A stretch of 64,000 nucleotides of DNA from Acidobacterium sp. (GTDB taxonomy: Bacteria; Acidobacteriota; Vicinamibacteria; Vicinamibacterales; UBA2999): NCBI GenBank assembly GCA_002737365.1, contig NSIL01000001.1:1-64000 (forward strand). The letters run 5' to 3'. The position numbers were made by a program, and so were the translations under genes. The notes below the pieces were generated by a model that was given only the letters and a program-made list of their open reading frames with translations, was not told the DNA's origin and made no database searches. This document shows positions 1 through 64,000 of this stretch, piece by piece (the stretch's first letter is position 1; each line of letters opens with the position of its first letter).

Positions 1-114
1 AATAGTGTTGCTTCGCAACCTGCTTCACCGACGACGATCGCGATCTGTCCGTACCGCCGCCCGAGGTGGACAGCGTCTCGCACCGAGAGGCCGGCGACGA
101 GAAGGCTTCGCTCC

Positions 115-153
115 GGAGGGTTGCTGGTTCGAGTCCAGCCCGAGGAGCCACCA
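115..153 (+). tRNA. tRNA 3'-end-like fragment (T-arm and CCA), no 5' half found
   Basis: A perfect 5-bp T-stem with a TTCGAGT loop lies at 123-139, followed by CCGAGGA, G and CCA at 140-150 and a second CCA at 151-153. I searched the preceding 120 bases for a matching 5' acceptor strand (TCCTCGG or GGCTCCT), D-arm and anticodon arm and found none. It is therefore either a remnant of a tRNA (for example an integration scar) or an atypical RNA whose 5' part lies outside the window. Bases 1-114 hold a small hairpin (GTTGC/GCAAC at the left end) and nothing else I recognise. Confidence 0.35.
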
Positions 154-3063
154 CTAAAAGTCGTAGACGACGCCGAATCGGATGGTGCGCGGCGGCAGAA
201 TATCCGTCACCCGCCCGAAGCTTGGCCCAGACACGTAGGTCGCCGCCGTAATCGCATTGATGTTGAGCACGTTCAACACGTCGAAGCTCACGTTCATGAA
301 CCCTTTAGGCAGGCCCACCCGCTTCGACACCCGCGCGTTAAACGTGGTCTGCTTCCCTTCGCGCTGCGAGCCAAACGGCTCGAGGCGAATAGTCGCCGAC
401 GCGAGTTGCCGCAGTGGGGCGCCACTCGGATCGGTGGCGCGGAATACATAGGTGCGCTGTCCCAGCACGCCGTTTCTGACCTCGACGATGGCGCCGACGG
501 AAATTTCTTTGGGGAACGTGTAATTGCCGTTGAGCTTGAAGGCCCAGCGCCACCGATCGTCGAGATCGAAGTAGTCGTCGTTCGGGCTCTGCGGAATGCC
601 GGCGATCCATCGGTGATACTTGGTGCCAGTGTAGGCGGCGAGCATCGACCAGCTGCCGGTCATGCGTCGGGCGATCGACGCTTCGTATGAGTTGTAGTAA
701 TCGGTGCGCCCCGAGGGACGATTCACCTCCTGATTGCCGACGAAGTTGCTGCCGCGAAACGCCGCGTCGTAGTCGTAAATGGTCACCTGGCCTCGGTCGT
801 CGCCGGTGCCGAGCACACCGTCAGGGCCGGGATCCGTACGCGCGATCGGAATGTTGAAGGCGCTGTAGGGGCGCCGCACGTTGATCGTGCTGTAGTCGTT
901 GCCGAGCTGTTTGAGGACATAGAGGCCGCGCACTGCGATCCCCGGCGTGAGCTCGTGCTCAAGCGACGCGGTGACCTCGTTGACATGCGACAGCCTCAGA
1001 TCGCTATTGATCTTGTTGTTGGCGGCACTCGTCGTGCTAATGAAGTCGATGCCATTGGTGTCGAGATTGACCTCGCCTGGATCGTAGCGACCGTTGCGGT
1101 TCGGGTCACTCCAGCGATAGACGGTCTGGAAGGTCGAGTACTGATTGTAGTTGGCGGCAATTCCCGCCTCGGTGTTGAAGCGGCCGTAGGTCGCCTTCAT
1201 CACCGTCTTGCCCTTGCCGGTTACGTCCCAGGCCACGGCAGTGCGCGGCGCAACGCGGCCCCACTTGCCAACCTCCACGCGCGGGAACGTGGTGGCTGCG
1301 GCAAAGGGACCTCCGGGGCGAGACTGCTCCGGAACGTACGAGTGCTGTAAGTCGTAGCGCACGCCAAGATTAAACGTGAGGCGCTGGCCAACCCGCCATT
1401 GATCGGTGAGGTAGCCCGAGAACACGTTGTCCCAGTTATCGGGCTCGACCGGCGCGTTGGTGGTCTCGAGCTGCACCGGCGTGTTGGCGACGCCGTTGAT
1501 CGTGTCGTACATCAGGTGATAGTTGCCGCTCGCCGTGACGCCCGCGTTGCCGGTGATGTCGCGCAGCGACGCCTGGTAGCCAAGCTTGAACTGGTGGTTG
1601 CCGCCGAGGAAACTGGCCGGCACGTAGGTCGCGCTGGCATCAGCCACCCACATCGTGAAGTCACTTTCACGCTGAATGCCACAACCGGTAATCATCAGCG
1701 TGTTGCGGTTGTAGGTGCCGGGCGTGGTTCCGCACGATGGCTGCTGCGAGTAATTGAGCAGGTAGGTGGAACGGCCGAACTGCGCGTCGAAGAACAGTTT
1801 TTCTGTCGGCGTGCCTTTGATCTCGGTCTTCCACCTGGTCGGCACCCACTTGAACACCTGCGTCGCTTCGAACGCGAGATGGGTGAAGTCAGGCGCGTTG
1901 GTCGGCTGCGCGCCGAACGGCGTGTTCTGCGAGTCGGCATCGCTGCGAGTGACCTCGCGCGCGTAATCCGCCACCAGCTGAAACTTCGGCGTGACCTGGT
2001 ACTGGCCCTTGATCGTCGGATTGCTCAACGTCGATGTCGGCAATGCGGCCGGCTCGTCGCCGGTGAGGTAGCTGCCGTCCGGCCCGGGATCGAGCACCAG
2101 GCCCGGACGGGTCGTTTCATTTCGCCGATCGCGGTACGAGCCGTAGAACCACAGTTTGTCGCGAACGATGCGGCCGCCCAGATCGCCGCTGGCGTCGTTG
2201 AAGTACTGCAGCGAGGTGCCCACCTTCAGGCCGCGCGCTTCGAGCGCCGGCGTGATGTTCGGCGACGGCTGCCGCATGTAGGCTTCGCTGTAGCGGCCGT
2301 GGAAGGTGTTGCCGCCCGACTTGGTCACCATGTTGATCATGGCACCGGCCTCTTTCACCTCGGCACCGTTGCCATAGGTCTTGACGTCGACTTCTTCGGT
2401 GTTCGCCAGGTCGGGTATCGAGTTCGCGATGATCTTGAAGCCATCGACCATCACGGTGACGTTGGTGTTGCCGCTGTTGATGCCGTAGGTGTTGAAGCGA
2501 ATGCGCGCATTAAGGCCAATCGCCCCTGGCTTGAACCCGTCGGTCGCGGTGAGGCCGGGCGACATCTGCACGATGTCGGCCATCTGCTTCAGGCCCGGCA
2601 GCGCGAACGAGATCAAGTCAGTGGGCACGGTCTGCCCACCGCCGGTCGAGGTCAGATCGACGACCGGACTGGCGCCACTGACCGTCACCGTCTCGTTGAG
2701 GGTACCGACTTTCAGCGTCGTGTTGATGCGCGCGGTGAAGCCGGCGGTGAGCTCGAGTCCCTGCCGTCGCAACGGCTCGAAGCCGGTGAGCTCGAATCTG
2801 ATCGCATAGGCACCGCGCGGCAAGTCGATAAATCGATACCGGCCTTGACCGTCGGTGATGGTCGAGACCTGCTGCACCTGCAGCGCCGGGCTCGACGCCG
2901 TCACCGTCACGCCTGGCAGCGCTGCGCCGGACTGGTCGGACACTACGCCGTCGATGCCGGCGGAGGTCAGGTTCTGCGCCTGCGCGCGCGCCGCGAAGAT
3001 CGCGAGCACGCACGCCATCGCGGCGGTGCCTCTGACGAAGCGTACCATCGACACAACTGTCAT
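154..3063 (-). CDS. TonB-dependent receptor, Oar-like, with N-terminal carboxypeptidase-regulatory domain
   Basis: This is a 969-aa outer-membrane protein. It has a Sec signal peptide ending ARAQA/QN near residue 29, then a carboxypeptidase-regulatory-like beta-sandwich (about residues 33-125, with the VSDQSGAALPGVTVTA pattern). A plug region follows (about 135-260, with DIVQMSPG and MVDGFKI), then a long beta-barrel ending in phenylalanine (VVYDF). This architecture is the acidobacterial Oar/SusC-related receptor type, thought to take up large ligands such as oligosaccharides or peptides; the ligand cannot be read from sequence. AGGGAG lies 8 bases before the ATG at 3063, which supports that start over the inner Met at 3048. 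The stop is next to the tRNA-like fragment. Confidence 0.9.
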   Translation of the reverse strand: MTVVSMVRFVRGTAAMACVLAIFAARAQAQNLTSAGIDGVVSDQSGAALPGVTVTASSPALQVQQVSTITDGQGRYRFIDLPRGAYAIRFELTGFEPLRRQGLELTAGFTARINTTLKVGTLNETVTVSGASPVVDLTSTGGGQTVPTDLISFALPGLKQMADIVQMSPGLTATDGFKPGAIGLNARIRFNTYGINSGNTNVTVMVDGFKIIANSIPDLANTEEVDVKTYGNGAEVKEAGAMINMVTKSGGNTFHGRYSEAYMRQPSPNITPALEARGLKVGTSLQYFNDASGDLGGRIVRDKLWFYGSYRDRRNETTRPGLVLDPGPDGSYLTGDEPAALPTSTLSNPTIKGQYQVTPKFQLVADYAREVTRSDADSQNTPFGAQPTNAPDFTHLAFEATQVFKWVPTRWKTEIKGTPTEKLFFDAQFGRSTYLLNYSQQPSCGTTPGTYNRNTLMITGCGIQRESDFTMWVADASATYVPASFLGGNHQFKLGYQASLRDITGNAGVTASGNYHLMYDTINGVANTPVQLETTNAPVEPDNWDNVFSGYLTDQWRVGQRLTFNLGVRYDLQHSYVPEQSRPGGPFAAATTFPRVEVGKWGRVAPRTAVAWDVTGKGKTVMKATYGRFNTEAGIAANYNQYSTFQTVYRWSDPNRNGRYDPGEVNLDTNGIDFISTTSAANNKINSDLRLSHVNEVTASLEHELTPGIAVRGLYVLKQLGNDYSTINVRRPYSAFNIPIARTDPGPDGVLGTGDDRGQVTIYDYDAAFRGSNFVGNQEVNRPSGRTDYYNSYEASIARRMTGSWSMLAAYTGTKYHRWIAGIPQSPNDDYFDLDDRWRWAFKLNGNYTFPKEISVGAIVEVRNGVLGQRTYVFRATDPSGAPLRQLASATIRLEPFGSQREGKQTTFNARVSKRVGLPKGFMNVSFDVLNVLNINAITAATYVSGPSFGRVTDILPPRTIRFGVVYDF

Positions 3064-3081
3064 ACGTTCAACTCCCTGGTG

Positions 3082-4461
3082 TTACTGCCGAGTCGCTGGT
3101 GACGCGCCCAATTCGAGGTAGCCAATACCGTTACGAATCGCGACCTTCGTTCCCATTGCGGCGGATAACCTCACCACGTCGTCGAGAATTTTCTGGCCAA
3201 GTGGTCCATCGGCAAACAGCGGTCGGCCGCGCACAGTGCGCGATTTGCCGTGACTGAGCGTGATCGGATGCAGCGCGAGCTCCACCAGCTGGTCACCGCG
3301 ATAACGCGGCATGGCGACGACCGCTTCCCAAATCGGCGGATCGGCCGGGAAGCCGCTCTTGTCGAAGTCGTAGCGCGCGTCGTTGAAGTCATTGACGTGC
3401 GCCGCCGGCCCGAGTTTCAGCGGCTCGTAATTGTCGCTTGGCAAACGCAACAGCGTCTCGTTCTGGAAAATGAAGTCACCGAGGCTGTACATGATCGGCT
3501 TGCCCTTGTAGACCTCGATTCCGCGCAGCACGTGCGGGCCATGGCCGACAAACAGATCGGCGCCGGCATCAACCATCGCACGCGCAAAGGTGACGAGGAA
3601 GTCGGCCGGCAGGAAGCGATCGCGGCCGCCTTCGTGGGCGTGAATAGTGACGATCGTGTAGTCCGAGAGGCCGGCCGCATTCCGGACGACCGCCGCGATC
3701 TCGTCGAGATCTTCCGTCAGGGGCTCGGTGGTCACGCCGGGCGATGGGCCGACGACAAAGCGACTGCCAAGATAGTTGAAGGTATTGCCCGTCCCTGGCG
3801 GCCGGCCCGTCGTCGACGCCGCCATCGCCCGGAGAGCCGTCATCTGATCGGCAGTGATCGTGGTGGTGGTCGTGAAGCGCAGCGGGTTGAGGCCCGGGCG
3901 GGCCGGCATGTCGCCGCGCGTGCGGCCGGCGCGTGAGCTGTCGGGGAACGTCGACGCCACGGAGATCAGCGCGATGCGCCCCTTCGGCGTCTCGAGGAAT
4001 TTTGCCTCGCGCGCTTCCGCCAGGCTCTGGCCGACGCCGGCTTGCATCAGCCCAGCTTCCGCCACGTATTTGGTCGTCAGGTTCATGCCGAGGACGCCGT
4101 AATCGCCGGCATGATTGTTCGCTCGCGCCACCATGTCGAAACCGGCCCACACCAGATCCTTGACGAGCGCGGGTTCGGCACGCATATAGGTACCGCCACT
4201 GGCGGCCGACGCGTACGGTTCGTAGTCATGAAAGAGCATTTCAAGATTCGCGAAGGCGGCGTCGGCGTTACGAATCAGGTCGATGACGCGCGTAAACGCG
4301 GGCTCGGCATACACCGCGATCTTGCGCGTGATGATCGCATCACCGACCAGCGCCAGCGTGAAATCCGTCGCTGACTGCGGTGGCTGCGCCTGGACGCCGA
4401 CCACGGCCCCTGCCAACACCACCAGCAGAGCAACGATGCGGCTTGTGCGTCGTGACAACAT
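3082..4461 (-). CDS. CapA-family secreted metallophosphatase
   Basis: This 459-aa protein starts at the ATG at 4461, which has GGAGG just upstream and opens a clear signal peptide (RIVALLVVLAGAVVGVQA). The reading frame also runs open 18 codons further upstream, but that extension lacks a ribosome site. LALVGDAI, FANLEMLF, RANNHAGDYG and GHGPHVLRGIEVYKGKPI are the metal-site motifs of the PGA_cap/CapA family (calcineurin-like fold). The family is named for poly-gamma-glutamate capsule synthesis, but most members are uncharacterised secreted phosphoesterase-like proteins. No capBC genes are nearby, so a capsule role is not supported here. It lies 18 bases upstream of the TonB receptor gene on the same strand and may be co-transcribed. 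Confidence 0.85.
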   Translation of the reverse strand: MLSRRTSRIVALLVVLAGAVVGVQAQPPQSATDFTLALVGDAIITRKIAVYAEPAFTRVIDLIRNADAAFANLEMLFHDYEPYASAASGGTYMRAEPALVKDLVWAGFDMVARANNHAGDYGVLGMNLTTKYVAEAGLMQAGVGQSLAEAREAKFLETPKGRIALISVASTFPDSSRAGRTRGDMPARPGLNPLRFTTTTTITADQMTALRAMAASTTGRPPGTGNTFNYLGSRFVVGPSPGVTTEPLTEDLDEIAAVVRNAAGLSDYTIVTIHAHEGGRDRFLPADFLVTFARAMVDAGADLFVGHGPHVLRGIEVYKGKPIMYSLGDFIFQNETLLRLPSDNYEPLKLGPAAHVNDFNDARYDFDKSGFPADPPIWEAVVAMPRYRGDQLVELALHPITLSHGKSRTVRGRPLFADGPLGQKILDDVVRLSAAMGTKVAIRNGIGYLELGASPATRQ

Positions 4462-4532
4462 CACACCTCCAAAAAAACCAAACAACGACCGACAGGAACG
4501 CGGCCCATTATGCATGGGTCCGCCGACGCCGA

Positions 4533-4594
4533 GACAATTAAGCGATATGAGCGGCCTCCCGAGTCAACATAAGCTTGTTCCGGTTTCGTGGACA
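4533..4594. repeat. Dispersed repeat copy 1, IS-end-like
   Basis: The core at 4533-4573 begins GACAATTAAGCGATATGAGC and ends GAGTCAACATAAG. It matches two further copies at 59713 and 61721 with a few changes. Only this copy continues into GTTCCGGTTTCGTGGACA (to 4594). Read on the minus strand that tail begins TGTCCAC, which looks like the tip of an insertion sequence. No transposase remnant is present. Confidence 0.6.
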
Positions 4595-4899
4595 CCTTCC
4601 GAAAGGTGCGGCGGAAACTTTTGGGAAAATTCTACCAATCGCGATGACACCCCCTGGGGGCAAAGGGTAGGTGGGTGGGTTCGCCTCCCCACTGCCTCCC
4701 CAAATGGGGACGCACTGGGGAGATCCAGGATCACGCCGGTCCACGGCTGTCGAATCGCTAAGTCGTGTGGTGTCACGTTGTTCGGGTCAGAACCGCAACG
4801 CTGTCAGTTAGTTACCACCACCACCACTGGCGGGTCTTCAACCCACCTTGATTGCAAGCTCCTGTCTTGCGTGCGCAGTCAATTTCCCTGGAGTCTCCC
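4595..4899. other. Non-coding stretch between the repeat and the PilZ gene
   Basis: No coding sequence or RNA gene is recognised in these 305 bases. The stretch contains a C/G-run segment around 4650-4720 (CACCCCCTGGGGG and CTGCCTCCCCAAATGGGGA) that can form short hairpins. It presumably carries promoter sequence for the PilZ gene, but I see no confident -35/-10 pair. Confidence 0.4.
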
Positions 4900-5271
4900 T
4901 TGGCTGACAAACAGAAACTGACGGGAAGGTATGTTCAACGGTCGTCCGAACGGCGGACCGTCTCAGTGCCGGCCAGGCTGACCTGGAAGGACGCCTCGGG
5001 TGCGGTCCGATTCATCTCGGTGACGACCCGCGATGTGAGTGAGGCCGGCATGTTCGTGGAATGCGAGGCGGGTGCTGCCATTCCGCTCTATCGACTGGTC
5101 CACCTGCAGGTCGAACGGTCAACCCGAATGACCGAGGCCCTGCCGATCCGGCTGCGCGAAGGCCTCGTCTTGTCGGCGGTGTGGCGCGTCGCGCCGTGCC
5201 GCCGTTCAACCGGCACACCCTCAGGCTACGCCCTGCGATTCCTGGTCGATCCGCAGGTGACCGTGGTGTAG
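4900..5271 (+). CDS. PilZ-domain protein
   Basis: This small cytoplasmic protein has about 123 residues from the TTG at 4900, which has GGAG 6 bases upstream. A TTG at 4852 is in frame but lacks a ribosome site. ERRTVSVPARLTW, TTRDVSEAGMFVE and a following LVHLQVER strand match the PilZ beta-barrel, where the R-rich N-terminus and the DxSxxG segment bind cyclic di-GMP. The N-terminal arginine motif is RSSERR rather than the canonical RxxxR, so binding is likely but not certain. It probably acts as a c-di-GMP effector; no obvious partner gene is adjacent. Confidence 0.7.
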   Translation: MADKQKLTGRYVQRSSERRTVSVPARLTWKDASGAVRFISVTTRDVSEAGMFVECEAGAAIPLYRLVHLQVERSTRMTEALPIRLREGLVLSAVWRVAPCRRSTGTPSGYALRFLVDPQVTVV

Positions 5272-5300
5272 GCGTCGCCCCTGATCGAGGCGATCGCGGT

Positions 5301-6191
5301 CTAAGTCTGCTTGCTCCAGTAGCGCGCGAGGCCCTGCCAGAGCTGGTCGAAGGGCGCCGCGAGTTCCGTGGCCAGAGCCTCGTGCTCGGGCATGGCGGTT
5401 CTGACCTCGCGCCGCATCTGCGCTACGAACACACGCGCGCGTTCTTCATCCGTGTTGCCGGCGGCGAGCGACTGGCGAACGGCCGCGGCCTGGGCTGCCA
5501 GCGTCTCTCGAAACCGCGCGGTGTGCGCCTTCGCAGCGGTGACCACGCCAAAATGGGTCAGGAACAGCGACACCGGGTTCCACGCGTCAATCACCGCCAG
5601 GCTTTCGCGCCACGCGGCCAGGTCGATGTCGGGCGGCGGTGTCGGGGCGAGCAAATAATCGCCGCTCACCCGGATGCCGCCCGTGTCACCCACGTAGGCC
5701 GTGCCGGTCGCTTCATCCAGGAAGCTGACATGGTGCTTGGCGTGCCCGGGGGTGTAGGCCACGCTGAAGGTCGTGCCCGCCGTGGCGATCCGTTCCCCAC
5801 CCTGCAACACGTGAACGTTGGCGGCCGGCACGGGCAGGAACGCCCCCCACAGAGTCTCCATCTGATCGCCATAGAGCCGTGTCGCGCTGGCCAACAGCTT
5901 CGTGGGGTCAACCATGTGCGGTGCGCCACGTTCGTACACGTGGACCTGGATTGACGGCACGCGTTCCACGATGGTCCCGACGGCGCCGGCGTGATCGAGG
6001 TGGATGTGCGTGATCAGCAGGCTCCGGACGTCGCGCAGTGTCAGGCCGCGCTGCCGCAACCCGGCTTCGAGGGCGGGCAGGCACGACGTCGGCCCGGGGT
6101 CGACGAGCGTGACGCCATCGGGCCCCATGAGAACAGCGGTCGCGATCACGCGATCGCTGCCGCGGAAATTCAGGTCGATGAAATCTGTCAT
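5301..6191 (-). CDS. MBL-fold metallo-hydrolase (glyoxalase II-like)
   Basis: This 296-aa soluble hydrolase carries the zinc motif THIHLDHAG near residue 60, followed by TPGHAKHHVSFL, DTGGIR and FLTHFG, which supply the remaining ligands of a binuclear site. The start ATG overlaps the stop of the upstream cysteine-dioxygenase-like gene by 4 bases (ATGA), so the two are translationally coupled. Pairing with a thiol dioxygenase makes a sulfur or thioester substrate attractive, but the sequence is not clearly an ETHE1 persulfide dioxygenase and the substrate is unknown. Confidence 0.8.
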   Translation of the reverse strand: MTDFIDLNFRGSDRVIATAVLMGPDGVTLVDPGPTSCLPALEAGLRQRGLTLRDVRSLLITHIHLDHAGAVGTIVERVPSIQVHVYERGAPHMVDPTKLLASATRLYGDQMETLWGAFLPVPAANVHVLQGGERIATAGTTFSVAYTPGHAKHHVSFLDEATGTAYVGDTGGIRVSGDYLLAPTPPPDIDLAAWRESLAVIDAWNPVSLFLTHFGVVTAAKAHTARFRETLAAQAAAVRQSLAAGNTDEERARVFVAQMRREVRTAMPEHEALATELAAPFDQLWQGLARYWSKQT

Positions 6192-6760
6192 ACGTTGAAC
6201 GACAGCGACTTCATAGTTGCCGCGTAGCGGCCATCAGGCGTCGCTGGCAGGAACACCGTGCAGTCGTCCAGGTCGCCGCCATAGACGTGCAAGGTGACCG
6301 AGGCCCTGGCGGGCCGCGCATTGGCGAGCACGTGGTGATCGGTTGGGGGAATCAGGCAGCCGGCCGAACCCGTCCCGGCCAGCAACGCCCCAATCGGCGT
6401 CACGCAGAAGTAGCCGTCGGCTTCTGGCTCGACCAGGTACTGGGTCACGGCGATCTCGCCGTCGACCACCCCTTCGACGCACCACAGGCCCCCGTGATCG
6501 TGGACGGCGGTTCCCTGCCCGGGTCCCCAGGTCATGACGATGGCCGAGTAGCGGCCGGCGGGGTCTCGGTACAGCAATCGGCGCGCATAGGCCTCGGGAC
6601 GCGCGACCGTGAATTGCGCCGGCAGCTTCAGCGCGCCGGTGCCGAGCACCTCCTCAAGGTCAGCCTTCACTGCCTTGGTGATGGCTGCGGCATCACCCGC
6701 CTCCACCGATCGGTCGAGCCGGGCAATCAAGTCCGCGAGTCCAGGACAGTCGGTCGGCAC
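6188..6760 (-). CDS. Cysteine dioxygenase-family cupin protein
   Basis: This 190-aa single-domain cupin has motif 1 GQGTAVHDHGGLWCVEGVVDG and motif 2 PTDHHVLAN, giving the three-histidine iron site of thiol dioxygenases (cysteine or 3-mercaptopropionate dioxygenase). These enzymes oxidise a thiol to a sulfinate with O2. A GTG at 6760 is used, because the nearby ATG at 6768 is out of frame. It is the first gene of a two-gene operon with the MBL hydrolase, overlapping it by 4 bases. Which thiol is the substrate cannot be decided without the active-site Arg/Tyr alignment. Confidence 0.75.
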   Translation of the reverse strand: MPTDCPGLADLIARLDRSVEAGDAAAITKAVKADLEEVLGTGALKLPAQFTVARPEAYARRLLYRDPAGRYSAIVMTWGPGQGTAVHDHGGLWCVEGVVDGEIAVTQYLVEPEADGYFCVTPIGALLAGTGSAGCLIPPTDHHVLANARPARASVTLHVYGGDLDDCTVFLPATPDGRYAATMKSLSFNV

Positions 6761-6939
6761 GGCTTCATTCTACTTCGTGCTGTGCCGCAGGCGCCCTTTG
6801 AGGCGTAGACCGCGAGCGGTCGCGGCGGATGTTTAACGCCGCGTGACGACGAGTTCCGGGGGACCGGCCAGTCCAAGGTTGGCGCAAAGCACACGGTTGC
6901 CACCGCCGGAGCGGGCTTCTCTCAATGCATGCCGAGCCA

Positions 6940-7075
6940 CCTTAATCAGGTCCAGTTCTTCCCACGCGGATTCGCGCTGTGGCACCGCGGTTGAGGGGGC
7001 GGCCGACGCCGCCACAGGCCAGCGGCACGATGTGGTCGACACCGAGTCGAAGCGGCCGCAGATTTACGGTGCGGT
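6940..7075 (-). pseudogene. Possible HNH endonuclease remnant
   Basis: The minus strand reads VDHIVPLACGG at 7008-7040, preceded by RTVNLRPLRLG. This is the beta-hairpin/metal motif of small HNH nucleases (xVDHIIPLxxGG). There is no start codon, the frame overlaps the end of the lipoprotein gene, and downstream it degrades without the usual asparagine-centred helix. I read it as a relic rather than a gene; the rest of 6833-7063 holds nothing else recognisable. Confidence 0.35.
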
Positions 7076-7540
7076 GCGACACCCGCTGAAATCCAGAATC
7101 CGCGCATACTGCGTCGGCGGCACACCCTGTGTGCAGCCGCCACTAGTGACGGTCTTCCGTGTCCCGGCCGGCACTTGTCCGCCGCTACAGGTCAGCGTCG
7201 TCCACTGGGTATAGCTGAAGCTGTCCTGTCCGCACGAGAACAGGCTCACGGAGTTCTCGCCAGACCGCCCCGGCCACGAGAAGCATTGCGCGGAATCGTA
7301 CTGCAGGGGAAACGCAGTCGTGGCGTTCAGGCTGCCGCTGCACGAGGCGTCTTGCCAGAAGCCCACAGTGACGTAGCGCGGCGGGCCTGTCGGTGTTGCC
7401 ACTCCCACCGGCGTGGGCGATCCCGACACGACCGCAGCGACTTCAGTGGGTGCCGTCAGTTGCTGTCCACACGCCGTGCCGCTCACCAGCAGTGCCGCCA
7501 CGGCACCGCCAAGAAGTCTGCGAGTCATCGCTGTCTTCAT
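7064..7540 (-). CDS. Putative lipoprotein of unknown function
   Basis: This 158-aa protein begins MKTAMTRRLLGGAVAALL with a lipobox-like SGTAC at about residues 20-24, so it is probably lipidated and exported. The mature part is short, rich in Ser/Thr/Gly and contains paired cysteines (ASCSG, AQCFS, FSCGQ, LTCSG, GGCTQ, SGCRT) spaced like extracytoplasmic disulfides. I recognise no family. Its start abuts the stop of the Sel1-like gene at 7541, with GGGAAG before the ATG, so the two probably form an operon. Confidence 0.6.
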   Translation of the reverse strand: MKTAMTRRLLGGAVAALLVSGTACGQQLTAPTEVAAVVSGSPTPVGVATPTGPPRYVTVGFWQDASCSGSLNATTAFPLQYDSAQCFSWPGRSGENSVSLFSCGQDSFSYTQWTTLTCSGGQVPAGTRKTVTSGGCTQGVPPTQYARILDFSGCRTAP

Positions 7541-7831
7541 CTACTTCCCGCCACACTTCTCATACGCCGCTAGCCACTCAAGCGCCTCTGCGAATTCCTT
7601 CTGGTTCTCTGCGGACGCGGGAGACGCCGCGAGGGTGCGCCGTTTAGGCGACTCAACCGCGTCCTGCGGGACGCCCTTCCCGGCGTCAGACGCACACCCA
7701 AGGTCGAAGTGGGCGTTTGCGTCTCCTGCCTTCGCTTTGACACGGCCGGCTGCGATCGCCGGCGTATCGGTGGAGACGGTCTGCGCACCCGCTAAGCCGC
7801 TCATGAACAACACGGCTACGCCGGACAGCAC
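7541..7831 (-). CDS. Small secreted protein with a degenerate Sel1-like repeat
   Basis: This 96-aa protein has an N-terminal hydrophobic export signal (MLSGVAVLFMSGLAGAQ). It then reads AKAGDANAHFDLGCASDAGKGVPQD, the pattern of one Sel1/TPR-like repeat (AxxGxxxAxxxLGxxYxxGxGVxxD), followed by a charged tail. Real Sel1 proteins carry several repeats, so this is a minimal or shortened member. It lies directly upstream of the lipoprotein gene on the same strand. Function is unknown. Confidence 0.5.
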   Translation of the reverse strand: MLSGVAVLFMSGLAGAQTVSTDTPAIAAGRVKAKAGDANAHFDLGCASDAGKGVPQDAVESPKRRTLAASPASAENQKEFAEALEWLAAYEKCGGK

Positions 7832-7848
7832 ACTTCTGCGAAGGGTAA

Positions 7849-8050
7849 TCCGCGAAGTGTAGCAGAGAACCGAGTGCCTCGCCGCGCCGAACCACTACTC
7901 TCGGTTATCGAGACCTCGACAACTCAATAGCGATCGTCTGCGGACAGTGGCAGAACGTCAACGACAAGGGAGAAGTGCTCGCGTCAGGTCAGTGGGGCAA
8001 GGTGTTTAAACTTGAGGCAACCCAGGCAAGGTTCGTGATGGAATCAGCGG
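7849..8050 (+). pseudogene. Possible DUF4440/SnoaL-like C-terminal remnant
   Basis: An open frame without a start codon reads LGYRDLDNSIAIVCGQWQ and then DKGEVLASGQWGKVF. This resembles the C-terminal strands of nuclear-transport-factor-2-like (DUF4440) proteins, in which a TAVVTGxW segment is followed by a GxxxxxGxWTxVF segment. The frame then runs out over the CPXCG gene. It is probably a gene fragment, and similarity is judged by eye only. Confidence 0.3.
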
Positions 8051-8101
8051 GGGTGCTCATGCTGTGTCAAATTCGGACCAACGAGCCAGTATCCTTGGAG
8101 G

Positions 8102-8287
8102 ATGGACGACACCCACCTCGTAACCTGTCCTTACTGTGGTGAAGAACTTGAGATCTACGTCGAGCTGGATGTGCGCGGCAGCTACGTCCAGGACTGCGAA
8201 GTGTGCTGCAACCCGTGGAACGTCCGCGTGTCGCGCGAAGACGGCGAGGTCTACGTGGAGATCGGACGAGCGGACGGCTCTGAGTGA
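8102..8287 (+). CDS. CPXCG-motif cysteine-rich protein
   Basis: This 61-aa acidic protein has a zinc-ribbon-like pair of cysteine motifs, CPYCGEE near residue 9 and CEVCCNPW near residue 32. This is the conserved pattern of the CPXCG family (often next to housekeeping genes; molecular role unknown). GGAGG directly abuts the ATG, an unusually short spacing, but the next in-frame start would remove the first CxxC, so the annotated start is kept. Confidence 0.8.
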   Translation: MDDTHLVTCPYCGEELEIYVELDVRGSYVQDCEVCCNPWNVRVSREDGEVYVEIGRADGSE

Positions 8288-8292
8288 TTGAG

Positions 8293-9033
8293 CTACCGGG
8301 CGCGCATAAACAGCCCGAGCGTCAGCACGATCCCGATTGCAATCACACCGATCCTCAACAACTGCTCGTTGACGCGCGGCAGCAGCCACACGCCCATCAG
8401 TCCCCCGCAAATACCGCCGGCGCCGAGCACCGCGGCGTGACGCCAATGCACATCACTTGAAAAGACGAAGATGAGCACGGCCGAGAAATTCATCGCCACC
8501 GCCAGCGCGTTCTTCGTCGCCGAGGCGCTCCTCACCGGCAGGCCCGCGACGGTTAATACCGCCAGCATCAGGAAGCCGATGCCGCCGCCGAAGTAGCCGC
8601 CGTAGATGGCGATGGCAAACTGGGCGGCCGCGGCGGCCAGGGGGTTGAGCGTCCGGGTGCCCTCTACCGGCTCCCGGATGAACGAGCCCCAGCAGAACAC
8701 GGCCGTCGCAAACAGCACCAGCCACGGCACGAGGCCGGCGAAAAAGGTCGGCGGCGTCGCCAGTAGCAGCAGCGCGCCGGCAATGCCGCCGACGAGACTG
8801 ACGATAAAAAGGGTCCTGAACGACAGCCCCTCGGCCCCAGTGGCCATACCGCGGCCGGCGTAGCCCGTCGCCATCTGCCCCGGAAACAGCGCCATCGTCG
8901 AGGTAATGTTCGCCGCGCGTGGGTCGAGGCCCGCGATCACCAGCATCCCGAGAGTGACGAACGAGCCGCCACCGGCAAGCGCATTCTGCGCACCCGCAAC
9001 GGTACCGGCGAGGAAGATCAGGAGCCACAGCAT
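8293..9033 (-). CDS. Sulfite exporter TauE/SafE-family permease
   Basis: This 246-aa inner-membrane protein has about seven to eight hydrophobic helices. The N-terminus (LIFLAGTVAGAQNALAGGG followed by SFVTLGML) and the mid-protein repeat GGYFGGGIGFLMLAVL are the two half-repeats of the TauE/SafE family, which moves small anions such as sulfite, sulfoacetate or related sulfur compounds. The substrate is not predictable. It converges on the CPXCG gene with 5 bases between stops, and tRNA-Leu lies 86 bases upstream on the same strand. Confidence 0.85.
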   Translation of the reverse strand: MLWLLIFLAGTVAGAQNALAGGGSFVTLGMLVIAGLDPRAANITSTMALFPGQMATGYAGRGMATGAEGLSFRTLFIVSLVGGIAGALLLLATPPTFFAGLVPWLVLFATAVFCWGSFIREPVEGTRTLNPLAAAAAQFAIAIYGGYFGGGIGFLMLAVLTVAGLPVRSASATKNALAVAMNFSAVLIFVFSSDVHWRHAAVLGAGGICGGLMGVWLLPRVNEQLLRIGVIAIGIVLTLGLFMRAR

Positions 9034-9119
9034 CAGGTGGGAGTTTACCGCTGTTGGGTAACGTGGCCGACCACGAGCGCGATTGAGCCTGCCCGAAGGG
9101 CTGACTCAATCGAGTCGAA

Positions 9120-9208
9120 TGGTGCCGGGGGCGGGAATCGAACCCGCACGACGCTTGCGCGTCTCAGGATTTTAAGTCCTGTGCGTCTGCCAGTTTCGCC
9201 ACCCCGGC
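9120..9208 (-). tRNA. tRNA-Leu (UAA)
   Basis: This is a complete class II tRNA: acceptor GCCGGGG/CCCCGGC, discriminator A, encoded CCA, anticodon loop CTTAAAA (anticodon TAA) closed by CAGGA/TCCTG, a long variable arm (GACGC-GCAA-GCGTC), and T-loop TTCGATT. Confidence 0.97.
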
Positions 9209-9231
9209 CAGCAGAGTTGAAAATTGAAGAG

Positions 9232-9597
9232 TCAGTGAACCAGCCTGGATTCCTGCGGGCCGCCGATCACGCGGGCGATCATCTCGGACAGGCGCGTCTC
9301 ATCAATCGCGAACGGACCCGCGCTGGCGGTGCCGAGCTGCAACTCGAGATGCACCAGCACGCCGCCCTGGTCGGGGCTGACAATCCAACTGAACCCGCGC
9401 ATGGCCACCGACGCCGGCTCGCTGTTGGGATCGCGCGCGCGGTCCAGGGCCTTCAGCATCTGCTCGAGCAGCAGCTTGACGTCGGCCACGGTCCACGAGG
9501 CGACGTCGGTCGAGACGCCTTTCATCTTCTGCGTCACGGCGCCCGCCGCGCCTCGAACCCACACGTCCACGTCAATCATGGTCACAGTCCTGTTCAT
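9232..9597 (-). CDS. Unknown 121-aa protein coupled to an enoyl-CoA hydratase
   Basis: The start ATG at 9597 overlaps the stop of the enoyl-CoA hydratase gene by 4 bases (ATGA). The protein reads [16 protein letters not shown] and then has a helix (SWTVADVKLLLEQMLKALDRA) followed by a strand-rich segment (FSWIVSPDQGGVLVHLELQLG) and a C-terminal helix ending RVIGGPQ. It has no signal peptide or membrane segment. I do not recognise the family. Tight coupling to a hydratase and a DUF255 protein suggests a shared task, which is inference. Confidence 0.65.
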   Translation of the reverse strand: MNRTVTMIDVDVWVRGAAGAVTQKMKGVSTDVASWTVADVKLLLEQMLKALDRARDPNSEPASVAMRGFSWIVSPDQGGVLVHLELQLGTASAGPFAIDETRLSEMIARVIGGPQESRLVH

Positions 9598-10367
9598 GAA
9601 TTTTTCCAGTTTGGTGCCCGTTTGTCGATCCACGCCTGCACGCCTTCCGTGGCATCGTGCGTCTTGAGCAGGCCATTCAAATAGTCGCACTCGGCCCGGT
9701 CGAGCGCCGGCTCGGCCTGCGCCCGCAAGGTCAATCGCGCCGCCGCCACGGCGTGCGACAACGCCACGGCGGAATGCGGCAATAGATACGTCGCGAACCA
9801 CGTGCCAGCCGCCTCGATCAGGCTGGCGCTCGGCGCCACCATCGACAGCAGGCCGGCGTCGTGCCAGTACGCCGCCGACTGCAACTGCCCCGTCACAATG
9901 GCGCGAGTGGCGCGAGACGCTCCCACCCGCAGGGGCAACAGTGCAGCCGCCACCGGCGGAAACGCCGCCAGCCGAATCTCGGGCAGGCCGAACATCGCGG
10001 CATCGGTGGCGAGAATGTCATCACACGCCAGCGCGAGTTCAAACCCACCACCCAGGCACCGGCCGGTCACGAGCGCCGCGGTCGGCGCCGGGAATTCCAG
10101 CACCTGCCGAATCACGCGATGCGTCTCCGGCAACACCGTCGCCATCAGACCCGGCTCGTGCTCCTGAATCTTCGCGCCGAACGAAAATTCCTCGCCGGCG
10201 CCCTCAATGGTCAACCACTTGATTCCCGGGGTCGACTCCAGGTCATGCAAGGCCTTACCGAGCGCCCGAATCAGGTCCAGTGACAGCAGGTTGCCTGGAG
10301 GCGCATTCAGCTGCAGGCGCTGCCATGCGCCATCATGTGACGCTTGGCTCCGGACGAGTCCGCTCAT
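9594..10367 (-). CDS. Enoyl-CoA hydratase/isomerase, dienoyl-CoA hydratase-like
   Basis: This 257-aa crotonase-fold protein has the oxyanion-hole segments [10 protein letters not shown] near residue 60 and [17 protein letters not shown] near residue 100. The FSFGAxxxEH form, together with [23 protein letters not shown], resembles cyclohexa-1,5-dienecarbonyl-CoA hydratases of aromatic-ring degradation more than ordinary FadB-type hydratases, but no other benzoyl-CoA pathway gene is present. The start overlaps the upstream DUF255 gene by 4 bases, and its stop overlaps the unknown gene downstream. Confidence 0.8.
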
Positions 10368-12493
10368 TGCAACACACTCGGATCAATAGACGGCGCATCA
10401 CAGGCAAAGTCCCGGCAGACGTACGCGGTGGCCTGATTGTCGATCATGCTCATCTCCGCGACCCACGGCATGTGTACTGCCAGGGCCGCTTGCTCCGCTG
10501 GGTCGGCCAGCACCATGACCGCAAACGGGCGGTAGCGCTTGTGCACCGCCCGCCACAGCGCTTGCGTGTCGGCGGCATCACGGTGGCCGACTATGACGAT
10601 CTGCTCGCCGCCGGCCAGCGACGACGACAAGGCCGACGCCATGAACGGCACCGCCCTGCCCTGTTCTTCGAGACGGCCACCGAACGACGCCAGCGCCGAC
10701 GCCGCCCGCTCGTGGTACGACGCCACGCCGGTCAAGTGCGCCAGGGTCCAGCAGTTCATCGCCGACACCGACGACGGTGCGGGCTCTGCGCCATCGTAGC
10801 CTTCTTTCATGCGCAGCAACACCGACGGGTCGGCGCCGGTGGTGCTGAACCAGCCGCCGCTCTCACCATCCCAGAACAGCTCGTCCTGCCTCGCCTGCAG
10901 CGTCCGCGCCCACGCCAGCCACTCGGCCTGGCCGGTCGCCTGGAACAACTCGAGCACGCCGAAGATGAGATACGCGAAGTCTTCGGCGTAGGCCTCAATC
11001 GCCGCGTCGCCGGCCCGATAGCGCCGTAACAGGCGGCCCGTGTTCGCATCCCACATGGTTTGCCTGAGGAACGCGGCGGCCCGCGCCGCGCTGTCCAGAT
11101 GACGAGCCGCGGCGCCGCCATCGAAGCCAGGCCCATCGCGGGCCACCAGGACACGCGCGGCACGCGCACACGCCGCAATCATCAAGCCGTTCCACGCGGT
11201 CAGGACCTTGTCGTCCAACTGCGGACGCGGCCGCGTGTTCCGCACCTCGAACAGGATCTTGCGGGCCCGCAACAGCACCTCGGCGATGTCGACGGGCGTC
11301 TTGCCACTGGCCCGCGCCAGGTCGGCAATCGATTGCGCGGTATGCAGCAGGTTCTTGTTGACGAACTCCTGCTGGGGGTCGAACGGCGCGTTGCCGTTGG
11401 GCCGCACGCCATAGCGCCCTTCAAACACCGGGCTGTCGTCGCCAAGGGCCGCGCGAATTTCGTCCTGTCCCCAAATGTAGAACGCGCCCTCCATCTTGTG
11501 GGCATTGGAATCGCCTTCGCTCCCAGGTGGGATGCTGTCTGCGTCCTCGGCGGAATAGAACCCACCCGCCTCGTCTGTCATGTCGCGTTGCACGTACTGC
11601 AGGGTGTCTTCGGCGATCTCCGCAAAGAAGGGGTCGTCGCTGGCCTGCGCCGCTTCGAGATAGGCCAGCACCAGTTGCGCCTGGTCGTAGAGCATCTTCT
11701 CGAAATGCGGTACGCGCCAGTCGCCATCCACTGAGTAACGGTGAAACCCGCCGCCGATGTGATCGCGCATGCCGCCAAGCGCCATCGCGCGCAGCGTCTG
11801 CACCACCATGGCCCGCGGCACGTCATCGCCGGTGCGCCGGTGCTCGCGCAGCAGGAACAGCAATTCACTGGGCCGCGGAAACTTCGGCGCGTCGCTGAAC
11901 CCGCCACGCCGGGTATCGAAGGTTTGTGCGAACTGCTGGTAGGTCTTGGCCAGCGCCCCCGCATCGGGTGTGCGGCGATCGTTCTGCCCCTGCGCCATCT
12001 GCTCGAGGCGCGTCACCATCTCAGCCGCCGACTTGACGACGTTCAGCCGGTCATCGCGCCAGGCGCGGCTGATCTCGGTGAGCACATCGACAAATCCGGG
12101 CCGGCCCCATTGCGACCGGGGCGGATAGTAGGTGCCGCCGAAGAAGGGCTGCAGGTCGGGCGTCAGCCACACACTCATGGGCCACCCGCCGGAGCCGGTC
12201 GTCGCCTGCACGAACGTCATGTAGACGCGGTCGACGTCAGGACGTTCTTCGCGGTCGACCTTGATGGCAATAAAGTGATCGTTCAGAACCTGGGCCACGC
12301 CGTGGTTCTCGAACGACTCGCGCTCCATGACGTGACACCAGTGGCAGGTGGCGTAGCCGATGGAAAGAAAAATTGGCTTCCCCGCTGACCGGGCCGCCTC
12401 GAACGCGGCGTCTCCCCACGGATACCAGTCGACGGGATTGTTGGCGTGTTGCAGCAGGTACGGACTCTGTTGGGCCGCCAGGCGATTCGGCAT
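10364..12493 (-). CDS. DUF255 thioredoxin-domain protein (YyaL/SSP411-like)
   Basis: This 709-aa protein has an N-terminal thioredoxin-like domain with the family signature [15 protein letters not shown] near residues 48-62. A large (alpha/alpha)6-barrel region of the six-hairpin glycosidase type fills most of the remainder ([31 protein letters not shown] near 240-270, [11 protein letters not shown] near 430). The family is widespread and of unknown biochemical function; redox-sensitive sugar or metabolite modification has been suggested. It leads an overlapping three-gene set with the hydratase and the unknown protein. Confidence 0.9.
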
Positions 12494-12499
12494 TCATTC

Positions 12500-12905
12500 G
12501 ATGATACTGAAGAAATCGGGTGCCTGGGGTGCCTAGGGGGGCCAGTGCTGGATGCCGTTCGGCGGCGTCCTGCAGTCGCGCGTAGCTCGCCGTCATCTGG
12601 ACGCGGTACAGCAGAATCACGACGCTGACGTAGATCCAGATCAAGAACACCACGACTGCGGCGATCGCGCCGTGGACGACGTTCCAGGTCGCAAGGTCGG
12701 AGGCATACCAGGCAAACAGCGAAAAGGCGACGCCCACACCAGCATGAGCATGCCACCGGCGCCAAAGCTCACCGGCATCGGCCGTCACCTCGCCGAGGAT
12801 GGCGAGTGACAGCAGCAGCATGGGGAAGAGCGAGATGAGCGCGGAATACGCCACCGAGGCGGCGTGGGTCAGGCCCTCACTGTTGTCGAGCTCGCCAACT
12901 CCCCG
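12500..12905 (-). pseudogene. YihY/BrkB-family membrane protein, decayed
   Basis: The minus strand reads ELDNSEGLTHAASVAYSALISLFPMLLLSLAILG, then jumps to FSLFAWYASDLATWNVVHGA and FLIWIYVSVVILLYRVQMTA. These are the first and last membrane segments of YihY proteins, normally about 280-320 aa, and roughly the middle third is missing. No start codon precedes the first segment: the only nearby ATG (MFA) hits a stop. The C-terminus passes into the GGCACCCCA-type repeat (APLGTPGT). The longer open frame that continues over the DUF255 gene is an artefact. Confidence 0.65.
12513..12540. repeat. GGCACCCCA-type 9-mer repeat, copy A
   Basis: The plus strand has GGTGCCTGGGGTGCCTAGGG, the reverse complement of the element at 17380-17407 (GGCACCCCA then GGCACCCTA then GGCAC). 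It sits at the 3' end of the YihY remnant. Confidence 0.6.
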
Positions 12906-12958
12906 CCAGGCCGATCAGGCGAACATGCCCACCGAGCCGCCCGCGGCCGCGGGCCACA

Positions 12959-13192
12959 CTATACAGTCCGCCGCGGCCACGCCGACGCGGCAGTGGGCAC
13001 CGAGGGACGGCCAGTCTTGAACTCATCCACGACTTGCGTCAACCGCACGGCCTCGCGAATGACGCCCTCAATCTCAGGCTGCAAGTCAGCGCGCAATTGG
13101 CGGCCGCGCTCGGTAAACAGGGCGTAGCCGACACCGACGCCGACTACCGCGCCAATCAGGCCGCCCAGAATCATCAGGTTACGTTCGGTCAT
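12959..13192 (-). CDS. YtxH-like small membrane-anchored protein
   Basis: This protein has about 77 residues from the ATG at 13192, preceded by GGAGGAG at a spacing of 5; the longer frame from 13225 lacks a ribosome site. It has one N-terminal membrane segment with glycine periodicity (LMILGGLIGAVVGVGVGYAL) followed by FTERGRQLRADLQPEIE, the pattern of YtxH/gas-vesicle-like stress proteins. Its function is unknown in most bacteria. The C-terminal AWPRRTV may be altered, as the downstream DNA is the decayed YihY region. Confidence 0.65.
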   Translation of the reverse strand: MTERNLMILGGLIGAVVGVGVGYALFTERGRQLRADLQPEIEGVIREAVRLTQVVDEFKTGRPSVPTAASAWPRRTV

Positions 13193-13339
13193 CCAGGCTC
13201 CTCCACGGCGCACCCTCCAGCGCACGGGTCCTTGAGGTCGTGCGGCTTGAGTGCTGAACGGCGCCTATACAACTGTAGCGCATCCAGACACGCTCAGACC
13301 GTGGCCGGCGTCGTCCTGATCCTGAAGAAGTAGGGCCGG

Positions 13340-13351
13340 TATAATGACCGG
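13340..13351 (+). promoter_or_regulatory. TATAAT -10 box placed for a leaderless transcript
   Basis: A perfect TATAAT at 13340-13345 is followed by only six bases (GACCGG) before the GTG of the zinc-ribbon gene. Transcription would therefore start at or next to the start codon. The hexamer 17 bases upstream (TGATCC) is a poor -35. No Shine-Dalgarno sequence is present. Confidence 0.5.
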
Positions 13352-13531
13352 GTGGACAAGCCCCCGGCCAAACTGGTTGTCACGCCGATCGTCTCGGCCT
13401 TGCGAGCGGCGCCACCCGCGTCGTCTGAAGACGCGATGAAGTGCGAGCGCTGCGGTGCCGAGATGTACCGCATGCACGCCGTCTGGCGTTGCCCGGCCTG
13501 CCGATTCAAGACGGATTGCTGCGGATGGTAA
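13352..13531 (+). CDS. 59-aa zinc-ribbon protein heading the leucine operon
   Basis: GTG start, stop TAA at 13529-13531. The first 28 residues are a low-complexity Ala/Pro-rich leader. The C-terminal half reads [17 protein letters not shown] and [14 protein letters not shown], giving CxxC (31/34) and CxxC (47/50) plus a terminal CC pair, a compact zinc ribbon. An alternative start is the ATG at 13436, giving a 31-aa protein that is all ribbon. The next gene begins 13 bases after the stop, on the same strand. I know of no assigned function for such a protein in leucine catabolism; an RNA- or protein-binding regulator is a guess. Confidence 0.6.
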
Positions 13532-13544
13532 CCGCGGGCTGGTA

Positions 13545-15152
13545 ATGGATCCCCTCACCTCGCATATCGATCCGGCCTCGGCCGACTTCCGCGCCAACCG
13601 GGAGCGGATGCTTGCGCTGGTCCAGGAGCACCGGGATCGCGTCGCCCAGGCCCGCCTTGGCGGCGGCCCCAAGTACCTCGCCCGGCATCGCGAGCAAGGC
13701 AAGCTACCGGTGCGCGAGCGCATCGAGGCGCTGATCGACCCAGGGTCGGCCTTCCTCGAATTGTCGCCGCTTGCGGCCTGGGGGATGTATGACAACGACG
13801 CGCCGGCCGCCGGCCTCGTGACTGGCATTGGTCGCGTCTCTGGACGCGACGTCATGATCGTGGCCAACGACGCCACCGTCAAAGGCGGCACCTACTACCC
13901 CCTCACGGTCAAGAAGCACTTACGGGCGCAGGAGGTGGCGCTGCAGAATCACTTGCCGTGCGTTTACCTGGTTGATTCAGGTGGTGCCTTCCTGCCGCTG
14001 CAGGCGGACGTCTTCCCGGATCGCGATCACTTCGGCCGCATCTTCTTCAATCAGGCTCGTATGTCGGCGGCCGGCATTCCACAGGTCGCGGTGGTCATGG
14101 GATCGTGCACGGCCGGTGGCGCCTACGTCCCGGCGATGTCGGACGAAACCATCATCGTCAAAAACACCGGCACCATTTTCCTGGGCGGTCCCCCGCTGGT
14201 GAAGGCCGCCACGGGCGAAGAGGTCAGCGCGGAGGATCTCGGTGGCGCCGACGTGCACACCCGGCTCTCGGGTGTCGCCGACTACCTCGCGGAGGATGAT
14301 GCGCACGCGCTGCACCAGGCGCGCATCGTGGTTTCGACGCTCAACACGGGCAAGACGCTGCCGGCCGACATGGCCCGTCCCGAGGACCCGGCCTACGACC
14401 CGGCCGAGCTCTACGGCATCGTCAATCTCGACCTGCGGAAGGCCTATGACGTCCGCGAGGTGATCGCACGTCTTGTCGACGGCTCACGCTTTGACGAGTT
14501 CAAGGAGCGCTACGCCACCACCGTGGTGTGTGGCTTTGCCCGCCTCCATGGCTTCCTGATCGGCATCGTCGCCAACAACGGCGTGTTGTTCTCGGAGTCG
14601 GCCCTCAAGGTCACGCACTTCATCGAGTTGTGCAACATGCGCAGCGTGCCGCTGGTGTTCCTGCAGAACATCACCGGCTTCATGGTCGGCAAACAGTACG
14701 AGCGCGGCGGCATTGCCAAGGACGGCGCCAAAATGGTGCATGCGGTGGCCAACTCGGTGGTGCCGAAGTTCACGGTCATCATCGGCGGCTCGTTTGGGGC
14801 CGGCAACTACGGTATGTGTGGCCGGGCGTACGAGCCGCGCCTGTTGTGGATGTGGCCCAATGCGCGCATTTCGGTCATGGGCGGTGAGCAGGCCGCGGGC
14901 GTGCTGACGACGGTCAAGCGCGACCAGATGGCGCGCGAAGGCGGCGACTTCACGGCGGCCGCCGAAGCCGCCATTCGCGAGCCCATTCTGCAGAAGTACG
15001 ACACCGAAGGCTCGCCCTATTACTCAACCGCGCGGTTGTGGGACGATGGCATTCTGGATCCGGCAGCGACGAGATCGGCACTGGCGCTGGGCCTGTCGGC
15101 CGCGTTCAACGCGCCCATTCCGCCGCCCAGGTTCGGCATCTTCCGCATGTAG
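13545..15152 (+). CDS. mccB: Methylcrotonyl-CoA carboxylase, carboxyltransferase (beta) subunit
   Basis: This 535-aa protein starts at the ATG at 13545 ([10 protein letters not shown]). It contains both crotonase-like halves of the carboxyltransferase: the N-terminal half with [16 protein letters not shown] and [15 protein letters not shown], and the C-terminal half with [20 protein letters not shown] and [19 protein letters not shown]. The start MDP...RANRERM and the GxCTAGGAY segment fit 3-methylcrotonyl-CoA carboxylase beta better than the propionyl-CoA enzyme. With the biotin carboxylase at 15946 and the carrier at 17435 it would carboxylate 3-methylcrotonyl-CoA in leucine breakdown. Confidence 0.9.
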
Positions 15153-15157
15153 CCGCT

Positions 15158-15949
15158 ATGCCTTTCCACTTCCTCGCCATCGAACGGCGTGGCTCGGTCG
15201 AGTATGTCACGCTCAACCGTCCCGACGTGCGCAATGCTTTCAACGAACACGTCATTGCCGAGCTGACAGCCTGGGCCACCGGGGCACATCTCGACCCGGC
15301 CCTGCGGGTGGTGGTGTTTGGTGGTGCTGGCAAAGTGTTCAGCGCCGGCGCCGATGTGGCGTGGATGGCGAAGATGGCCGGCTATACGCACGAGGACAAC
15401 GTGCGCGACGCCACCGCCGGGGCCGAGATGTTTCTGGCGATCAACACGATTCCCGCCATTGTGATCGCCCGCATCCAGGGCGCCGCGCTCGGCGGCGGCG
15501 CTGGTCTGGCCGCGGTGTGCGACATCGTCGTGACCGAGAGCACGGCGGTGTTTGGCTTCACCGAAACGAAGCTTGGCATCTTGCCGGCGATGATCTCGCC
15601 GTACGTCATCCAGAAGATCGGCGTCTCGGCAGCCCGCGAGTTGTTCCTGACCGGCGCCCGTTTCGATGCGGCCCGCGCGAAAGAGATTGGTCTGGTCCAC
15701 GCCGTGGTCGCCGCCGACCAACTTGATGCCACCGTCATGCAGTACGTGCGCGAGGCGCTGTCGGCGTCACCCACTGCCGTGGCCAGGGCCAAGGCGCTGA
15801 TCCCGCGGGTCGCCGGTCACGCGCCTGTCGAGGTCATGGCGATCACGGCCGAGGCGATCGCGGCGCAACGCGTGTCGCCCGAGGGACAGGACGGCCTGCA
15901 GGCGTTTCTGACCAAGGGCAAGCCCGGCTGGGTTAAGGACCCGCAGTGA
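15158..15949 (+). CDS. liuC: Methylglutaconyl-CoA hydratase (enoyl-CoA hydratase family)
   Basis: This 263-aa crotonase-fold protein starts 5 bases after mccB. The oxyanion-hole segments are KVFSAGADVAWMAKM near residue 60 and IQGAALGGGAGLAAVCDI near residue 105; the latter leads into FGFTETKLGILPAMISPYVI. The SAGADLxWM form is typical of methylglutaconyl-CoA hydratases. Position between the two carboxylase subunits and upstream of HMG-CoA lyase gives the step 3-methylglutaconyl-CoA to HMG-CoA. Its stop overlaps the GTG start of the next gene. Confidence 0.88.
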   Translation: MPFHFLAIERRGSVEYVTLNRPDVRNAFNEHVIAELTAWATGAHLDPALRVVVFGGAGKVFSAGADVAWMAKMAGYTHEDNVRDATAGAEMFLAINTIPAIVIARIQGAALGGGAGLAAVCDIVVTESTAVFGFTETKLGILPAMISPYVIQKIGVSAARELFLTGARFDAARAKEIGLVHAVVAADQLDATVMQYVREALSASPTAVARAKALIPRVAGHAPVEVMAITAEAIAAQRVSPEGQDGLQAFLTKGKPGWVKDPQ

Positions 15950-17442
15950 GCCGAATCCGCCGCCTGCTGATCGCCAACCGCGGTGAGATCGCGGTGCGGA
16001 TCATGCGGGCATGCCGCGAGCTCGGGATCGAGACCGTTGCGGTCTACTCCGATGCGGACGCCGAGGCACCGCATGTCCGTGCCGCCGACCGCGCGGTGCA
16101 CCTCGGCGCCGCACCTGCTCGTGACAGCTATCTCGACGGCCGCAAGGTCATCGCGGCGGCGCTCAGCGCCGGCGCCGACGCCATTCACCCCGGTTATGGG
16201 TTTCTCTCCGAGCGCGCGCACTTCGCGAAGGCGTGCGACGAGGCCGGCCTGGTGTTTGTGGGTCCGCCGGCCTCGTCACTCGAGCGGATGGGTTCGAAGA
16301 TTGGCGCCCGCCGCCTGATGGTCGAGGCCGGCGTGCCGGTCGTCCCCGGCGAGACGCCGGCCGATCAATCAGATGGCTCCCTGGCAGCGGCGATTGCCCG
16401 CGTCGGTTTTCCTGCTCTCATCAAGCCCTCGGCTGGTGGCGGTGGCATCGGCATGAAGGTGGTGCGCACCGCGGCAGACGTCGGCGAGGCGCTGGCCGCA
16501 GCACGGCGCGAGGCCACGGCGTCGTTTGGCGACGGCACTTTGTATGTCGAACGCCTGATCGAACGGCCTCGCCATGTTGAGATCCAGGTCTTCGCCGACG
16601 CTCACGGCAACGTCGTGCATCTCTTCGAGCGCGAGTGTTCCGCGCAACGCCGGCACCAGAAGATGGTGGAAGAAAGCCCGTGCCCGGCGCTCAGCCCGGC
16701 GGTGCGGCAGGCCATGGGTCAGGCGGCCGTCGCGGCGGCCCGTGCCGTGAATTATCGCAATGCCGGCACCTGCGAGTTCCTGCTCGAGGGCGAGGGCGAG
16801 GCGGCGCGGTTTTACTTTCTCGAGATGAACACGCGACTGCAGGTTGAGCATCCGGTCACCGAATGCGTCGTCGGTGTCGACCTGGTGCACGCGCAGCTCG
16901 CGGTGGCCGGCGGCGCCGCCCTGCCCTTTACGCAGGACAGCCTGTCGCAGCGCGGACACGCGATCGAGTGCCGCATCTACGCCGAAGACCCCGCACAGGG
17001 CTTTATCCCCCAGGCCGGCCGGCTGTTGCTCTACCGCGAACCCCAGGGGCCGGGGATTCGCGTCGATAGCGGTGTGGCGGCGGGCACGATGGTGTCGGTG
17101 TATTACGACCCGATGCTGGCGAAGCTGATCGTGTGGGGCGAGACCCGCGAAGTGGCGCGCCTTCGAGCGCTGGCGGCGCTACGCGATTTCGCCGTGCTCG
17201 GGATTCATACCAACATCCCGTTTCTGCTGCAGTTACTGGAACACGAACAGTTCATCGCCGCCACCATCGACACCGGCTTCCTCGATCGCGAAGGCGCCGC
17301 GCTGGCGGCAGCCTCGGTCACCGAGTTGCCCGCCGCCGCGCTGGCCGCGGTCGCCGAGTATCGCAGAACCGCCCAGCACTCTGGCACCCCAGGCACCCTA
17401 GGCACTGATCCGTTCCTGACGCTAGGAGTCTGGCGTGTCTGA
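15946..17442 (+). CDS. mccA: Methylcrotonyl-CoA carboxylase, biotin carboxylase (alpha) subunit without carrier domain
   Basis: This 498-aa ATP-grasp enzyme has an N-terminal biotin carboxylase fold (LLIANRGEIAVRIMRACREL), a glycine-rich ATP loop (KPSAGGGGIGMKVV near 165), the catalytic EMNTRLQVEHPVTE near 295, and a C-terminal biotin carboxylase domain (GHAIECRIYAEDP). It ends near residue 498 with no EAMKM biotin site; the carrier is the separate gene overlapping by 8 bases. Usual MccA proteins are about 660 aa with the carrier fused. The last 30 residues include HSGTPGTLGTDP, translated from the 9-mer repeat at 17380-17407. Confidence 0.88.
   Translation: MSRIRRLLIANRGEIAVRIMRACRELGIETVAVYSDADAEAPHVRAADRAVHLGAAPARDSYLDGRKVIAAALSAGADAIHPGYGFLSERAHFAKACDEAGLVFVGPPASSLERMGSKIGARRLMVEAGVPVVPGETPADQSDGSLAAAIARVGFPALIKPSAGGGGIGMKVVRTAADVGEALAAARREATASFGDGTLYVERLIERPRHVEIQVFADAHGNVVHLFERECSAQRRHQKMVEESPCPALSPAVRQAMGQAAVAAARAVNYRNAGTCEFLLEGEGEAARFYFLEMNTRLQVEHPVTECVVGVDLVHAQLAVAGGAALPFTQDSLSQRGHAIECRIYAEDPAQGFIPQAGRLLLYREPQGPGIRVDSGVAAGTMVSVYYDPMLAKLIVWGETREVARLRALAALRDFAVLGIHTNIPFLLQLLEHEQFIAATIDTGFLDREGAALAAASVTELPAAALAAVAEYRRTAQHSGTPGTLGTDPFLTLGVWRV
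17380..17407. repeat. GGCACCCCA-type 9-mer repeat, copy B, inside mccA
   Basis: ACTCTGGCACCCCAGGCACC, continuing CTAGGCACTGA, is a tandem of a GGCACCCYA 9-mer. It is translated in frame as SGTPGTLGT near the mccA C-terminus. The inverted copy is at 12513-12540, and a weaker relative (CCAGGCACACTGGGCACC) is at 42433-42450. Confidence 0.6.
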
Positions 17443-17821
17443 GCCAGTTGTGACCCCGCTCGGCGAGGATTGGTATCTCGTCGATGACGGCGAACGCCGA
17501 TGGCGAGTGGCCGTGGCCGGCGCCGGCGATACGCAGTGGGTGTTCGTCAATGGCCAGGTGGCCACCGTGGAGATTCCCACGCCGGGCCGACGACGCCGCA
17601 AAGGCGGCGACGGTGGCGTGATGTCGCCCATGCCGGCCACCGTGGTTGCCATTCGTGTCGCACCGGGCCAGGCCGTGGCCGCCGGCGACACGCTGATCGT
17701 GCTCGAAGCGATGAAGATGGAACTGCCCATCCGCGCGCCGCGCGACGGCGTGGTCAAGACGGTGGCCTGCGCCAAGGGCGACCTGGTGCCGCCTGGCGTG
17801 AACCTGCTGGAATTCGAATAG
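17435..17821 (+). CDS. Biotin carboxyl carrier protein (stand-alone)
   Basis: This 128-aa protein begins MSEPVVTPLG. The C-terminal 75 residues form a biotinyl/lipoyl domain (MSPMPATVVAIRVAPGQAVA) with the biotinylation motif EAMKMELPI near residue 92. The N-terminal 55 residues form a small strand-rich segment like the BT domain that links carrier and carboxylase in single-chain enzymes. It overlaps mccA by 8 bases and its TAG stop overlaps the GTG of the lyase gene, so translation is tightly coupled. It is the carrier for the McCA/MccB carboxylase of this operon. Confidence 0.88.
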   Translation: MSEPVVTPLGEDWYLVDDGERRWRVAVAGAGDTQWVFVNGQVATVEIPTPGRRRRKGGDGGVMSPMPATVVAIRVAPGQAVAAGDTLIVLEAMKMELPIRAPRDGVVKTVACAKGDLVPPGVNLLEFE

Positions 17822-18717
17822 TGCGCATACCCGGCCGCGTTTCGATCGTCGAAGTCGGCCCGCGCGACGGGCTGCAGAACGAGCAGTCGCTCATCACCAC
17901 GGCTGACAAGATCACCTTTATCGATCAGCTCACCGCCGCGGGACATCGCGTGATTGAAGTCGCTGCCTTCGTGTCGCCGAAGTGGGTGCCGCAGATGGCC
18001 GATGCAAGTGAGGTGTTGGCCGGCATCACGCGCCGGGATGGCATGCGCTACACGGCGCTCGTGCCGAACCGCGCCGGGCTGACGAGAGCCATGGCCGCCG
18101 GGGTGACCGAGGTGGCCATTTTCGCCGCGGCCTCCGAGACGTTCAGCCAGCGCAACCTCAACCAGTCGATTGAGGCGTCGCTTGTCACCTACGCCGACGT
18201 CTGTCGCGAGGCCCTGGCGGCCGGACTGCGCGTGCGCGGCTATCTGTCGACCTGCTTCGGCTGTCCCTATGAGGGCGCGGTGGCCCCGACACAGGTTGCG
18301 GCGATCGCGCGCCGGCTCTTCGACCTCGGCGTCTTCGAGATCGCGATCAGCGACACCATCGGCGTGGCGCACCCGGGCCAGGTGCCGCAGGTGCTCGATG
18401 CCGTCGCCGCGAGTGTGCCCCTCGCGCAGGTGGCACTGCACTTCCACGACACCCGGGGTACGGCACTCGCCAACGTGCTGGCTGGGCTCGACTACGGCGT
18501 CACGACCTTCGACAGTGCGGCCGGCGGCCTCGGCGGCTGCCCCTTCGCGCCGGGCGCCGCCGGCAACCTGGCCACCGAAGACCTGCTCTACATGCTGAAC
18601 GGCCTGGGGGCCGAGACGGGAGTGGATCTGTCCAGGGTCGCCACGGCGTCGCAGTTCATTCAAACCTGCCTCGGTCACCGTCTGCCGTCCCGCTACCTGC
18701 AGTCGATGCCGTCCTAG
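17821..18717 (+). CDS. mvaB: Hydroxymethylglutaryl-CoA lyase
   Basis: This 298-aa TIM-barrel lyase starts at a GTG (VRIPGRVSIVEVGPRDGLQ). Signatures are GPRDGLQNEQ near residue 15, the metal-site HFHDTRGTALANV near 210, and GGLGGCPFAPGAAGNLATED near 240, which carries the catalytic cysteine (GxGGCPFAPGAxGN). It cleaves HMG-CoA to acetoacetate and acetyl-CoA, the last step of leucine degradation. It closes the operon; isovaleryl-CoA dehydrogenase and the acetoacetate CoA-transferase are not in this window. Confidence 0.92.
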   Translation: MRIPGRVSIVEVGPRDGLQNEQSLITTADKITFIDQLTAAGHRVIEVAAFVSPKWVPQMADASEVLAGITRRDGMRYTALVPNRAGLTRAMAAGVTEVAIFAAASETFSQRNLNQSIEASLVTYADVCREALAAGLRVRGYLSTCFGCPYEGAVAPTQVAAIARRLFDLGVFEIAISDTIGVAHPGQVPQVLDAVAASVPLAQVALHFHDTRGTALANVLAGLDYGVTTFDSAAGGLGGCPFAPGAAGNLATEDLLYMLNGLGAETGVDLSRVATASQFIQTCLGHRLPSRYLQSMPS

Positions 18718-18751
18718 CGCTCGGAGCAGTTGGGTTATCGTTGACGTATCG

Positions 18752-20026
18752 ATGACGATCGAGAGGCAGACGCTCGGCAAGGTGCGGTGGCGGCTCATTC
18801 CGTTCCTGTTCCTCCTGTATGTGATCGCGTATCTCGATCGCGTCAACGTTGGCTATGCCGCGCTCGACATGAACCGCGAGCTGGGGTTCAGCGCCGCGGT
18901 CTACGGATTCGGCTCCGGGATCTTCTTCCTCAGCTACACCCTGCTCGAGGTGCCCAGCAACCTGCTGCTGGCGCGGTTTGGCGCGCGCCGCTGGATCGCC
19001 CGCATCATGATCACCTGGGGCCTGGTCTCGATGGCCACGGTGTTCGTGGACACGCCGCTCTCGTTCTACCTGTTGCGCTTTATCCTCGGCGCGGCTGAAG
19101 CCGGATTCTTCCCCGGTTTGATTCTCTACCTGACCTACTGGTTTCCCGCCCGTGAACGCGCGCGTGCCGTCGCCTTATTCATGACAGCGACTGCCATGGC
19201 CGGCGTGATCGGCGCACCGATCTCCAGCGCCATCCTCCAACTGGATGGCGCCGGTGGCCTGCACGGGTGGCAGTGGCTGTTTATCATCGAAGGCCTGCCT
19301 GCTGTGCTGCTCGCGCCAGTGGTGCTCCGCCGGCTCACCGAACGGCCAGCCGATGCGAAATGGCTGACCGCCGACGAGCGAGACTGGCTGACACGCGAGA
19401 TGGCAAAAGAACTGGAGCATGCACCCGACGTGCACCTCACCCTGAGCACCGCCTTTCGCAGCGGCCGCCTATGGGCCCTCTCCGCCCTCTATTTCTGCAT
19501 CGTCATGGCCTTCTACGGCGTGAGCTTCTGGCTGCCGCAGATCGTGCAGGCGACCGGTGGGCTCAGCTCGTCGACGGTCATCCTGCTCACGGCCATCCCG
19601 TATGTGGCGGCGACGGTTGGACTGGTGGTGATCGGATCGCGCTCAGACGCGAAGGCCGAACGGCGCTGGCACGTCGCGGTGCCGTGCCTGATTGGCGCGG
19701 CAGGATTCGTGCTCACGGTGCTCGCGCCGCAGACCGCGATCGCGTCACTCGCCATGCTGTCGATCGCCGCCTTCGGTATTTGGGGTGCCCTGGGACCGTT
19801 CTGGGCCATGCCCACCGCATTCCTGCGCGGCACGGCGGCCGCCGGGGGAATTGCCATCGTCAATTCGATCGGCAACATCGGCGGCTTCGCGGGACCGTTC
19901 GCGATTGGCTGGGTGCGCGATGCGACCGGCGGCTTCGGGGGCGGACTGCTCGCCCTGGCTGCCGTGCTGGTCGTCGGAGCGGTGATTGCGCTCAGCCTGC
20001 CGGCGGCGCCTTCAACTGGGCGGTAG
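18752..20026 (+). CDS. MFS transporter, anion:cation symporter type
   Basis: This 424-aa inner-membrane protein has about 12 helices. The N-terminus RWRLIPFLFLLYVIAYLDRVNVGYAAL and the segment LRFILGAAEAGFFPGLILYLTYWFP match the ACS family (phthalate, tartrate and glucarate transporters), which import organic acids with protons or sodium. It follows the leucine operon by 34 bases on the same strand, so it may import a related branched-chain or organic acid, but the substrate is not predictable. No ribosome site is obvious ahead of its ATG. Confidence 0.85.
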   Translation: MTIERQTLGKVRWRLIPFLFLLYVIAYLDRVNVGYAALDMNRELGFSAAVYGFGSGIFFLSYTLLEVPSNLLLARFGARRWIARIMITWGLVSMATVFVDTPLSFYLLRFILGAAEAGFFPGLILYLTYWFPARERARAVALFMTATAMAGVIGAPISSAILQLDGAGGLHGWQWLFIIEGLPAVLLAPVVLRRLTERPADAKWLTADERDWLTREMAKELEHAPDVHLTLSTAFRSGRLWALSALYFCIVMAFYGVSFWLPQIVQATGGLSSSTVILLTAIPYVAATVGLVVIGSRSDAKAERRWHVAVPCLIGAAGFVLTVLAPQTAIASLAMLSIAAFGIWGALGPFWAMPTAFLRGTAAAGGIAIVNSIGNIGGFAGPFAIGWVRDATGGFGGGLLALAAVLVVGAVIALSLPAAPSTGR

Positions 20027-20029
20027 AGC

Positions 20030-20078
20030 TGGCACCCCAAACAGGGGTGCCCCACCCAAAGGGGTGCCATAGCTGGAG
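20030..20078 (+). terminator. Hairpin pair after the MFS gene
   Basis: GGCACCCC-AAACA-GGGGTGCC at 20033-20053 forms a perfect 8-bp stem. The following CCACCCAAAGGGGTGCC can form an alternative stem with the first arm. There is no T-run, so it is either a factor-dependent end or a repeat element; the GGCACCCC word is shared with the 9-mer repeat family. Confidence 0.4.
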
Positions 20079-20161
20079 CAGGTCAGTAGGCCGCTTTTCT
20101 GCTACGCTGGTCCGACAGTAGGCCCTACGCCAGCAGGTGCCAGCTTCCCGAGGTAGTAGCT

Positions 20162-20956
20162 ATGTCTCACAACGACCAGCGTTTGCGCGGTCTTCTGGTG
20201 AGTATCTGCGGCACCCTGCTGGTGGTGTCGACACCCGCGGCGGCGCAGTCCCCCAATCCTCAATCGTCCGCAAGCTTCCAGGCGCCGTCCAGTCCCGACT
20301 TCATGCTTGGCCGCCCACGCGCCAGCCTCGGCATCCGCGGCGAATGGGTGATGGCCAGTGCCGGTTCCGACATCTACGACTTCGTGACCAAACAGCTGAC
20401 CATCGAAAAGTCGTCGTTCAACGCCCCCGGCTTCGGCGCCGAGCTCGGCATCGTCGTCGCGCCCCGGCTGGATATCGTCGCCGGCTTCGATATCGCCAAG
20501 TCGTCGACCCCCTCGGAGTACCGCGCGTTTGTGGACAACCGCAACCTGCCAATCGAGCAGACGACGTCGCTGAAGCAGGCGAACATCTTCGGCTCGGTGA
20601 AGTTCGCCGTGCTTCCGCGCGGGCGGGCGGTTGGTAATTTTGCCTGGATACCATCGACCATCGTTCCGTATGTGGGCGCCGGCGGTGGCATGACCCACTA
20701 CGAATTCGAACAGAATGGCGACTTCGTCGATTACGCTGACCTCAGGGTCTTCCCCGAGTCATTCAGGTCGAGCGGCTGGGAACCGATCGCACACGTCCTC
20801 GGCGGCGCCGACATTCAAATCTACAAGTCGATGTTCATGTCGTTTGAAGGCCGCTACACCTGGGCCGATGCCACGATGGACCCCGACTTCATCAGCTTCG
20901 AACCGATCGACCTTGGCGGATTCCGGTTGGGCGCCGGTTTCCACGTGGTGTTTTAA
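20162..20956 (+). CDS. Outer-membrane beta-barrel protein
   Basis: This 264-aa protein has a cleavable signal peptide (LLVSICGTLLVVSTPAAAQ). The mature protein is a run of amphipathic strands with YVGAGGGMTHYEFEQNG and a final strand FRLGAGFHVVF ending in aromatic residues, as in eight-stranded OmpA/OmpW-like porins. The mid-part (SLGIRGEWVMA, PRLDIVAGFDIAKS) supports a small barrel. Ligand and partner are unknown. The next gene begins 13 bases downstream. Confidence 0.7.
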   Translation: MSHNDQRLRGLLVSICGTLLVVSTPAAAQSPNPQSSASFQAPSSPDFMLGRPRASLGIRGEWVMASAGSDIYDFVTKQLTIEKSSFNAPGFGAELGIVVAPRLDIVAGFDIAKSSTPSEYRAFVDNRNLPIEQTTSLKQANIFGSVKFAVLPRGRAVGNFAWIPSTIVPYVGAGGGMTHYEFEQNGDFVDYADLRVFPESFRSSGWEPIAHVLGGADIQIYKSMFMSFEGRYTWADATMDPDFISFEPIDLGGFRLGAGFHVVF

Positions 20957-20969
20957 GCGGAGGCCGGCC

Positions 20970-22262
20970 ATGAAAATGACATTGCTACTCGCGTTCTCAT
21001 TGACGTCCGGCGTGGCCTTCGCACAGGAGCCGGCACGCGCCGCATCGCCGGCCACCGCGCAGGTCGATGCGCGCTTCACGCACTGGCTGGGCTGCTGGCG
21101 CCTTGAAGACGACCTCGCCGGCACTGGCGCGCGGCTCTGCATCACCCCCGATGCCACCGGCGTGCGCCTGCAGACCATCGTCGGCAAGATCAGCAGCGGC
21201 GATGAAGCGCTGAGGGTCGACGGTATCGAGCGACCGATTGCCGACCCGGAATGCAAGGGCACGGAGCGCGCTGATTGGTCGACCGACGGCCAACGCGTGT
21301 TTCGCCACACAACGGTCACTTGCGGCGACGAACCGCCACGAAAAGTCGCGAGCATCGCGTTCTTGTCGAGCGGGCCGACGTGGGTCAACGTGCAGTTCAT
21401 CGAGGACGGCCTCAACGGGGCGGTGCGCGTGCAGCGGTATCGCCGCGCCGTTGATCAGAAGCTGGCCGACGGCTCGCTTTCCTTCCAGGCTGCCGGCGGC
21501 GCCGCGGCCCGCGTCGCGGCCGCGGCCGACACGTTCTGGAACGTCGATGACGTGATCGAGGCCAGCGGCAGGGTTCCGGCGCCGGCCGTGCAGGCCGCCG
21601 TCGCCGAGGCAAAGAGCCGATTCGTGCTTAACAAGAAGTCGCTGCTCGCCCTGTCCGACGCCGGCGTCGCGGATTTGGTCATCGACCTGATGGTCGGCCT
21701 GGCCTACCCGGAGAAATTCGTCGTTGAGAGCCGTGGGGGTTCCGGCTCGTCGACCGCCGGGCTCTCGATGGGCGGCGGCTACTACGATCCCTTCATGTCG
21801 CCGATCATGTTCGGCAGCATGGATGCGAACTGCTATGGCTACGGTGGTTACGGCTACCGCAGCTATTACTCGACCTGCGGGATGTACTCCCAGTACTACA
21901 ACTACCGTTACTCCAACTACGACTACGGCGGCGGCTACTATCCGTACTACCCAGCCGGTGGCGGAGGGTGGACCGGCGTGAACCCGACGCCACCCGGGCC
22001 CGGCGTCGCTTCTGTTGAGGGACGAGTCGTGAACGGTCGCGGCTACACCCAGGTTCGGCCGCGCGACGCTGAGCCAACGCCGATTCGCACTGGTAACAAC
22101 GGCGGCAACGGCTCAGACACCGGCAATTCTGGCGGTAATTCGGGCGGCAGCTCCAACGGCGCGTCGTCCCAGGGCTACTCCGGCAGCGGCTCGTCGAGTG
22201 GTTCATCCGGCGACTCTGGAGCGCGCACCGCGGTGCCCCGCCCACCGGGCGGCGGGTTCTAA
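20970..22262 (+). CDS. Secreted protein with Tyr/Gly-rich and Ser/Gly-rich tail, unknown function
   Basis: This protein has about 430 residues from the ATG at 20970 (GCGGAGG upstream). A signal peptide (MTLLLAFSLTSGVAFAQ) precedes a globular part with FTHWLGCWRLEDD and a helical segment FWNVDDVIEASGRV...LLALSDAGVADLVIDLMVGLAYPEKFVV. From about residue 270 it becomes low complexity: first Tyr/Gly-rich with YGGYGYRSYYSTCGMYSQYY, then a GGNGSDTGNSGG/SGSGSSSGSSG linker, ending PRPPGGGF. The tail resembles disordered adhesive or surface-exposed segments. I do not recognise the family; it probably acts outside the cell and may be co-transcribed with the porin-like gene. Confidence 0.65.
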   Translation: MKMTLLLAFSLTSGVAFAQEPARAASPATAQVDARFTHWLGCWRLEDDLAGTGARLCITPDATGVRLQTIVGKISSGDEALRVDGIERPIADPECKGTERADWSTDGQRVFRHTTVTCGDEPPRKVASIAFLSSGPTWVNVQFIEDGLNGAVRVQRYRRAVDQKLADGSLSFQAAGGAAARVAAAADTFWNVDDVIEASGRVPAPAVQAAVAEAKSRFVLNKKSLLALSDAGVADLVIDLMVGLAYPEKFVVESRGGSGSSTAGLSMGGGYYDPFMSPIMFGSMDANCYGYGGYGYRSYYSTCGMYSQYYNYRYSNYDYGGGYYPYYPAGGGGWTGVNPTPPGPGVASVEGRVVNGRGYTQVRPRDAEPTPIRTGNNGGNGSDTGNSGGNSGGSSNGASSQGYSGSGSSSGSSGDSGARTAVPRPPGGGF

Positions 22263-22289
22263 CCGCCGCCAACTTGGAGTAACCTTCAC

Positions 22290-22327
22290 GGCCTGAGGGC
22301 ACCGTCGCCCTCAGGCCATTTTCATTT
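22290..22327 (+). terminator. Intrinsic terminator
   Basis: GGCCTGAGGGC-ACCGTC-GCCCTCAGGCC is a perfect 11-bp stem followed by ATTTTCATTT. It ends the secreted-protein transcript just before the peroxiredoxin gene. Confidence 0.85.
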
Positions 22328-22342
22328 CAGGAGACGTTCTTC

Positions 22343-22999
22343 ATGAGCACCGGACCGCTGCCCATTGGCACTGATGCCCCCGACTTCGAGGCGCAAACCA
22401 CCGACGGCCCGATTCATTTTCACGAGTGGCTGGGCAGTTCTTGGGGCGTGATCTTCTCGCATCCCAAGGACTTCACCCCGGTGTGTACTACCGAACTGGG
22501 CTACATGGCGCGCATCAAGCCGGAGTTCGACCGCCGTAACGTCAAGATCATCGGCCTCAGCATCGACCCGGTCGAGCGGCACGCGGGCTGGGCGGCAGAC
22601 ATTGCCGAAACCCAAGGTACGGCACCCAACTACCCGATGATCGGCGACACCGATCTGAAGGTCGCCAAGCTCTACGGCATGCTGCCGGCGGGCGCCGGCG
22701 AGACGTGCGAAGGCCGCACCGCCGCCGACAACGCGACCGTCCGCAACGTCTACGTGATCGGTCCCGACAAGAAGATCAAGTTGCTGATTTCGTATCCGAT
22801 GAGCACCGGCCGCAACTTCGACGAAGTGCTGCGCGTGATCGATTCGATGCAGCTCTCGACGAAGCACAAGGTGGCGACGCCCGTAAATTGGAAGAATGGC
22901 GACGATGTGATTATCCTGGGGTCGGTCACCGACGAGGATGCGAAGAAGCAGTATCCACAGGGGTGGAAGGCGCCGAAGCCGTACCTGCGCATCGTGCCG
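22343..22999 (+). CDS. Peroxiredoxin, Prx6/1-Cys type
   Basis: The coding region runs to the stop at 23011 (222 aa). The peroxidatic cysteine is C48 in HPKDFTPVCTTELG (PxxxTxxC), with the catalytic arginine in ADNATVRNVYVIGP near residue 134. A second cysteine (GETCEGR, about 122) is present, so resolution could be intramolecular or via an external thiol. Length and the long C-terminal dimerisation arm (NWKNGDDVIILGSVTDEDA) identify the Prx6 class. It reduces hydrogen peroxide and alkyl hydroperoxides in the cytoplasm. AGGAGA lies 8 bases before the ATG. Confidence 0.9.
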
Positions 23000-23028
23000 C
23001 AGCCAAAGTGAGGCGTCTCAATGTGGTG

Positions 23029-23044
23029 TCCGGCTTTAGCCGGA
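23029..23044. repeat. CTTTAG-centred palindrome, copy 1
   Basis: TCCGGCTTTAGCCGGA is a near-perfect palindrome between the peroxiredoxin and FN3-protein stops. The same word recurs at 25546-25561 and, with one outer base changed, in galT at 33776-33793. Confidence 0.75.
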
Positions 23045-23045
23045 T

Positions 23046-24557
23046 TTACGGGTTCAGTAACACTGCCGCCACGGCGATCGGCGCAATCGCACCGTCGGTG
23101 ATCGTGACGTACATCACCTGCAGGTTCGGGTCCCCGGTGGGCGTTAGGAAGTGGTAGTCGTCGATATACCCTTCGGCCCGCGCATCCATCTGGTCGCTGT
23201 TCGGCCACAGGAACACCACATCACGTGCGGAGGTTTGCGCTTCCCAATCCTCGAAATCGACGATGCCAGCCGCACCCGAGACGGATCCATCCGCGTAGAT
23301 CAACTTCTTGGGGCCAAGGAATGGAAAGTTGCCGGAGGTGGCTCGCCCGTCGGTGATCGAGGGATCACCGTAGTAGAGGCGATAGCGGGCTCCGCCGCTG
23401 TGAAACGGGAACGCCGCCTGGGCGCTCGTGAATAGTTTCGGGCAACCGTTGTCGCGGTACTGCACCACCCACTTCACGCCATCCCACACCGCGTAGCCGT
23501 GGTTCTGCTGGACGTCGGAACAGCCAGTCACGCGGTCTGAGGTGAAGACCATGAACGAGCCCACCGACATGTCCCAATGCGGCGAATCGAGCGTTGGCCA
23601 CGCCACCTTGAACTGGCGCGAGTGGGTGATCTTGCTGTTGCCGTTGACGTCGCCATCGACCGGGATCGCCACGGTGGGCTCGCAGCCACCACCAGGTGAG
23701 TAGTCGGCCGCAGTGGTGCAGGTGGCCGCGGCGCCGGCATTGAAGTCGAGCCCGTAATAGCCGTCCTTGCTGTCGATCCACATCGCGCGCGTGCGGCCGT
23801 CAGCGCCTTGCGCCTCGAAGAACAGGCGGACAAATCCCCCCTTGTCGCGGGTCACGGGAACCCCCTGCCCGGTGTTCATGTTGGTCACAAGTGTGGCGGA
23901 GGTCGCCGGGGCGGTCAGCCCGCTCGATCCCGCGCGGCTGGTAAAGGTCAGGTAACTATCGGGGTTGGTGGCGATCGCCGCGGTCGACGCCACCGCCACC
24001 GCCAACTGCGATTGCCGGTTAGTTGTCGACGTGGGCATAGGGCCGTAATACAGATGGATACGGTTCGCCATGGCACCCGCATCTGGCCCAAAGCGCGTCG
24101 CGCTCAGACGGGCATTGCCATCGCTCACGATCTTCGTCAATCGATCGACGGTGTTGCCAGTCCCGCGGAACTGCCAGTACTCGGTGTCGGTCTCCGCGCT
24201 GACGCTGCTCGCGACGCTCGATTGTGTGCAGGCCTCGTTGCGGCACGCCGTCACCACGACGGCATAGGTGGTCAAGGCCTTCAAGCCGGTCAGGGTCAGG
24301 CTCGTGGCCGAGGACGCCGCCGACGCCTTCACCTGGGTGCCCTGCGCCGTATCTCGGCCGACGATCTCGAAGTGGTGGGTCTGGTCGCCGCTTCCGGGAG
24401 CCCAGGTCACGACCAATTGAGACGAGGAAAAGACCTGACGGCTGCCGACGGTCACGGCACCGGTCCTGGCGACGCGGACCTCGCCCGGCGCCGCACCAAC
24501 CCTCACGGCGGTGGTCAACAACAGCCCGATGAGAAGGGTAATGGTGAAGTGGTGCAT
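23046..24557 (-). CDS. Secreted fibronectin type III domain protein, unknown function
   Basis: This 503-aa protein starts at the ATG at 24557 (MHHFTITLLIGLLLTTAVRVGA), which opens a signal peptide; an in-frame extension upstream is not needed. Residues about 25-115 form one fibronectin type III domain (SSQLVVTWAPGSGDQTHHFEIVGRD, LTGLKALTTYAVVVTACRN). The remainder is a long strand-rich module with DGDVNGNSKITHSRQF and SVGSFMVFTSDRVTGC that I do not recognise. It is likely extracellular or periplasmic. It is divergent from the dienelactone hydrolase gene. Confidence 0.65.
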   Translation of the reverse strand: MHHFTITLLIGLLLTTAVRVGAAPGEVRVARTGAVTVGSRQVFSSSQLVVTWAPGSGDQTHHFEIVGRDTAQGTQVKASAASSATSLTLTGLKALTTYAVVVTACRNEACTQSSVASSVSAETDTEYWQFRGTGNTVDRLTKIVSDGNARLSATRFGPDAGAMANRIHLYYGPMPTSTTNRQSQLAVAVASTAAIATNPDSYLTFTSRAGSSGLTAPATSATLVTNMNTGQGVPVTRDKGGFVRLFFEAQGADGRTRAMWIDSKDGYYGLDFNAGAAATCTTAADYSPGGGCEPTVAIPVDGDVNGNSKITHSRQFKVAWPTLDSPHWDMSVGSFMVFTSDRVTGCSDVQQNHGYAVWDGVKWVVQYRDNGCPKLFTSAQAAFPFHSGGARYRLYYGDPSITDGRATSGNFPFLGPKKLIYADGSVSGAAGIVDFEDWEAQTSARDVVFLWPNSDQMDARAEGYIDDYHFLTPTGDPNLQVMYVTITDGAIAPIAVAAVLLNP

Positions 24558-24636
24558 AGATGTCTCCGGCCGCTTCGGCCCGATGTAGGCTACCACCAGT
24601 GCTAATTTGTGTAAGCTTCCCCCTTCGGAGGACTCA

Positions 24637-25530
24637 ATGGAACGCAGGACGGCGCAGGATTTCGACCAGGAACTGCTTCTCATCTTCGATCAGTACGTGC
24701 ACGGCGCCATCGATCGCCGCGGCTTTCTCGATCGCGCGACCAAGTTTGCCGTGGGCGGCATGACTGCCGGCATGCTGCTCGACGCCCTCAGCCCGAAATT
24801 CGCCGAGGCGCAGCAGGTGCCGAAAGACGACCAGCGCCTGAAGACCGAGTACGTCGAGGTCGCCTCACCGAGCGGCAACGGCAAGATCAAGGCATACGTC
24901 TGCCGCCCGGCCGCCGCTACCGGCAAGCTGCCGGCGATTGTGGTCGTCCACGAAAACCGCGGCCTCAACCCGCACATCGAAGACATCGCGCGGCGCCTGG
25001 CCCTCGATAACTTCATGGCCATTGCGCCCGATGCGCTGACGCCCCTCGGCGGCTACCCTGGCGACGAAGAGAAGGCGCGCGAGCTGTTCCCGAAGCTCGA
25101 TCAGCCCAAGGTGCGCGAGGATTTCATTGCCTGCGCCAACTACATCCGCACGCGGCCCGACTGCACCGGTAAGATCGGCTCGGTGGGCTTCTGCTATGGC
25201 GGCGGCGTGGTGAGCATGCTGGCGGCTCGGCTGGGCGCCGACCTGGCCGCCGGTGTTCCCTTCTACGGCGGGCAGCCGACGGCCGAAGACACGGCCAAGA
25301 TCAAGGCCGCCATGCTGATTAACTACGCGGGCGTGGATGAACGCATCAACGCCGGCTGGCCGGCGTGGGAGGCCGCGCTCAAGGCCAACAACGTGCGCTA
25401 CGAAGGCTACATCTACGCCGGCACGCAGCACGGCTTCAACAATGACACCACGCCGCGCTACGACGCGGCGGCGGCCAAGCTCGCATGGGAGCGCACCATC
25501 GCGCACTTCAACAAGTACGTTCGTGGCTAA
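24637..25530 (+). CDS. Dienelactone hydrolase family protein, exported
   Basis: This 297-aa protein starts at the ATG at 24637, with GGAGG 5 bases upstream. The N-terminus RRGFLDRATKFAVGGMTAGM is a Tat-type signal (RRxFL). The alpha/beta-hydrolase core has the nucleophile cysteine in GSVGFCYGGGVVSM (GxCxGG), an aspartate after the YAGVDERIN strand and the histidine in GTQHGFNND, the Cys-Asp-His triad of carboxymethylenebutenolidases. The family opens dienelactone rings in chloroaromatic breakdown, but many exported members have other ester substrates. It is monocistronic, ending before the palindrome at 25546. Confidence 0.85.
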   Translation: MERRTAQDFDQELLLIFDQYVHGAIDRRGFLDRATKFAVGGMTAGMLLDALSPKFAEAQQVPKDDQRLKTEYVEVASPSGNGKIKAYVCRPAAATGKLPAIVVVHENRGLNPHIEDIARRLALDNFMAIAPDALTPLGGYPGDEEKARELFPKLDQPKVREDFIACANYIRTRPDCTGKIGSVGFCYGGGVVSMLAARLGADLAAGVPFYGGQPTAEDTAKIKAAMLINYAGVDERINAGWPAWEAALKANNVRYEGYIYAGTQHGFNNDTTPRYDAAAAKLAWERTIAHFNKYVRG

Positions 25531-25545
25531 GGACCCCATGTAGCG

Positions 25546-25561
25546 TCCGGCTTTAGCCGGA
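25546..25561. repeat. CTTTAG-centred palindrome, copy 2
   Basis: This TCCGGCTTTAGCCGGA is identical to copy 1 and preceded by GTAGCG, the same flank seen (as GTAGCC) in the galT copy. It lies 16 bases after the dienelactone hydrolase stop. Confidence 0.75.
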
Positions 25562-25577
25562 CCTCGTCAGAAGAAAA

Positions 25578-25606
25578 AGGCCGGATGGGTCGTCCCCATC
25601 CGGCCT
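25578..25606 (-). terminator. Strong intrinsic terminator for the leftward gene at 25632
   Basis: GGCCGGATGGG and CCCATCCGGCC pair over 11 bp around a TCGTC loop. On the minus strand the stem is followed by TTTTTCTTC, a good U-tract. It could also act weakly on the plus strand. Confidence 0.88.
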
Positions 25607-25631
25607 CTTGTGTTGTACGACCCAGTGATGC

Positions 25632-26342
25632 TTACTGCTTGGTCATCGTGAAGCCGGTCACGGTGGCTTCGGTGTTGTGCGCGAAGCGAATGCCGTAGAC
25701 GCCGTCGGTCGACTTCAGCTTGCCCGCGGCGACCACGTCGGCCTTGGGGTAGCTGCCAACGACCGTGCCGTTGACCGAGCACTCAATCTTGTCGGCGGTG
25801 ACGGACATGGCGATGTCCTGCTTGACGGGTGCATTCTTGCCGGCCGCCTTCGCGATGGCCGCGTTCGGCTCGGGCTTGCGCGCGCTGACGGCGAACGGCG
25901 CCGGGCCCATGCCGCGGACGATGAAGGTGCCGTTGCCGTAAGCCGAGCAATAGATGAAGCTCTGGTCCGCGCCGCCCAGGTCGTTACCGGCGATCACGAT
26001 GCCATAGGGGTGCGGATGATCCATCAGGTTCATGTAGGCAGGCTCGTTGAAGGTCGCCTTCACGGTGTAGCTGCCGGTCGCCTTGTTGGCGGGATTCCAG
26101 TACGTGGTGGCGGGACCGGTGCGCACTTCAAGCACGCCACCCTTTTCAGCGAGGCGCGCGTTGTTCAGGACCTGGCCGGCCTTTTCTTCTTGGGCGTCAA
26201 TCTTGCCCATCCAGCCCTTGGCGAAAATCCCGCCGTCCTTCACCGCAATGGCCCCATCAGGCTGAGCCGCCGGAGCCTGAGCGCGAATGACCGAGGGCGT
26301 ACAAAGTGCAACCGCAATCGCAAAGCCGTAAACGAGACGCAT
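25632..26342 (-). CDS. Secreted beta-sandwich protein, unknown function
   Basis: This 236-aa protein starts at the ATG at 26342, with GAGAGGA upstream; the longer frame to 26459 crosses the divergent promoter. The signal peptide is VYGFAIAVALCTPSVIRAQ. The mature part is strand-rich (GVLEVRTGPATTYWNPANKATG, SYTVKATFNEP, MDHPHPYGIVIAGNDLGG, ECSVNGTVVGSY, DGVYGIRFAHNTEATVTGF) and resembles a concanavalin-like/DUF1080 jelly-roll that binds or cleaves carbohydrate; that is judged from pattern only. It is divergent from the dipeptidyl peptidase III gene. Confidence 0.65.
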   Translation of the reverse strand: MRLVYGFAIAVALCTPSVIRAQAPAAQPDGAIAVKDGGIFAKGWMGKIDAQEEKAGQVLNNARLAEKGGVLEVRTGPATTYWNPANKATGSYTVKATFNEPAYMNLMDHPHPYGIVIAGNDLGGADQSFIYCSAYGNGTFIVRGMGPAPFAVSARKPEPNAAIAKAAGKNAPVKQDIAMSVTADKIECSVNGTVVGSYPKADVVAAGKLKSTDGVYGIRFAHNTEATVTGFTMTKQ

Positions 26343-26444
26343 GGTGTGTCCTCTCAAAGAAACTCTTGGTTGTACCGAAGGCTCATCATAGCCTGTTCTG
26401 ATGGGTCCTAGCGACCTCCGGCATAGGTGCGATACCCTAGCCGA

Positions 26445-28436
26445 ATGACCCTTCGTCAATCTCTCGCACTGGCCCTGCTAACGCTAGTCCCAGCGTGCTC
26501 CAGCCCGACCCCCGCCACTGAGACCAAGCCGGCCGCCACTGCGACTGCCCCACCCGCTGAGCGCAAGTACCTGCTCGAGCGAGTGGGCGATGCCTCGGTG
26601 GTGCAGTTATATGCGGATGGCTTCTCGTCGCTGCCACTGAAGCAGAAGTCGCTGATCTGGCATCTCTCCGAGGCTGCCATCGCCGGCCGCGATATTTTCA
26701 TCGACCAGAAACACCGCGACGCGCTCGCGATGCGCGGCATCCTCGAGCTGATCGTCGCCAACCCGCAAGGCGTCGACACCGTCACACTCACCGAGGTGCA
26801 GCGCTACACGAAGCTGTTCTGGCTGAACAACGGCCCCTACCACAACCTCACGGCGCGCAAGTTCGTCCTCGCCTGTACGCCCGACGCGTTTGCCGCCGCC
26901 GCCAAGACGGCGGGCGCCGATCCGGCCGCCGTCGCGCGGCTGCGGCCCATGTTCTTCGACCCGGCCGTCGACACCATCGTCACCAACAAGACTCCAGGCA
27001 CCGGCAAGGACATTCTGCAGTCGAGCGCCAACAATCTGTACTCCGGTGTGGCGATCGCCGACCTTACGGGCTTCGAGGAGAAGTACGGTTTGAACTCGCG
27101 GCTGGTCAAGCAGAACGGCAAGCTGGTCGAAGAGGTGTACCGCATCGATGGCCGCTACGGGAAGCCGATTACCGAGATCGTGAAGCACCTGGAAGCCGCG
27201 ACGGCGTTCGCGGAACCGCCCATGGCCAAGGCGCTGACGGCGCTCGTCACGTTCTACCGCACCGGCGAGGTCAAGGACCGCGAAGCGTACGACATCGCCT
27301 GGGTGCAGGACAAGGTGTCGCCGGTCGATACCATCAACGGCTTCATCGAGGTGTATCTCGATCCGCGCGGCATCAAGGGCGGCTGGGAAGCGCTGGTCTT
27401 CTATGTCAACCAGGAGAAGACCACCCGCATCAAGACCATCGCCACCAACGCGCAGTGGTTCGAGGACCGCATGCCCTGGGACGCGAAGTACCGCAAGGCC
27501 AGCGTCCAGGGCATTGTCGCCAACGCCATTGATGTGGTGGTCGAGACCGGCGACTCGGGTCCGGTCACGCCGATTGGCATCAACCTGCCCAACGACCAGG
27601 CCATCCGTGAGAAGTTCGGCAGCAAATCGGTGGCGCTCTCGAACGTGACCGAGGCCTACGACCGCTCGACGCCTGGTTCGATGCGCGGCGAGTTCGTGTG
27701 GACACCCGAGGAAGCGGAGCGCGCCATCAGGTTCGGCACGCTCGCCGGCGAGCTGACCACCGACATGCATGAAGTGATCGGGCATGCCTCGGGGCAACAG
27801 GCACCGGGCAAGGGCAATCCGCAGACCCTGATCAAAGAAGAATTCTCGGCGCTCGAAGAGGGCCGCGCCGATCTGGTCGGTCTCTACTTCATTGCTGATC
27901 CCAAGATGGTGGAGCTTGGCATTATTCCGGCCGCCGATCACGAGGCCGTGATTCGCACCGAGTACGAAGCCTACACGCGCAATGCCCTGGTGCAACTGCG
28001 GCGCATTCGTGAGGGCAGCCAGATTGAAGAAGACCACATGCGCAACCGCCAGATGATTGTTCGCTGGTTGATGGCCAGCACCAAGGCCATCGAGGAACGG
28101 ACGCGCGATGGCAAGACCTATCTCGTCATGGTCGACCCCTCAGCCTTTCGCAAGGGCGTCGGCATGCTCCTCTCCGAGGTGCAGCGCATCAAATCCGAAG
28201 GCGACTACGCCGCGGCCAAGAAACTATTTGCCACCTACGGCGTACACTTCGATCCCAAGCTCCGCGACCAGGTGGTGGCGCGCGTCGACCGGTTGAACCT
28301 GCCGTCCTACACCGGGTTTGTGATGCCCAAGTTGACGCCGGTGATGACCAACGGTCAGATTACCGACGTCTCCATTTCGTATCCGCAGAATTTAACACAG
28401 CAGATGCTGGAATACTCAGGCGTTCGAAAGAGATAG
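26445..28436 (+). CDS. Dipeptidyl peptidase III (M49), lipoprotein
   Basis: This 663-aa zinc peptidase starts at the ATG at 26445. A lipobox (LTLVPAC) follows the N-terminal signal, placing the enzyme on a membrane facing the periplasm, unlike cytoplasmic eukaryotic DPP III. The M49 zinc site HEVIGH lies at residues 442-447 and the second ligand motif EEGRAD at about 470 (usual form EECRAE, here with Gly for Cys). It removes dipeptides from the N-terminus of oligopeptides. The creatininase-family gene begins 2 bases after its stop. Confidence 0.9.
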   Translation: MTLRQSLALALLTLVPACSSPTPATETKPAATATAPPAERKYLLERVGDASVVQLYADGFSSLPLKQKSLIWHLSEAAIAGRDIFIDQKHRDALAMRGILELIVANPQGVDTVTLTEVQRYTKLFWLNNGPYHNLTARKFVLACTPDAFAAAAKTAGADPAAVARLRPMFFDPAVDTIVTNKTPGTGKDILQSSANNLYSGVAIADLTGFEEKYGLNSRLVKQNGKLVEEVYRIDGRYGKPITEIVKHLEAATAFAEPPMAKALTALVTFYRTGEVKDREAYDIAWVQDKVSPVDTINGFIEVYLDPRGIKGGWEALVFYVNQEKTTRIKTIATNAQWFEDRMPWDAKYRKASVQGIVANAIDVVVETGDSGPVTPIGINLPNDQAIREKFGSKSVALSNVTEAYDRSTPGSMRGEFVWTPEEAERAIRFGTLAGELTTDMHEVIGHASGQQAPGKGNPQTLIKEEFSALEEGRADLVGLYFIADPKMVELGIIPAADHEAVIRTEYEAYTRNALVQLRRIREGSQIEEDHMRNRQMIVRWLMASTKAIEERTRDGKTYLVMVDPSAFRKGVGMLLSEVQRIKSEGDYAAAKKLFATYGVHFDPKLRDQVVARVDRLNLPSYTGFVMPKLTPVMTNGQITDVSISYPQNLTQQMLEYSGVRKR

Positions 28437-28438
28437 CC

Positions 28439-29347
28439 ATGATCAAGACTGCCCTCACCGCGACTGCCGCACTGGCCTTTGTGACTGCGCTGATTTCGGC
28501 GCAGGCGCCACAACGCGCACCAGACCCGCGCTCGATGGGCGGCGGCGATTGCCGCGACAACGCCAACAACTGCGCCGACGCGCCGAATCCGCTCCCCATG
28601 CCAAACACGGTGTGGATCGAAGAGATGACGTGGATGGACGTCCGCGACTCGCTCAAGGCCGGCCACACCACGGCCATCATCGCCACTGGCGGCATGGAGC
28701 CGAACGGGCCGTGGCTGGTGACCGGCAAGCACAACTACGTGCTGAAGACGAATTGCGAAGCCATTGCGCGCAAGCTCGGCAACGCGCTGTGCGCGCCGAT
28801 CGTCGAGTTCGTGCCCGAAGGCCGCATCGACCCGCCCAGCGGTCACATGCGCAGCCCGGGCACCATCAGCCTGCGCGAAGAGACGTTCGAGGCACTGCTG
28901 ACCGACATCGCGCACAGCCTGAAGATGCACGGCTTCAAGAACATCGTCATGATCGGCGACAGTGGCGGCAATCAGGCCGGCCAGAAGGCCGTCGCCGACA
29001 AGCTCACCGTGCAGTTTGCCGGCGCCGCCTTGGTCGCCACCATCCCCGGCTACTACACCGCGCCACCGGGCACGCCCAACGTACTCCGCCAGCTCGGCGT
29101 CACCAAGGACGGCATGCCGGACGATGGGCTCCACGACAGTCCGGGGATCACGCTGAACATGCTGCTGACCGACCCGAACTCGGTGCGGTGGGAGGCACGC
29201 GTCAAGGCCAAGAAGGCGACCATCAATGGCGTGGACATCTCGAACCTGGACCGATCCCGTGAATGGGCCCGCGCGATTGTCGATGCGCGCGCGTCGCGCA
29301 CCGTGGCCTTGATCAAGCAGGCCATTGCCGAGAAGAAATCAAGCTAG
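28439..29347 (+). CDS. Creatininase-family protein, exported
   Basis: This 302-aa protein has a signal peptide (MIKTALTATAALAFVTALISAQ). The creatininase fold is shown by IIATGGMEPNGPWLVTGKHNYV near residue 80, EGRIDPPSGHMRSPGTISL near 125 and IVMIGDSGGNQAGQKAVAD near 170. Ordinary creatininases have a metal-binding GSxEQHGPHLP; here it reads GGMEPNGPW, so catalytic metal binding may differ. It forms a two-gene operon with the dipeptidyl peptidase III lipoprotein, suggesting a joint periplasmic amide or peptide task. Confidence 0.8.
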   Translation: MIKTALTATAALAFVTALISAQAPQRAPDPRSMGGGDCRDNANNCADAPNPLPMPNTVWIEEMTWMDVRDSLKAGHTTAIIATGGMEPNGPWLVTGKHNYVLKTNCEAIARKLGNALCAPIVEFVPEGRIDPPSGHMRSPGTISLREETFEALLTDIAHSLKMHGFKNIVMIGDSGGNQAGQKAVADKLTVQFAGAALVATIPGYYTAPPGTPNVLRQLGVTKDGMPDDGLHDSPGITLNMLLTDPNSVRWEARVKAKKATINGVDISNLDRSREWARAIVDARASRTVALIKQAIAEKKSS

Positions 29348-29749
29348 CGGGCTTGCCCCCGGTAGCATACGGGCGGCTCCGAGAAGCGACCGCTGGCGGC
29401 CGAGCGACATGTCCAACACGCGAACGGGAACGCCGGTTTCCTTGATGACGGTCAGCAGATGTTCAGTGACGACCTTGTCGACCGCTTCGGCGGCCGTCGC
29501 CTGGATCGCCATCTCGTTCATACCGTGCGCCTTCACTGCATCGCGGACGGCCGGGCGGTAGGGCTGCTCAAGGTTGCGAATCCAGAATCCTGGCAAGTTT
29601 CCCGTGAAATCCTGCCCGAAGTCGCGAACCAGCTTCACGCTGTCGGTCACCTGCACCGTCAACACGGAATGGAAGTCAATCGGCACGCCGTCCATGGTCA
29701 TCAGGTCACTGAACTCGACATCGATGTGCATCGGCACGACGATGAGCAT
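29339..29749 (-). pseudogene. SPFH/band 7 protein fragment
   Basis: The frame contains HIDVEFSDLMTMDGVPIDFHSVLTVQVTDS, NLEQPYRPAVRDAVKAHGMNEMAIQATAAEAVDKVV and TGVPVRVLDMSLG, the core of a prohibitin/stomatin-like (SPFH) domain. It lacks the N-terminal membrane segment and about half of the C-terminus, which ends abruptly in GRQRSLLGAARMLPGASPLA. The first codons have no ribosome site and lie against the rapA start region. I read it as a truncated gene. It overlaps the creatininase stop by 9 bases. Confidence 0.6.
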
Positions 29750-29824
29750 CTTGGTGATGATGTCTGGAGTCTACCGAGGATCCGGAACTCTGCCAACCTC
29801 TCGGCCAACTGAGGTAACGTCGTA

Positions 29825-32383
29825 GTGCTGCCGATCAATACCGCCAACTGGAAGGCTGGGGACTATCTCACCCACCGTTTCAATCCCGAGCTGGGGATTG
29901 GACGAATCACCACCGTCGATGGCCGCGCGATCGTCGTGGAGTTCCCCCGCTCGGGGACCTCGCTGCGACTGGCGGCCAGCACCGACGCGCTCGTGCCGGT
30001 CGATCTCAGTCCCGGCCGGCCGGTTCGCATCACCACCTCGCACGAAGAAACCACCATCGCCGCCCGGCTGCCAGACGGACGGCTGACACTCGCGAACGGG
30101 CGAACCGAGCCGGCGCACGCCCTGTGGCCGCTCGAACTCGAGGGCGCCCTGCTGGAGCGGCTCGCCCTGGGCGACCTCGACGATGTCGACGACTTTGTCA
30201 CGCGGATGAACGTGTTGCACCTGCTGGCCATCCGCGAGGCCGATGGCCTGGGCTCGTTCCTGGGGGGCCGCGTCCGGCTCTACCCCCATCAGCTTCACGT
30301 CGCGGAGCGCGCCAGCGCCACCGACCCGGTTCGATGGCTGCTCGCGGACGAGGTCGGCCTCGGCAAGACCATCGAAGCGTCGCTGATCCTGAATCGGCTG
30401 GTCCACGCCGGCCAAGTCCGGCGCTGCATGGTGGTGGCGCCAGAGCCTCTGACCGTTCAGTGGCTGGGCGAGTTGTGGCGGAAATATCACCAGGTGTTCA
30501 CGCTGCTCGACTCGGAACGCCTGGGCGATGTCGCCAAGGACTTTGGCGACGGTTTCAACCCGTTTGAACTTCATCAGCGGACCGTCATCTCCATCGACAT
30601 GCTGATCGCGCGCCCGCATCTCACCGCGCAGGCCGTCAAGGCCGGCATCGACCTGCTGGTCGTCGATGAAGCGCAGCGGCTGCGCCGCCCTCCCGGTCAC
30701 CCCGGTGAACCCGCCTGGCGCGCCGTCGCGCCGATTGCGGCATTGGGCCGCCACGTCCTGCTGTTGAGCGCGACGCCACTCGAAGACGATGCGCACGGGT
30801 TCTTTCGGCTGCTGCAGTTGCTGCGTCCCGAGGATTTTCCCGAGGGCACGAGCTTCGAGGCGCGTCTCGCCAATGGCATGCCGCTGCCCGACTGTACCAG
30901 CTCGACTCGCCGCTCGGACATCGGCGGGCTGCCACCGCGCGTGGGCATCCCGATTGAGTTATTGAATCCCAAGAGCGCGAAGCTGCACGGCGCGGTCGAA
31001 GCCGCGGTGCGGCAGGCCCCTGCGCCGAATGCGGTCGTGGCCCGCGACAAGGTCGACCGGGTGCGCCGGGCGCTGGCCTCGGGCGCGGCACTGGGTGCCG
31101 TCCTCGGTCCCGACGATCCGTTGCGCCTCCAGGTCCAGTTGATGGACTCGGCCGACGCCCGCATGGAGTGGCTGGCGAGGCACGCGCCACTGTGGCGGGC
31201 GGCCAAAGAGAAGACGCTCGTGTTCGTGCAGCATCGCGAAACACTGGAGATGGTTCGCGCCGCCCTGAGTCAGCGGGCGCAGCTCGCCACCGGCATGTTC
31301 CACGAAGAGTTGTCCTCGGTGCGCCGCGATACCGAAGTGGCGCGCTTCCGTGAGATTGACGGCCCCAGCCTGCTGGTGTCGACCGAATGCGGCGGTGAGG
31401 GCCGCAACTTCGAGTTCTGCCGCCGCCTGGTGTTGTTCGATCTGCCCTGGAAGCCGTCGCTGGTGGAACAACGCATCGGCCGCCTCGATCGCATTGGCCG
31501 CCGCATTCCCGTCGAGGTCGTCTACTTCTGCCCGCCCGCCGGGATTGGCCGCGAGGTCGTGCGACTGTTCGAAGAGCTCGGGCTGTTCCGCGAGCCGCTC
31601 GCCGGCCTCGAGACCCAGTTGGCCCACATCGAGGGCGCGCTCGAGGAGATCGCGCTCGATCCGGACGCGACACTGACGGACGCGCGTTTCGACGCCCTCG
31701 TCGCCGAAGCGCACACGGCCCGCACCCGGATCCGCGAGGCGGCGTATCAACAACTGCATCGCCACCCCTACCGCGCCGAGTTGAGGCCCGGCATTCTCGC
31801 CCGCATTCCCATGGAGCTCGACGAGCTCAACCAGGAAGTGGTGGTCACCGCCGCCATCGGCCTGGGCTTCACCATCGCCCATCCGCGGGGACATCGCGTG
31901 TTCTCAATTGAGCTTGGCAGCGGGTCGGCGGTTGACGGCCTGCCCGGAGTCCCGGCCGGCTCGGGATACGTCGGGACGTTCGATCGCGAGGAAGCGGTCG
32001 AGAACGAGGCGATCGACTTCTTCTCGTCCGGGCATCCCTTGGTCGAGGGCATTTTCGCGCACTACGAGGAGAGCCCGCTCGGCCGGGCCGTTCGGTTCGA
32101 GATCGCGATCGGCAACGACAGTGGCGAAGGCCTGGTCGCGATCTACAAGGATGGCCCGGCGTTCGAGGTGGTGGCGCTCGACGACACCGGCCAGGTGCGG
32201 CTGGACTGGGCCGAGGCCGTGCTGACGCGGCCGATTCGCGCGCGGCCGATTGCCAAGGCGAGTGAGCACGACGGATGGAAGACCATGGTGCGCCAGCTCG
32301 GCGAGCGCCTCGACCCGGCCCGCCGCCTGCACGCGCTGGCCGCGATCAGGGTGAGAGCCGTCGACGCGCGGCCGTCGACCTGA
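29825..32383 (+). CDS. rapA: RapA-like RNA-polymerase-associated SWI2/SNF2 ATPase
   Basis: This 852-aa protein starts at a GTG. An N-terminal Tudor-like segment (LTHRFNPELGIGRI), then a SNF2 helicase core: Walker A LLADEVGLGKTIEA near residue 175, motif II LLVVDEAQRL near 280, LLSATPLEDD near 320. Helicase C carries FVQHRETLEMV near 465, LLVSTECGGEGRNFEF and the arginine finger VEQRIGRLDRIGR near 545. The C-terminal remainder matches the RapA-specific module. RapA recycles stalled RNA polymerase in E. coli (968 aa there). It stands alone, with no restriction or defence partner nearby. Confidence 0.9.
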   Translation: MLPINTANWKAGDYLTHRFNPELGIGRITTVDGRAIVVEFPRSGTSLRLAASTDALVPVDLSPGRPVRITTSHEETTIAARLPDGRLTLANGRTEPAHALWPLELEGALLERLALGDLDDVDDFVTRMNVLHLLAIREADGLGSFLGGRVRLYPHQLHVAERASATDPVRWLLADEVGLGKTIEASLILNRLVHAGQVRRCMVVAPEPLTVQWLGELWRKYHQVFTLLDSERLGDVAKDFGDGFNPFELHQRTVISIDMLIARPHLTAQAVKAGIDLLVVDEAQRLRRPPGHPGEPAWRAVAPIAALGRHVLLLSATPLEDDAHGFFRLLQLLRPEDFPEGTSFEARLANGMPLPDCTSSTRRSDIGGLPPRVGIPIELLNPKSAKLHGAVEAAVRQAPAPNAVVARDKVDRVRRALASGAALGAVLGPDDPLRLQVQLMDSADARMEWLARHAPLWRAAKEKTLVFVQHRETLEMVRAALSQRAQLATGMFHEELSSVRRDTEVARFREIDGPSLLVSTECGGEGRNFEFCRRLVLFDLPWKPSLVEQRIGRLDRIGRRIPVEVVYFCPPAGIGREVVRLFEELGLFREPLAGLETQLAHIEGALEEIALDPDATLTDARFDALVAEAHTARTRIREAAYQQLHRHPYRAELRPGILARIPMELDELNQEVVVTAAIGLGFTIAHPRGHRVFSIELGSGSAVDGLPGVPAGSGYVGTFDREEAVENEAIDFFSSGHPLVEGIFAHYEESPLGRAVRFEIAIGNDSGEGLVAIYKDGPAFEVVALDDTGQVRLDWAEAVLTRPIRARPIAKASEHDGWKTMVRQLGERLDPARRLHALAAIRVRAVDARPST

Positions 32384-32549
32384 ACCTCAACGCCGGCAGG
32401 ACCCTCGCAGATCTTTACCCACAGCGTCGTAGTTGCCCACGGCGGCTCCGGGGCGGCAGAAGAGCCGCCCTGGTGGCTACGGTTGGCTACGGTCACGACC
32501 AGCCGAGAAGCCGCGCAGGTGCGCGGCGAGCGTTTTTATTAAGAAAGGT
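32384..32549. other. Non-coding stretch before the tRNA pair
   Basis: No gene is seen in these 166 bases. It contains a GC-rich hairpin-like patch (GGCGGCTCC...GGAGCCGCC type words near 32440-32470) and a TTTTTATTAAG run at 32532 that could end leftward tRNA transcription. Confidence 0.4.
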
Positions 32550-32623
<74 letters not shown>

Positions 32624-32706
32624 GCTCGGACTTGCTAATGCTAGTTGAGAATGGTGCGTGGGGTCGACTGGGGGGCGGTCATTCGACGATTGGGGGATGC
32701 AAAAGT

Positions 32707-32781
32707 TGGAGCGGGAAACGGGATTCGAACCCGCGACTTCGACCTTGGCAAGGTCGCACTCTACCACTGAGTTATTCCCGC
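32707..32781 (-). tRNA. tRNA-Gly (GCC)
   Basis: Acceptor GCGGGAA/TTCCCGC, discriminator T, encoded CCA, anticodon loop TTGCCAA (anticodon GCC) closed by GACC/GGTC, and T-loop TTCGAAT. Confidence 0.96.
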
Positions 32782-32850
32782 TCGCCGAGAACAACCCACT
32801 GTAACAGATGGCTAGCGCGACAGGCAAGCGTTCTGGGCCGTCGGCCGGAC

Positions 32851-33891
32851 CTAAAGGTCAGGCCCCACAGGCTTTACACCCCGCAGGACCCTCGCCGCCT
32901 CCTCCGGAGACACCGGGTTACGAGGAATGCCAGTCCCCCACTCGAGCCCGCTCCACCGGGTCACCCGCGGGATGACCTCCAGGTGCCAGTGGAACGCCAG
33001 ATCGGCATCCCCGCTGAAGGGCGCGGTGTGGAGCACCAGGTTGTAGGCCGGCCGCCCGAGCGCCCAATCCACCCGGGCCATCACGTCCTTCAGAACGACG
33101 GACATCGCTTCAAGGGTGGCGTCGGACGCCTCGTCGAACCTCGCCGCATGCTCGCCGGGCATGAGCCAGGTCTCAAACGGCACGCGCGAGGCAAACGGGG
33201 TGATGGCAATTACTGGAAGGGTGTCTGACACCGTGCGCCGGCCATCACGCAACCCCTGCTCGGTCATGTCGCAGAAAATGCAATGGCCCGTGTGGCCGAG
33301 GTGGGCCGCGGCCCCACGCACTTTTTCATCAAGGGCCGCGGGGACGATCGGGTACGCCGCGATCTGCGAATGGGCGTGGTCCATCCGGGCACCGGCGGCC
33401 CGTCCGTGATTCTTGAACACGATCGCGGTGGCAAATCTTGCGTCCTGTTTCAGATCCTGCAACCGCGTGCGCCAGGCCCAGAGCACCCGCCACAGGCGAT
33501 CGACTGGCAGATTCTGCAATGGCTGGTCGTGCACCGGCGTCTCGATGACCACTTCATGCGCGCCCAGACCGTCGCGGGTCTCGAAGACGCCGTCGATGCG
33601 GCGGTCCAGGCCTCCCTCGATGCGCAGCATGGGACGCCGGTTGGCAACGACCCGCACGGACCATCCCGGCGTATTGGTATGACTACCCTCGCGCCACGCC
33701 AACAGCTCCGGTCCGGCCTCGCCTTCCCTGCCTTCGCAGAAGGCGCAGGCTGCCTCCACTTCGGTGACCTCAGAGCTCCGGCTAAAGCCGGAGGCTACTC
33801 CGTCATCAAAGTCGTTGGGATGCAGAGGCGAGAGATCGATCACGACCGAACGGCCGGTGATCGGGTCGCGCCGAAGCTCGGTGGTTACCAT
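32851..33891 (-). CDS. galT: Galactose-1-phosphate uridylyltransferase
   Basis: This 346-aa protein starts at the ATG at 33891 (MVTTELRRDPITGRSVVI). HIT-superfamily signatures: CAFCEGREGE and CIFCDMTEQG (metal-site CxxC motifs), NRRPMLRIEGG, HEVVIETPVHD, and the catalytic histidine motif FKNHGRAAGARMDHAHSQI (HxHxQ) near residue 170. It swaps UMP between UDP-glucose and galactose-1-phosphate in the Leloir pathway. The N-terminal loop VASGFSRSSE between HPNDF and CAFC is translated from a CTTTAG palindrome. It overlaps the yraN stop by 7 bases and is the last gene of a leftward block. Confidence 0.88.
   Translation of the reverse strand: MVTTELRRDPITGRSVVIDLSPLHPNDFDDGVASGFSRSSEVTEVEAACAFCEGREGEAGPELLAWREGSHTNTPGWSVRVVANRRPMLRIEGGLDRRIDGVFETRDGLGAHEVVIETPVHDQPLQNLPVDRLWRVLWAWRTRLQDLKQDARFATAIVFKNHGRAAGARMDHAHSQIAAYPIVPAALDEKVRGAAAHLGHTGHCIFCDMTEQGLRDGRRTVSDTLPVIAITPFASRVPFETWLMPGEHAARFDEASDATLEAMSVVLKDVMARVDWALGRPAYNLVLHTAPFSGDADLAFHWHLEVIPRVTRWSGLEWGTGIPRNPVSPEEAARVLRGVKPVGPDL
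33776..33793. repeat. CTTTAG-centred palindrome inside galT, copy 3
   Basis: CTCCGGCTAAAGCCGGAG is a perfect 8-2-8 palindrome. Read on the galT strand with its GTAGCC flank it encodes VASGFSRS in frame, a surface-loop insertion relative to other GalT proteins. Confidence 0.75.
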
Positions 33892-34262
33892 CCGGGCCGG
33901 AACGCGTCCTTGTAGACTGTGATGCGCGCCGGCTGGCACGAGGCGTCCACCGACACCACGTCGAAGCGGCACGGCGTCGCATGCAGCGCGTGGCCACTGA
34001 CGTACTCCTCGGCCATCGAGACCAGTCGTCGCTGTTTCTGCAGGGTGACCATCTCGGCTGGATCGCCAAAGCGGCTATCGGTCTTGGTCTTCACTTCCAC
34101 AAATACTACCGTTGCCTCGTCCCGAGCGATGAGGTCGATCTCGCCAAAGCGGGAACGATAGCGCCGATCGAGTATCTGATACCCGAGTCGCTCGAGCTCG
34201 GTGCTGGCAATGTCTTCGCCATAGAGGCCTAGTTGCTGGCGGGCGTAGGTCATGGCGGCCAC
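33885..34262 (-). CDS. yraN: UPF0102/YraN-family endonuclease-like protein
   Basis: This 125-aa protein has the YraN restriction-endonuclease-like fold: GLYGEDIASTELERLGYQILDRRYR, then FGEIDLIARDEATVVFVEVKTK, with the acidic Glu-Asp-Glu-x-Lys metal site (GEIDLI ... FVEVK). The family is near-universal in bacteria and thought to be a nuclease, but its role is undefined. It overlaps galT by 7 bases. Upstream, between it and the aminotransferase stop, lies the GGCAGCACT palindrome. Confidence 0.9.
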   Translation of the reverse strand: MAAMTYARQQLGLYGEDIASTELERLGYQILDRRYRSRFGEIDLIARDEATVVFVEVKTKTDSRFGDPAEMVTLQKQRRLVSMAEEYVSGHALHATPCRFDVVSVDASCQPARITVYKDAFRPGW

Positions 34263-34297
34263 AAAGCAATCGCGGTGCCAACTTGGCGGTCAAATCC

Positions 34298-34317
34298 GGC
34301 AGCACTAAAGTGCTGCC
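34298..34317. repeat. CTTTAG-centred palindrome, longer relative
   Basis: GGCAGCACT-AA-AGTGCTGCC is a perfect 9-2-9 palindrome in the 66-base gap between the aminotransferase stop and the yraN start. It shares the CTAAAG/CTTTAG centre with the TCCGG copies but has different arms. It could end the aminotransferase transcript. Confidence 0.7.
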
Positions 34318-34328
34318 CTCCCGGCATC

Positions 34329-35632
34329 TTAGACGGTCGACAATGCCTGGTCGATGATCTCGACGGCGGTCGTCGCCTGCGCCTTGGTCAGCACCAGCGG
34401 CGGCGACAGGCGGATGGCGTTCTTGCCGGCACCGAGCACCAGCAGGCCGCGCGCGAAGCACGCCTCCACCACCTTGTCGCGCTCGACGATGGCGCGTTCC
34501 TTGGTGACGCGGTCCTTCACGAGCTCGATACCGATCATCAAACCGCGCCCGCGCACGTCACCGACGATGGCGTGCTTCTGCTGGACTTCTTTGAGGCGAT
34601 CCATCATGAACGCGCCGACCTCGGCGGCGTTCTTCATCAGCGAATCCTTCAGCAGTCCGATGGTCGCCAGCGCTGCGGCGCACGACACCGGATTGCCGCC
34701 GAAGGTGCTGGCGTGCGAACCCGGCGGCCAATCCATCACCTCGGCCCGCGCCGTCGTCACGCCCAGCGGCAGCCCGGAAGCCACGCCCTTGGCCACCGTC
34801 ACCATGTCGGGCTCGATGCCGAAATGCTCAATGCCGAACATCTTGCCGGTGCGGCCCATGCCCGACTGCACTTCATCGGCAATCAACAGGATGCCGTGCT
34901 TCTTCGTCAGCGCGCGCAGCCGCTCGTGGAACTGCGGGGCGGGCACGACGTAGCCGCCCTCGCCCTGAATCGACTCCACTACCACGCCGGCGACTTCGTC
35001 CGGCGAGATCAGGTGGACGAGGATTTGTTGCTCGAGGAAGTCCAGGCACTCCGCGTGGCATGACTCGGGCTTGAGACCAACCGGACACCGGTAGCACGTC
35101 GCATACGGGGTATGAAAGGTTCCCGCCTGCATGGGGCCGAACCCCTGGCGCTGGATCGCCCGGCTCGACGTCAGCGCCAACGACCCCAGCGTGCGGCCGT
35201 GGAAGCTACCGAGGAACGCGATCATCCCGTAGCGCTTCGTGGAGTAGCGCGCCAGCTTGATCGCCGCTTCAATCGCTTCCGTCCCTGAGTTCGAAAAGAA
35301 CGATCGCTTCTGGCCGCTGAACGGCGCGATCTCGTTAAACGCCTCGCCGAGCGCCACCTGCGGCTCGTAGTAGAAGTCCGTGCCAGACATGTGCAGGAAT
35401 TTCTGCGCCTGATCGACGATGGCGGCAACGACGAGGGGGTGGGAGTAGCCGGTGGAGTTGACGGCAATGCCGGCGGCGCAATCGAGGAACACGTTGCCGT
35501 CGACGTCTTCGACGACTGCACCATTACCACGCGCCATCACAAACGGATAGCTGCGGGTATAGGACGAGGACACGACCTTGCCGTCGCGCTCGATGATGGC
35601 CTTGGCCTTGGGGCCGGGCAACGCCGTTCGTA

Positions 35633-35648
<16 letters not shown>
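34329..35648 (-). CDS. Class III PLP aminotransferase (acetylornithine/GABA aminotransferase family)
   Basis: This 439-aa aminotransferase has the class III signature LLIADEVQSGMGRTGKMFGIEHFGIEPD near residues 255-285, followed by the PLP-lysine in VTVAKGVASGLPLGV. GSFHGRTLGSLALTSS and FFSNSGTEAIEAAIKLARY form the cofactor cup. A cysteine-rich insert (YATCYRCPVGLKPESCHAECLDFLEQQI) near 190 is typical of the archaeal/acidobacterial acetylornithine-type group with broad omega-amino acid activity. GABA, ornithine or another omega-amine could be the donor. It overlaps the cysS stop by 16 bases. Confidence 0.85.
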
Positions 35649-37045
<1,397 letters not shown>

Positions 37046-37048
37046 GGA

Positions 37049-37318
37049 TCAGGAGGCGTGATTCGCCGACACCGACTCGGCGTCGATGGCGAAGCTCAGA
37101 GCCATGGCATCACTGGTCACGACAATCAGGAGCGATGGCTGGCCTGGGGCCGCCAGCGCCCGGTCAACCGCGGCCGTCACGCGGGTCACGAAATCGGCGC
37201 CGCTCGCGGCCTCGAGTTCGACATAGGTCACGGCGTGACCGGCGACACCGGCCACAATCGGCGCGGCGTGGGGATCCCGGGGGACTGTCAGCTTGAACGT
37301 GAACGACTTGGGGGACAT
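37049..37318 (-). CDS. Unknown 89-aa protein between cysS and ribF
   Basis: MSPKSFTFKLTVPRDPHAAP followed by a helical segment (GADFVTRVTAAVDRALAAPG) and a strand (PSLLIVVTSDAMALSFAIDA). It has no signal or membrane segment. The alternating strand-helix-strand layout and length resemble small anti-sigma/regulator ATPase fragments, but I do not recognise a family. It sits 5 bases downstream of ribF and 3 bases upstream of cysS, so it is probably translated as part of that operon. Confidence 0.6.
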   Translation of the reverse strand: MSPKSFTFKLTVPRDPHAAPIVAGVAGHAVTYVELEAASGADFVTRVTAAVDRALAAPGQPSLLIVVTSDAMALSFAIDAESVSANHAS

Positions 37319-37323
37319 GCGGA

Positions 37324-38262
37324 TCAGACCGATAGTCTATCGAACAATCGCGCCGCGCGCCGAACATCTGCGGCAATCTGTTCCTGCAAGGCTGCCATGT
37401 CGGCGAACTTCCGCTCGTCCCTTAACCGCTGGACAAAAGCCAGCCTGACACGCTTGCCATACAGGTCCATCGTCCGGTCGATCAAGTGCGCCTCGATCGA
37501 GGTCGCGAGCTCGGCGCCGAAAGTCGGCCGCTGGCCGATGTTGGTCACGCTGGGAAAGACGGCCCCGTCCACGGTGATGGCGGTGGCATACACGCCGTGA
37601 GGCGGAATCAGCTCGTTGTCGGTGGACAGGTTCGCGGTCGGGAAGCCCATCTCCCGTCCCCGCCTGGCGCCTTCCACGACCACGCCGTCGAGCGCGTAGT
37701 GATGGCCCAGCAACGCGCCGGCCTCATCGACGCGGCCTTCGCTGACCAGCCGGCGAATGCGCGTGCTCGAGACGACGAAGTCCTTGTAGCGGATCGGGTC
37801 AATCTTCTCGGCCCGGAAGCCATACTGCGCGCCCAGCGATTTCAACAGCGTGAAGTTGCCGCTGCGGTTACGGCCAAACAGGAAGTCGGCGCCGACCCAC
37901 ACCTCCGCCACGCGCAGCCATTCCACCAGCACCGTCCGCACGAAGGCATCGGGCTCCCACTGCGACATCTCGGTCGAGAACCGCACCACGGCCGCGCCTT
38001 GCACGCCGGCTCGCGCCAGGGCGTCGAGCTTCTGCGCCTTGGTCATCAGCAGCGCCGGTGCCTTGTCGGGACGCAGCACGCGCGGAGGATGCGGATCGAA
38101 GGTCAACACCACGCTGGTGCCGCCGCGCTCGAGCGCACCGCGCTCGATGCGCTCGACGATCTTCACGTGACCGCGATGCAGTCCGTCGAAGTTTCCCAAC
38201 GCCAGCACCGGCGAGCGCCAGGTCACGGGACGCGGGTCGTCCGGGTAGTGAACTACGTCCAT
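37324..38262 (-). CDS. ribF: Bifunctional riboflavin kinase / FAD synthetase
   Basis: This 312-aa protein. The N-terminal adenylyltransferase domain has LALGNFDGLHRGHVKIVE near residue 25 (GxFDGxHxGH) and VGADFLFGRNRSGN near 125. SSTRIRRLVSEGRVDEAGALLG links to the C-terminal flavokinase domain with GFPTANLS near 200 and VTNIGQRPTFG near 240. It makes FMN and then FAD from riboflavin. It overlaps the upstream PhnP-like gene by 10 bases. Confidence 0.95.
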   Translation of the reverse strand: MDVVHYPDDPRPVTWRSPVLALGNFDGLHRGHVKIVERIERGALERGGTSVVLTFDPHPPRVLRPDKAPALLMTKAQKLDALARAGVQGAAVVRFSTEMSQWEPDAFVRTVLVEWLRVAEVWVGADFLFGRNRSGNFTLLKSLGAQYGFRAEKIDPIRYKDFVVSSTRIRRLVSEGRVDEAGALLGHHYALDGVVVEGARRGREMGFPTANLSTDNELIPPHGVYATAITVDGAVFPSVTNIGQRPTFGAELATSIEAHLIDRTMDLYGKRVRLAFVQRLRDERKFADMAALQEQIAADVRRAARLFDRLSV

Positions 38263-39044
38263 TTATCCCCGGCGTCGATCGGCACCACGAGGCCATCATA
38301 GGCCAGCTCCACACCGGCCGGCAGCGACGCGTTGGTCTCCGCATGGGGAAGCTTGTGACACATGTGCGTGAAGTAAGTCTGGCGTGGCTTCACGCGTTCG
38401 ACGACACCAAGTGCTTCGGCGACGGTGAAGTGGGTTGGATGCGAGTTATGGCGCAGGGCATCGAGCACCAGGATGTCGAGGTCCGCGAGCAACGGCCACG
38501 CCTCATCCGGCACGCGATTGCAGTCCGTCAGGTAGGCGAACTTCCCAATGCGGTATCCCAGAATCGGGCGGGCGCCGTGGAACAGCGGCACCGGCTGAAC
38601 CCGAACATCGCCGATGCTAAACGGACCGCTCACCGTCGTCAGGGCGATCTGCGGAATACCGCCGCCCTTCTCGCCCGCCGGGTCGAACACGTACGAGAAC
38701 ATGCGACGCAAGTCGGCCGCAGTCCGCTCGTCCGCAAAGGCCGGAATCGCCCCGCCCTGCATCATGTTAAAACGCCTGACATCATCGAGGCCCATGATGT
38801 GGTCGGCGTGACTGTGCGTGAACAGGATGGCGTCGACGCGGGCAAGATGATTGGCGAGTGCCTGCTGCCGCAGATCGGTCGAGGTATCGACCAGAATCGA
38901 CGGCCCGCCCACCACGTTGATGTGGATCGACGGCCGCGACCGCCGGTCGCGCGGATCGGTGGACTGACACACCGCGCAGGCGCAGCCGATCATCGGCACG
39001 CCATGCGAGGTGCCACTGCCAAGGACGGTGACGATCGCCTTCAT
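38253..39044 (-). CDS. MBL-fold hydrolase, PhnP-like
   Basis: This 263-aa protein reads VLGSGTSHGVPMIGCACAVC at the start, the GTSxGxPxxGCxCxxC signature of PhnP/lipoate-associated hydrolases with a structural zinc pocket. The catalytic site is LFTHSHADHIMGLDDVRRF near residue 80, with YLTDCNRVPDEA and YFTHMCHKLPHAE supplying later ligands. PhnP is a cyclic phosphodiesterase, but stand-alone homologues outside phosphonate operons have unknown substrates. It is divergent from mazG, with 27 bases between the starts. Confidence 0.88.
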   Translation of the reverse strand: MKAIVTVLGSGTSHGVPMIGCACAVCQSTDPRDRRSRPSIHINVVGGPSILVDTSTDLRQQALANHLARVDAILFTHSHADHIMGLDDVRRFNMMQGGAIPAFADERTAADLRRMFSYVFDPAGEKGGGIPQIALTTVSGPFSIGDVRVQPVPLFHGARPILGYRIGKFAYLTDCNRVPDEAWPLLADLDILVLDALRHNSHPTHFTVAEALGVVERVKPRQTYFTHMCHKLPHAETNASLPAGVELAYDGLVVPIDAGDKWT

Positions 39045-39071
39045 CTAAGAGAGAGAATGTTAGCATGGCGC

Positions 39072-39911
39072 ATGAGCGATCAGGCGGGCGCGCGCTTTCA
39101 GCAACTTGTCGAGATCATGCGGACGCTGCGCTCCGACAACGGCTGCGCCTGGGACCGCCAGCAGACGGTGCGGACGCTGCGGCCGTTCGTCCTGGGTGAA
39201 ACCTACGAGTTGCTCGACGCCCTCGACCGCGAGAACTACGCCGAATTAAAGGGCGAGCTCGGCGACTTTCTGTTCGAAGCGGTGTTCCTGGCGCAGATTT
39301 GCGAGGAAGAGGGACGCTTCTCGATTGCCGATTCGATCCAGGCAATCTCCGACAAGCTCATCCGCCGGCATCCCCATGTATTTGATGCCGAGGGGAAGGC
39401 CTCGCTCACGCCGGGCGAGGTCAAGGAGCGATGGGAGGACATCAAGCAGCAGGAGCGCCACGACGCCGGCGAGCCCGACCAGACCCTGCTCAGCGGCATC
39501 CCCCGCTCCATGCCGTCGCTGTTGCGCGCCTACGAGCTGAGCACGCGCGCCGTCACGGTGGGCTTTGAGTGGTTGACACCCGGCGACGTGCTCGACAAGA
39601 TCGACGAGGAAACCCGCGAGCTGCGCGAAGCGGTCGAGACGCTGGGGCCCCAGTCGAAGGAAGCGGAAGAAGAATTGGGAGATCTCCTGTTCACGATCGC
39701 GAACCTGGCGCGCAAGCTCGGCGTCGAGCCCGAGGCGGCCTTGCGCATCGCGAACGACAAGTTCCAGCAGCGCTTCGACGACGTGGAGCGCCAGGTCACC
39801 AGCAAGGGCGAGCGGCTGCGCGACCTGACACTGGAACAGCTCGAGGCGCATTGGGTCATCGCCAAAGCAACCACGAAGGACGCGACGGCCACGAAGCATT
39901 CAACCTCGTGA
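39072..39911 (+). CDS. mazG: Nucleoside triphosphate pyrophosphohydrolase MazG
   Basis: This 279-aa protein starts at the ATG at 39072 (MSDQAGARFQQL). The frame is open far upstream, but that DNA is antisense to ribF and the PhnP-like gene. Two MazG domains are visible: the N-terminal CAWDRQQTVRTLRPFVLGETYELLDAL with ELGDFLFEAVF, and the C-terminal KIDEETRELREAV with EEELGDLLFTIANLAR (each with the ExxE12-28ExxD magnesium motif). It hydrolyses NTPs to NMPs plus pyrophosphate and limits (p)ppGpp or abnormal nucleotides. Its 3' end overlaps comEC by 56 bases, tail to tail. Confidence 0.93.
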   Translation: MSDQAGARFQQLVEIMRTLRSDNGCAWDRQQTVRTLRPFVLGETYELLDALDRENYAELKGELGDFLFEAVFLAQICEEEGRFSIADSIQAISDKLIRRHPHVFDAEGKASLTPGEVKERWEDIKQQERHDAGEPDQTLLSGIPRSMPSLLRAYELSTRAVTVGFEWLTPGDVLDKIDEETRELREAVETLGPQSKEAEEELGDLLFTIANLARKLGVEPEAALRIANDKFQQRFDDVERQVTSKGERLRDLTLEQLEAHWVIAKATTKDATATKHSTS

Positions 39912-42315
39912 ATGTCGAGAGCTTTAGCGACCGGCCATCGGTACTAACGTCCAACTGTCCCTCTTGGTCCGTCCTGAACATCTGCGCCCCGGCCGATCGA
40001 TAACGATCAAGCACATAGGGCACGGGGTGGCCATATGGGTTGCCGCGGCCGTTGCTCATCACCACCACGTCCGGCTTGATTGCGTCGATAAACTCCTGCG
40101 AACTCGACGTGCCGCTGCCGTGATGCGGGGACTTCAAGACCACGGTTGGCAGCAGGTCGAGCGTCGGGATCAGCCCCTGCTCCACCTCGCGGCCGATATC
40201 GCCGGTCAGCAGCATCGACACCTCGCCGTACCGCAGCTCGATCACGAGTGAGTCGTCGTTCCGCACCTTCTGCCGCTCCCAGTCGGGCAGCGGCGGGTGG
40301 TGCACGCGGAGTTCAACGCCGCCCAGGTCAAGGCGGTCGCCCTTCTGCAGCCATCGCCAGGTGGCGCGATTGCGCTCGGATGTCGCTTGCAGCGCCAGCG
40401 TGGGCTGGTGGTTGTTGACGAACGTGCCGGCCCAGATCTCCGACGGCTTGAAGTCCTTCACTAACGATGCCGCGCCGCCGATGTGATCGAGATCGCTATG
40501 CGAGATGGCGAGGTAGTCCAATCGGACGATGCCTCTCGCGCGAAGCGCGGGGCCGAGGACGCGGTCGCCGATGTCGAAGTCGCCACGTAGCGACACGCCG
40601 CCGGCATCCACCATCAGGGTGCGGCCGTTCGGGAGGGTCACGAGCATCGCATCGCCCTGCCCGACATCCATGACCGTCAGATGGAGGCGGCCGTCGCCGA
40701 ACGAGCGCGCCAGCGTGGCCGGGGCCATCGCCATCCACGCGAATAAAGCCAACGCCACCCACGACGCTCGCCAAGCCCACGACGCCCACAGCCACAGGCA
40801 CACGCTCACGTAATAGGCCGCCATAACCAGGACGGATGGCGGCGGGACGCGCCATGTGAGCCACGGGGCGAAGTCGACGAGCGCGGCGCTTTCGACCAAG
40901 CCTCTCACCGACAGATGCGTGACCCAGCCGACCCCATGCGCAAGCTTCTCGACACCGGCCGCATCGAAGGCCGCGGTCACCATCGACGCCACCTGCACCA
41001 CAGCCATGCAGGGCACGGCCGCCAGATTCAAGACGAGGCCCGCCAAGGTGACCCGCTGGAAGACGAGTGCGCCGATCGGCATCAGCACGACCTCGGCGCA
41101 AACGGAAGCGAGAATCAGCAGGCTCGGACCGCGCAGCCATGACCACTCCACAACCGGCGTTCGGGCGGTGCCAACAACAATCGCGGCGGTGGCGCCGAAG
41201 GTGAGCCAGAAACCGACGTCGGCGATCGCCAGCGGCGACACGATCAGCACCGCCGCGGCGGTCAGCGCCATGGCGTGCATGGGTGCGGTCCGCTGATCGA
41301 TCACCCGCAGCGACAGGTAGATCGCCGCCATCACGGTCGCGCGCGTGACCGAGGGGCCACCCCCGGCGACGTAGGCGTACCACACCAGCATGGCCACCGC
41401 GGCACCGGCCGCCCACCCGTCGCGAATCCGCAGCCACCACAACGCGCCCAGGATCAACCCGGCCAGGATGGCGATGTTGCCACCGGAAATCGCAATCACG
41501 TGATACGTGCCGGCCTCTTGCAAGCGTCGCTCGACGTCCGGGTCCAGTGCACCCCGATCTCCGATCAGGATTGCGGTGGCGACGGCGGCCGACTGCGGAT
41601 CTCGCACGGCGACATGCCGCGCCATCGCCTGGCGCACGGCGGCGCGCATGGCCGCGGCCGTTTCGTCGAACCAGTGCCCGCGACCGGTCACCTCCACCAG
41701 CGCCGCGCTCTTGACCGACCCGACCAACGTGATCCCCCGCCTCGCCAGCATTCGCTCCTGGTCGGGGACACCGGCATTCAGGTAGCGGGCGGGACGACGC
41801 AGCAGCACCGGTGCCCTGAGGCGGCGCCCGGCCCGCCACTCGCCGACCGCATCGGCGGCAAGCACACCGGTCACCGTCAACGACACCCCACCCGGCGCCG
41901 ACTCGGGGCAGGGCCCAAGCCACACGCGCTCGACCTGCAAGCGCACGAGGGCGCCGCTATCGGTGAGGGCGGCATCCGCTGCCAGGGTTCCCTCGACGAC
42001 GATCGGCGTGTCGCTGCGGTGCGCCTCAAGGCCCTCGATCGCGAATCCGCCGAGGCGCTGTTCAAGCAGGGTGCGCAGCGGCGGATGCTGTGCCGCGTCG
42101 TCCGCAGCCGATGCCAGCAGTGCGCACCCCGCCACCAGCCCGGTCAACCCGCCACCGCGCGCCCATGCCCGGCGCTGGCGGGACGCCGACCAGAAGGTCG
42201 CGATGGCCGCGACCGCCAGCAGCCACCGGGCCAACGGCATCCACGATGGGTCGGCGAAGACACCAACGGCAGTGCCTGCCGCGGCAGCAATAGCGAGGGC
42301 AAGTGAAGGTGACAT
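39856..42315 (-). CDS. comEC: ComEC/Rec2-family competence channel protein
   Basis: This 819-aa protein has an N-terminal DUF4131-type region (residues 1-200), a central multi-helix competence domain with YHVIAISGGNIAILAGLILGALWW near residue 270 and GPSVTRATVMAAIYLSLRV near 320, and a C-terminal metallo-beta-lactamase domain (VMDVGQGDAMLVTLPNGRTLMVDAGG near 555, AISHSDLDHIGGA near 600). It is the inner-membrane channel that takes single-stranded DNA into the cell. ComEA and pilus genes are not in the window. It follows the carB terminator region on the same strand. Confidence 0.93.
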   Translation of the reverse strand: MSPSLALAIAAAAGTAVGVFADPSWMPLARWLLAVAAIATFWSASRQRRAWARGGGLTGLVAGCALLASAADDAAQHPPLRTLLEQRLGGFAIEGLEAHRSDTPIVVEGTLAADAALTDSGALVRLQVERVWLGPCPESAPGGVSLTVTGVLAADAVGEWRAGRRLRAPVLLRRPARYLNAGVPDQERMLARRGITLVGSVKSAALVEVTGRGHWFDETAAAMRAAVRQAMARHVAVRDPQSAAVATAILIGDRGALDPDVERRLQEAGTYHVIAISGGNIAILAGLILGALWWLRIRDGWAAGAAVAMLVWYAYVAGGGPSVTRATVMAAIYLSLRVIDQRTAPMHAMALTAAAVLIVSPLAIADVGFWLTFGATAAIVVGTARTPVVEWSWLRGPSLLILASVCAEVVLMPIGALVFQRVTLAGLVLNLAAVPCMAVVQVASMVTAAFDAAGVEKLAHGVGWVTHLSVRGLVESAALVDFAPWLTWRVPPPSVLVMAAYYVSVCLWLWASWAWRASWVALALFAWMAMAPATLARSFGDGRLHLTVMDVGQGDAMLVTLPNGRTLMVDAGGVSLRGDFDIGDRVLGPALRARGIVRLDYLAISHSDLDHIGGAASLVKDFKPSEIWAGTFVNNHQPTLALQATSERNRATWRWLQKGDRLDLGGVELRVHHPPLPDWERQKVRNDDSLVIELRYGEVSMLLTGDIGREVEQGLIPTLDLLPTVVLKSPHHGSGTSSSQEFIDAIKPDVVVMSNGRGNPYGHPVPYVLDRYRSAGAQMFRTDQEGQLDVSTDGRSLKLSTFTRLNASWPSRPSWLLWR

Positions 42316-42390
42316 GCCACCATCACAAGCAAACGGCGGGGCGTCAGGAAAGCGGCGGAAAACTCAAAAAGGGCGCTCGGAGTACGCAGA

Positions 42391-42425
42391 AAACGCCACG
42401 CTTCGACGGAGAAGACATGGCGTTT
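42391..42425 (-). terminator. Hairpin between carB and comEC
   Basis: AAACGCCA (42391-42398) pairs with TGGCGTTT (42418-42425), with an inner CTTC/GAAG stem around GACGGA. On the minus strand the stem is followed by TCTGCG, a poor U-tract, so it may be an attenuator or a factor-assisted end. A relative of the 9-mer repeat (CCCAGGCACACTGGGCACC) lies just upstream at 42432-42450. Confidence 0.5.
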
Positions 42426-42453
42426 CCTGCCCCAGGCACACTGGGCACCTTCT

Positions 42454-45400
42454 TCAGGAGCCGTCGACAGCCGCGTAATAGTCCTGCAGGGCACGAACCT
42501 CCAGCCCTTCAGTTTTCAGCGCGCGAATCGCCTCCAGCGCCGCGGCGGCGCCGGTGATCGTCGTGATGCACGGCACGCTGGCCATCATCGCGGCCCGGCG
42601 CACCGCCTTGTCGTCGAAAAACGACTCGCGGCCATGCGGCGTATTCACCACCAGCGAAATTTTGCGGTTCACGATCTCGTCCGCAAGACTCGGGCGGCCT
42701 TCGTTGACCTTGAACACCACCGAGCAGTCCACGCCGTTGGCGCGCAGGTACGCGGCCGTGCCGCGCGTGCCGATGATCTGGAAGCCCAGCTCGGCGAAGC
42801 CCTTGGCAATCGGCAGCACCTCGCCCTTATCCTCGTTGTTCACGCTGATGCAGACCGAGCCCGACTCAGGCAGGCGCTGACCCGCGCCGAGCATGGCCTT
42901 GACGAACGCCATCCCGAAGCTGTCGGCGCCGCCCATGACTTCACCAGTCGACTTCATCTCGGGCCCGAGAATGGTGTCAACGCCGGGGAACCGCACGAAC
43001 GGAAACACCGGGCTCTTCACGAACACGCCCACCGGGGCCATGTCGTCGATGATGCCAAGTTCCGCGAGCGACTTCCCGGCCATCACGCGAGCCGCCACCT
43101 GCGCCAGCGGCACGCCGTTGGCCTTCGACAAGTACGGCACCGTGCGCGAGGCACGCGGGTTGACCTCGAGGACGTAGACCATGTCGTCCTTGATCGCGTA
43201 CTGCGTATTCATCAGGCCGACGACCTTCAGGGCCTTGGCGATGCGGCGGGTGTAGTCGCGAATCGTCGTCAGGTGGCGCTCGCCCAGGCCGGGCGGGGGC
43301 ACCACGCAGGAGCTGTCACCCGAATGGATGCCCGCTTCCTCGATGTGCTCCATGATGCCGCCGATCACGACGGCACCGGATTCGTCGGCCACGCAATCGA
43401 CATCCACCTCTTTGGCATGTTCAAGAAAGCGGTCGACCAGGATCGGCCGGTCGTGTGACACGTCCACGGCCGTCGACATGTAGCGGTCGAGGGTGGCGAC
43501 GTCGTAGACAATCGCCATGTTGCGGCCGCCGAGGACGTACGACGGTCGGACGACGACCGGGAACCGCACCTTGGCCGCCACGTCGCGCGCCTCGGCCTTC
43601 GAGGTGGCGGTACCGCTCGCTGGTTGCGGAATCCCGAGATCCCATAGCAACTCGTTGAAGCGCTGGCGATCTTCCGCCAGGTCGATGGAGTCGGGCGAGG
43701 TGCCGAGAATGGTCACGCCCGCTTCCTGCAAGCCCAACGCCAGCTTTAGCGGCGTCTGGCCACCAAACTGCACCACGCACGAGACGTCGACGTTGCCCTC
43801 GCGCTCGCGTTCGACCACGGCCATCACATCTTCGAAGGTCAGCGGCTCGAAGTACAGGCGATCCGCGGTGTCGTAATCGGTCGACACGGTCTCGGGGTTG
43901 CAATTGACCATGACGGTCTCGAACCCCTCTTTCTTGAAGCCGAACACCGCGTGACAACAGCAGTAATCGAACTCGATGCCCTGGCCAATGCGGTTCGGCC
44001 CGCTACCGAGGATGATCACCTTCTTATGGTCGGTCGGATCCGCTTCACACTCGGTCTCGAAGGTGCTGTACATGTACGGCGTGAACGACTCGAATTCCGC
44101 CGCGCAGGTGTCAATGCGCTTGAACGAGGTCCTGAGCTTCAGCTCGTGGCGCTTCTCGCGGACCGCTTTTTCGTTGACGCCCAGAATGTCGGCCAGCTCC
44201 CCGTCGCCGAAGCCGGCACGCTTGAGCGTGCGCATCAGGTCGTACGACATGTCGCGCAGGCCAATCATCTCGGCCGTCTTGCGCAACTCGACCAGCTCCT
44301 TGAACTGCTGCAGGAACCACGGGTCCATGTTGGTCAGTTCGTGCAGCTTCTCGATGTCCCAGCCCTTGTCGAGAGCGCGAAACACGGCCCACATGCGGCG
44401 ATCGGACGGAATCACCAGCTGGCGGCGCAGCTCGGTATCCTCGTCCTCGCTGGAGCCCGCGTCTTCTTCGTTCACGTCCATCTGCGGCCGCCGGAACAAC
44501 AGGCCTTCCTTGCCGAGCTCCAGCGAGCGCACACCTTTCAGGAACGCTTCCTTGAAGGTGCGGCCGATCGCCATGGCCTCGCCCACCGATTTCATCTGGG
44601 TCGTGAGGGTGCGATCCGCCTGCGGGAACTTCTCGAAATTCCAGCGCGGGAACTTGACCACGACGTAGTCGATGGTGGGCTCGAACGAGGCGGGCGTGAC
44701 CCGCGTGATGTCGTTCGGGATCTCATCCAGGTGGTAGCCGAGGGCCAGCTTCGCTGCGATCTTGGCAATCGGGAAGCCGGTGGCCTTCGACGCCAGTGCC
44801 GACGACCGTGACACGCGCGGGTTCATCTCAATCGCCACCATCCGCCCATCGTCGGGGTTGATCGCGAACTGGATATTGGAGCCGCCGGTCTCGACGCCGA
44901 CGCGCCGGATGATGCGGCGGCCGGCATCGCGCATGCGCTGGTATTCCTTGTCGGTCAGCGTCAGCGCCGGCGCCACGGTGATGCTGTCGCCGGTGTGCAC
45001 ACCCATCGGATCGATGTTCTCGATCGAGCAGATGACGACGAAGTTGTCGGCGGCATCGCGCATCACCTCGAGCTCGAATTCCTTCCAGCCGATCACCGAC
45101 TCTTCGATCAGTACTTCGTGAACCGGGCTCAGGTGCAGGCCGCGGCCGGCAATCTCCTTGAACTCTTCCAGGTTGTAGGCAATGCCGCCGCCGACACCGC
45201 CCATGGTGAACGACGGCCGGATGATCGAGGGAAAGCCGGTCTGCTCGACCAGCACCAGCGCTTCTTCCAGCGTCTTGGCAACGCCGCTGGCCGGCACGGC
45301 GATGCCGATTTCTGTCATCGCATCACGGAACAGCAGGCGGTCTTCGGCCACCTTGATGGCCGGAATCGACGCTCCGATCAGCGCGACGTGGTACTTCTTG

Positions 45401-45723
45401 AGAATGCCCAGCTCGTCGAGCTGCACCGCGAGGTTGAGCGCGGTCTGCCCGCCGACGGTCGGCAGAATGGCATCGGGCTTCTCGATCGCGATGATCTTCT
45501 CGAGCACCTCGGGCGTGAGCGGTTCGACGTAGGTGCGATCGGCCAACTCGGGGTCGGTCATGATTGTCGCCGGGTTGCTGTTGACCAGAATGACCGTCAG
45601 GCCCTCGGCGCGCAGCGCCTTGCAGGCCTGCGTGCCCGAGTAGTCGAACTCGCATGCCTGCCCAATCACGATCGGGCCCGACCCAATCACCAGCACGCGC
45701 TTGATGTCAGTTCTCTTGGGCAC
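42454..45723 (-). CDS. carB: Carbamoyl-phosphate synthase, large subunit
   Basis: This 1089-aa protein with the usual doubled ATP-grasp layout. The N-half has [25 protein letters not shown] at the start and [31 protein letters not shown] near 300. The C-half has [24 protein letters not shown] near 590 and [31 protein letters not shown] near 870. The C-terminal MGS-like allosteric domain begins near 960. With CarA it makes carbamoyl phosphate for arginine and pyrimidines. It starts one base after the carA stop. Confidence 0.97.
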
Positions 45724-46857
45724 TTAATTCTTTTCCATTTCGTCGAGGAATTCCTGGAACAGATAGTCGGCGTCGTGCGGCCCCGGCGAGGCCTCCGGAT
45801 GGTACTGCACCGAAAAGATCGGCTTGTTGATATGCCGTAGGCCTTCGATGGTGCCGTCGTACAGGTTAAGGTGCGTCACGCGGGTCGTGGCCGGCAGCGA
45901 ATCGGGAGCGACGGCGAAGCCGTGGTTCTGCGAGGTGATTTCAATGGCGCCCGTGTCGAGTTGCTTCACGGGGTGGTTGCCGCCACGGTGCCCGAACTTC
46001 AGTTTGTAGGTCTTGGCACCCAGTGCCAGGCCCATTAACTGGTGACCGAGGCAGATGCCAAACATGGGCGTCGTGCCCTCGGCCAATTTCTTGATGTTGT
46101 CGATGGCGTAGGTCACGGCCGCCGGATCACCGGGGCCGTTGCTCAGGAAGATGCCATCGGGCTGCCACGCCATGACCTCGGACGCCGGCGTCGAGGCGGG
46201 AAACACCCGGACCTGGCAGCCGTGCGCCGCGAGTCGGCGCAGGATGTTGGTCTTGATCCCGAAATCGTAGGCCGCGACCTTCAGCGCGCGCTTCGCCCGC
46301 CGCAGCGGCGGCAGGCCAAAGCTGGCGTCGGTCACGGCATCGGCCAGCGCGGTCTCGAAGTCGTAGGCCTCCTTCGTGGTGACGTCCTTCACCAGGTCGC
46401 TGCCTTCCATCTGCGGCACGCGGCGGGCACGTTCGACCAGCACGGCGGGATCCACCGACCCGGTGGCGATGATGCCGCGCATCACGCCCGACGAGCGCAG
46501 CGCCCTGGTCAGCGCCCGGGTATCGACGTCACTGATGGCGACGATGTGGTGGCGCACGAGGTAGTCGCGCAGGGTGCCGGTGGCGCGCCAGTTGCTCGAC
46601 ACCGGTGAGGCGTCGCGCATCACGAACCCGGCCACCTGCGGCTGGTCCGATTCGGTGTCGGCGCCGGCGACGCCGTAGTTGCCAATCTGCGGTGCGGTCA
46701 TGGTGACGATCTGGCCGGCGTAGGACGGATCCGTGAGGATCTCCTGATAGCCGGTCATGCTCGTGTTGAACACCACCTCCCCGGTGGTCTCTCCCGCCGC
46801 GCCCGCCGAAACACCTTGGAACCAGGTGCCATTTTCCAGTGCCAGAATCGCGTTCAT
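45724..46857 (-). CDS. carA: Carbamoyl-phosphate synthase, small (glutaminase) subunit
   Basis: This 377-aa protein has an N-terminal CPSase small domain ([22 protein letters not shown]) and a C-terminal class I glutamine amidotransferase: nucleophile cysteine in [18 protein letters not shown] near residue 265 and the His/Glu pair in [15 protein letters not shown] near 350. It supplies ammonia to CarB. It lies 3 bases downstream of the kinase-like gene, on the same strand, and one base upstream of carB. Confidence 0.97.
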
Positions 46858-46859
46858 CC

Positions 46860-48059
46860 CTACTCCTGTACGCTCAACGATGCGGCCGCGCGCGTGCGCT
46901 CGCCGGCGACCACGCGTACCGTGGTGGCAAAAAGCTGGTAACCCGCCAGTGCCAGAGCGACGCGGTAGGTCCCCGGCGCCAGGGCTTCGACCGTCAAGGG
47001 CGTCCTGCCCTTCGCCGTGCCGTTAATCACCACCGATGCACCCGGCGGGCGCGAGTCGACGACGAGCACGCCGCTCGCCGTTGCCACCGGCTTCTCCGAG
47101 CGCGATGCCGCCGTGCGCGCCGCCGGCCCTGTACCGGTTGCAGTGGCCAATCCAGTGGACGGGGTGGCTGGCGGAGTGCCTGCCACGCGAATTCCGGGTA
47201 TGGGTGGAGGCACGGCCACCACCGCGCCATCAGTGCCGTTCGACGGTACGGCCATCGTGTGGACCGGACCGGACTGGAGGGCGCGAGGGCGCGCCATATA
47301 GCCCGCTGCGAAGCCGACCACCATGCCGACCAGGCACGACACGATCAGCATGCCGCCACTAAATCGCTCCGCTGCCTTGGCGGGCGCGTAGGAGGCGCTC
47401 GGCCGCCACGACCGCACAGGCTCCAATGGCGACGACCGGCGGGGCTCGCTCGTGACGTAACTTGGTTCGATCACGACCTCAGCCGGTTCCGAGACGGCGA
47501 CGGGAGGCTCGGGCAAGACGGCCGCCTCGACCACGTCTTCGTCGAGATTGCCCAGAGGCAACACCGGAATAACTGCGGCGGCGAGGGCGTTGGAAAAATC
47601 CGTGCACGACGGATAACGATGAGCGGCTTCAGGCGCGAGCGCGCGCGTGAAGGCCTTGGCCAGCGCGTCGCGATCGACGCCCGGCAGCGCCCGCACCTCG
47701 ACGGGCCGAACGGCCGGACCGGACACACGGCGACCGAACAGCCACTCGAAGGTGACGGCGGCAAGGGCGAACTGATCGGATGCAGCGTCCGCCGGACTGC
47801 CGGCAGCCACTTCAGGCGCAGAGTAAGGACGCCGGATGGGCCATTCGGTTCCCGCACCGAGCCCGGTGACCTGGGTGCGCTCGGCGGAAACGAAAATATT
47901 TTGGGGATGAAGGCCGCCGTGAACCTGGCCGGTGGCGTGAGCCGCGTCCAGGGTGTCGGCGATCGTCCGAAGGCGCGGCAATAGGTCTTCAATCGCCGCG
48001 GGACCGTAGTCACGCAAGGCCGCTTCGAGGGAGTCGCCGTCCACTACGTCTGTAACCAA
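46860..48059 (-). pseudogene. PEGA-domain protein with a kinase C-lobe only (truncated or pseudokinase)
   Basis: The 399-aa frame starts at the hinge of a Ser/Thr kinase (LVTDVVDGDSLEAALRDYGP) and keeps the C-lobe. The catalytic loop reads VHGGLHPQNIF where active kinases have HRDLKPxN, so the catalytic Asp is missing, and the DFG position reads GLG. A membrane segment (MLIVSCLVGMVVGFAAGYMA near 245), a Pro/Thr-rich linker and a C-terminal PEGA domain ([25 protein letters not shown]) follow. The N-lobe would have to lie in the 57 bases before bshC and does not fit there. The start is a TTG without a clear ribosome site. It may be a pseudogene or a genuine pseudokinase. Confidence 0.6.
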
Positions 48060-48116
48060 CTACCGAGTCTGCTCATCCAACCACGGTGAGCTTTTTCAGC
48101 CATTTCTCGACTCGGC

Positions 48117-49817
48117 ATGTTACCACCAACGGTTGACAGTGTTGGTGACCGTTTGAGACAGTACGCAACGGTGCCTTCCGACGTCTCGCCCGTCTCCGCC
48201 GCTTTGGCGGTGGACATTCGCACTTTTCCGTGGATTCGGCGGCTGGCGTCCGACTACGCGTTTGCGTACGCCAACGTGGCGCCGTTCTTCGCGGGCGATC
48301 CCGCCACGTCGGCCGCCTGGGCCGAAACCATTCAACGCTCGCGGAGTTACGCCCGGCAACCGGCGGAACTGGCGCGCCTCCTGGCGACCCAGCAGCAGCA
48401 GCGTGGCGCGCCGGTCGCGGCGCGGGCCTCGGCCGCCCGTCTTGCCGACCCGGACACCCGCGTCATCATCACCGGCCAACAGGCCGGCTTGTTCGGCGGT
48501 CCCCTGTTTACGTTACTGAAGGCGCTGACCGCCATGAAACTGGCGGCCAAGGTCGAGGCCGAGCATGGCGTGCCGGTGGTGCCGGTCTTCTGGATCGATG
48601 CCGAAGATCACGATTGGCCGGAAGTCAGCGGATGTACGGTGCTCGACGCCGACCTCGCGCCATCAACGATTCGCCTGGCGGATCTGGATGGTGCCGGACA
48701 CCTCCCCATCGCCCGGCTGTCACTCACAGCCGAAAGCGCCGCCGTCGTCGACCAACTCGACGCCGCCCTCCCCGACTCGGAGTTCAAGGCCGCCATCATC
48801 GCATCGCTCCGCCAGGCATACGCCCCCGGCGTGGGCATGGCGACTGCTTTCGGCACCTGGATTGAAGAGGTGCTCGGGCCGCATGGCCTGGTGGTGTACG
48901 ACTCGTCCGACGCGGCGGCCAAAGTGCTGGCGCGCGACGTGTTTGTGAAAGAGGTCAGCCAGCCGGGCCACACCGCGCGCATCGCGGCCGCCGCCGGAGA
49001 AGCACTGGTGGCCAAGGGCTATCACGCACAAGCCACGCTCGCCGATGGCACCGTGTCGGTGTTTCACCTGAACGCCGAGCGCTCGCCGGTGCGGGTCGAC
49101 GGCGACCAGGCGTTCATTGGCGAACGCGCGCTGACGCTGGCGCAACTGGTGGACGAGGCCAGGCAGCAGCCGCAACACTTCAGCCCCAACGTGTTGCTGC
49201 GCCCGATTGTCCAGGACACGGTGTTTCCGACGATTTGCTACGTGGCGGGACCGAACGAGTTGGCCTATCTCGGCCAGTTGAAGGACGTCTACGCCCACTT
49301 CGGCGTACCGATGCCGCTGATGTATCAGCGCGCCACCGCGACCCTCGCCGATTCGGCGACCGTGCGCTTCCTGGCCAAGTACGAACTGCCGCTCACGGCG
49401 CTGCGCGCGCAGGACGAAGCTGCGCTGAATCAGTTGCTGCACAGCCAACTGCCGCCCACCGTCGAGCAGTCGCTGGCGGCGGTCACCTCGGCAATCGACG
49501 AGCGCATGGCTGCCGTCGCCATCGCCGTGCCGCTGATCGACCCGACCCTCGAGGGGGCGGTGAAGTCGACACTCGGCAAGCTGCAACACGAAGTGCACGC
49601 CCTGAACAATAAGGTGATTCAGGCGGCTAAGCGGAAGGACGAGACGCTGCGCCGCCAGTTCCAGCGCGCGCAGGCTCTCACCTTCCCCCAGGGCCACCCG
49701 CAGGAGCGTGAAGTCGGGTTCGTGTGGTTCCTGAACCGTTACGGCCCCGCCCTGGTGGACCGGTTGCTCGACGAGCTGCCGCTCGAGATGGGCCACCACT
49801 GGGTCCTGACGATTTGA
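48117..49817 (+). CDS. bshC: BshC-family protein (putative cysteine ligase of bacillithiol synthesis)
   Basis: This 566-aa protein has ITGQQAGLFGGPLFTLLKALTAMKLA near residue 120, VPVFWIDAEDHDWPEV near 160, TICYVAGPNELAYLGQLKDVYAHFGVPMPLMYQRA near 370 and a C-terminal QEREVGFVWFLNRYGPALVDRLLDELP, all characteristic of BshC. In Bacillus BshC joins cysteine to GlcN-malate to form bacillithiol. bshA and bshB are not in this window. The reading frame begins at 48117; a GTG at 48171 (VPSDVSPVSAAL) is a possible shorter start. Its TGA overlaps the TTG start of the next gene. Confidence 0.85.
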   Translation: MLPPTVDSVGDRLRQYATVPSDVSPVSAALAVDIRTFPWIRRLASDYAFAYANVAPFFAGDPATSAAWAETIQRSRSYARQPAELARLLATQQQQRGAPVAARASAARLADPDTRVIITGQQAGLFGGPLFTLLKALTAMKLAAKVEAEHGVPVVPVFWIDAEDHDWPEVSGCTVLDADLAPSTIRLADLDGAGHLPIARLSLTAESAAVVDQLDAALPDSEFKAAIIASLRQAYAPGVGMATAFGTWIEEVLGPHGLVVYDSSDAAAKVLARDVFVKEVSQPGHTARIAAAAGEALVAKGYHAQATLADGTVSVFHLNAERSPVRVDGDQAFIGERALTLAQLVDEARQQPQHFSPNVLLRPIVQDTVFPTICYVAGPNELAYLGQLKDVYAHFGVPMPLMYQRATATLADSATVRFLAKYELPLTALRAQDEAALNQLLHSQLPPTVEQSLAAVTSAIDERMAAVAIAVPLIDPTLEGAVKSTLGKLQHEVHALNNKVIQAAKRKDETLRRQFQRAQALTFPQGHPQEREVGFVWFLNRYGPALVDRLLDELPLEMGHHWVLTI

Positions 49818-52207
49818 AGAAGAAGAAACGCAAAGCGTCCGGCTGGCGAGTGCGTCTATCCCGGCTGCGCTGGCCGGCCTGGCTGGCCCCCTATCGCCGC
49901 CACATCCTGATCGGCCTGGGTGTCTCCGCCGTGGTCATGCTCGGCGCGCTCAGCTATCTCTATGTATCGTACGGGCGCATCATCGACGCCCGGCTGCACG
50001 GCGAGCGAGATCGCGCCGTCCCCCGGGTGTTCGGCCGTCCCCTCACGCTGCAGACCGGTCAGAACATCACCCAGGCCGAACTGATCGGCCGCCTCAACGA
50101 CGTCGGCTATGCGCAGAAGGCCCGGGTCGAGGCCGCCGGCGAGTTCGCCATCGATCGCCACATGGTCGTGCTGATCTCGCGGAGCGGCGACCAGTCGGGC
50201 AAGCCTCTGATCGTGTCGTTCCCCGAGCCGCCGATTCTCAAGAAGAACACCGTCACGCCACCTCCCGTGGCCCAGCGCATAGCCCGACTGCAGGTCTCGG
50301 GCAACAGCGTCGACCGCGTCACGCTCGACGCACCGCTCTTGACCGCGCTCATGACGGGGACGCGCGAGAAGCGCCGACGGGTCGCCCTTGATGCGATCCC
50401 GCCCCGCATGCAGGAGGCCGTGCTGGCGATCGAAGACCGGCGGTTTTACTACCACCCCGGCATCGATCCCATCCGCATCGTCGGGGCCCTCATCAGTAAC
50501 CTGTTCGGTGACAAGGCCTACCTCTCTGGCGCCAGCACCATCACCCAGCAGTTGGCGCGCAACTTCTTCCTGACCGATGCGATGGCCGTCGAGCAGCAGA
50601 CCGGCCAGCGTTCAGCGTTGCGCAAGATTCGCGAGCAGTTGATGGCTATCATTCTCGAGACCAAGGCCACCAAGGACGAGATTCTCGAGCTCTACCTGAA
50701 TGACGTCTACCTCGGCCACCGGGGCTCCTTCGCGTTGCACGGCGTGGCCGAGGCCTCGAAGATCTTCTACAGCAAGGATGTCCGCAACCTGACGCTCAGC
50801 GAGGCGGCGCTCATCGCCGGCGTGATTCAGGCACCGCAGATTCATTCGCCGTTCAACAACCCCGAGCGCGCGCGCGACCGGCGCAACGTGGTGCTGCGCG
50901 CGATGGCCGACGCCGACGCCATCACTGCTGACGCCGCCGATCGGGCGACCAAGGAGCCGGTCGCCGTGGTGGCCCGCGCCGTCGACAACGAGGCGCCCTA
51001 CTTCGTGGACTACATGGGCGGGGCGCTCGATGAGGCGTTCCCCGGCATCACCGCCAAGCCGGGGGTGCTCGACATCTACACGACGCTCGATCTGAACCTT
51101 CAGCGCCATGCACAAGAAGCAGTTCGCGAAGGCATCGCCAAGGTGGACGCCATGCTGGCGCGCCGCAAGCGCGGTCCGCGGCGCGTCGCCCAGGCCGCGC
51201 TCGTGGCGATCGACCCGCGCACCGGCGAGATCCTGTCGTTCATCGGCGGCCGTTCCTACAGCCAGTCGCAGTTCAACCGGGCCGCGAATGCGCGCCGGCA
51301 GATGGGCTCGACGTTCAAGCCCTTCGTCTACCTCGCCGCCTTCGACAAGGCCGCGGATGAAGGCACCGGCGACATCACGCCCGCCACGATCGTGTTCGAC
51401 GAGCCGACGACCTGGAACTTCGAGGGCCAGGAATGGTCACCTCGCAACTACGACGGCGAATACGACGGCGGCATCACGTTACGCCGCGCCCTGGCGATGT
51501 CGCGCAACATCGCCACCGTCAAGGTGGCCGAGCAGACCGGTTACGACAAGGTCGTCGCGATGTGGCGGAAGACCAGGATCGGCGAACAGGATCAAGTGAA
51601 GCCGTATCCCTCGGTCGCCCTCGGCGTGGTCGAATTGACGCCGCTCGAGGTGGCCGAGGCCTACACGGTCTTTCCCAATCACGGCACCATTAAGAAGCTA
51701 CGCTCGATTCTCAGCGTCAAGAGCGGCGACCAGGACGCCAAGCCGCAAGTCGCCGCCGGACCAAAGGTCGCCCGGCCGTCGGCGGCGTTCCTGGTCACGC
51801 ACATAATGCGCAGCGTGTTGAATGAAGGCACCGGCGCGGCCGCGCGCGCCATGGGCTTCACGCTCGATGCGGCCGGCAAGTCAGGCACGACCAACGATCT
51901 GCGCGATGCCTGGTTCGTCGGCTTCACGCCCGAACTGCTGACGGTCGTGTGGGTGGGTCTTGATGACAACCAGCCGCTCGGCATGAGTGGCGCCCAGGCG
52001 GCGCTGCCGATCTGGACCTCGTTCATGATGAAGGCGCTGGCCGGCCACCCCAATGTCGGCTTCGAGGCGCCGGGCGGCGTCAGTTTTGTCGAGGTGGACC
52101 GCGACACCGGCAAGCTCGCCACCCCCACCTGCCCCCGCGTCACGCTCGAGGCCTTCCTCTCGGGCACCGAGCCGCTGGCCACCTGCGAGCTGCATCGATT
52201 CCAGTAG
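49814..52207 (+). CDS. Class A penicillin-binding protein, PBP1B-like
   Basis: This 797-aa protein starts at the TTG at 49814 (TTGA overlap with bshC). It has a Lys/Arg-rich cytoplasmic tail, one membrane anchor (ILIGLGVSAVVMLGALSYLYV near residue 35) and a PBP1B-type UB2H domain (VFGRPLTLQTGQNITQAELIGRL near 75). The glycosyltransferase domain carries EDRRFYYHPGID near 215 and GASTITQQLARNFFLTD near 240. The transpeptidase has SxxK in MGSTFKPFVYLAAF near 497, SRN (LAMSRNIATVK) and KSGTTNDLRDAWFVGFTP near 690. It polymerises and crosslinks peptidoglycan at the outer face of the inner membrane. Confidence 0.93.
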   Translation: MKKKKRKASGWRVRLSRLRWPAWLAPYRRHILIGLGVSAVVMLGALSYLYVSYGRIIDARLHGERDRAVPRVFGRPLTLQTGQNITQAELIGRLNDVGYAQKARVEAAGEFAIDRHMVVLISRSGDQSGKPLIVSFPEPPILKKNTVTPPPVAQRIARLQVSGNSVDRVTLDAPLLTALMTGTREKRRRVALDAIPPRMQEAVLAIEDRRFYYHPGIDPIRIVGALISNLFGDKAYLSGASTITQQLARNFFLTDAMAVEQQTGQRSALRKIREQLMAIILETKATKDEILELYLNDVYLGHRGSFALHGVAEASKIFYSKDVRNLTLSEAALIAGVIQAPQIHSPFNNPERARDRRNVVLRAMADADAITADAADRATKEPVAVVARAVDNEAPYFVDYMGGALDEAFPGITAKPGVLDIYTTLDLNLQRHAQEAVREGIAKVDAMLARRKRGPRRVAQAALVAIDPRTGEILSFIGGRSYSQSQFNRAANARRQMGSTFKPFVYLAAFDKAADEGTGDITPATIVFDEPTTWNFEGQEWSPRNYDGEYDGGITLRRALAMSRNIATVKVAEQTGYDKVVAMWRKTRIGEQDQVKPYPSVALGVVELTPLEVAEAYTVFPNHGTIKKLRSILSVKSGDQDAKPQVAAGPKVARPSAAFLVTHIMRSVLNEGTGAAARAMGFTLDAAGKSGTTNDLRDAWFVGFTPELLTVVWVGLDDNQPLGMSGAQAALPIWTSFMMKALAGHPNVGFEAPGGVSFVEVDRDTGKLATPTCPRVTLEAFLSGTEPLATCELHRFQ

Positions 52208-52217
52208 AATCACTGGG
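52206..52217 (+). promoter_or_regulatory. TAGAAT -10-like box close to the xdhC start
   Basis: TAGAAT at 52206-52211 is 6 bases from the ATG at 52218, the same spacing as the TATAAT before the leucine operon, and no Shine-Dalgarno sequence precedes the ATG. It overlaps the end of the PBP gene. It is suggestive of another leaderless start, though a chance match in GC-rich DNA is possible. Confidence 0.3.
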
Positions 52218-53054
52218 ATGAATCATGAAGTGTTCGCGGCGCTCGGGGAAGCGCTGTCGCGTGGCGAAGAAGCCGCCCTGGTCACGATCGTCTCGTCCAA
52301 CGGGTCCACGCCGCAGCGAGTCGGCGCGAAGATGTTGGTGTTTGGCGACGGACGCATTGTCGGCACGGTCGGCGGCGGCTGCTACGAGCACGACGCCATC
52401 GGCAAGGCGAAGACCGTGCTGGAGACGCGCAAGCCGACCACCGTGAAGTACGACCTCAACGACGACTTCGCTGAAGAGACCGGCCTGGTCTGTGGTGGCC
52501 AGATGGAAGTGTTCATCGAGCCGATCGAGGCGGCGCCGGCGGTCTACATCTTCGGGGCCGGCCACGTCGGCTACTACCTGGCGAAGATGGCGCACGAGAC
52601 CGGCTTCGGCGTGCATGTGATCGACGACCGCGCCGCGTTCGCCAATACTGAGCGGTTCCCGTTTGCGGCCTCGGTGGTGGTCGACGACATTCCCCAGTGG
52701 CTCGCGCGCACGACACTTCCGACCACCGCCTACGCGGTGGTCGTGACCCGCGGCCATCGCAACGACCTGGATGCGCTGCGCGCGCTGGCGCCGCGTGAGT
52801 TGCGCTACATGGGCCTGATCGGCAGTCGCGCCAAGGTCGCGCGCCTCTACGAGCAGCTGATGACGGAGGGCGGCATCGATCCCGATCGCCTGGCGCGCAT
52901 CCACGCGCCGATTGGTCTCGACCTCGGCGCCGTGACGCCCCAGGAAATTGCTGTCAGCATCACGGCGGAATTGATCGCGGTGCGCCGCGGTAAAGCCGAG
53001 GCGCTCAAGGCCGCCTCGCTGCAATGGTTCCCCAACCTCAAGGCGCGTCGCTAA
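52218..53054 (+). CDS. XdhC/CoxI-family protein
   Basis: This 278-aa protein starts at the ATG at 52218 (MNHEVFAALGEAL). The N-terminal XdhC/CoxI domain has ALVTIVSSNGSTPQRVGAKMLV and GTVGGGCYEHDAI near residue 50. The C-terminal Rossmann domain has VYIFGAGHVGYYLAKMAHETGF near 115 and YMGLIGSRAKV near 205, ending in ADLGAVTPQEIAVSI-type sequence (LDLGAVTPQEIAVSITAELIA). XdhC proteins load or modify molybdenum cofactor for xanthine dehydrogenase and CO dehydrogenase. No molybdoenzyme gene is adjacent, but the deaminase pseudogene downstream suggests a former purine-breakdown cluster. Confidence 0.9.
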   Translation: MNHEVFAALGEALSRGEEAALVTIVSSNGSTPQRVGAKMLVFGDGRIVGTVGGGCYEHDAIGKAKTVLETRKPTTVKYDLNDDFAEETGLVCGGQMEVFIEPIEAAPAVYIFGAGHVGYYLAKMAHETGFGVHVIDDRAAFANTERFPFAASVVVDDIPQWLARTTLPTTAYAVVVTRGHRNDLDALRALAPRELRYMGLIGSRAKVARLYEQLMTEGGIDPDRLARIHAPIGLDLGAVTPQEIAVSITAELIAVRRGKAEALKAASLQWFPNLKARR

Positions 53055-53844
53055 GAATCTGCGGCGCGACCATCGTCACCATGAACGACACCTGCGAGGT
53101 GATCGCCGGTGACGTCCTGGTGCGTGACGGCCGCATTGCCGCGGTGGGCGCGGTACCCTCAACCGAGCGCGCCAACGGCCGCCTGCGGGCGGCATTCGCG
53201 CCGCGCTTCGCGGTGTCGTGCTCGCAGGCCCTGCTCGAAGGCGTGGCGGCGCTGTCGCAGGAGCACGGCCTGGTCGTCCACACTCACGCCTCAGAGAATC
53301 ATGACGAGATTGCCCTGATCCGCGAGCGAACCGGCCGCTCGAACATCGACTACCTCGCACACACGCCGCGGTTGTGCCTGGCGCACTGTGTCTGGGTCGA
53401 CGACCATGAACAATCGGTCATGGCCGAACATGACGTGAAAGTCCTGCACTGCCCGGGTTCGAACCTGAAGCTGGGATCCGGCCTGGCGCCGACGGCGCGG
53501 CCTGCAACAACCATCTCGACATGTTTGAGGAGATGCGGCTGGCCGCCGTCCTGCAGTCGGTCCGCAAGGGTCCTGGTGCTCTGACGGCCCGCGATGCGCT
53601 GTGGATGGCCACACGAGAAGGTGCCCGAGCCAGTGGCCTCGAACGCGACCGTCCCCAGTTCATCACCAGCCATGATCCCCACTCAACGCTGGTCTACTCA
53701 GCCCGCGGCAGCGATGTCCGCACCACCGTCGTGGACGGCGAGGTTCTGATCGATCAGTTCCGCCCAACCCGCTGGGATTCGGCCCTGATTGCCGCCGACG
53801 CCATGGGCGAGGCGGCCCGCCTGGCGGCCCGGGCGGGCTTCTAG
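53045..53844 (+). pseudogene. Amidohydrolase (8-oxoguanine/SAH-deaminase type), multiply deleted
   Basis: N-terminal GATIVTMNDTCEVIAGDVLVRDGRIAAVGAVP then jumps to FAVSCSQALLEG and LVVHTHASENHDEIALIRERTG, so the first metal-site HxH is lost. LCLAHCVWVDDHEQSVMAEHDVKVLHCPGSNLKLGSGL is followed by a deletion and frame change at about 53490, after which the other frame gives GADGAACNNHLDMFEEMRLAA. A third gap lies between ASGLERD and STLVYSARGSDVRTTVVDGE. The intact family member would be about 440 aa. The gene is dead. It overlaps the xdhC stop by 10 bases. Confidence 0.85.
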
Positions 53845-53847
53845 TGT

Positions 53848-53882
53848 TACAATTCTTGGCAGTTCACCCACTCGACTGCTAA
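53848..53882 (+). promoter_or_regulatory. CIRCE-like HrcA operator and -10 box overlapping the hrcA start
   Basis: TTGGCAGTT-N9-GACTGCTAA occupies 53856-53882 and fits the 9-9-9 layout of CIRCE (TTAGCACTC-N9-GAGTGCTAA), with most arm positions kept. Its last A is the A of the hrcA ATG. TACAAT at 53848-53853 is a plausible -10 box directly ahead of the operator. HrcA bound here would block transcription initiation of hrcA-grpE-dnaJ, giving autoregulation released by heat. Confidence 0.75.
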
Positions 53883-54937
53883 TGGTTACCCCTGCCCTGT
53901 CCGACCGGACGCGACGCATTCTGGCCACCCTCGTTCGCTCGTATATCGAGACGGGCGAGCCGGTGGCTTCGGCGGCGCTTGCCCACAAGGCCGGCCTGAA
54001 CGTGTCGTCGGCCACGGTGCGCAACGTGATGGCCCAGCTCGAAGAGATGGGCTACGTGTGGCAGCCACACACGTCAGCCGGGCGCGTGCCGACTGATACC
54101 GGTTATCGCTGCTACGTCGACATGCTGATCGAAAGCCGCCGCCCGACCAAGGACGTGTCGGCCGTCGAGTTGCGGCTGCGGCAGGAGGCGGGCGATACCC
54201 CCCTGATCGACGACCTGCTGTCGTCCACCTCGCACGTGCTCTCGGAGACCAGCAAGAGCGTCGGCTTCGCCATCGGCCCGCCGAATGCCCGCGCGCTCTT
54301 CCAGCGCATTGAATTTGTGCCGCTCAGCGGTAACCGCATTCTCGTCGTCGTCGTCGCCAGCGGCAATCAGGTGTCGCAGAAGACGGTCGATATCGGTGAA
54401 TCGGTCACGGCCTCCGAACTGGTGCAGGCCGCCAACTTCCTGAACTCCGAATTTGCCGGACGCACACTTGAAGAGGTCCGCGACGGCGTCGTCGATCGCC
54501 TCAAGCGGGAACGGTCGCTGTACGACCAGTTGCTCGGCCTGGCGTTGCGGCTGGCGAGCAGTTCGTTCGCCAACCTCGACCGGCCGACCGCCGTCTACAT
54601 TGACGGCACCTCGAGCCTGCTGGAAGAGGTGGTGCAGGCGACCGGCATCTCGGCGGCGACCCTGCGCGGACTGCTGCGCATGGTGGAAGAGAAGCAGCGG
54701 TTGGTCGGCATCCTGACCGAATACATCGACGGTCCCGGCCTGACGGTCGTGATCGGCGCCGAGCATAGCGATCCGGAACTGCGGCCGTTCAGCTTGATTG
54801 CCGCCACCTACTTCGACGGCCGCAACACCGGCACCGTCGGCGTAATTGGCCCGACGCGGATGCGCTACTCAAAGGCCATCAGCGCCGTTGACATCGCGGC
54901 CCTGGCCGTCGCCCGGGTGCTGCGCGACGTCAACTGA
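53882..54937 (+). CDS. hrcA: Heat-inducible transcription repressor HrcA
   Basis: This 351-aa protein starts at the ATG at 53882. The N-terminal winged helix reads LSDRTRRILATLVRSYIETGEPVASAALAHKAGLNVSSATVRNVMAQLEEMGYVWQPHTSAGRVPTDTGYR in blocks typical of HrcA, and the middle GAF-like domain has FVPLSGNRILVVVVASGNQVSQKTVDI. The C-terminus ends YSKAISAVDIAALAVARVL. It represses chaperone genes by binding CIRCE, one copy of which overlaps its own start. It begins the hrcA-grpE-dnaJ-prmA run. Confidence 0.96.
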   Translation: MVTPALSDRTRRILATLVRSYIETGEPVASAALAHKAGLNVSSATVRNVMAQLEEMGYVWQPHTSAGRVPTDTGYRCYVDMLIESRRPTKDVSAVELRLRQEAGDTPLIDDLLSSTSHVLSETSKSVGFAIGPPNARALFQRIEFVPLSGNRILVVVVASGNQVSQKTVDIGESVTASELVQAANFLNSEFAGRTLEEVRDGVVDRLKRERSLYDQLLGLALRLASSSFANLDRPTAVYIDGTSSLLEEVVQATGISAATLRGLLRMVEEKQRLVGILTEYIDGPGLTVVIGAEHSDPELRPFSLIAATYFDGRNTGTVGVIGPTRMRYSKAISAVDIAALAVARVLRDVN

Positions 54938-54993
54938 TTACCAGGGCACCCCATGACGGGGGGTCCTGCAGCCAGCTCTTTTTCCATCGAACC

Positions 54994-55524
54994 ATGAACG
55001 ACGACATCAACGATCCACAAGACACCGGCAGCCCTGCGGCCGAAGCCGGTCCGCTCGACCCACCTGACGCCGGCACCCCGGCCGAAGCGATCAAGCGCGA
55101 TCGCGATGACCTGTACGACCGTCTGCTGCGCAAGACCGCTGAATTCGACAACTTCCGCAAGCGCGTCGACCGCGATCGCAAAGACATGCTCGAGTGGGCG
55201 GCCGCGGAAGTGCTGAACGACGTGCTGGCCATCGCCGACGACTTCGATCGCGCCCTGGCCGCTGACGCGCCACCCGAGGCGCAGCAATTCAAGGCCGGAC
55301 TCGAGTTGATTCAGCGGCAGCTCGCCGACATGCTGAAGAAGCGCGGCGTGATCACAGTTGAGGCGCTCGGCGCCGACTTCGACCCGCACTTCCACCAGGC
55401 TGTCGCTCACGAAGAAGTGGCCGGCGCGCGGGATGGCGAAGTAGTGGCCGTGCTGGCCAAAGGCTACAAGCTCGGAGAGCGCTTGCTGCGTCCCGCCATC
55501 GTCAAGGTCGCAAAGGCATCGTGA
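54994..55524 (+). CDS. grpE: Nucleotide exchange factor GrpE
   Basis: This 176-aa protein. An acidic, Pro-rich N-terminal 40 residues leads to a long helix (DLYDRLLRKTAEFDNFRKRVDRDRKDM) and a four-helix/beta-wing part with EALGADFDPHFHQAVAHEE. The terminal VLAKGYKLGERLLRPAIVKVAK is the GrpE signature. It speeds ADP release from DnaK. Its stop overlaps the dnaJ GTG by 4 bases. dnaK, which usually lies next to grpE, is absent here. Confidence 0.95.
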   Translation: MNDDINDPQDTGSPAAEAGPLDPPDAGTPAEAIKRDRDDLYDRLLRKTAEFDNFRKRVDRDRKDMLEWAAAEVLNDVLAIADDFDRALAADAPPEAQQFKAGLELIQRQLADMLKKRGVITVEALGADFDPHFHQAVAHEEVAGARDGEVVAVLAKGYKLGERLLRPAIVKVAKAS

Positions 55525-56645
55525 GCAAGCGCGACTACTACGAGATTCTGGAAGTCACGCAGACCTCGACTGAACAGGAGATCAAGAGCTCCTACCGACG
55601 CCTCGCGCTCAAGCACCATCCCGATCGCAACCAGGGCGACAAGACTGCCGAGGAGAAGTTCAAGGAAGCGGCCGAGGCCTACGCCATCCTGAGCGATGGC
55701 GAAAAGCGCGCTCGCTACGATCGCTTCGGTCACCAGGGCGTGGGCGGCGGATCACAGGGCTTCGACCCGTCGCAGTTCACCGGCTTCGAAGATATCTTCG
55801 GCGGCCTCGGCGACATCTTTGGCTTCGGCGGCTCACGCCGAGGCGGACCGCAGCGCGGCTCAGACCTGCGTTACGACCTCGAGATCAAGTTCGAGCAGGC
55901 TGCCAAGGGCACCGAGACCCACATCCAGATTCCTCGGCAAGAGACCTGCGACGGTTGCAAGGGCTCCGGCGCGGCGGCCGGTACCTCGCCCACCACCTGC
56001 CCAGGCTGTAACGGCGCCGGCCAGATTCGCTTCCAGCAGGGCTTCTTCACCATGGCCCGCACCTGCGGCCAGTGCCGGGGCGCCGGCAAAGTGATCGCGA
56101 AGCCCTGCCAGACTTGCCGCGGCGCGGGTACCGTTGCACAGACTCGCAAGCTCACGGTGAAGATCCCCGCTGGCATCGCCACCGGCCAACGCCTGCGCCT
56201 CACCGGCGAAGGCGAGTCGGGCATCAAGGGCGGCCCCACCGGCGATCTCTATGTCGTGATCTTCGTGCAGGAACACGAGTTCTTCCAGCGAGACGGCAAC
56301 GACCTGCACTGCTCGGTCCCGCTGGCCTTGACCACCCTCGCACTTGGCGGCGAGCTCAAGGTGCCCGGTCTCGACGGCGACGAGACGGTCAAAGTCCCTG
56401 AGAGCACGCAGACCGGCACCACCTTCCGCCTGCGTGGCAAGGGCATGCCCGACGTGTCGGGCCGCGGCCGCGGTGACATCCTGGTGACCGTGCAAGCGGT
56501 GACGCCGAAGAAGCTGACCAAGGATCAGAAGAAACTGCTGGAACAACTGGCGGCTACCCTGCCTGAACAGAAGGTCAAGCCGCATGGACGCGAAGATGAC
56601 GAGGGGCGCGGCATCTTCGGCAAGGTGAAGGACATCTTTGGCTAG
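55521..56645 (+). CDS. dnaJ: Chaperone DnaJ
   Basis: This 374-aa protein, GTG start, contains the J domain with the HPD triad (LKHHPDRNQGD near residue 33), a short Gly/Phe region (FDPSQFTGFEDIFGGLGDIFGFGG) and four zinc-finger CxxCxGxG repeats at about 135-200 (CDGCKGSG, CPGCNGAG, CGQCRGAG, CQTCRGAG). The C-terminal substrate domains contain FVQEHEFFQRDGNDLHCSVPL. It stimulates DnaK ATPase. The stop overlaps the prmA start by 8 bases. Confidence 0.95.
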   Translation: MSKRDYYEILEVTQTSTEQEIKSSYRRLALKHHPDRNQGDKTAEEKFKEAAEAYAILSDGEKRARYDRFGHQGVGGGSQGFDPSQFTGFEDIFGGLGDIFGFGGSRRGGPQRGSDLRYDLEIKFEQAAKGTETHIQIPRQETCDGCKGSGAAAGTSPTTCPGCNGAGQIRFQQGFFTMARTCGQCRGAGKVIAKPCQTCRGAGTVAQTRKLTVKIPAGIATGQRLRLTGEGESGIKGGPTGDLYVVIFVQEHEFFQRDGNDLHCSVPLALTTLALGGELKVPGLDGDETVKVPESTQTGTTFRLRGKGMPDVSGRGRGDILVTVQAVTPKKLTKDQKKLLEQLAATLPEQKVKPHGREDDEGRGIFGKVKDIFG

Positions 56646-57537
56646 CCGTACCTGGCCGGCGCTGATTCTGCGCGCCAGCGTGGTTGACGACACCGAAGAC
56701 CTCGTCTCTTTGGTGTTGGCCGATTTCTCGCCGGTCGCGGTTCACGATCTCGCCGAACGGCCGCTGCCACCGGGCGGCTTGTGGGATCCCACCTACCCGC
56801 CGATTCCGGATCCACCACCAACTCCCCTGCACTGGAACATCTGCTTCAACGACGCGGACGAGCGCGCACAGGCGGCCGACGCCATTCGCGCCGCCCTGCC
56901 AGACCTATCAATCGAACCGCTCGATCTCCCTGATGAAGACTGGGCGGCCCGTTCGCAGGCGTCCCTGACCATGGTCCATGCCGGCCGCTTCATCATCGCG
57001 CCGCCCTGGGACATGCCGGCGGATGACGTGGATGCGACGGTGATCGTGATCGAACCGTCCATGGGCTTTGGCACCGGCCATCACGCCACCACGCGGCTGT
57101 GCCTGCGACTGCTGTCGGACCTCGATGTCTCGGATCTGTCGGTGTTGGATCTCGGAACGGGTTCTGGCGTGCTGACCATGGCGGCCGCGCTCAGCGGTGC
57201 CCGACGGGTGCTCGGCATCGATGTGGACGTCGACGCGATTCAGTCGGCCGAGACGAGCGCGCGAATGAACACCCTGCCCGATACCATCGAGTTCCAGGTC
57301 TCAGACTTCCGGTCCGCTCCTCCAGCGCCCGCGGAGGTCGTGCTCGCCAACCTGACTGGCGGTATCCTGACCTCAAGCGGGCCGCAGATTGCTGCCCTCG
57401 TCAAGCCCGGCGGGCAAATGATCCTGAGCGGCTTCGATCACACCGAAGTTGACGGCGTGCTCGCTGCCTTCCCGGGCTTCACAGCGCTCCAGCGTCTCAC
57501 CGAAGACAACTGGATCGCGCTGCACCTGAGCCACTGA
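56638..57537 (+). CDS. prmA: Ribosomal protein L11 methyltransferase
   Basis: This 299-aa protein starts at a TTG overlapping dnaJ by 8 bases. The N-terminal 110 residues form a small L11-recognition domain (LWDPTYPPIPDPPPTPLHW is a long, Pro-rich loop). The methyltransferase core has MGFGTGHHATTRLCLRLL near 140, DLGTGSGVLTMAAALSGARRVLGIDVD near 170 and VVLANLTGGIL near 235, with PrmA's N(L/I)xxxxL motif. It methylates L11 with S-adenosylmethionine. The dnaJ-prmA order is common in many phyla. Confidence 0.92.
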   Translation: MASRTWPALILRASVVDDTEDLVSLVLADFSPVAVHDLAERPLPPGGLWDPTYPPIPDPPPTPLHWNICFNDADERAQAADAIRAALPDLSIEPLDLPDEDWAARSQASLTMVHAGRFIIAPPWDMPADDVDATVIVIEPSMGFGTGHHATTRLCLRLLSDLDVSDLSVLDLGTGSGVLTMAAALSGARRVLGIDVDVDAIQSAETSARMNTLPDTIEFQVSDFRSAPPAPAEVVLANLTGGILTSSGPQIAALVKPGGQMILSGFDHTEVDGVLAAFPGFTALQRLTEDNWIALHLSH

Positions 57538-57540
57538 TAA

Positions 57541-57714
57541 GAAGTCAGGGAATAACCGTATTTCACCCGTATTTAACGCCTTTCACTCGGCCCCTGTTTC
57601 TCCATTATTTACCTATATTTACAAGGTAAATAGCCTATTATCGGGTGGCATCCGATTTCACTCAGGCCTGCGACTTCTTGTTAGCCCTGTGTTAGCCCGA
57701 ACAGAGAGGACTCG
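57541..57714. other. AT-rich island with a 7-9-7 inverted repeat upstream of the integrase remnant
   Basis: This stretch is clearly AT-rich against the GC-rich background. TTTACCT (57608-57614) and AGGTAAA (57624-57630) flank a 9-base spacer, and CGTATTT occurs twice near 57560-57575. It resembles the attachment or promoter region that precedes a tyrosine integrase gene, and it shows a foreign base composition. No coding sequence is recognised within it. Confidence 0.55.
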
Positions 57715-57831
57715 ATGGCGGCTCGCCCCCTGACGAAGCTCACGGATAAAGCCGTCGCCAACCTCAAGCCGCGTCCGACGCGCTACCAAGCCTTTGACGA
57801 GGGCTGTCCGGCATCAACGGGCGCCTGGTAG
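57715..57831 (+). pseudogene. Tyrosine-recombinase (DUF4102 arm domain) N-terminal remnant
   Basis: The ATG at 57715, with AGAGGA 4 bases upstream, opens MAARPLTKLTDKAVANLKPR...RYQAFDEGCPASTGAW and stops after 38 residues. The LTDxAVxNLKPxxxRYxxxDxxxPG pattern is the arm-DNA-binding start of phage-type integrases of the DUF4102 family, normally about 400 aa. Only this end survives; the downstream DNA belongs to another truncated gene on the opposite strand. Confidence 0.7.
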
Positions 57832-57945
57832 AGCGCCACGGGAGCGCCCGGGGCCACGGGCGCCGGCGGTGCCGAGCGGCTGTGCCGCCAGGGCAGTCGA
57901 GGTCACCAAGGCCGCGGCAAGGGCAATCACAACGCGTTGTGTCAT
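57814..57945 (-). pseudogene. Truncated secreted-protein gene (signal peptide only)
   Basis: The ATG at 57945 opens a perfect export signal (MTQRVVIALAAALVTSTALAAQ) followed by about 20 Arg/Gly/Pro-rich residues (PLGTAGARGPGRSRGALPGAR) and a stop inside the integrase remnant. The mature part is lost, and a shift of frame would restore a more protein-like PAAPVAPGAPVALYQAP. The junction with the integrase end is at about 57812-57831. Confidence 0.5.
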
Positions 57946-57995
57946 ACCCCTTAATACGCCTGACCAGCGCAAAGGTTAACGCGGTCGGGGGGCTC

Positions 57996-59258
57996 TCACT
58001 GACAACCGGCTGCGGGCGTGCCCGACTGGCGTGCCAACTGGCAGGCCACAAACCGGACTCGTGCTGCCGGGAACCCCAACATCAACTCTTGGGCGGCGAA
58101 CTGTTCATGGCTGGAAAACGGGCTCTGAAGATCGTCGTACTTCGCACGCGCGATCAGGTCGAGCTGGGCCTTGATCTCCCCGCGCAGCCAGCCGTCGGGC
58201 CGGCCGGGCGTCACCTCAGCCGCTGCCGCGGCCGCCGTTTGCAGCAGCCCGTAGTACCTGGCCCGCAGCGCATCTTGCGCCATCAGTTTTCGCATGACGA
58301 CGTTCTCGTCGTGCCTGGTGTCGAGCGCAAAATCGGGCGAGGCAAACGCATTGTCCTCGTCCCAGGCGATAAACACATGCGAACCACCGCTGCGGCGGTA
58401 GAGATAGAAGTTGTTGGCCCCGGCGTAGCCCAGCAGCCCGTCGTGTTGGGCAACGAAGTTTTGCGCCGCCACATACCGCATGAACGCCTCGAGATCGAGG
58501 TGGGCCTTGATCGTGTCAGCAAACGCGTCCGGGGACGTCTCGGAAGCCAGTCGAGTCAGCGTCTCGACAGGTCCCCAGATGGCGTCATCTGCCCGGCCGT
58601 GCTTGTCTTTGATGTCAAAGCGGTCTTTGTAGGGCGCCAGTTTCGGCCCCAGGTAGTCGAATCGCCACGGTACGCCGGTCGTGTAGTTGAATTCGAACAG
58701 GTAGCCGGCGTCTTGCCCCGCATGGTCGACATGGCCGAAGAGGCGGCTCACCAGGAACTCGTCCACTTCTTCGATGATCACGTAGAGCCCCGCGTAGTCG
58801 CCGTTGACATAAAGGCGGGTGTGCGCCTCGCGTGGCGCCGGAACGTTGAGGCGGCTGTAAAAGCGCATGGCAACCGTCTCGCGCACGCCCGACGCGTCCT
58901 GCGTAAGGTTGTCGAGGACGAGGGCCTTAAGGCCAAGAAAGGTCTGGCCGGGCGTATACCGGTTCATGTCGACCAACAGGCCCGGCTTCGCACCACTGCG
59001 AGACCCGTGGCCGCGAGAACGCACGCCCACACGGGCCACGGTGTGGCCGTTCCAAGTCAGATCGGCCGGATAGTAAGTGTTGTCCCGAAAGGCCTTCTTC
59101 AGCGCCGCCCAGTCGCCCTCACCGAAGCGCAAGTCGACGCGTTGCAGCACCTCACCTCGGAAGAGGTCGGCATCTGTCAGCGCCGGGTCGCGGCCGGCAC
59201 AGGCCAGCGCGAACGCCGCGACCACGGCGAAACCGGCCGTCAATGTGAGGAATCGCAT
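57996..59258 (-). CDS. CotH kinase family lipoprotein
   Basis: This 420-aa protein starts at the ATG at 59258 with a lipobox (AFALAC) near residue 20; the longer frame to 59429 overlaps the amidohydrolase remnant. The CotH signature is GVRSRGHGSRSGAKPGLLVDM near 75 and LKALVLDNLTQDASGVRETVAMRFYSRLNVPAPREAHTRLYVNGDYAGLYVIIEEVD, with a C-terminal VFIAWDEDNAFA block near 290. CotH proteins are atypical kinases that phosphorylate spore-coat or cell-surface proteins; here it would act on the outside of the inner or outer membrane. The substrate is unknown. Confidence 0.85.
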   Translation of the reverse strand: MRFLTLTAGFAVVAAFALACAGRDPALTDADLFRGEVLQRVDLRFGEGDWAALKKAFRDNTYYPADLTWNGHTVARVGVRSRGHGSRSGAKPGLLVDMNRYTPGQTFLGLKALVLDNLTQDASGVRETVAMRFYSRLNVPAPREAHTRLYVNGDYAGLYVIIEEVDEFLVSRLFGHVDHAGQDAGYLFEFNYTTGVPWRFDYLGPKLAPYKDRFDIKDKHGRADDAIWGPVETLTRLASETSPDAFADTIKAHLDLEAFMRYVAAQNFVAQHDGLLGYAGANNFYLYRRSGGSHVFIAWDEDNAFASPDFALDTRHDENVVMRKLMAQDALRARYYGLLQTAAAAAAEVTPGRPDGWLRGEIKAQLDLIARAKYDDLQSPFSSHEQFAAQELMLGFPAARVRFVACQLARQSGTPAAGCQ

Positions 59259-59427
59259 GAGCTTGGCAAGTGGGCCGAATGGCGAAACGGTACCACGTAT
59301 GGCCACGCTGAACAATCTGAGTGGCGCGCCGGTCCACCGCTGACGACGCGGCGCAGCGAGCGCCAGCGCCCCTGATCGGCCAGGGCAGGATGGCCAACCC
59401 GTCGCGGCGGCCTGATCTATTCCGCGC

Positions 59428-59751
59428 ATGCGGCATACGATCGTGACTGCGTACGGGCTGATGGCGGCGGCAATTGTCGGTATGAAGGCCCAGACAGTTC
59501 AGATGGCGGCGGCCCAGGCAGACGGACCGGTTCTCTACGAGAATGCCCGGTTGATTCCCGGCGACGGCCGCGCCGCCCTCGACCGCGCCGCCGTGTTGGC
59601 CGACCATGGCCTGATCACCCGGGTTGGCGAGGTTGGCCGCATCGCCGTGCCGGCATCGGTACGGCGAATCGACCTGGGCGGCAAGACCATCATGCCGCCA
59701 CTGATCGACACGGACAATAAGCGATATCAGCGGCCTCTCGAGTCAACCTAA
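59428..59751 (+). pseudogene. Amidohydrolase N-terminal remnant, cut by the dispersed repeat
   Basis: The frame opens at 59428 (MRHTIVTAYGLMAAAIVG, an export signal) and carries an imidazolonepropionase-like N-terminal: GPVLYENARLIPGDGRAALDRAAVLADHGLITRVGE ... RIDLGGKTIMPPLID. The family would next read THxH, the first metal ligand pair; instead the frame enters repeat copy 2 as DTDNKRYQRPLEST and stops. The catalytic domain is missing, so it is not functional. Confidence 0.8.
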
Positions 59752-59765
59752 GGCCCGTTCTCAGA
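59713..59765. repeat. Dispersed repeat copy 2
   Basis: This copy begins GACAATAAGCGATATCAGCGG and ends CCCGTTCTCAGA. It shares 53 bases with copy 3 with only a few changes. It ends the amidohydrolase remnant on its left. Confidence 0.85.
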
Positions 59766-59880
59766 TGCGGCGCTGACCAGGCTGCTCCGCCAGGCGCACC
59801 ACTCGGGGCACATTCCGGGCCCGGTGGTGCCGCTCGGTCAGCCATCTTCTTGACACCCCGGCGTGACTCCTTGGCCGTGA
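59766..59880 (+). other. Unassigned stretch, possible C-terminal fragment
   Basis: Immediately after repeat copy 2 an open frame reads DAALTRLLRQAHHSGHIPGP and ends PLGQPSS before a stop near 59852. It may be the last residues of an unknown deleted gene. No family is recognised. Confidence 0.2.
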
Positions 59881-60087
59881 GTCGATACGCGAGCCTTCAA
59901 TCAAGCGACGCTGGACATCGGCCGTGCCGAAAACACGCTCGTGGTCGACGTGTATCAACGCTTCAAGGACCATCCCCAGTATTTCGACGACGAGGCGCAT
60001 TTCGGCGTGGAGGGGAACCGCGTGGCAGCCGAGCTGTTTGACGCCGAGCTGGCGAAGGTGATCGATCAGTTCTTGCGGACCCAGTAG
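59881..60087 (+). pseudogene. SGNH/GDSL hydrolase C-terminal remnant
   Basis: The frame, without any start codon, reads VDTRAFNQATLDIGRAENTLVVDVYQRFKDHP and then YFDDEAHFGVEGNRVAAELF, ending VIDQFLRTQ. The DxxHF segment with a following EGNxxxAE helix is the last block (catalytic Asp-His) of SGNH hydrolases. The N-terminal two thirds, with the GDS motif, are missing. It runs tail to tail with the methyltransferase gene, overlapping by 22 bases. Confidence 0.65.
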
Positions 60088-61412
60088 CGGCAGCTCTGAT
60101 AGCCGGGCGTCCACTCCTCCACCACGTCGATCACGCGTCCACCCGCGGCCGTCACGATCGACACCACCTCGGCGCGCGGGACGCAGTACATCTCCATGCG
60201 GCCGGCCATGAAGTCTCTTCTTCGCAGCCAATTGAGCAGCCGTGGCAGGTAATTGAGCAGCCGTGGCAGGTAGAAGCGGTCGCGGATCCCGACGATGGCG
60301 CGGTCGCGGGCGGTGCGGACGCGATCCAGGCCGCGGCGGTACTTCCAGTACGCGTCACGGACGCCGCTCGCCGCCATCGCCCGATAAGCGCGCGGATAGC
60401 GGGCGCGAAACGACAGCGGGTCCTGGGGAACGATCGGCGGCGGCCGTCTCGGCGCATCGAGGCCCTTGCCGACCATGACCGGCAGGCGCAGGGTTGGCGA
60501 TGCCCGCTCGCCGAACCAGCCCACATCCTCCTGGACGAGATCCAACTCCAACAGATACACGCCCTCGTCTGCCGGCGCGGTCACGATCAGCATCGCGCTC
60601 GCTCGTGCCCCCGGGTCCACGTCCCACGAGAACGAGCAGCGGCCATCGTCTCGCTGCACGACTTCCCCGTATTCGTCGAGCCAGTGATTCGCGACGTTGA
60701 TCTGGCACCGCCCGAGGGCATCGGGCAACGCCGGCCAGGGATGCGTGGAGCGGTTCTCAGCAGTGACCTCGATCGTGATTTGCTCGCCGGCCTTGACCGA
60801 CAGCGACGACACGCCGGCGGTCAAGGCGGCACGAAAGGCATCGTGCGGCAGACGGCCGCTGATGGGTGTTTGCTTGGCCTCGGCCGGCGGCACGTCGGTG
60901 GAGCGGTGGCTTGGCAGCTGAAACACGAGGAGGCCGCCAGGGACGAGCACCCTGACCAGCTCGGTGATATAGCGCGTGCTGTAGCGCGGCGCCATGTGCT
61001 GCAGCACCAGCGTCGAGTAGACGAAGTCGAACGAGGCATCGGCAAAGAGCGACAGGTCGGGCACGACATTCAGGTGATAGGTGCATCGATCGGGAAACTT
61101 GTTGTGCTGACGCGCGATGCGCAGCATGGGCTCCGAGATGTCGACGCCGTCGCACTGCGTGAAGTGCGCGGCCATGGCCTGCGTCAGCCGGCCGGCGCCG
61201 CAGCCGAAATCCAGCGCGCGGCGTCGCACCGCCGGCGCCGTGCCGGTCTCTTGCGCTCGCGCGAGGACGGCGTCGACCTCCAACGCGCCGCGACGGAAAA
61301 ACTCCGTCACGTCCCATCGGCCGCCGCGCTTGTCGGGGTCCGTGAGCACGGCCCAGAAGGGATCGCGACGGCCCAGTCGTCCCCAATGTCGCTTGAGCGT
61401 GCCAAACCGCAT
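60066..61412 (-). CDS. SAM-dependent methyltransferase with an added beta-sandwich domain
   Basis: This 448-aa protein. The N-terminal class I methyltransferase fold has RALDFGCGAGRLTQAMAAHFTQCDGVDIS near residue 65 and DFVYSTLVLQHMAPRYSTRYITELVRVL near 130. After about residue 200 comes a strand-rich module (ITIEVTAENRSTHPWP, FSWDVDPGARASAMLIVTAP, EGVYLLELDLVQEDVGWF), resembling the C-terminal domain of polysaccharide-binding ABC subunits (Wzt). It probably methylates a glycan or cell-envelope molecule. A 21-bp tandem duplication encodes LPRLLNYLPRLLN near residue 390. Confidence 0.8.
   Translation of the reverse strand: MRFGTLKRHWGRLGRRDPFWAVLTDPDKRGGRWDVTEFFRRGALEVDAVLARAQETGTAPAVRRRALDFGCGAGRLTQAMAAHFTQCDGVDISEPMLRIARQHNKFPDRCTYHLNVVPDLSLFADASFDFVYSTLVLQHMAPRYSTRYITELVRVLVPGGLLVFQLPSHRSTDVPPAEAKQTPISGRLPHDAFRAALTAGVSSLSVKAGEQITIEVTAENRSTHPWPALPDALGRCQINVANHWLDEYGEVVQRDDGRCSFSWDVDPGARASAMLIVTAPADEGVYLLELDLVQEDVGWFGERASPTLRLPVMVGKGLDAPRRPPPIVPQDPLSFRARYPRAYRAMAASGVRDAYWKYRRGLDRVRTARDRAIVGIRDRFYLPRLLNYLPRLLNWLRRRDFMAGRMEMYCVPRAEVVSIVTAAGGRVIDVVEEWTPGYQSCRYWVRKN
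60230..60271. repeat. 21-bp perfect tandem duplication inside the methyltransferase gene
   Basis: AATTGAGCAGCCGTGGCAGGT occurs twice in direct tandem. It adds seven residues in frame (YLPRLLN), so the gene stays open. Confidence 0.85.
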
Positions 61413-61442
61413 GAGCTGTACGAGAGGATACTATCGACGCGC

Positions 61443-61728
61443 GTGGATCTCTTCCTCTATCAGCTGAACATCTCGGGGCTCACGGTCTTGACGGCGCTGA
61501 TCGCGTGGTTCTTCCACGTGCTCCGGCGATCGATCCGCCGCGCTGAGATGCGCTGGTGGACCTATGGTTGGTACGCGAACGCGGCAGCGCTCGCGATCAC
61601 CAGCGTCTTCTGGGCCGTGCAACCGCCGGCCGGCATCCACGGGCTGGTGTTTGGCGTCTACCTGGCGCCCAAGGCCGTGTACGTCTGGCTGATGGTCAGG
61701 GGTGCCCTCGAGTTCCACGGGACAATAA
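61443..61728 (+). pseudogene. Membrane-sensor N-terminal fragment, cut by the dispersed repeat
   Basis: A GTG at 61443 opens VDLFLYQLNISGLTVLTALIAWFFHVLRRSIRRAEMRWWTYGWYANAAALAITSVFWAV, with at least two membrane helices and GLVFGVYLAPKAVYVWLMVRGALEF near residue 85. This looks like the start of a membrane-bound sensor protein (for example a GGDEF protein, as similar segments precede such domains). At 61721 the frame runs into repeat copy 3 and continues only as a meaningless tail. The cytoplasmic domain is missing. Family identity is inferred. Confidence 0.6.
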
Positions 61729-61773
61729 GCGATATCAGCGGCTGCCCGAGTCAACATCAGGCCCGTTCTCAGA
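61721..61773. repeat. Dispersed repeat copy 3
   Basis: Begins GACAATAAGCGATATCAGCGG and ends CCCGTTCTCAGA, matching copy 2 closely. It cuts off the sensor fragment on its left and its last bases provide the feoA stop codon on its right. Confidence 0.85.
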
Positions 61774-61999
61774 CCCAGAGGAGGGCGTCAGCCCGCCTGA
61801 TGCTCAGCGCATAGTTCCGCACCCGCAGTTCCATCGGGTCGCCCAGCGGTGCCTCCCGCTGCACGGTGACCCGCGTGCCGGGCACGAGGCCCATCTCCAG
61901 CAGACGCCTGACGACGGGGCGTTCACCATAGACACGGCAGACCACGGCGGTCGACCCGACCTGGACGCGGGCAAGCAATCGATGCGAACTGGGACTCAT
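61769..61999 (-). CDS. feoA: FeoA-family protein
   Basis: This protein has about 76 residues from the ATG at 61999 (MSPSSHRLLARVQVGSTAVV). The SH3-like fold and signature RRLLEMGLVPGTRVTVQREAPLGDPMELRVRNYALSIRRADA match FeoA. FeoA helps the FeoB ferrous-iron transporter. No feoB gene follows: immediately past the stop lies repeat copy 3, whose TCA (minus strand TGA) ends the frame. A 9-9-9 inverted repeat lies just upstream. Confidence 0.85.
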   Translation of the reverse strand: MSPSSHRLLARVQVGSTAVVCRVYGERPVVRRLLEMGLVPGTRVTVQREAPLGDPMELRVRNYALSIRRADALLWV

Positions 62000-62002
62000 G
62001 CG

Positions 62003-62029
62003 CAATTCTGAAAATCTGTCTCAGAATTG
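62003..62029 (-). promoter_or_regulatory. 9-9-9 perfect inverted repeat at the feoA start
   Basis: CAATTCTGA (62003-62011) and TCAGAATTG (62021-62029) are perfect inverse copies around AAATCTGTC. It ends 4 bases before the ATG at 61999 on the feoA strand, so a bound protein would block expression. The size fits a dimeric metal-responsive repressor (Fur or DtxR type), but the sequence is not their textbook box. Confidence 0.65.
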
Positions 62030-62068
62030 TGATGTTACCAAACAGATTGCCGCGAAACGCCACCGCGT

Positions 62069-64000
62069 TCAGGGTGCCGAGGTCGGCTGCCCCGGCGTCA
62101 GATAGCGGCTGAACCAGGCCACATAGCGCTGCAGCCGATCGCGCTCATAGCTGGGGATCGTCAGGCCGTGAAACTGTCCCGGATAAATCACCAGTTCGGT
62201 GGGCACCCCGAGGCTGCGCAGGGCCTGATACATCTGCTCGCTGCCCATGATGGGGACGTTGAAATCCTTCTCTCCCCCCATGAAGAGCGTCGGCGTCCGG
62301 ATGCGGTCGGCATGCAGGAACGGATACGACACCTTGGTCCACACTCCGGGATTCTTCCAGGGCGGGCCCATCTCCTGGTCGTACTGCACGATGTATTGAT
62401 CGACGCCGTAGATGCCGAACTGCATCGCGCTGCCGGCCCCGCTGATGGCCGCCTTGAAGCGCGTGTCGCTGGCGATGGTGTAGTTGGTGGAAATGCCTCC
62501 GTAGCTCCATCCGCCGATGCCCAGCCGCTGCGGGTCGGCAATGCCCTGGCGCACCGCCTCGTCCACCGCCCCCAGCAGATCCATCACCTCGAGCCGACCC
62601 CAGTCGGCGTGGATGGCCTTCTGATAGGCCGCCCCACGGCCCGCACTGCCGCGATAGTTGATAGCCAGCACCACGAGGCCCTGCGCCGCGAGCACTTCGC
62701 GATCGAATGAAAACGCATGCTCGTCCTGTGCATTCGGCCCGCCGTGGATGTAGAGCACCGTCGGATAGCGCGTGCCCTTCCTGTATCCCGCGGGCTTGAC
62801 GATGAGGCCGTGCACCTCGGTGCCGTCCTGGCTCTTTGACTGGAAGTCGTCGGTGGTGGCCAGCTGCAGCTCGCCCATCAGCGCCGCGTTGTGCGACGTA
62901 AGCGGACGCAGCTGCCGCCCTTCCAGGGCATACACTTCGGCCGGTGCGGCAGGCGTCGACATCAGCACGGCATAGTGGCCGTCGCGCCCCGGGCTGACGG
63001 CCCTGATGACCCGCTCGCCCGTGGTGATGGGCTCGACCCCGCGGGTCGCCACTCGCGCCGTCGGCACCGTTGCGACCTGCTGGCGGCGATCGTCCTGCAG
63101 CAGGAACGCGATCTCGGCCCCGTTGTTCACCCACTGCGGGCTGGCCACGGCCCGGTCAAGCTGCGTCATGAACAACGGCAGCGTCGTCAGGGGAGCGGCG
63201 GGCCCCGAAGGCGCCGCAAACACGGCCAGCTTATTCAGGTCGTACGCAAAGTTGCGGTCGGTATCGCCGGTCAGCATCGCCAGCCGCGTGCCATCGGGGC
63301 TCCACTGCGGCCGGCCCGACTCGGCTTCGGGCGTCGCGGTCACCTGCTGAGGCACCGCACCGGTGCGTGCCTCGACCATCCAGACGTCGGTGTTCACGGT
63401 GCGATCGGGATCGGCATGGGCCCGCTTGCTGAGGAAGGCCAGGCGCGTGCCGTCCGGCGACCACGCCGGGCTCTCGTCGTCCACCTGGCCGCTGGTGATC
63501 ACCGTGTGCGTGCGCGCGGCCACGTCGAACACCGCCAGGTGGCTGTACTGGCGCGTGAGATAGCCCTGGCGATCCTGCTTGAAGTGATAGCGGTCGATCA
63601 CGATCGGCGGCGGAGTCTTGCGCTTCCAGCCATCTTTCTTCTCGGGCTCGTCGTCGGGATTCTCGTCGGTGATGACAAACGCCATACGCGTGCTGTCGGG
63701 CGCCCACTGGATGTCGGACACGCCGCCCTTCACATCACTGGCCTTCTGCGCCTCGCCGCCCGCCCGGTTGAGCAGCCAGATCTGTCCGCCGCGCTTCTTG
63801 TCGTCCTCGGTGCCCCTCGATGCCACGAAGGCGAGGTATCGTCCGTCGGGGCTCCACCGCGGGGACGATTCACTGTCGGGCGAGGAGGTGAGTTGCAGCC
63901 GTTCCGAGCCGTCCCACTTCACCATCCAGATGTCGGTGTTCCGGCGATCCTTCTCGGCATCAATCGTTGTCAGGGTATAGGCCACCCACTGGCCATCGGG
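62069..64000 (-). CDS. S9-family prolyl oligopeptidase-like peptidase, partial at the right edge
   Basis: At least 638 aa are visible, and the frame stays open to the window edge, so the N-terminus is missing. The N-terminal part is a WD40-like propeller with repeated SPRWSPDGRYLAF, PAWSPDGTRLAF and RPQWSPDGTRLAML segments. The C-terminal alpha/beta-hydrolase domain has TVLYIHGGPNAQDEHAF, the nucleophile serine in LGIGGWSYGGISTNYTI (GxSxG), and the histidine in YPGQFHGLTIPSYERD. It cleaves peptides, probably short oligopeptides, or acylated peptides. The stop at 62069 is 67 bases from the feoA operator. Confidence 0.9.
   Translation of the reverse strand, partial: PDGQWVAYTLTTIDAEKDRRNTDIWMVKWDGSERLQLTSSPDSESSPRWSPDGRYLAFVASRGTEDDKKRGGQIWLLNRAGGEAQKASDVKGGVSDIQWAPDSTRMAFVITDENPDDEPEKKDGWKRKTPPPIVIDRYHFKQDRQGYLTRQYSHLAVFDVAARTHTVITSGQVDDESPAWSPDGTRLAFLSKRAHADPDRTVNTDVWMVEARTGAVPQQVTATPEAESGRPQWSPDGTRLAMLTGDTDRNFAYDLNKLAVFAAPSGPAAPLTTLPLFMTQLDRAVASPQWVNNGAEIAFLLQDDRRQQVATVPTARVATRGVEPITTGERVIRAVSPGRDGHYAVLMSTPAAPAEVYALEGRQLRPLTSHNAALMGELQLATTDDFQSKSQDGTEVHGLIVKPAGYRKGTRYPTVLYIHGGPNAQDEHAFSFDREVLAAQGLVVLAINYRGSAGRGAAYQKAIHADWGRLEVMDLLGAVDEAVRQGIADPQRLGIGGWSYGGISTNYTIASDTRFKAAISGAGSAMQFGIYGVDQYIVQYDQEMGPPWKNPGVWTKVSYPFLHADRIRTPTLFMGGEKDFNVPIMGSEQMYQALRSLGVPTELVIYPGQFHGLTIPSYERDRLQRYVAWFSRYLTPGQPTSAP

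Follow-up and report, generated by a model that had tools for sequence, protein, structure and literature searches.

A translated palindrome in GalT

How a palindromic sequence that recurs elsewhere in the genome came to be translated inside a galactose-1-phosphate uridylyltransferase is the question raised by galT in the 64,000-nucleotide stretch of acidobacterial DNA analysed here (the window). The first-pass annotation had located the word TCCGGCTTTAGCCGGA at three places, one of them in galT, and had proposed a REP-like element able to enter protein loops without breaking the frame. All three occurrences are exact (Table 1), and the 24 nucleotides GTAGCCTCCGGCTTTAGCCGGAGC in galT are indeed translated as VASGFSRS, between the HPNDF and CAFC motifs.

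The product of galT scores above the cut-offs of Pfam GalP_UDP_transf and GalP_UDP_tr_C and matches PDB entry 1z84 with an E-value of 1.6e-53, and the gene starts at an ATG that overlaps the upstream gene's stop codon. An open reading frame that our home-made gene caller placed on the wrong strand over galT was overruled by homology. The loop holding the repeat directly precedes a CxxC motif, which is retained.

Searching the 43 genomes of the same taxonomic family (the source genome included) gave a galT match in 29. With the query excluded, and a distant paralogue (L053) and a C-terminal fragment (L055) left out of the loop comparison, the insert was absent from 25 of the 27 orthologues that show the loop, as the repeat reading had predicted. 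Orthologues differ from one another in the length and sequence of this loop. The net gain is about seven residues rather than a clean eight, and the aligned loop of the closest solved relative, 1z84, is six residues shorter. Finding the same loop sequence in GalT proteins of unrelated bacteria had been named as the outcome that would speak against a repeat insertion; the comparison did not refute it. In G007, GTGGCGTCCGGCGTTAGCCGGACC is read as VASGVSRT about five codons further on than the insert studied here, and in G008 a different palindrome, GGCGGGCTTTCGGACCCGCC, is read as GGLSDPP in the same loop. Because place and sequence differ, the three inserts suggest separate insertions; the exact insertion points and any target duplication are unreadable because the loop flanks have diverged. 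The full 24-mer with its head also recurs outside galT in the source genome, at L012 and L017. Judging from these alignments, the galT copy is most likely a REP insertion that added about eight residues to a GalT loop with the frame intact. With the rest of the protein conserved, GalT probably still works, and the insert may be neutral.

Translation of galT stops at the TAG in the centre of another palindrome, this one GTGG-headed; behind galT of G007 stands a perfect counterpart. As a separate observation, 623 bases at the end of a G008 contig (C85, L091, positions 8322-8943) are 98% identical to window positions 32544-33166, covering the 3' part of galT; the neighbouring gene is 79% identical, and on another G008 contig the identity across galT and the adjoining genes is about 86%. 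The match stems from recent interspecies recombination or from a chimeric assembly.

Table 1. Genes and palindromic elements discussed in the text, in window coordinates.
Feature	Position	Strand	Basis or remark
Core 16-mer TCCGGCTTTAGCCGGA	23029-23044	+	exact match
Core 16-mer TCCGGCTTTAGCCGGA	25546-25561	+	exact match
Core 16-mer TCCGGCTTTAGCCGGA	33777-33792	-	exact match, inside galT
Family A REP GTGGTG-TCCGGCTTTAGCCGGA	23023..23046	+	3' of peroxiredoxin gene (stop ends 23011)
Family A REP GTAGCG-TCCGGCTTTAGCCGGA-CC	25540..25563	+	3' of dienelactone hydrolase gene (stop ends 25530)
GTGG-headed palindrome GTGGGGCCTGACCTTTAGGTCCGGCC	32843..32868	-	one mismatch; 3' end of galT
galT, galactose-1-phosphate uridylyltransferase family, 346 aa	32851..33891	-	ORF, Pfam, PDB
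Family A REP GTAGCC-TCCGGCTTTAGCCGGA-GC	33775..33798	-	24 nt, in frame inside galT
UPF0102 gene upstream of galT	33885..34262	-	Pfam PF02021, 100.1 bits
Family C REP, stem GGCAGCACTTTAGTGCTGCC at 34298-34317	34298..34331	-	worn head reaching aminotransferase TAA stop
Class III aminotransferase gene	34329..35648	-	Pfam PF00202

Families of GTRG-headed hairpins

The source genome (3,053,113 bases, 3.05 Mb) holds 23 copies of TCCGGCTTTAGCCGGA and 0 of the reversed pattern used as a control. A strict GTRG stands at the expected place in 21 of the 23, the one-letter variants being ATGG (L004) and GTAT (L023), and the consensus around the cores, taken by eye, is ATGTRGCG on the 5' side and CC on the 3' side. 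From the flanks of these copies, the unit has a GTRG foot followed, one or two bases on, by a stem of 7-8 bp with a TT or TC loop; its formula is GTRGYN-TCCGGCT-TY-AGCCGGA-C, and a footed hairpin written out is GTAGCG-TCCGGCTTTAGCCGGAC. Direct pairing gives the 7-8 bp stem with a two-base loop, and RNA folding a 7 bp stem with a four-base loop. The CTTTAG/CTAAAG centre, rightly ascribed by the first-pass annotation to every palindrome it listed, is this loop with its closing pairs. With the right arm left free in the search, the arms of this unit (family A below) pair at the tested position in 27/29 contexts in the source genome and in 39/39 in its relatives, C-G swaps included. A degenerate headed pattern (37 copies in the source genome, 146 in G002, 218 in G007 and 288 in G036) is present in 23 of the 43 family genomes and has a reversed count of 0 in all of them. 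Foot, stem and counts against this control thus bear out the proposed REP-like nature of the element. Strict copies are mostly single in the source genome, where an 831 kb sample contains two close pairs; further pairs have one degenerate partner.

Chance does not account for these numbers. When up to three mismatches to TCCGGCTTTAGCCGGA were allowed, the window gave seven matches, namely the three exact places on both strands and a weak site at 19090, against 0.38 expected per shuffled window. GTRG-headed stems with arms of at least 7 number five in the window (the three TCCGGCTTTAGCCGGA copies and, with other centres, 48403 and 49315), compared with 0.8 on average, and never more than 2, across 20 Markov copies. 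In the sample (830,636 bases: contigs C1, C12 and C23, the first 180 kb of C34, and the window) there are 57 such stems, 26 of them CTTYAG-centred, versus 9 in one Markov copy. CTTTAG/CTAAAG occurs 57 times in the sample, 18 times with at least five perfectly paired bases per side, and 66 times in one Markov copy, never with such pairing; for CTTCAG/CTGAAG the same flank pairing was seen 20 times versus 0.

Most of the 43 CTTYAG palindromes in the sample with at least four outer pairs sort by eye into three families: A, GTRGYN-TCCGSCTTYAGSCGGA; B, GTGG-[CG]GACAAACCTTYAGGTTTGTC[CG]; and C, AGTAGTGCCAGRAG-GGCRGCACTTYAGTGCYGCC and relatives. Fixed patterns count 15, 9 and 11 members, respectively (35 elements). 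Family C arms also covary, 29/30 tested cells pairing with the right arm left free, C-G for G-C swaps included. The palindrome at 34298-34317, an exact GGCAGCACTAAAGTGCTGCC that had been called a longer relative of TCCGGCTTTAGCCGGA, shares the centre of the TCCGGCTTTAGCCGGA copies and belongs to this second family (C) rather than being a longer copy of the first word. A single family for all CTTTAG palindromes was rejected, there being at least three arm and head families.

Other translated copies

Of the 35 elements in the sample, eight are intragenic and away from called ends: the galT copy, C1:113064, C23:184034, C23:183426, C12:172480, C23:9880, C12:182165 and C34:18537. The internal status of the galT copy comes from homology and that of the other seven from the home-made gene caller, C23:183426 lying near the likely true start of its gene; the caller put 13/35 elements in called genes, of which four within the first 17 codons and a C-terminal copy were not counted as internal. 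Orthologues were compared for copies other than C1:113064, C12:182165, C34:18537 and the C-terminal C34:12522.

An S9 peptidase gene (C23:182933-185485) contains an in-frame inverted REP pair, read as EVRLKANTTSGGNVVSGFSRT. The pair is cleanly absent in G008, G005, G001, G006, G004 and G003, and G002 has three REP units at the same site. In G007 (L146, about 1500-1520) the two halves of the gene are in different frames and meet in the junction GACGTC-GACC-AATCCC at the site of the pair, where the four-base remnant matches the tail of the repeat. The junction looks as if the pair had been lost imprecisely, its last bases being left as a scar; alternatively, it may be an assembly error. A second REP in the S9 gene, of family B, lies near the likely start, probably in the signal-peptide region, and is absent in the seven congeners aligned there (G007 not among them). 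Insertion is less clear in two further proteins because their loops vary in all comparable congeners. One is an SMC protein with a perfect family B palindrome in its hinge, a loop that varies among the congeners compared (G004 and G008 gave no loop). The other is a molybdopterin-binding protein with a family B copy in a loop that is similar in G006 (GGDKPLGLS) and G001 and different in other congeners; the congener tblastn segments showed no clean presence or absence at this loop.

The galT copy and the S9 pair of the source genome both keep the frame. GTGG-headed copies have a stop in 2/6 frames and GTAG-headed copies in 3/6. As open frames are common and the G007 S9 frame is broken, frame keeping is more simply attributed to survivorship than to the element itself.

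RAYT-type transposase genes in related genomes

The associated RAYT-type transposase that the first-pass annotation had suggested looking for exists in sister species as a REP-flanked gene, and none of that type was found in the source genome. In G008, family A REPs stand on either side of a Y1 gene of 167 residues, which lies between a presumably serA-like gene and one other gene. Its product scores 37.4 bits against Y1_Tnp (cut-off 23) and contains FMPDHLHML and YLLENPVRAGL, which we take to be the HUH and tyrosine motifs. For the G002 orthologue (76% identity), one flank carries a strict REP and the other degenerate-headed REPs, and a RAYT-type gene in G018 is preceded by three family A REPs and followed by two. 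The G008/G002 protein therefore has the marks of a RAYT, namely an HUH motif (on our reading), a Y1 domain and a REP-flanked gene, and such a repeat-flanked RAYT, or REPtron, is seen in G008, G018 and G002.

The source genome, which is 97% complete, yielded neither a REPtron nor a RAYT of the G008 type at E 1e-10, and its spacer at the corresponding position is 12 bases long and without a gene; the agent is therefore not demonstrated there. Y1_Tnp genes occur in 32 of the 43 family genomes, and the source genome has one (C21:7136-7744). It reaches 64.8 bits against NCBIfam REP_Tyr_transpos, below the cut-off of 80, and its 3.3 kb locus contains no CTTYAG palindrome and no GTRG hairpin, so it was rejected as the cognate agent. 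At the position of the G008/G002 RAYT, G001 (L226) has a 332-base spacer rich in short repeats of the CGATTGACGATTG type.

The G008 RAYT has 34 matches in 18 genomes, and 30 were examined as loci. A GTRG-headed hairpin lies within 400 bases at 19 of the 30 (a raw count, without a shuffled control); hairpin arms differ among these loci, and the centre is often the same CTTYAG. At least five family A copies are found in 13/18 genomes with a RAYT relative versus 4/25 without (Fisher p 0.0004), and at least one in 14/18 versus 9/25 (p 0.012), the thresholds having been picked after the counts were seen and kinship being uncorrected. The source genome is an exception, with 37 family A copies and no G008-type RAYT found; G016, G017 and G021 likewise have at least 17 copies without a RAYT of this type.

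Relation to known repeats

Excerpts of Di Nocera 2013 (PMC3733652) describe GTAG REPs with TY loops, dimers, repeat-supplied stop codons and REP-flanked RAYTs, as well as GTAG REPs inside genes, most of them in Opitutus; translated intragenic REPs were thus reported in 2013. The palindromes described here resemble them in the unpaired GTRG foot, the short stem (7-8 bp here, 5-13 bp in GTAG REPs), the short and often TY loop within a CTTYAG centre, and the dispersal of copies both singly and in pairs, mostly outside and behind genes. They also lie behind stop codons, supply stops, occur inside genes and, in related genomes, flank RAYT-type genes. By home-made gene calls, 22/35 sample elements lie outside called genes, and at 4/11 family C copies the upstream called gene terminates on the TAG within the head. 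They differ from the GTAG REPs listed there in their arms (TCCGGC, TCCGCC and GACAAACC) and in that one family has a 9-base spacer behind GTAG. In the same excerpts, Acidobacteriota are absent from the GTAG hosts, and acidobacterial transposases are assigned to TIR-flanked types. CTTYAG-centred REPs appear in Table 1 of PMC2817692, as excerpted, for H. influenzae (GTAGGGTGGGCTTYAGCCCACC) and Thioalkalivibrio (GTAGGTCGGCCTTCAGGCCGAC). Since these two sources describe GTAG REPs and CTTYAG centres, the class of element is already known and the lineage is new.

Other systems share part of this picture. Like REPINs and BIMEs (Bertels and Rainey 2011, PMC3116915, in excerpt), the repeats form inverted pairs, here translated in the S9 peptidase; unlike them, most strict family A copies of the source genome stand alone. 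As with Rickettsial palindromic elements (RPE), palindromes are translated in frame in unrelated proteins, whereas the excerpted PMC3733652 counts RPE-4 and RPE-6 among CGTC-tagged repeats, a class without a dedicated transposase, and the foot here is GTRG, not CGTC. The Solibacter class 3 TnpA structures are likewise acidobacterial high-copy hairpins near Y1 transposase genes, with a CnGA foot instead of GTRG (PMC6006769, in excerpt). A likeness to Coxiella MITEs, small mobile repeats that become parts of proteins, is suggested by the title of PMC5896051. Palindrome counts for three acidobacterial genomes are given in the excerpted PMC12306157.

Origin and possible use of the palindromes

We estimate at roughly 90% the probability that the palindromes are GTAG-tagged REPs, most likely mobilised by a RAYT-type HUH/Y1 enzyme, and that the galT copy is one such insertion. 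Under this scenario, the RAYT would recognise foot and hairpin on single-stranded DNA and then copy or move the REP, with the REP-flanked RAYT gene persisting in sister species. Many copies lie just behind stop codons; a few would land inside genes, where landings would usually be harmful; copies with an open frame in a tolerant loop would survive and be translated, as VASGFSR or VRLKPDA.

Against this reading stands, at extremely low probability, the view that GalT simply has a variable loop of the ordinary kind here and that the DNA match of its eight residues is coincidental. The variation of the loop in length and sequence among orthologues fits coincidence. The recurrence of the headed 24-mer outside galT and in three named MAGs does not, nor does the expectation of 0.38 core matches per shuffled window at up to three mismatches. 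Spread without a transposase, by gene conversion or template-switch replication at hairpins, would suit the failure to find a cognate RAYT in the source genome and the RAYT-free copies of G016, G017 and G021; it is made improbable by the REP-flanked RAYT genes in genus and family and the co-occurrence of both, and by published REP transposases that cut and rejoin REP sequences, the consensus foot of those REPs being GT[AG]G (PMC6006769, in excerpt).

A further proposal, compatible with mobile origin, concerns use: the palindromes may be retained as RNA elements (terminators, stabilisers of mRNA 3' ends or ribosome-stalling hairpins), with the galT copy as a by-product. Their placement speaks for it. 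The feet of the window's plus-strand copies begin 11 (peroxiredoxin) and 9 (dienelactone hydrolase) bases behind stop codons, 11 bases separate the family C stem from the stop of the aminotransferase gene, and the stems of all three intergenic window copies examined are 11-17 bases behind a stop codon. A lowering of translation is reported for REPs closer than 16 nt to a stop codon (PMC12306157, in excerpt). By home-made gene calls, 19/35 sample stems have a called 3' end within 40 bases. The intragenic galT copy, however, does not fit, and none of the three window copies is followed by four or more T in a row. Turnover in the spacer between the aminotransferase and UPF0102 genes, where palindromes differ or are missing in congeners, also makes it less likely that any one gene needs its palindrome: the source genome has a C element and G002 a C element with compensating arm changes, G007 an A element with another palindrome, G004 an A-like palindrome (in the first 400 of 661 bases), G005 a GTAG-headed GC-rich repeat and G008 no CTTYAG palindrome (G003, with a 2,972-base spacer, was left out). 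We therefore regard retention as RNA elements as possible, with the odds against it, and mobile REPs remain the preferred account of origin, transposition being the probable route and a RAYT the probable agent.

Range and wider meaning

Among 297 genomes sampled from the phylum, nine contain exact TCCGGCTTTAGCCGGA, and all of these belong to the same order. The galT 24-mer has exact matches on seven contigs, which come from three named MAGs: Acidobacteria bacterium Baikal-deep-G12, Acidobacteria bacterium RIFCSPLOWO2_12_FULL_67_14b and one labelled Candidatus Sulfopaludibacter. Judged by the MAGs sharing the exact element, GTAG REPs and REP-flanked RAYT genes are thus extended to an acidobacterial lineage. 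What appears to be new is this lineage's families and, freshest, that a single protein loop has been hit repeatedly across a genus; among the matches listed for open-licence PMC papers, none treats GTAG REPs in this lineage and none reports such repeated hits.

The same protein site is found across sister species with the repeat present, absent, multiplied or lost with a scar, and site comparisons of this kind make REP transposition and the neutrality of translated copies testable. They also carry a warning for annotation: where proteins of this group contain VASGFSRT, VRLKPDAT, GDKPSGLS or similar peptides, these may be translated repeats. It is conceivable, if rather unlikely, that RAYT-driven REPs are a continuing source of small in-frame protein segments in the genus, the same loops (that of GalT before the CxxC motif and one of the S9 peptidase) being hit repeatedly by different REPs, units multiplying within the coding frame and imperfect loss leaving scars; the element's sequence might even be selected for translatability, REP and host gene persisting together.

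Further RAYT-like genes in the genus lie beside hairpins of other types. One in G007 (C2 near 47 kb, L198/L177) is flanked by GTGGAGGCAACCCCTTCTTTGGGGTTGCCT-type hairpins, possibly another REP family of the genus. Others, in G005 (L200), G008 (L212), G007 (L213) and G004 (L214), lie beside GTAGCGACGGCTAAAGCCGTCG-type hairpins, possibly a REP family with the centre CTAAAG rather than CTTTAG behind the foot.
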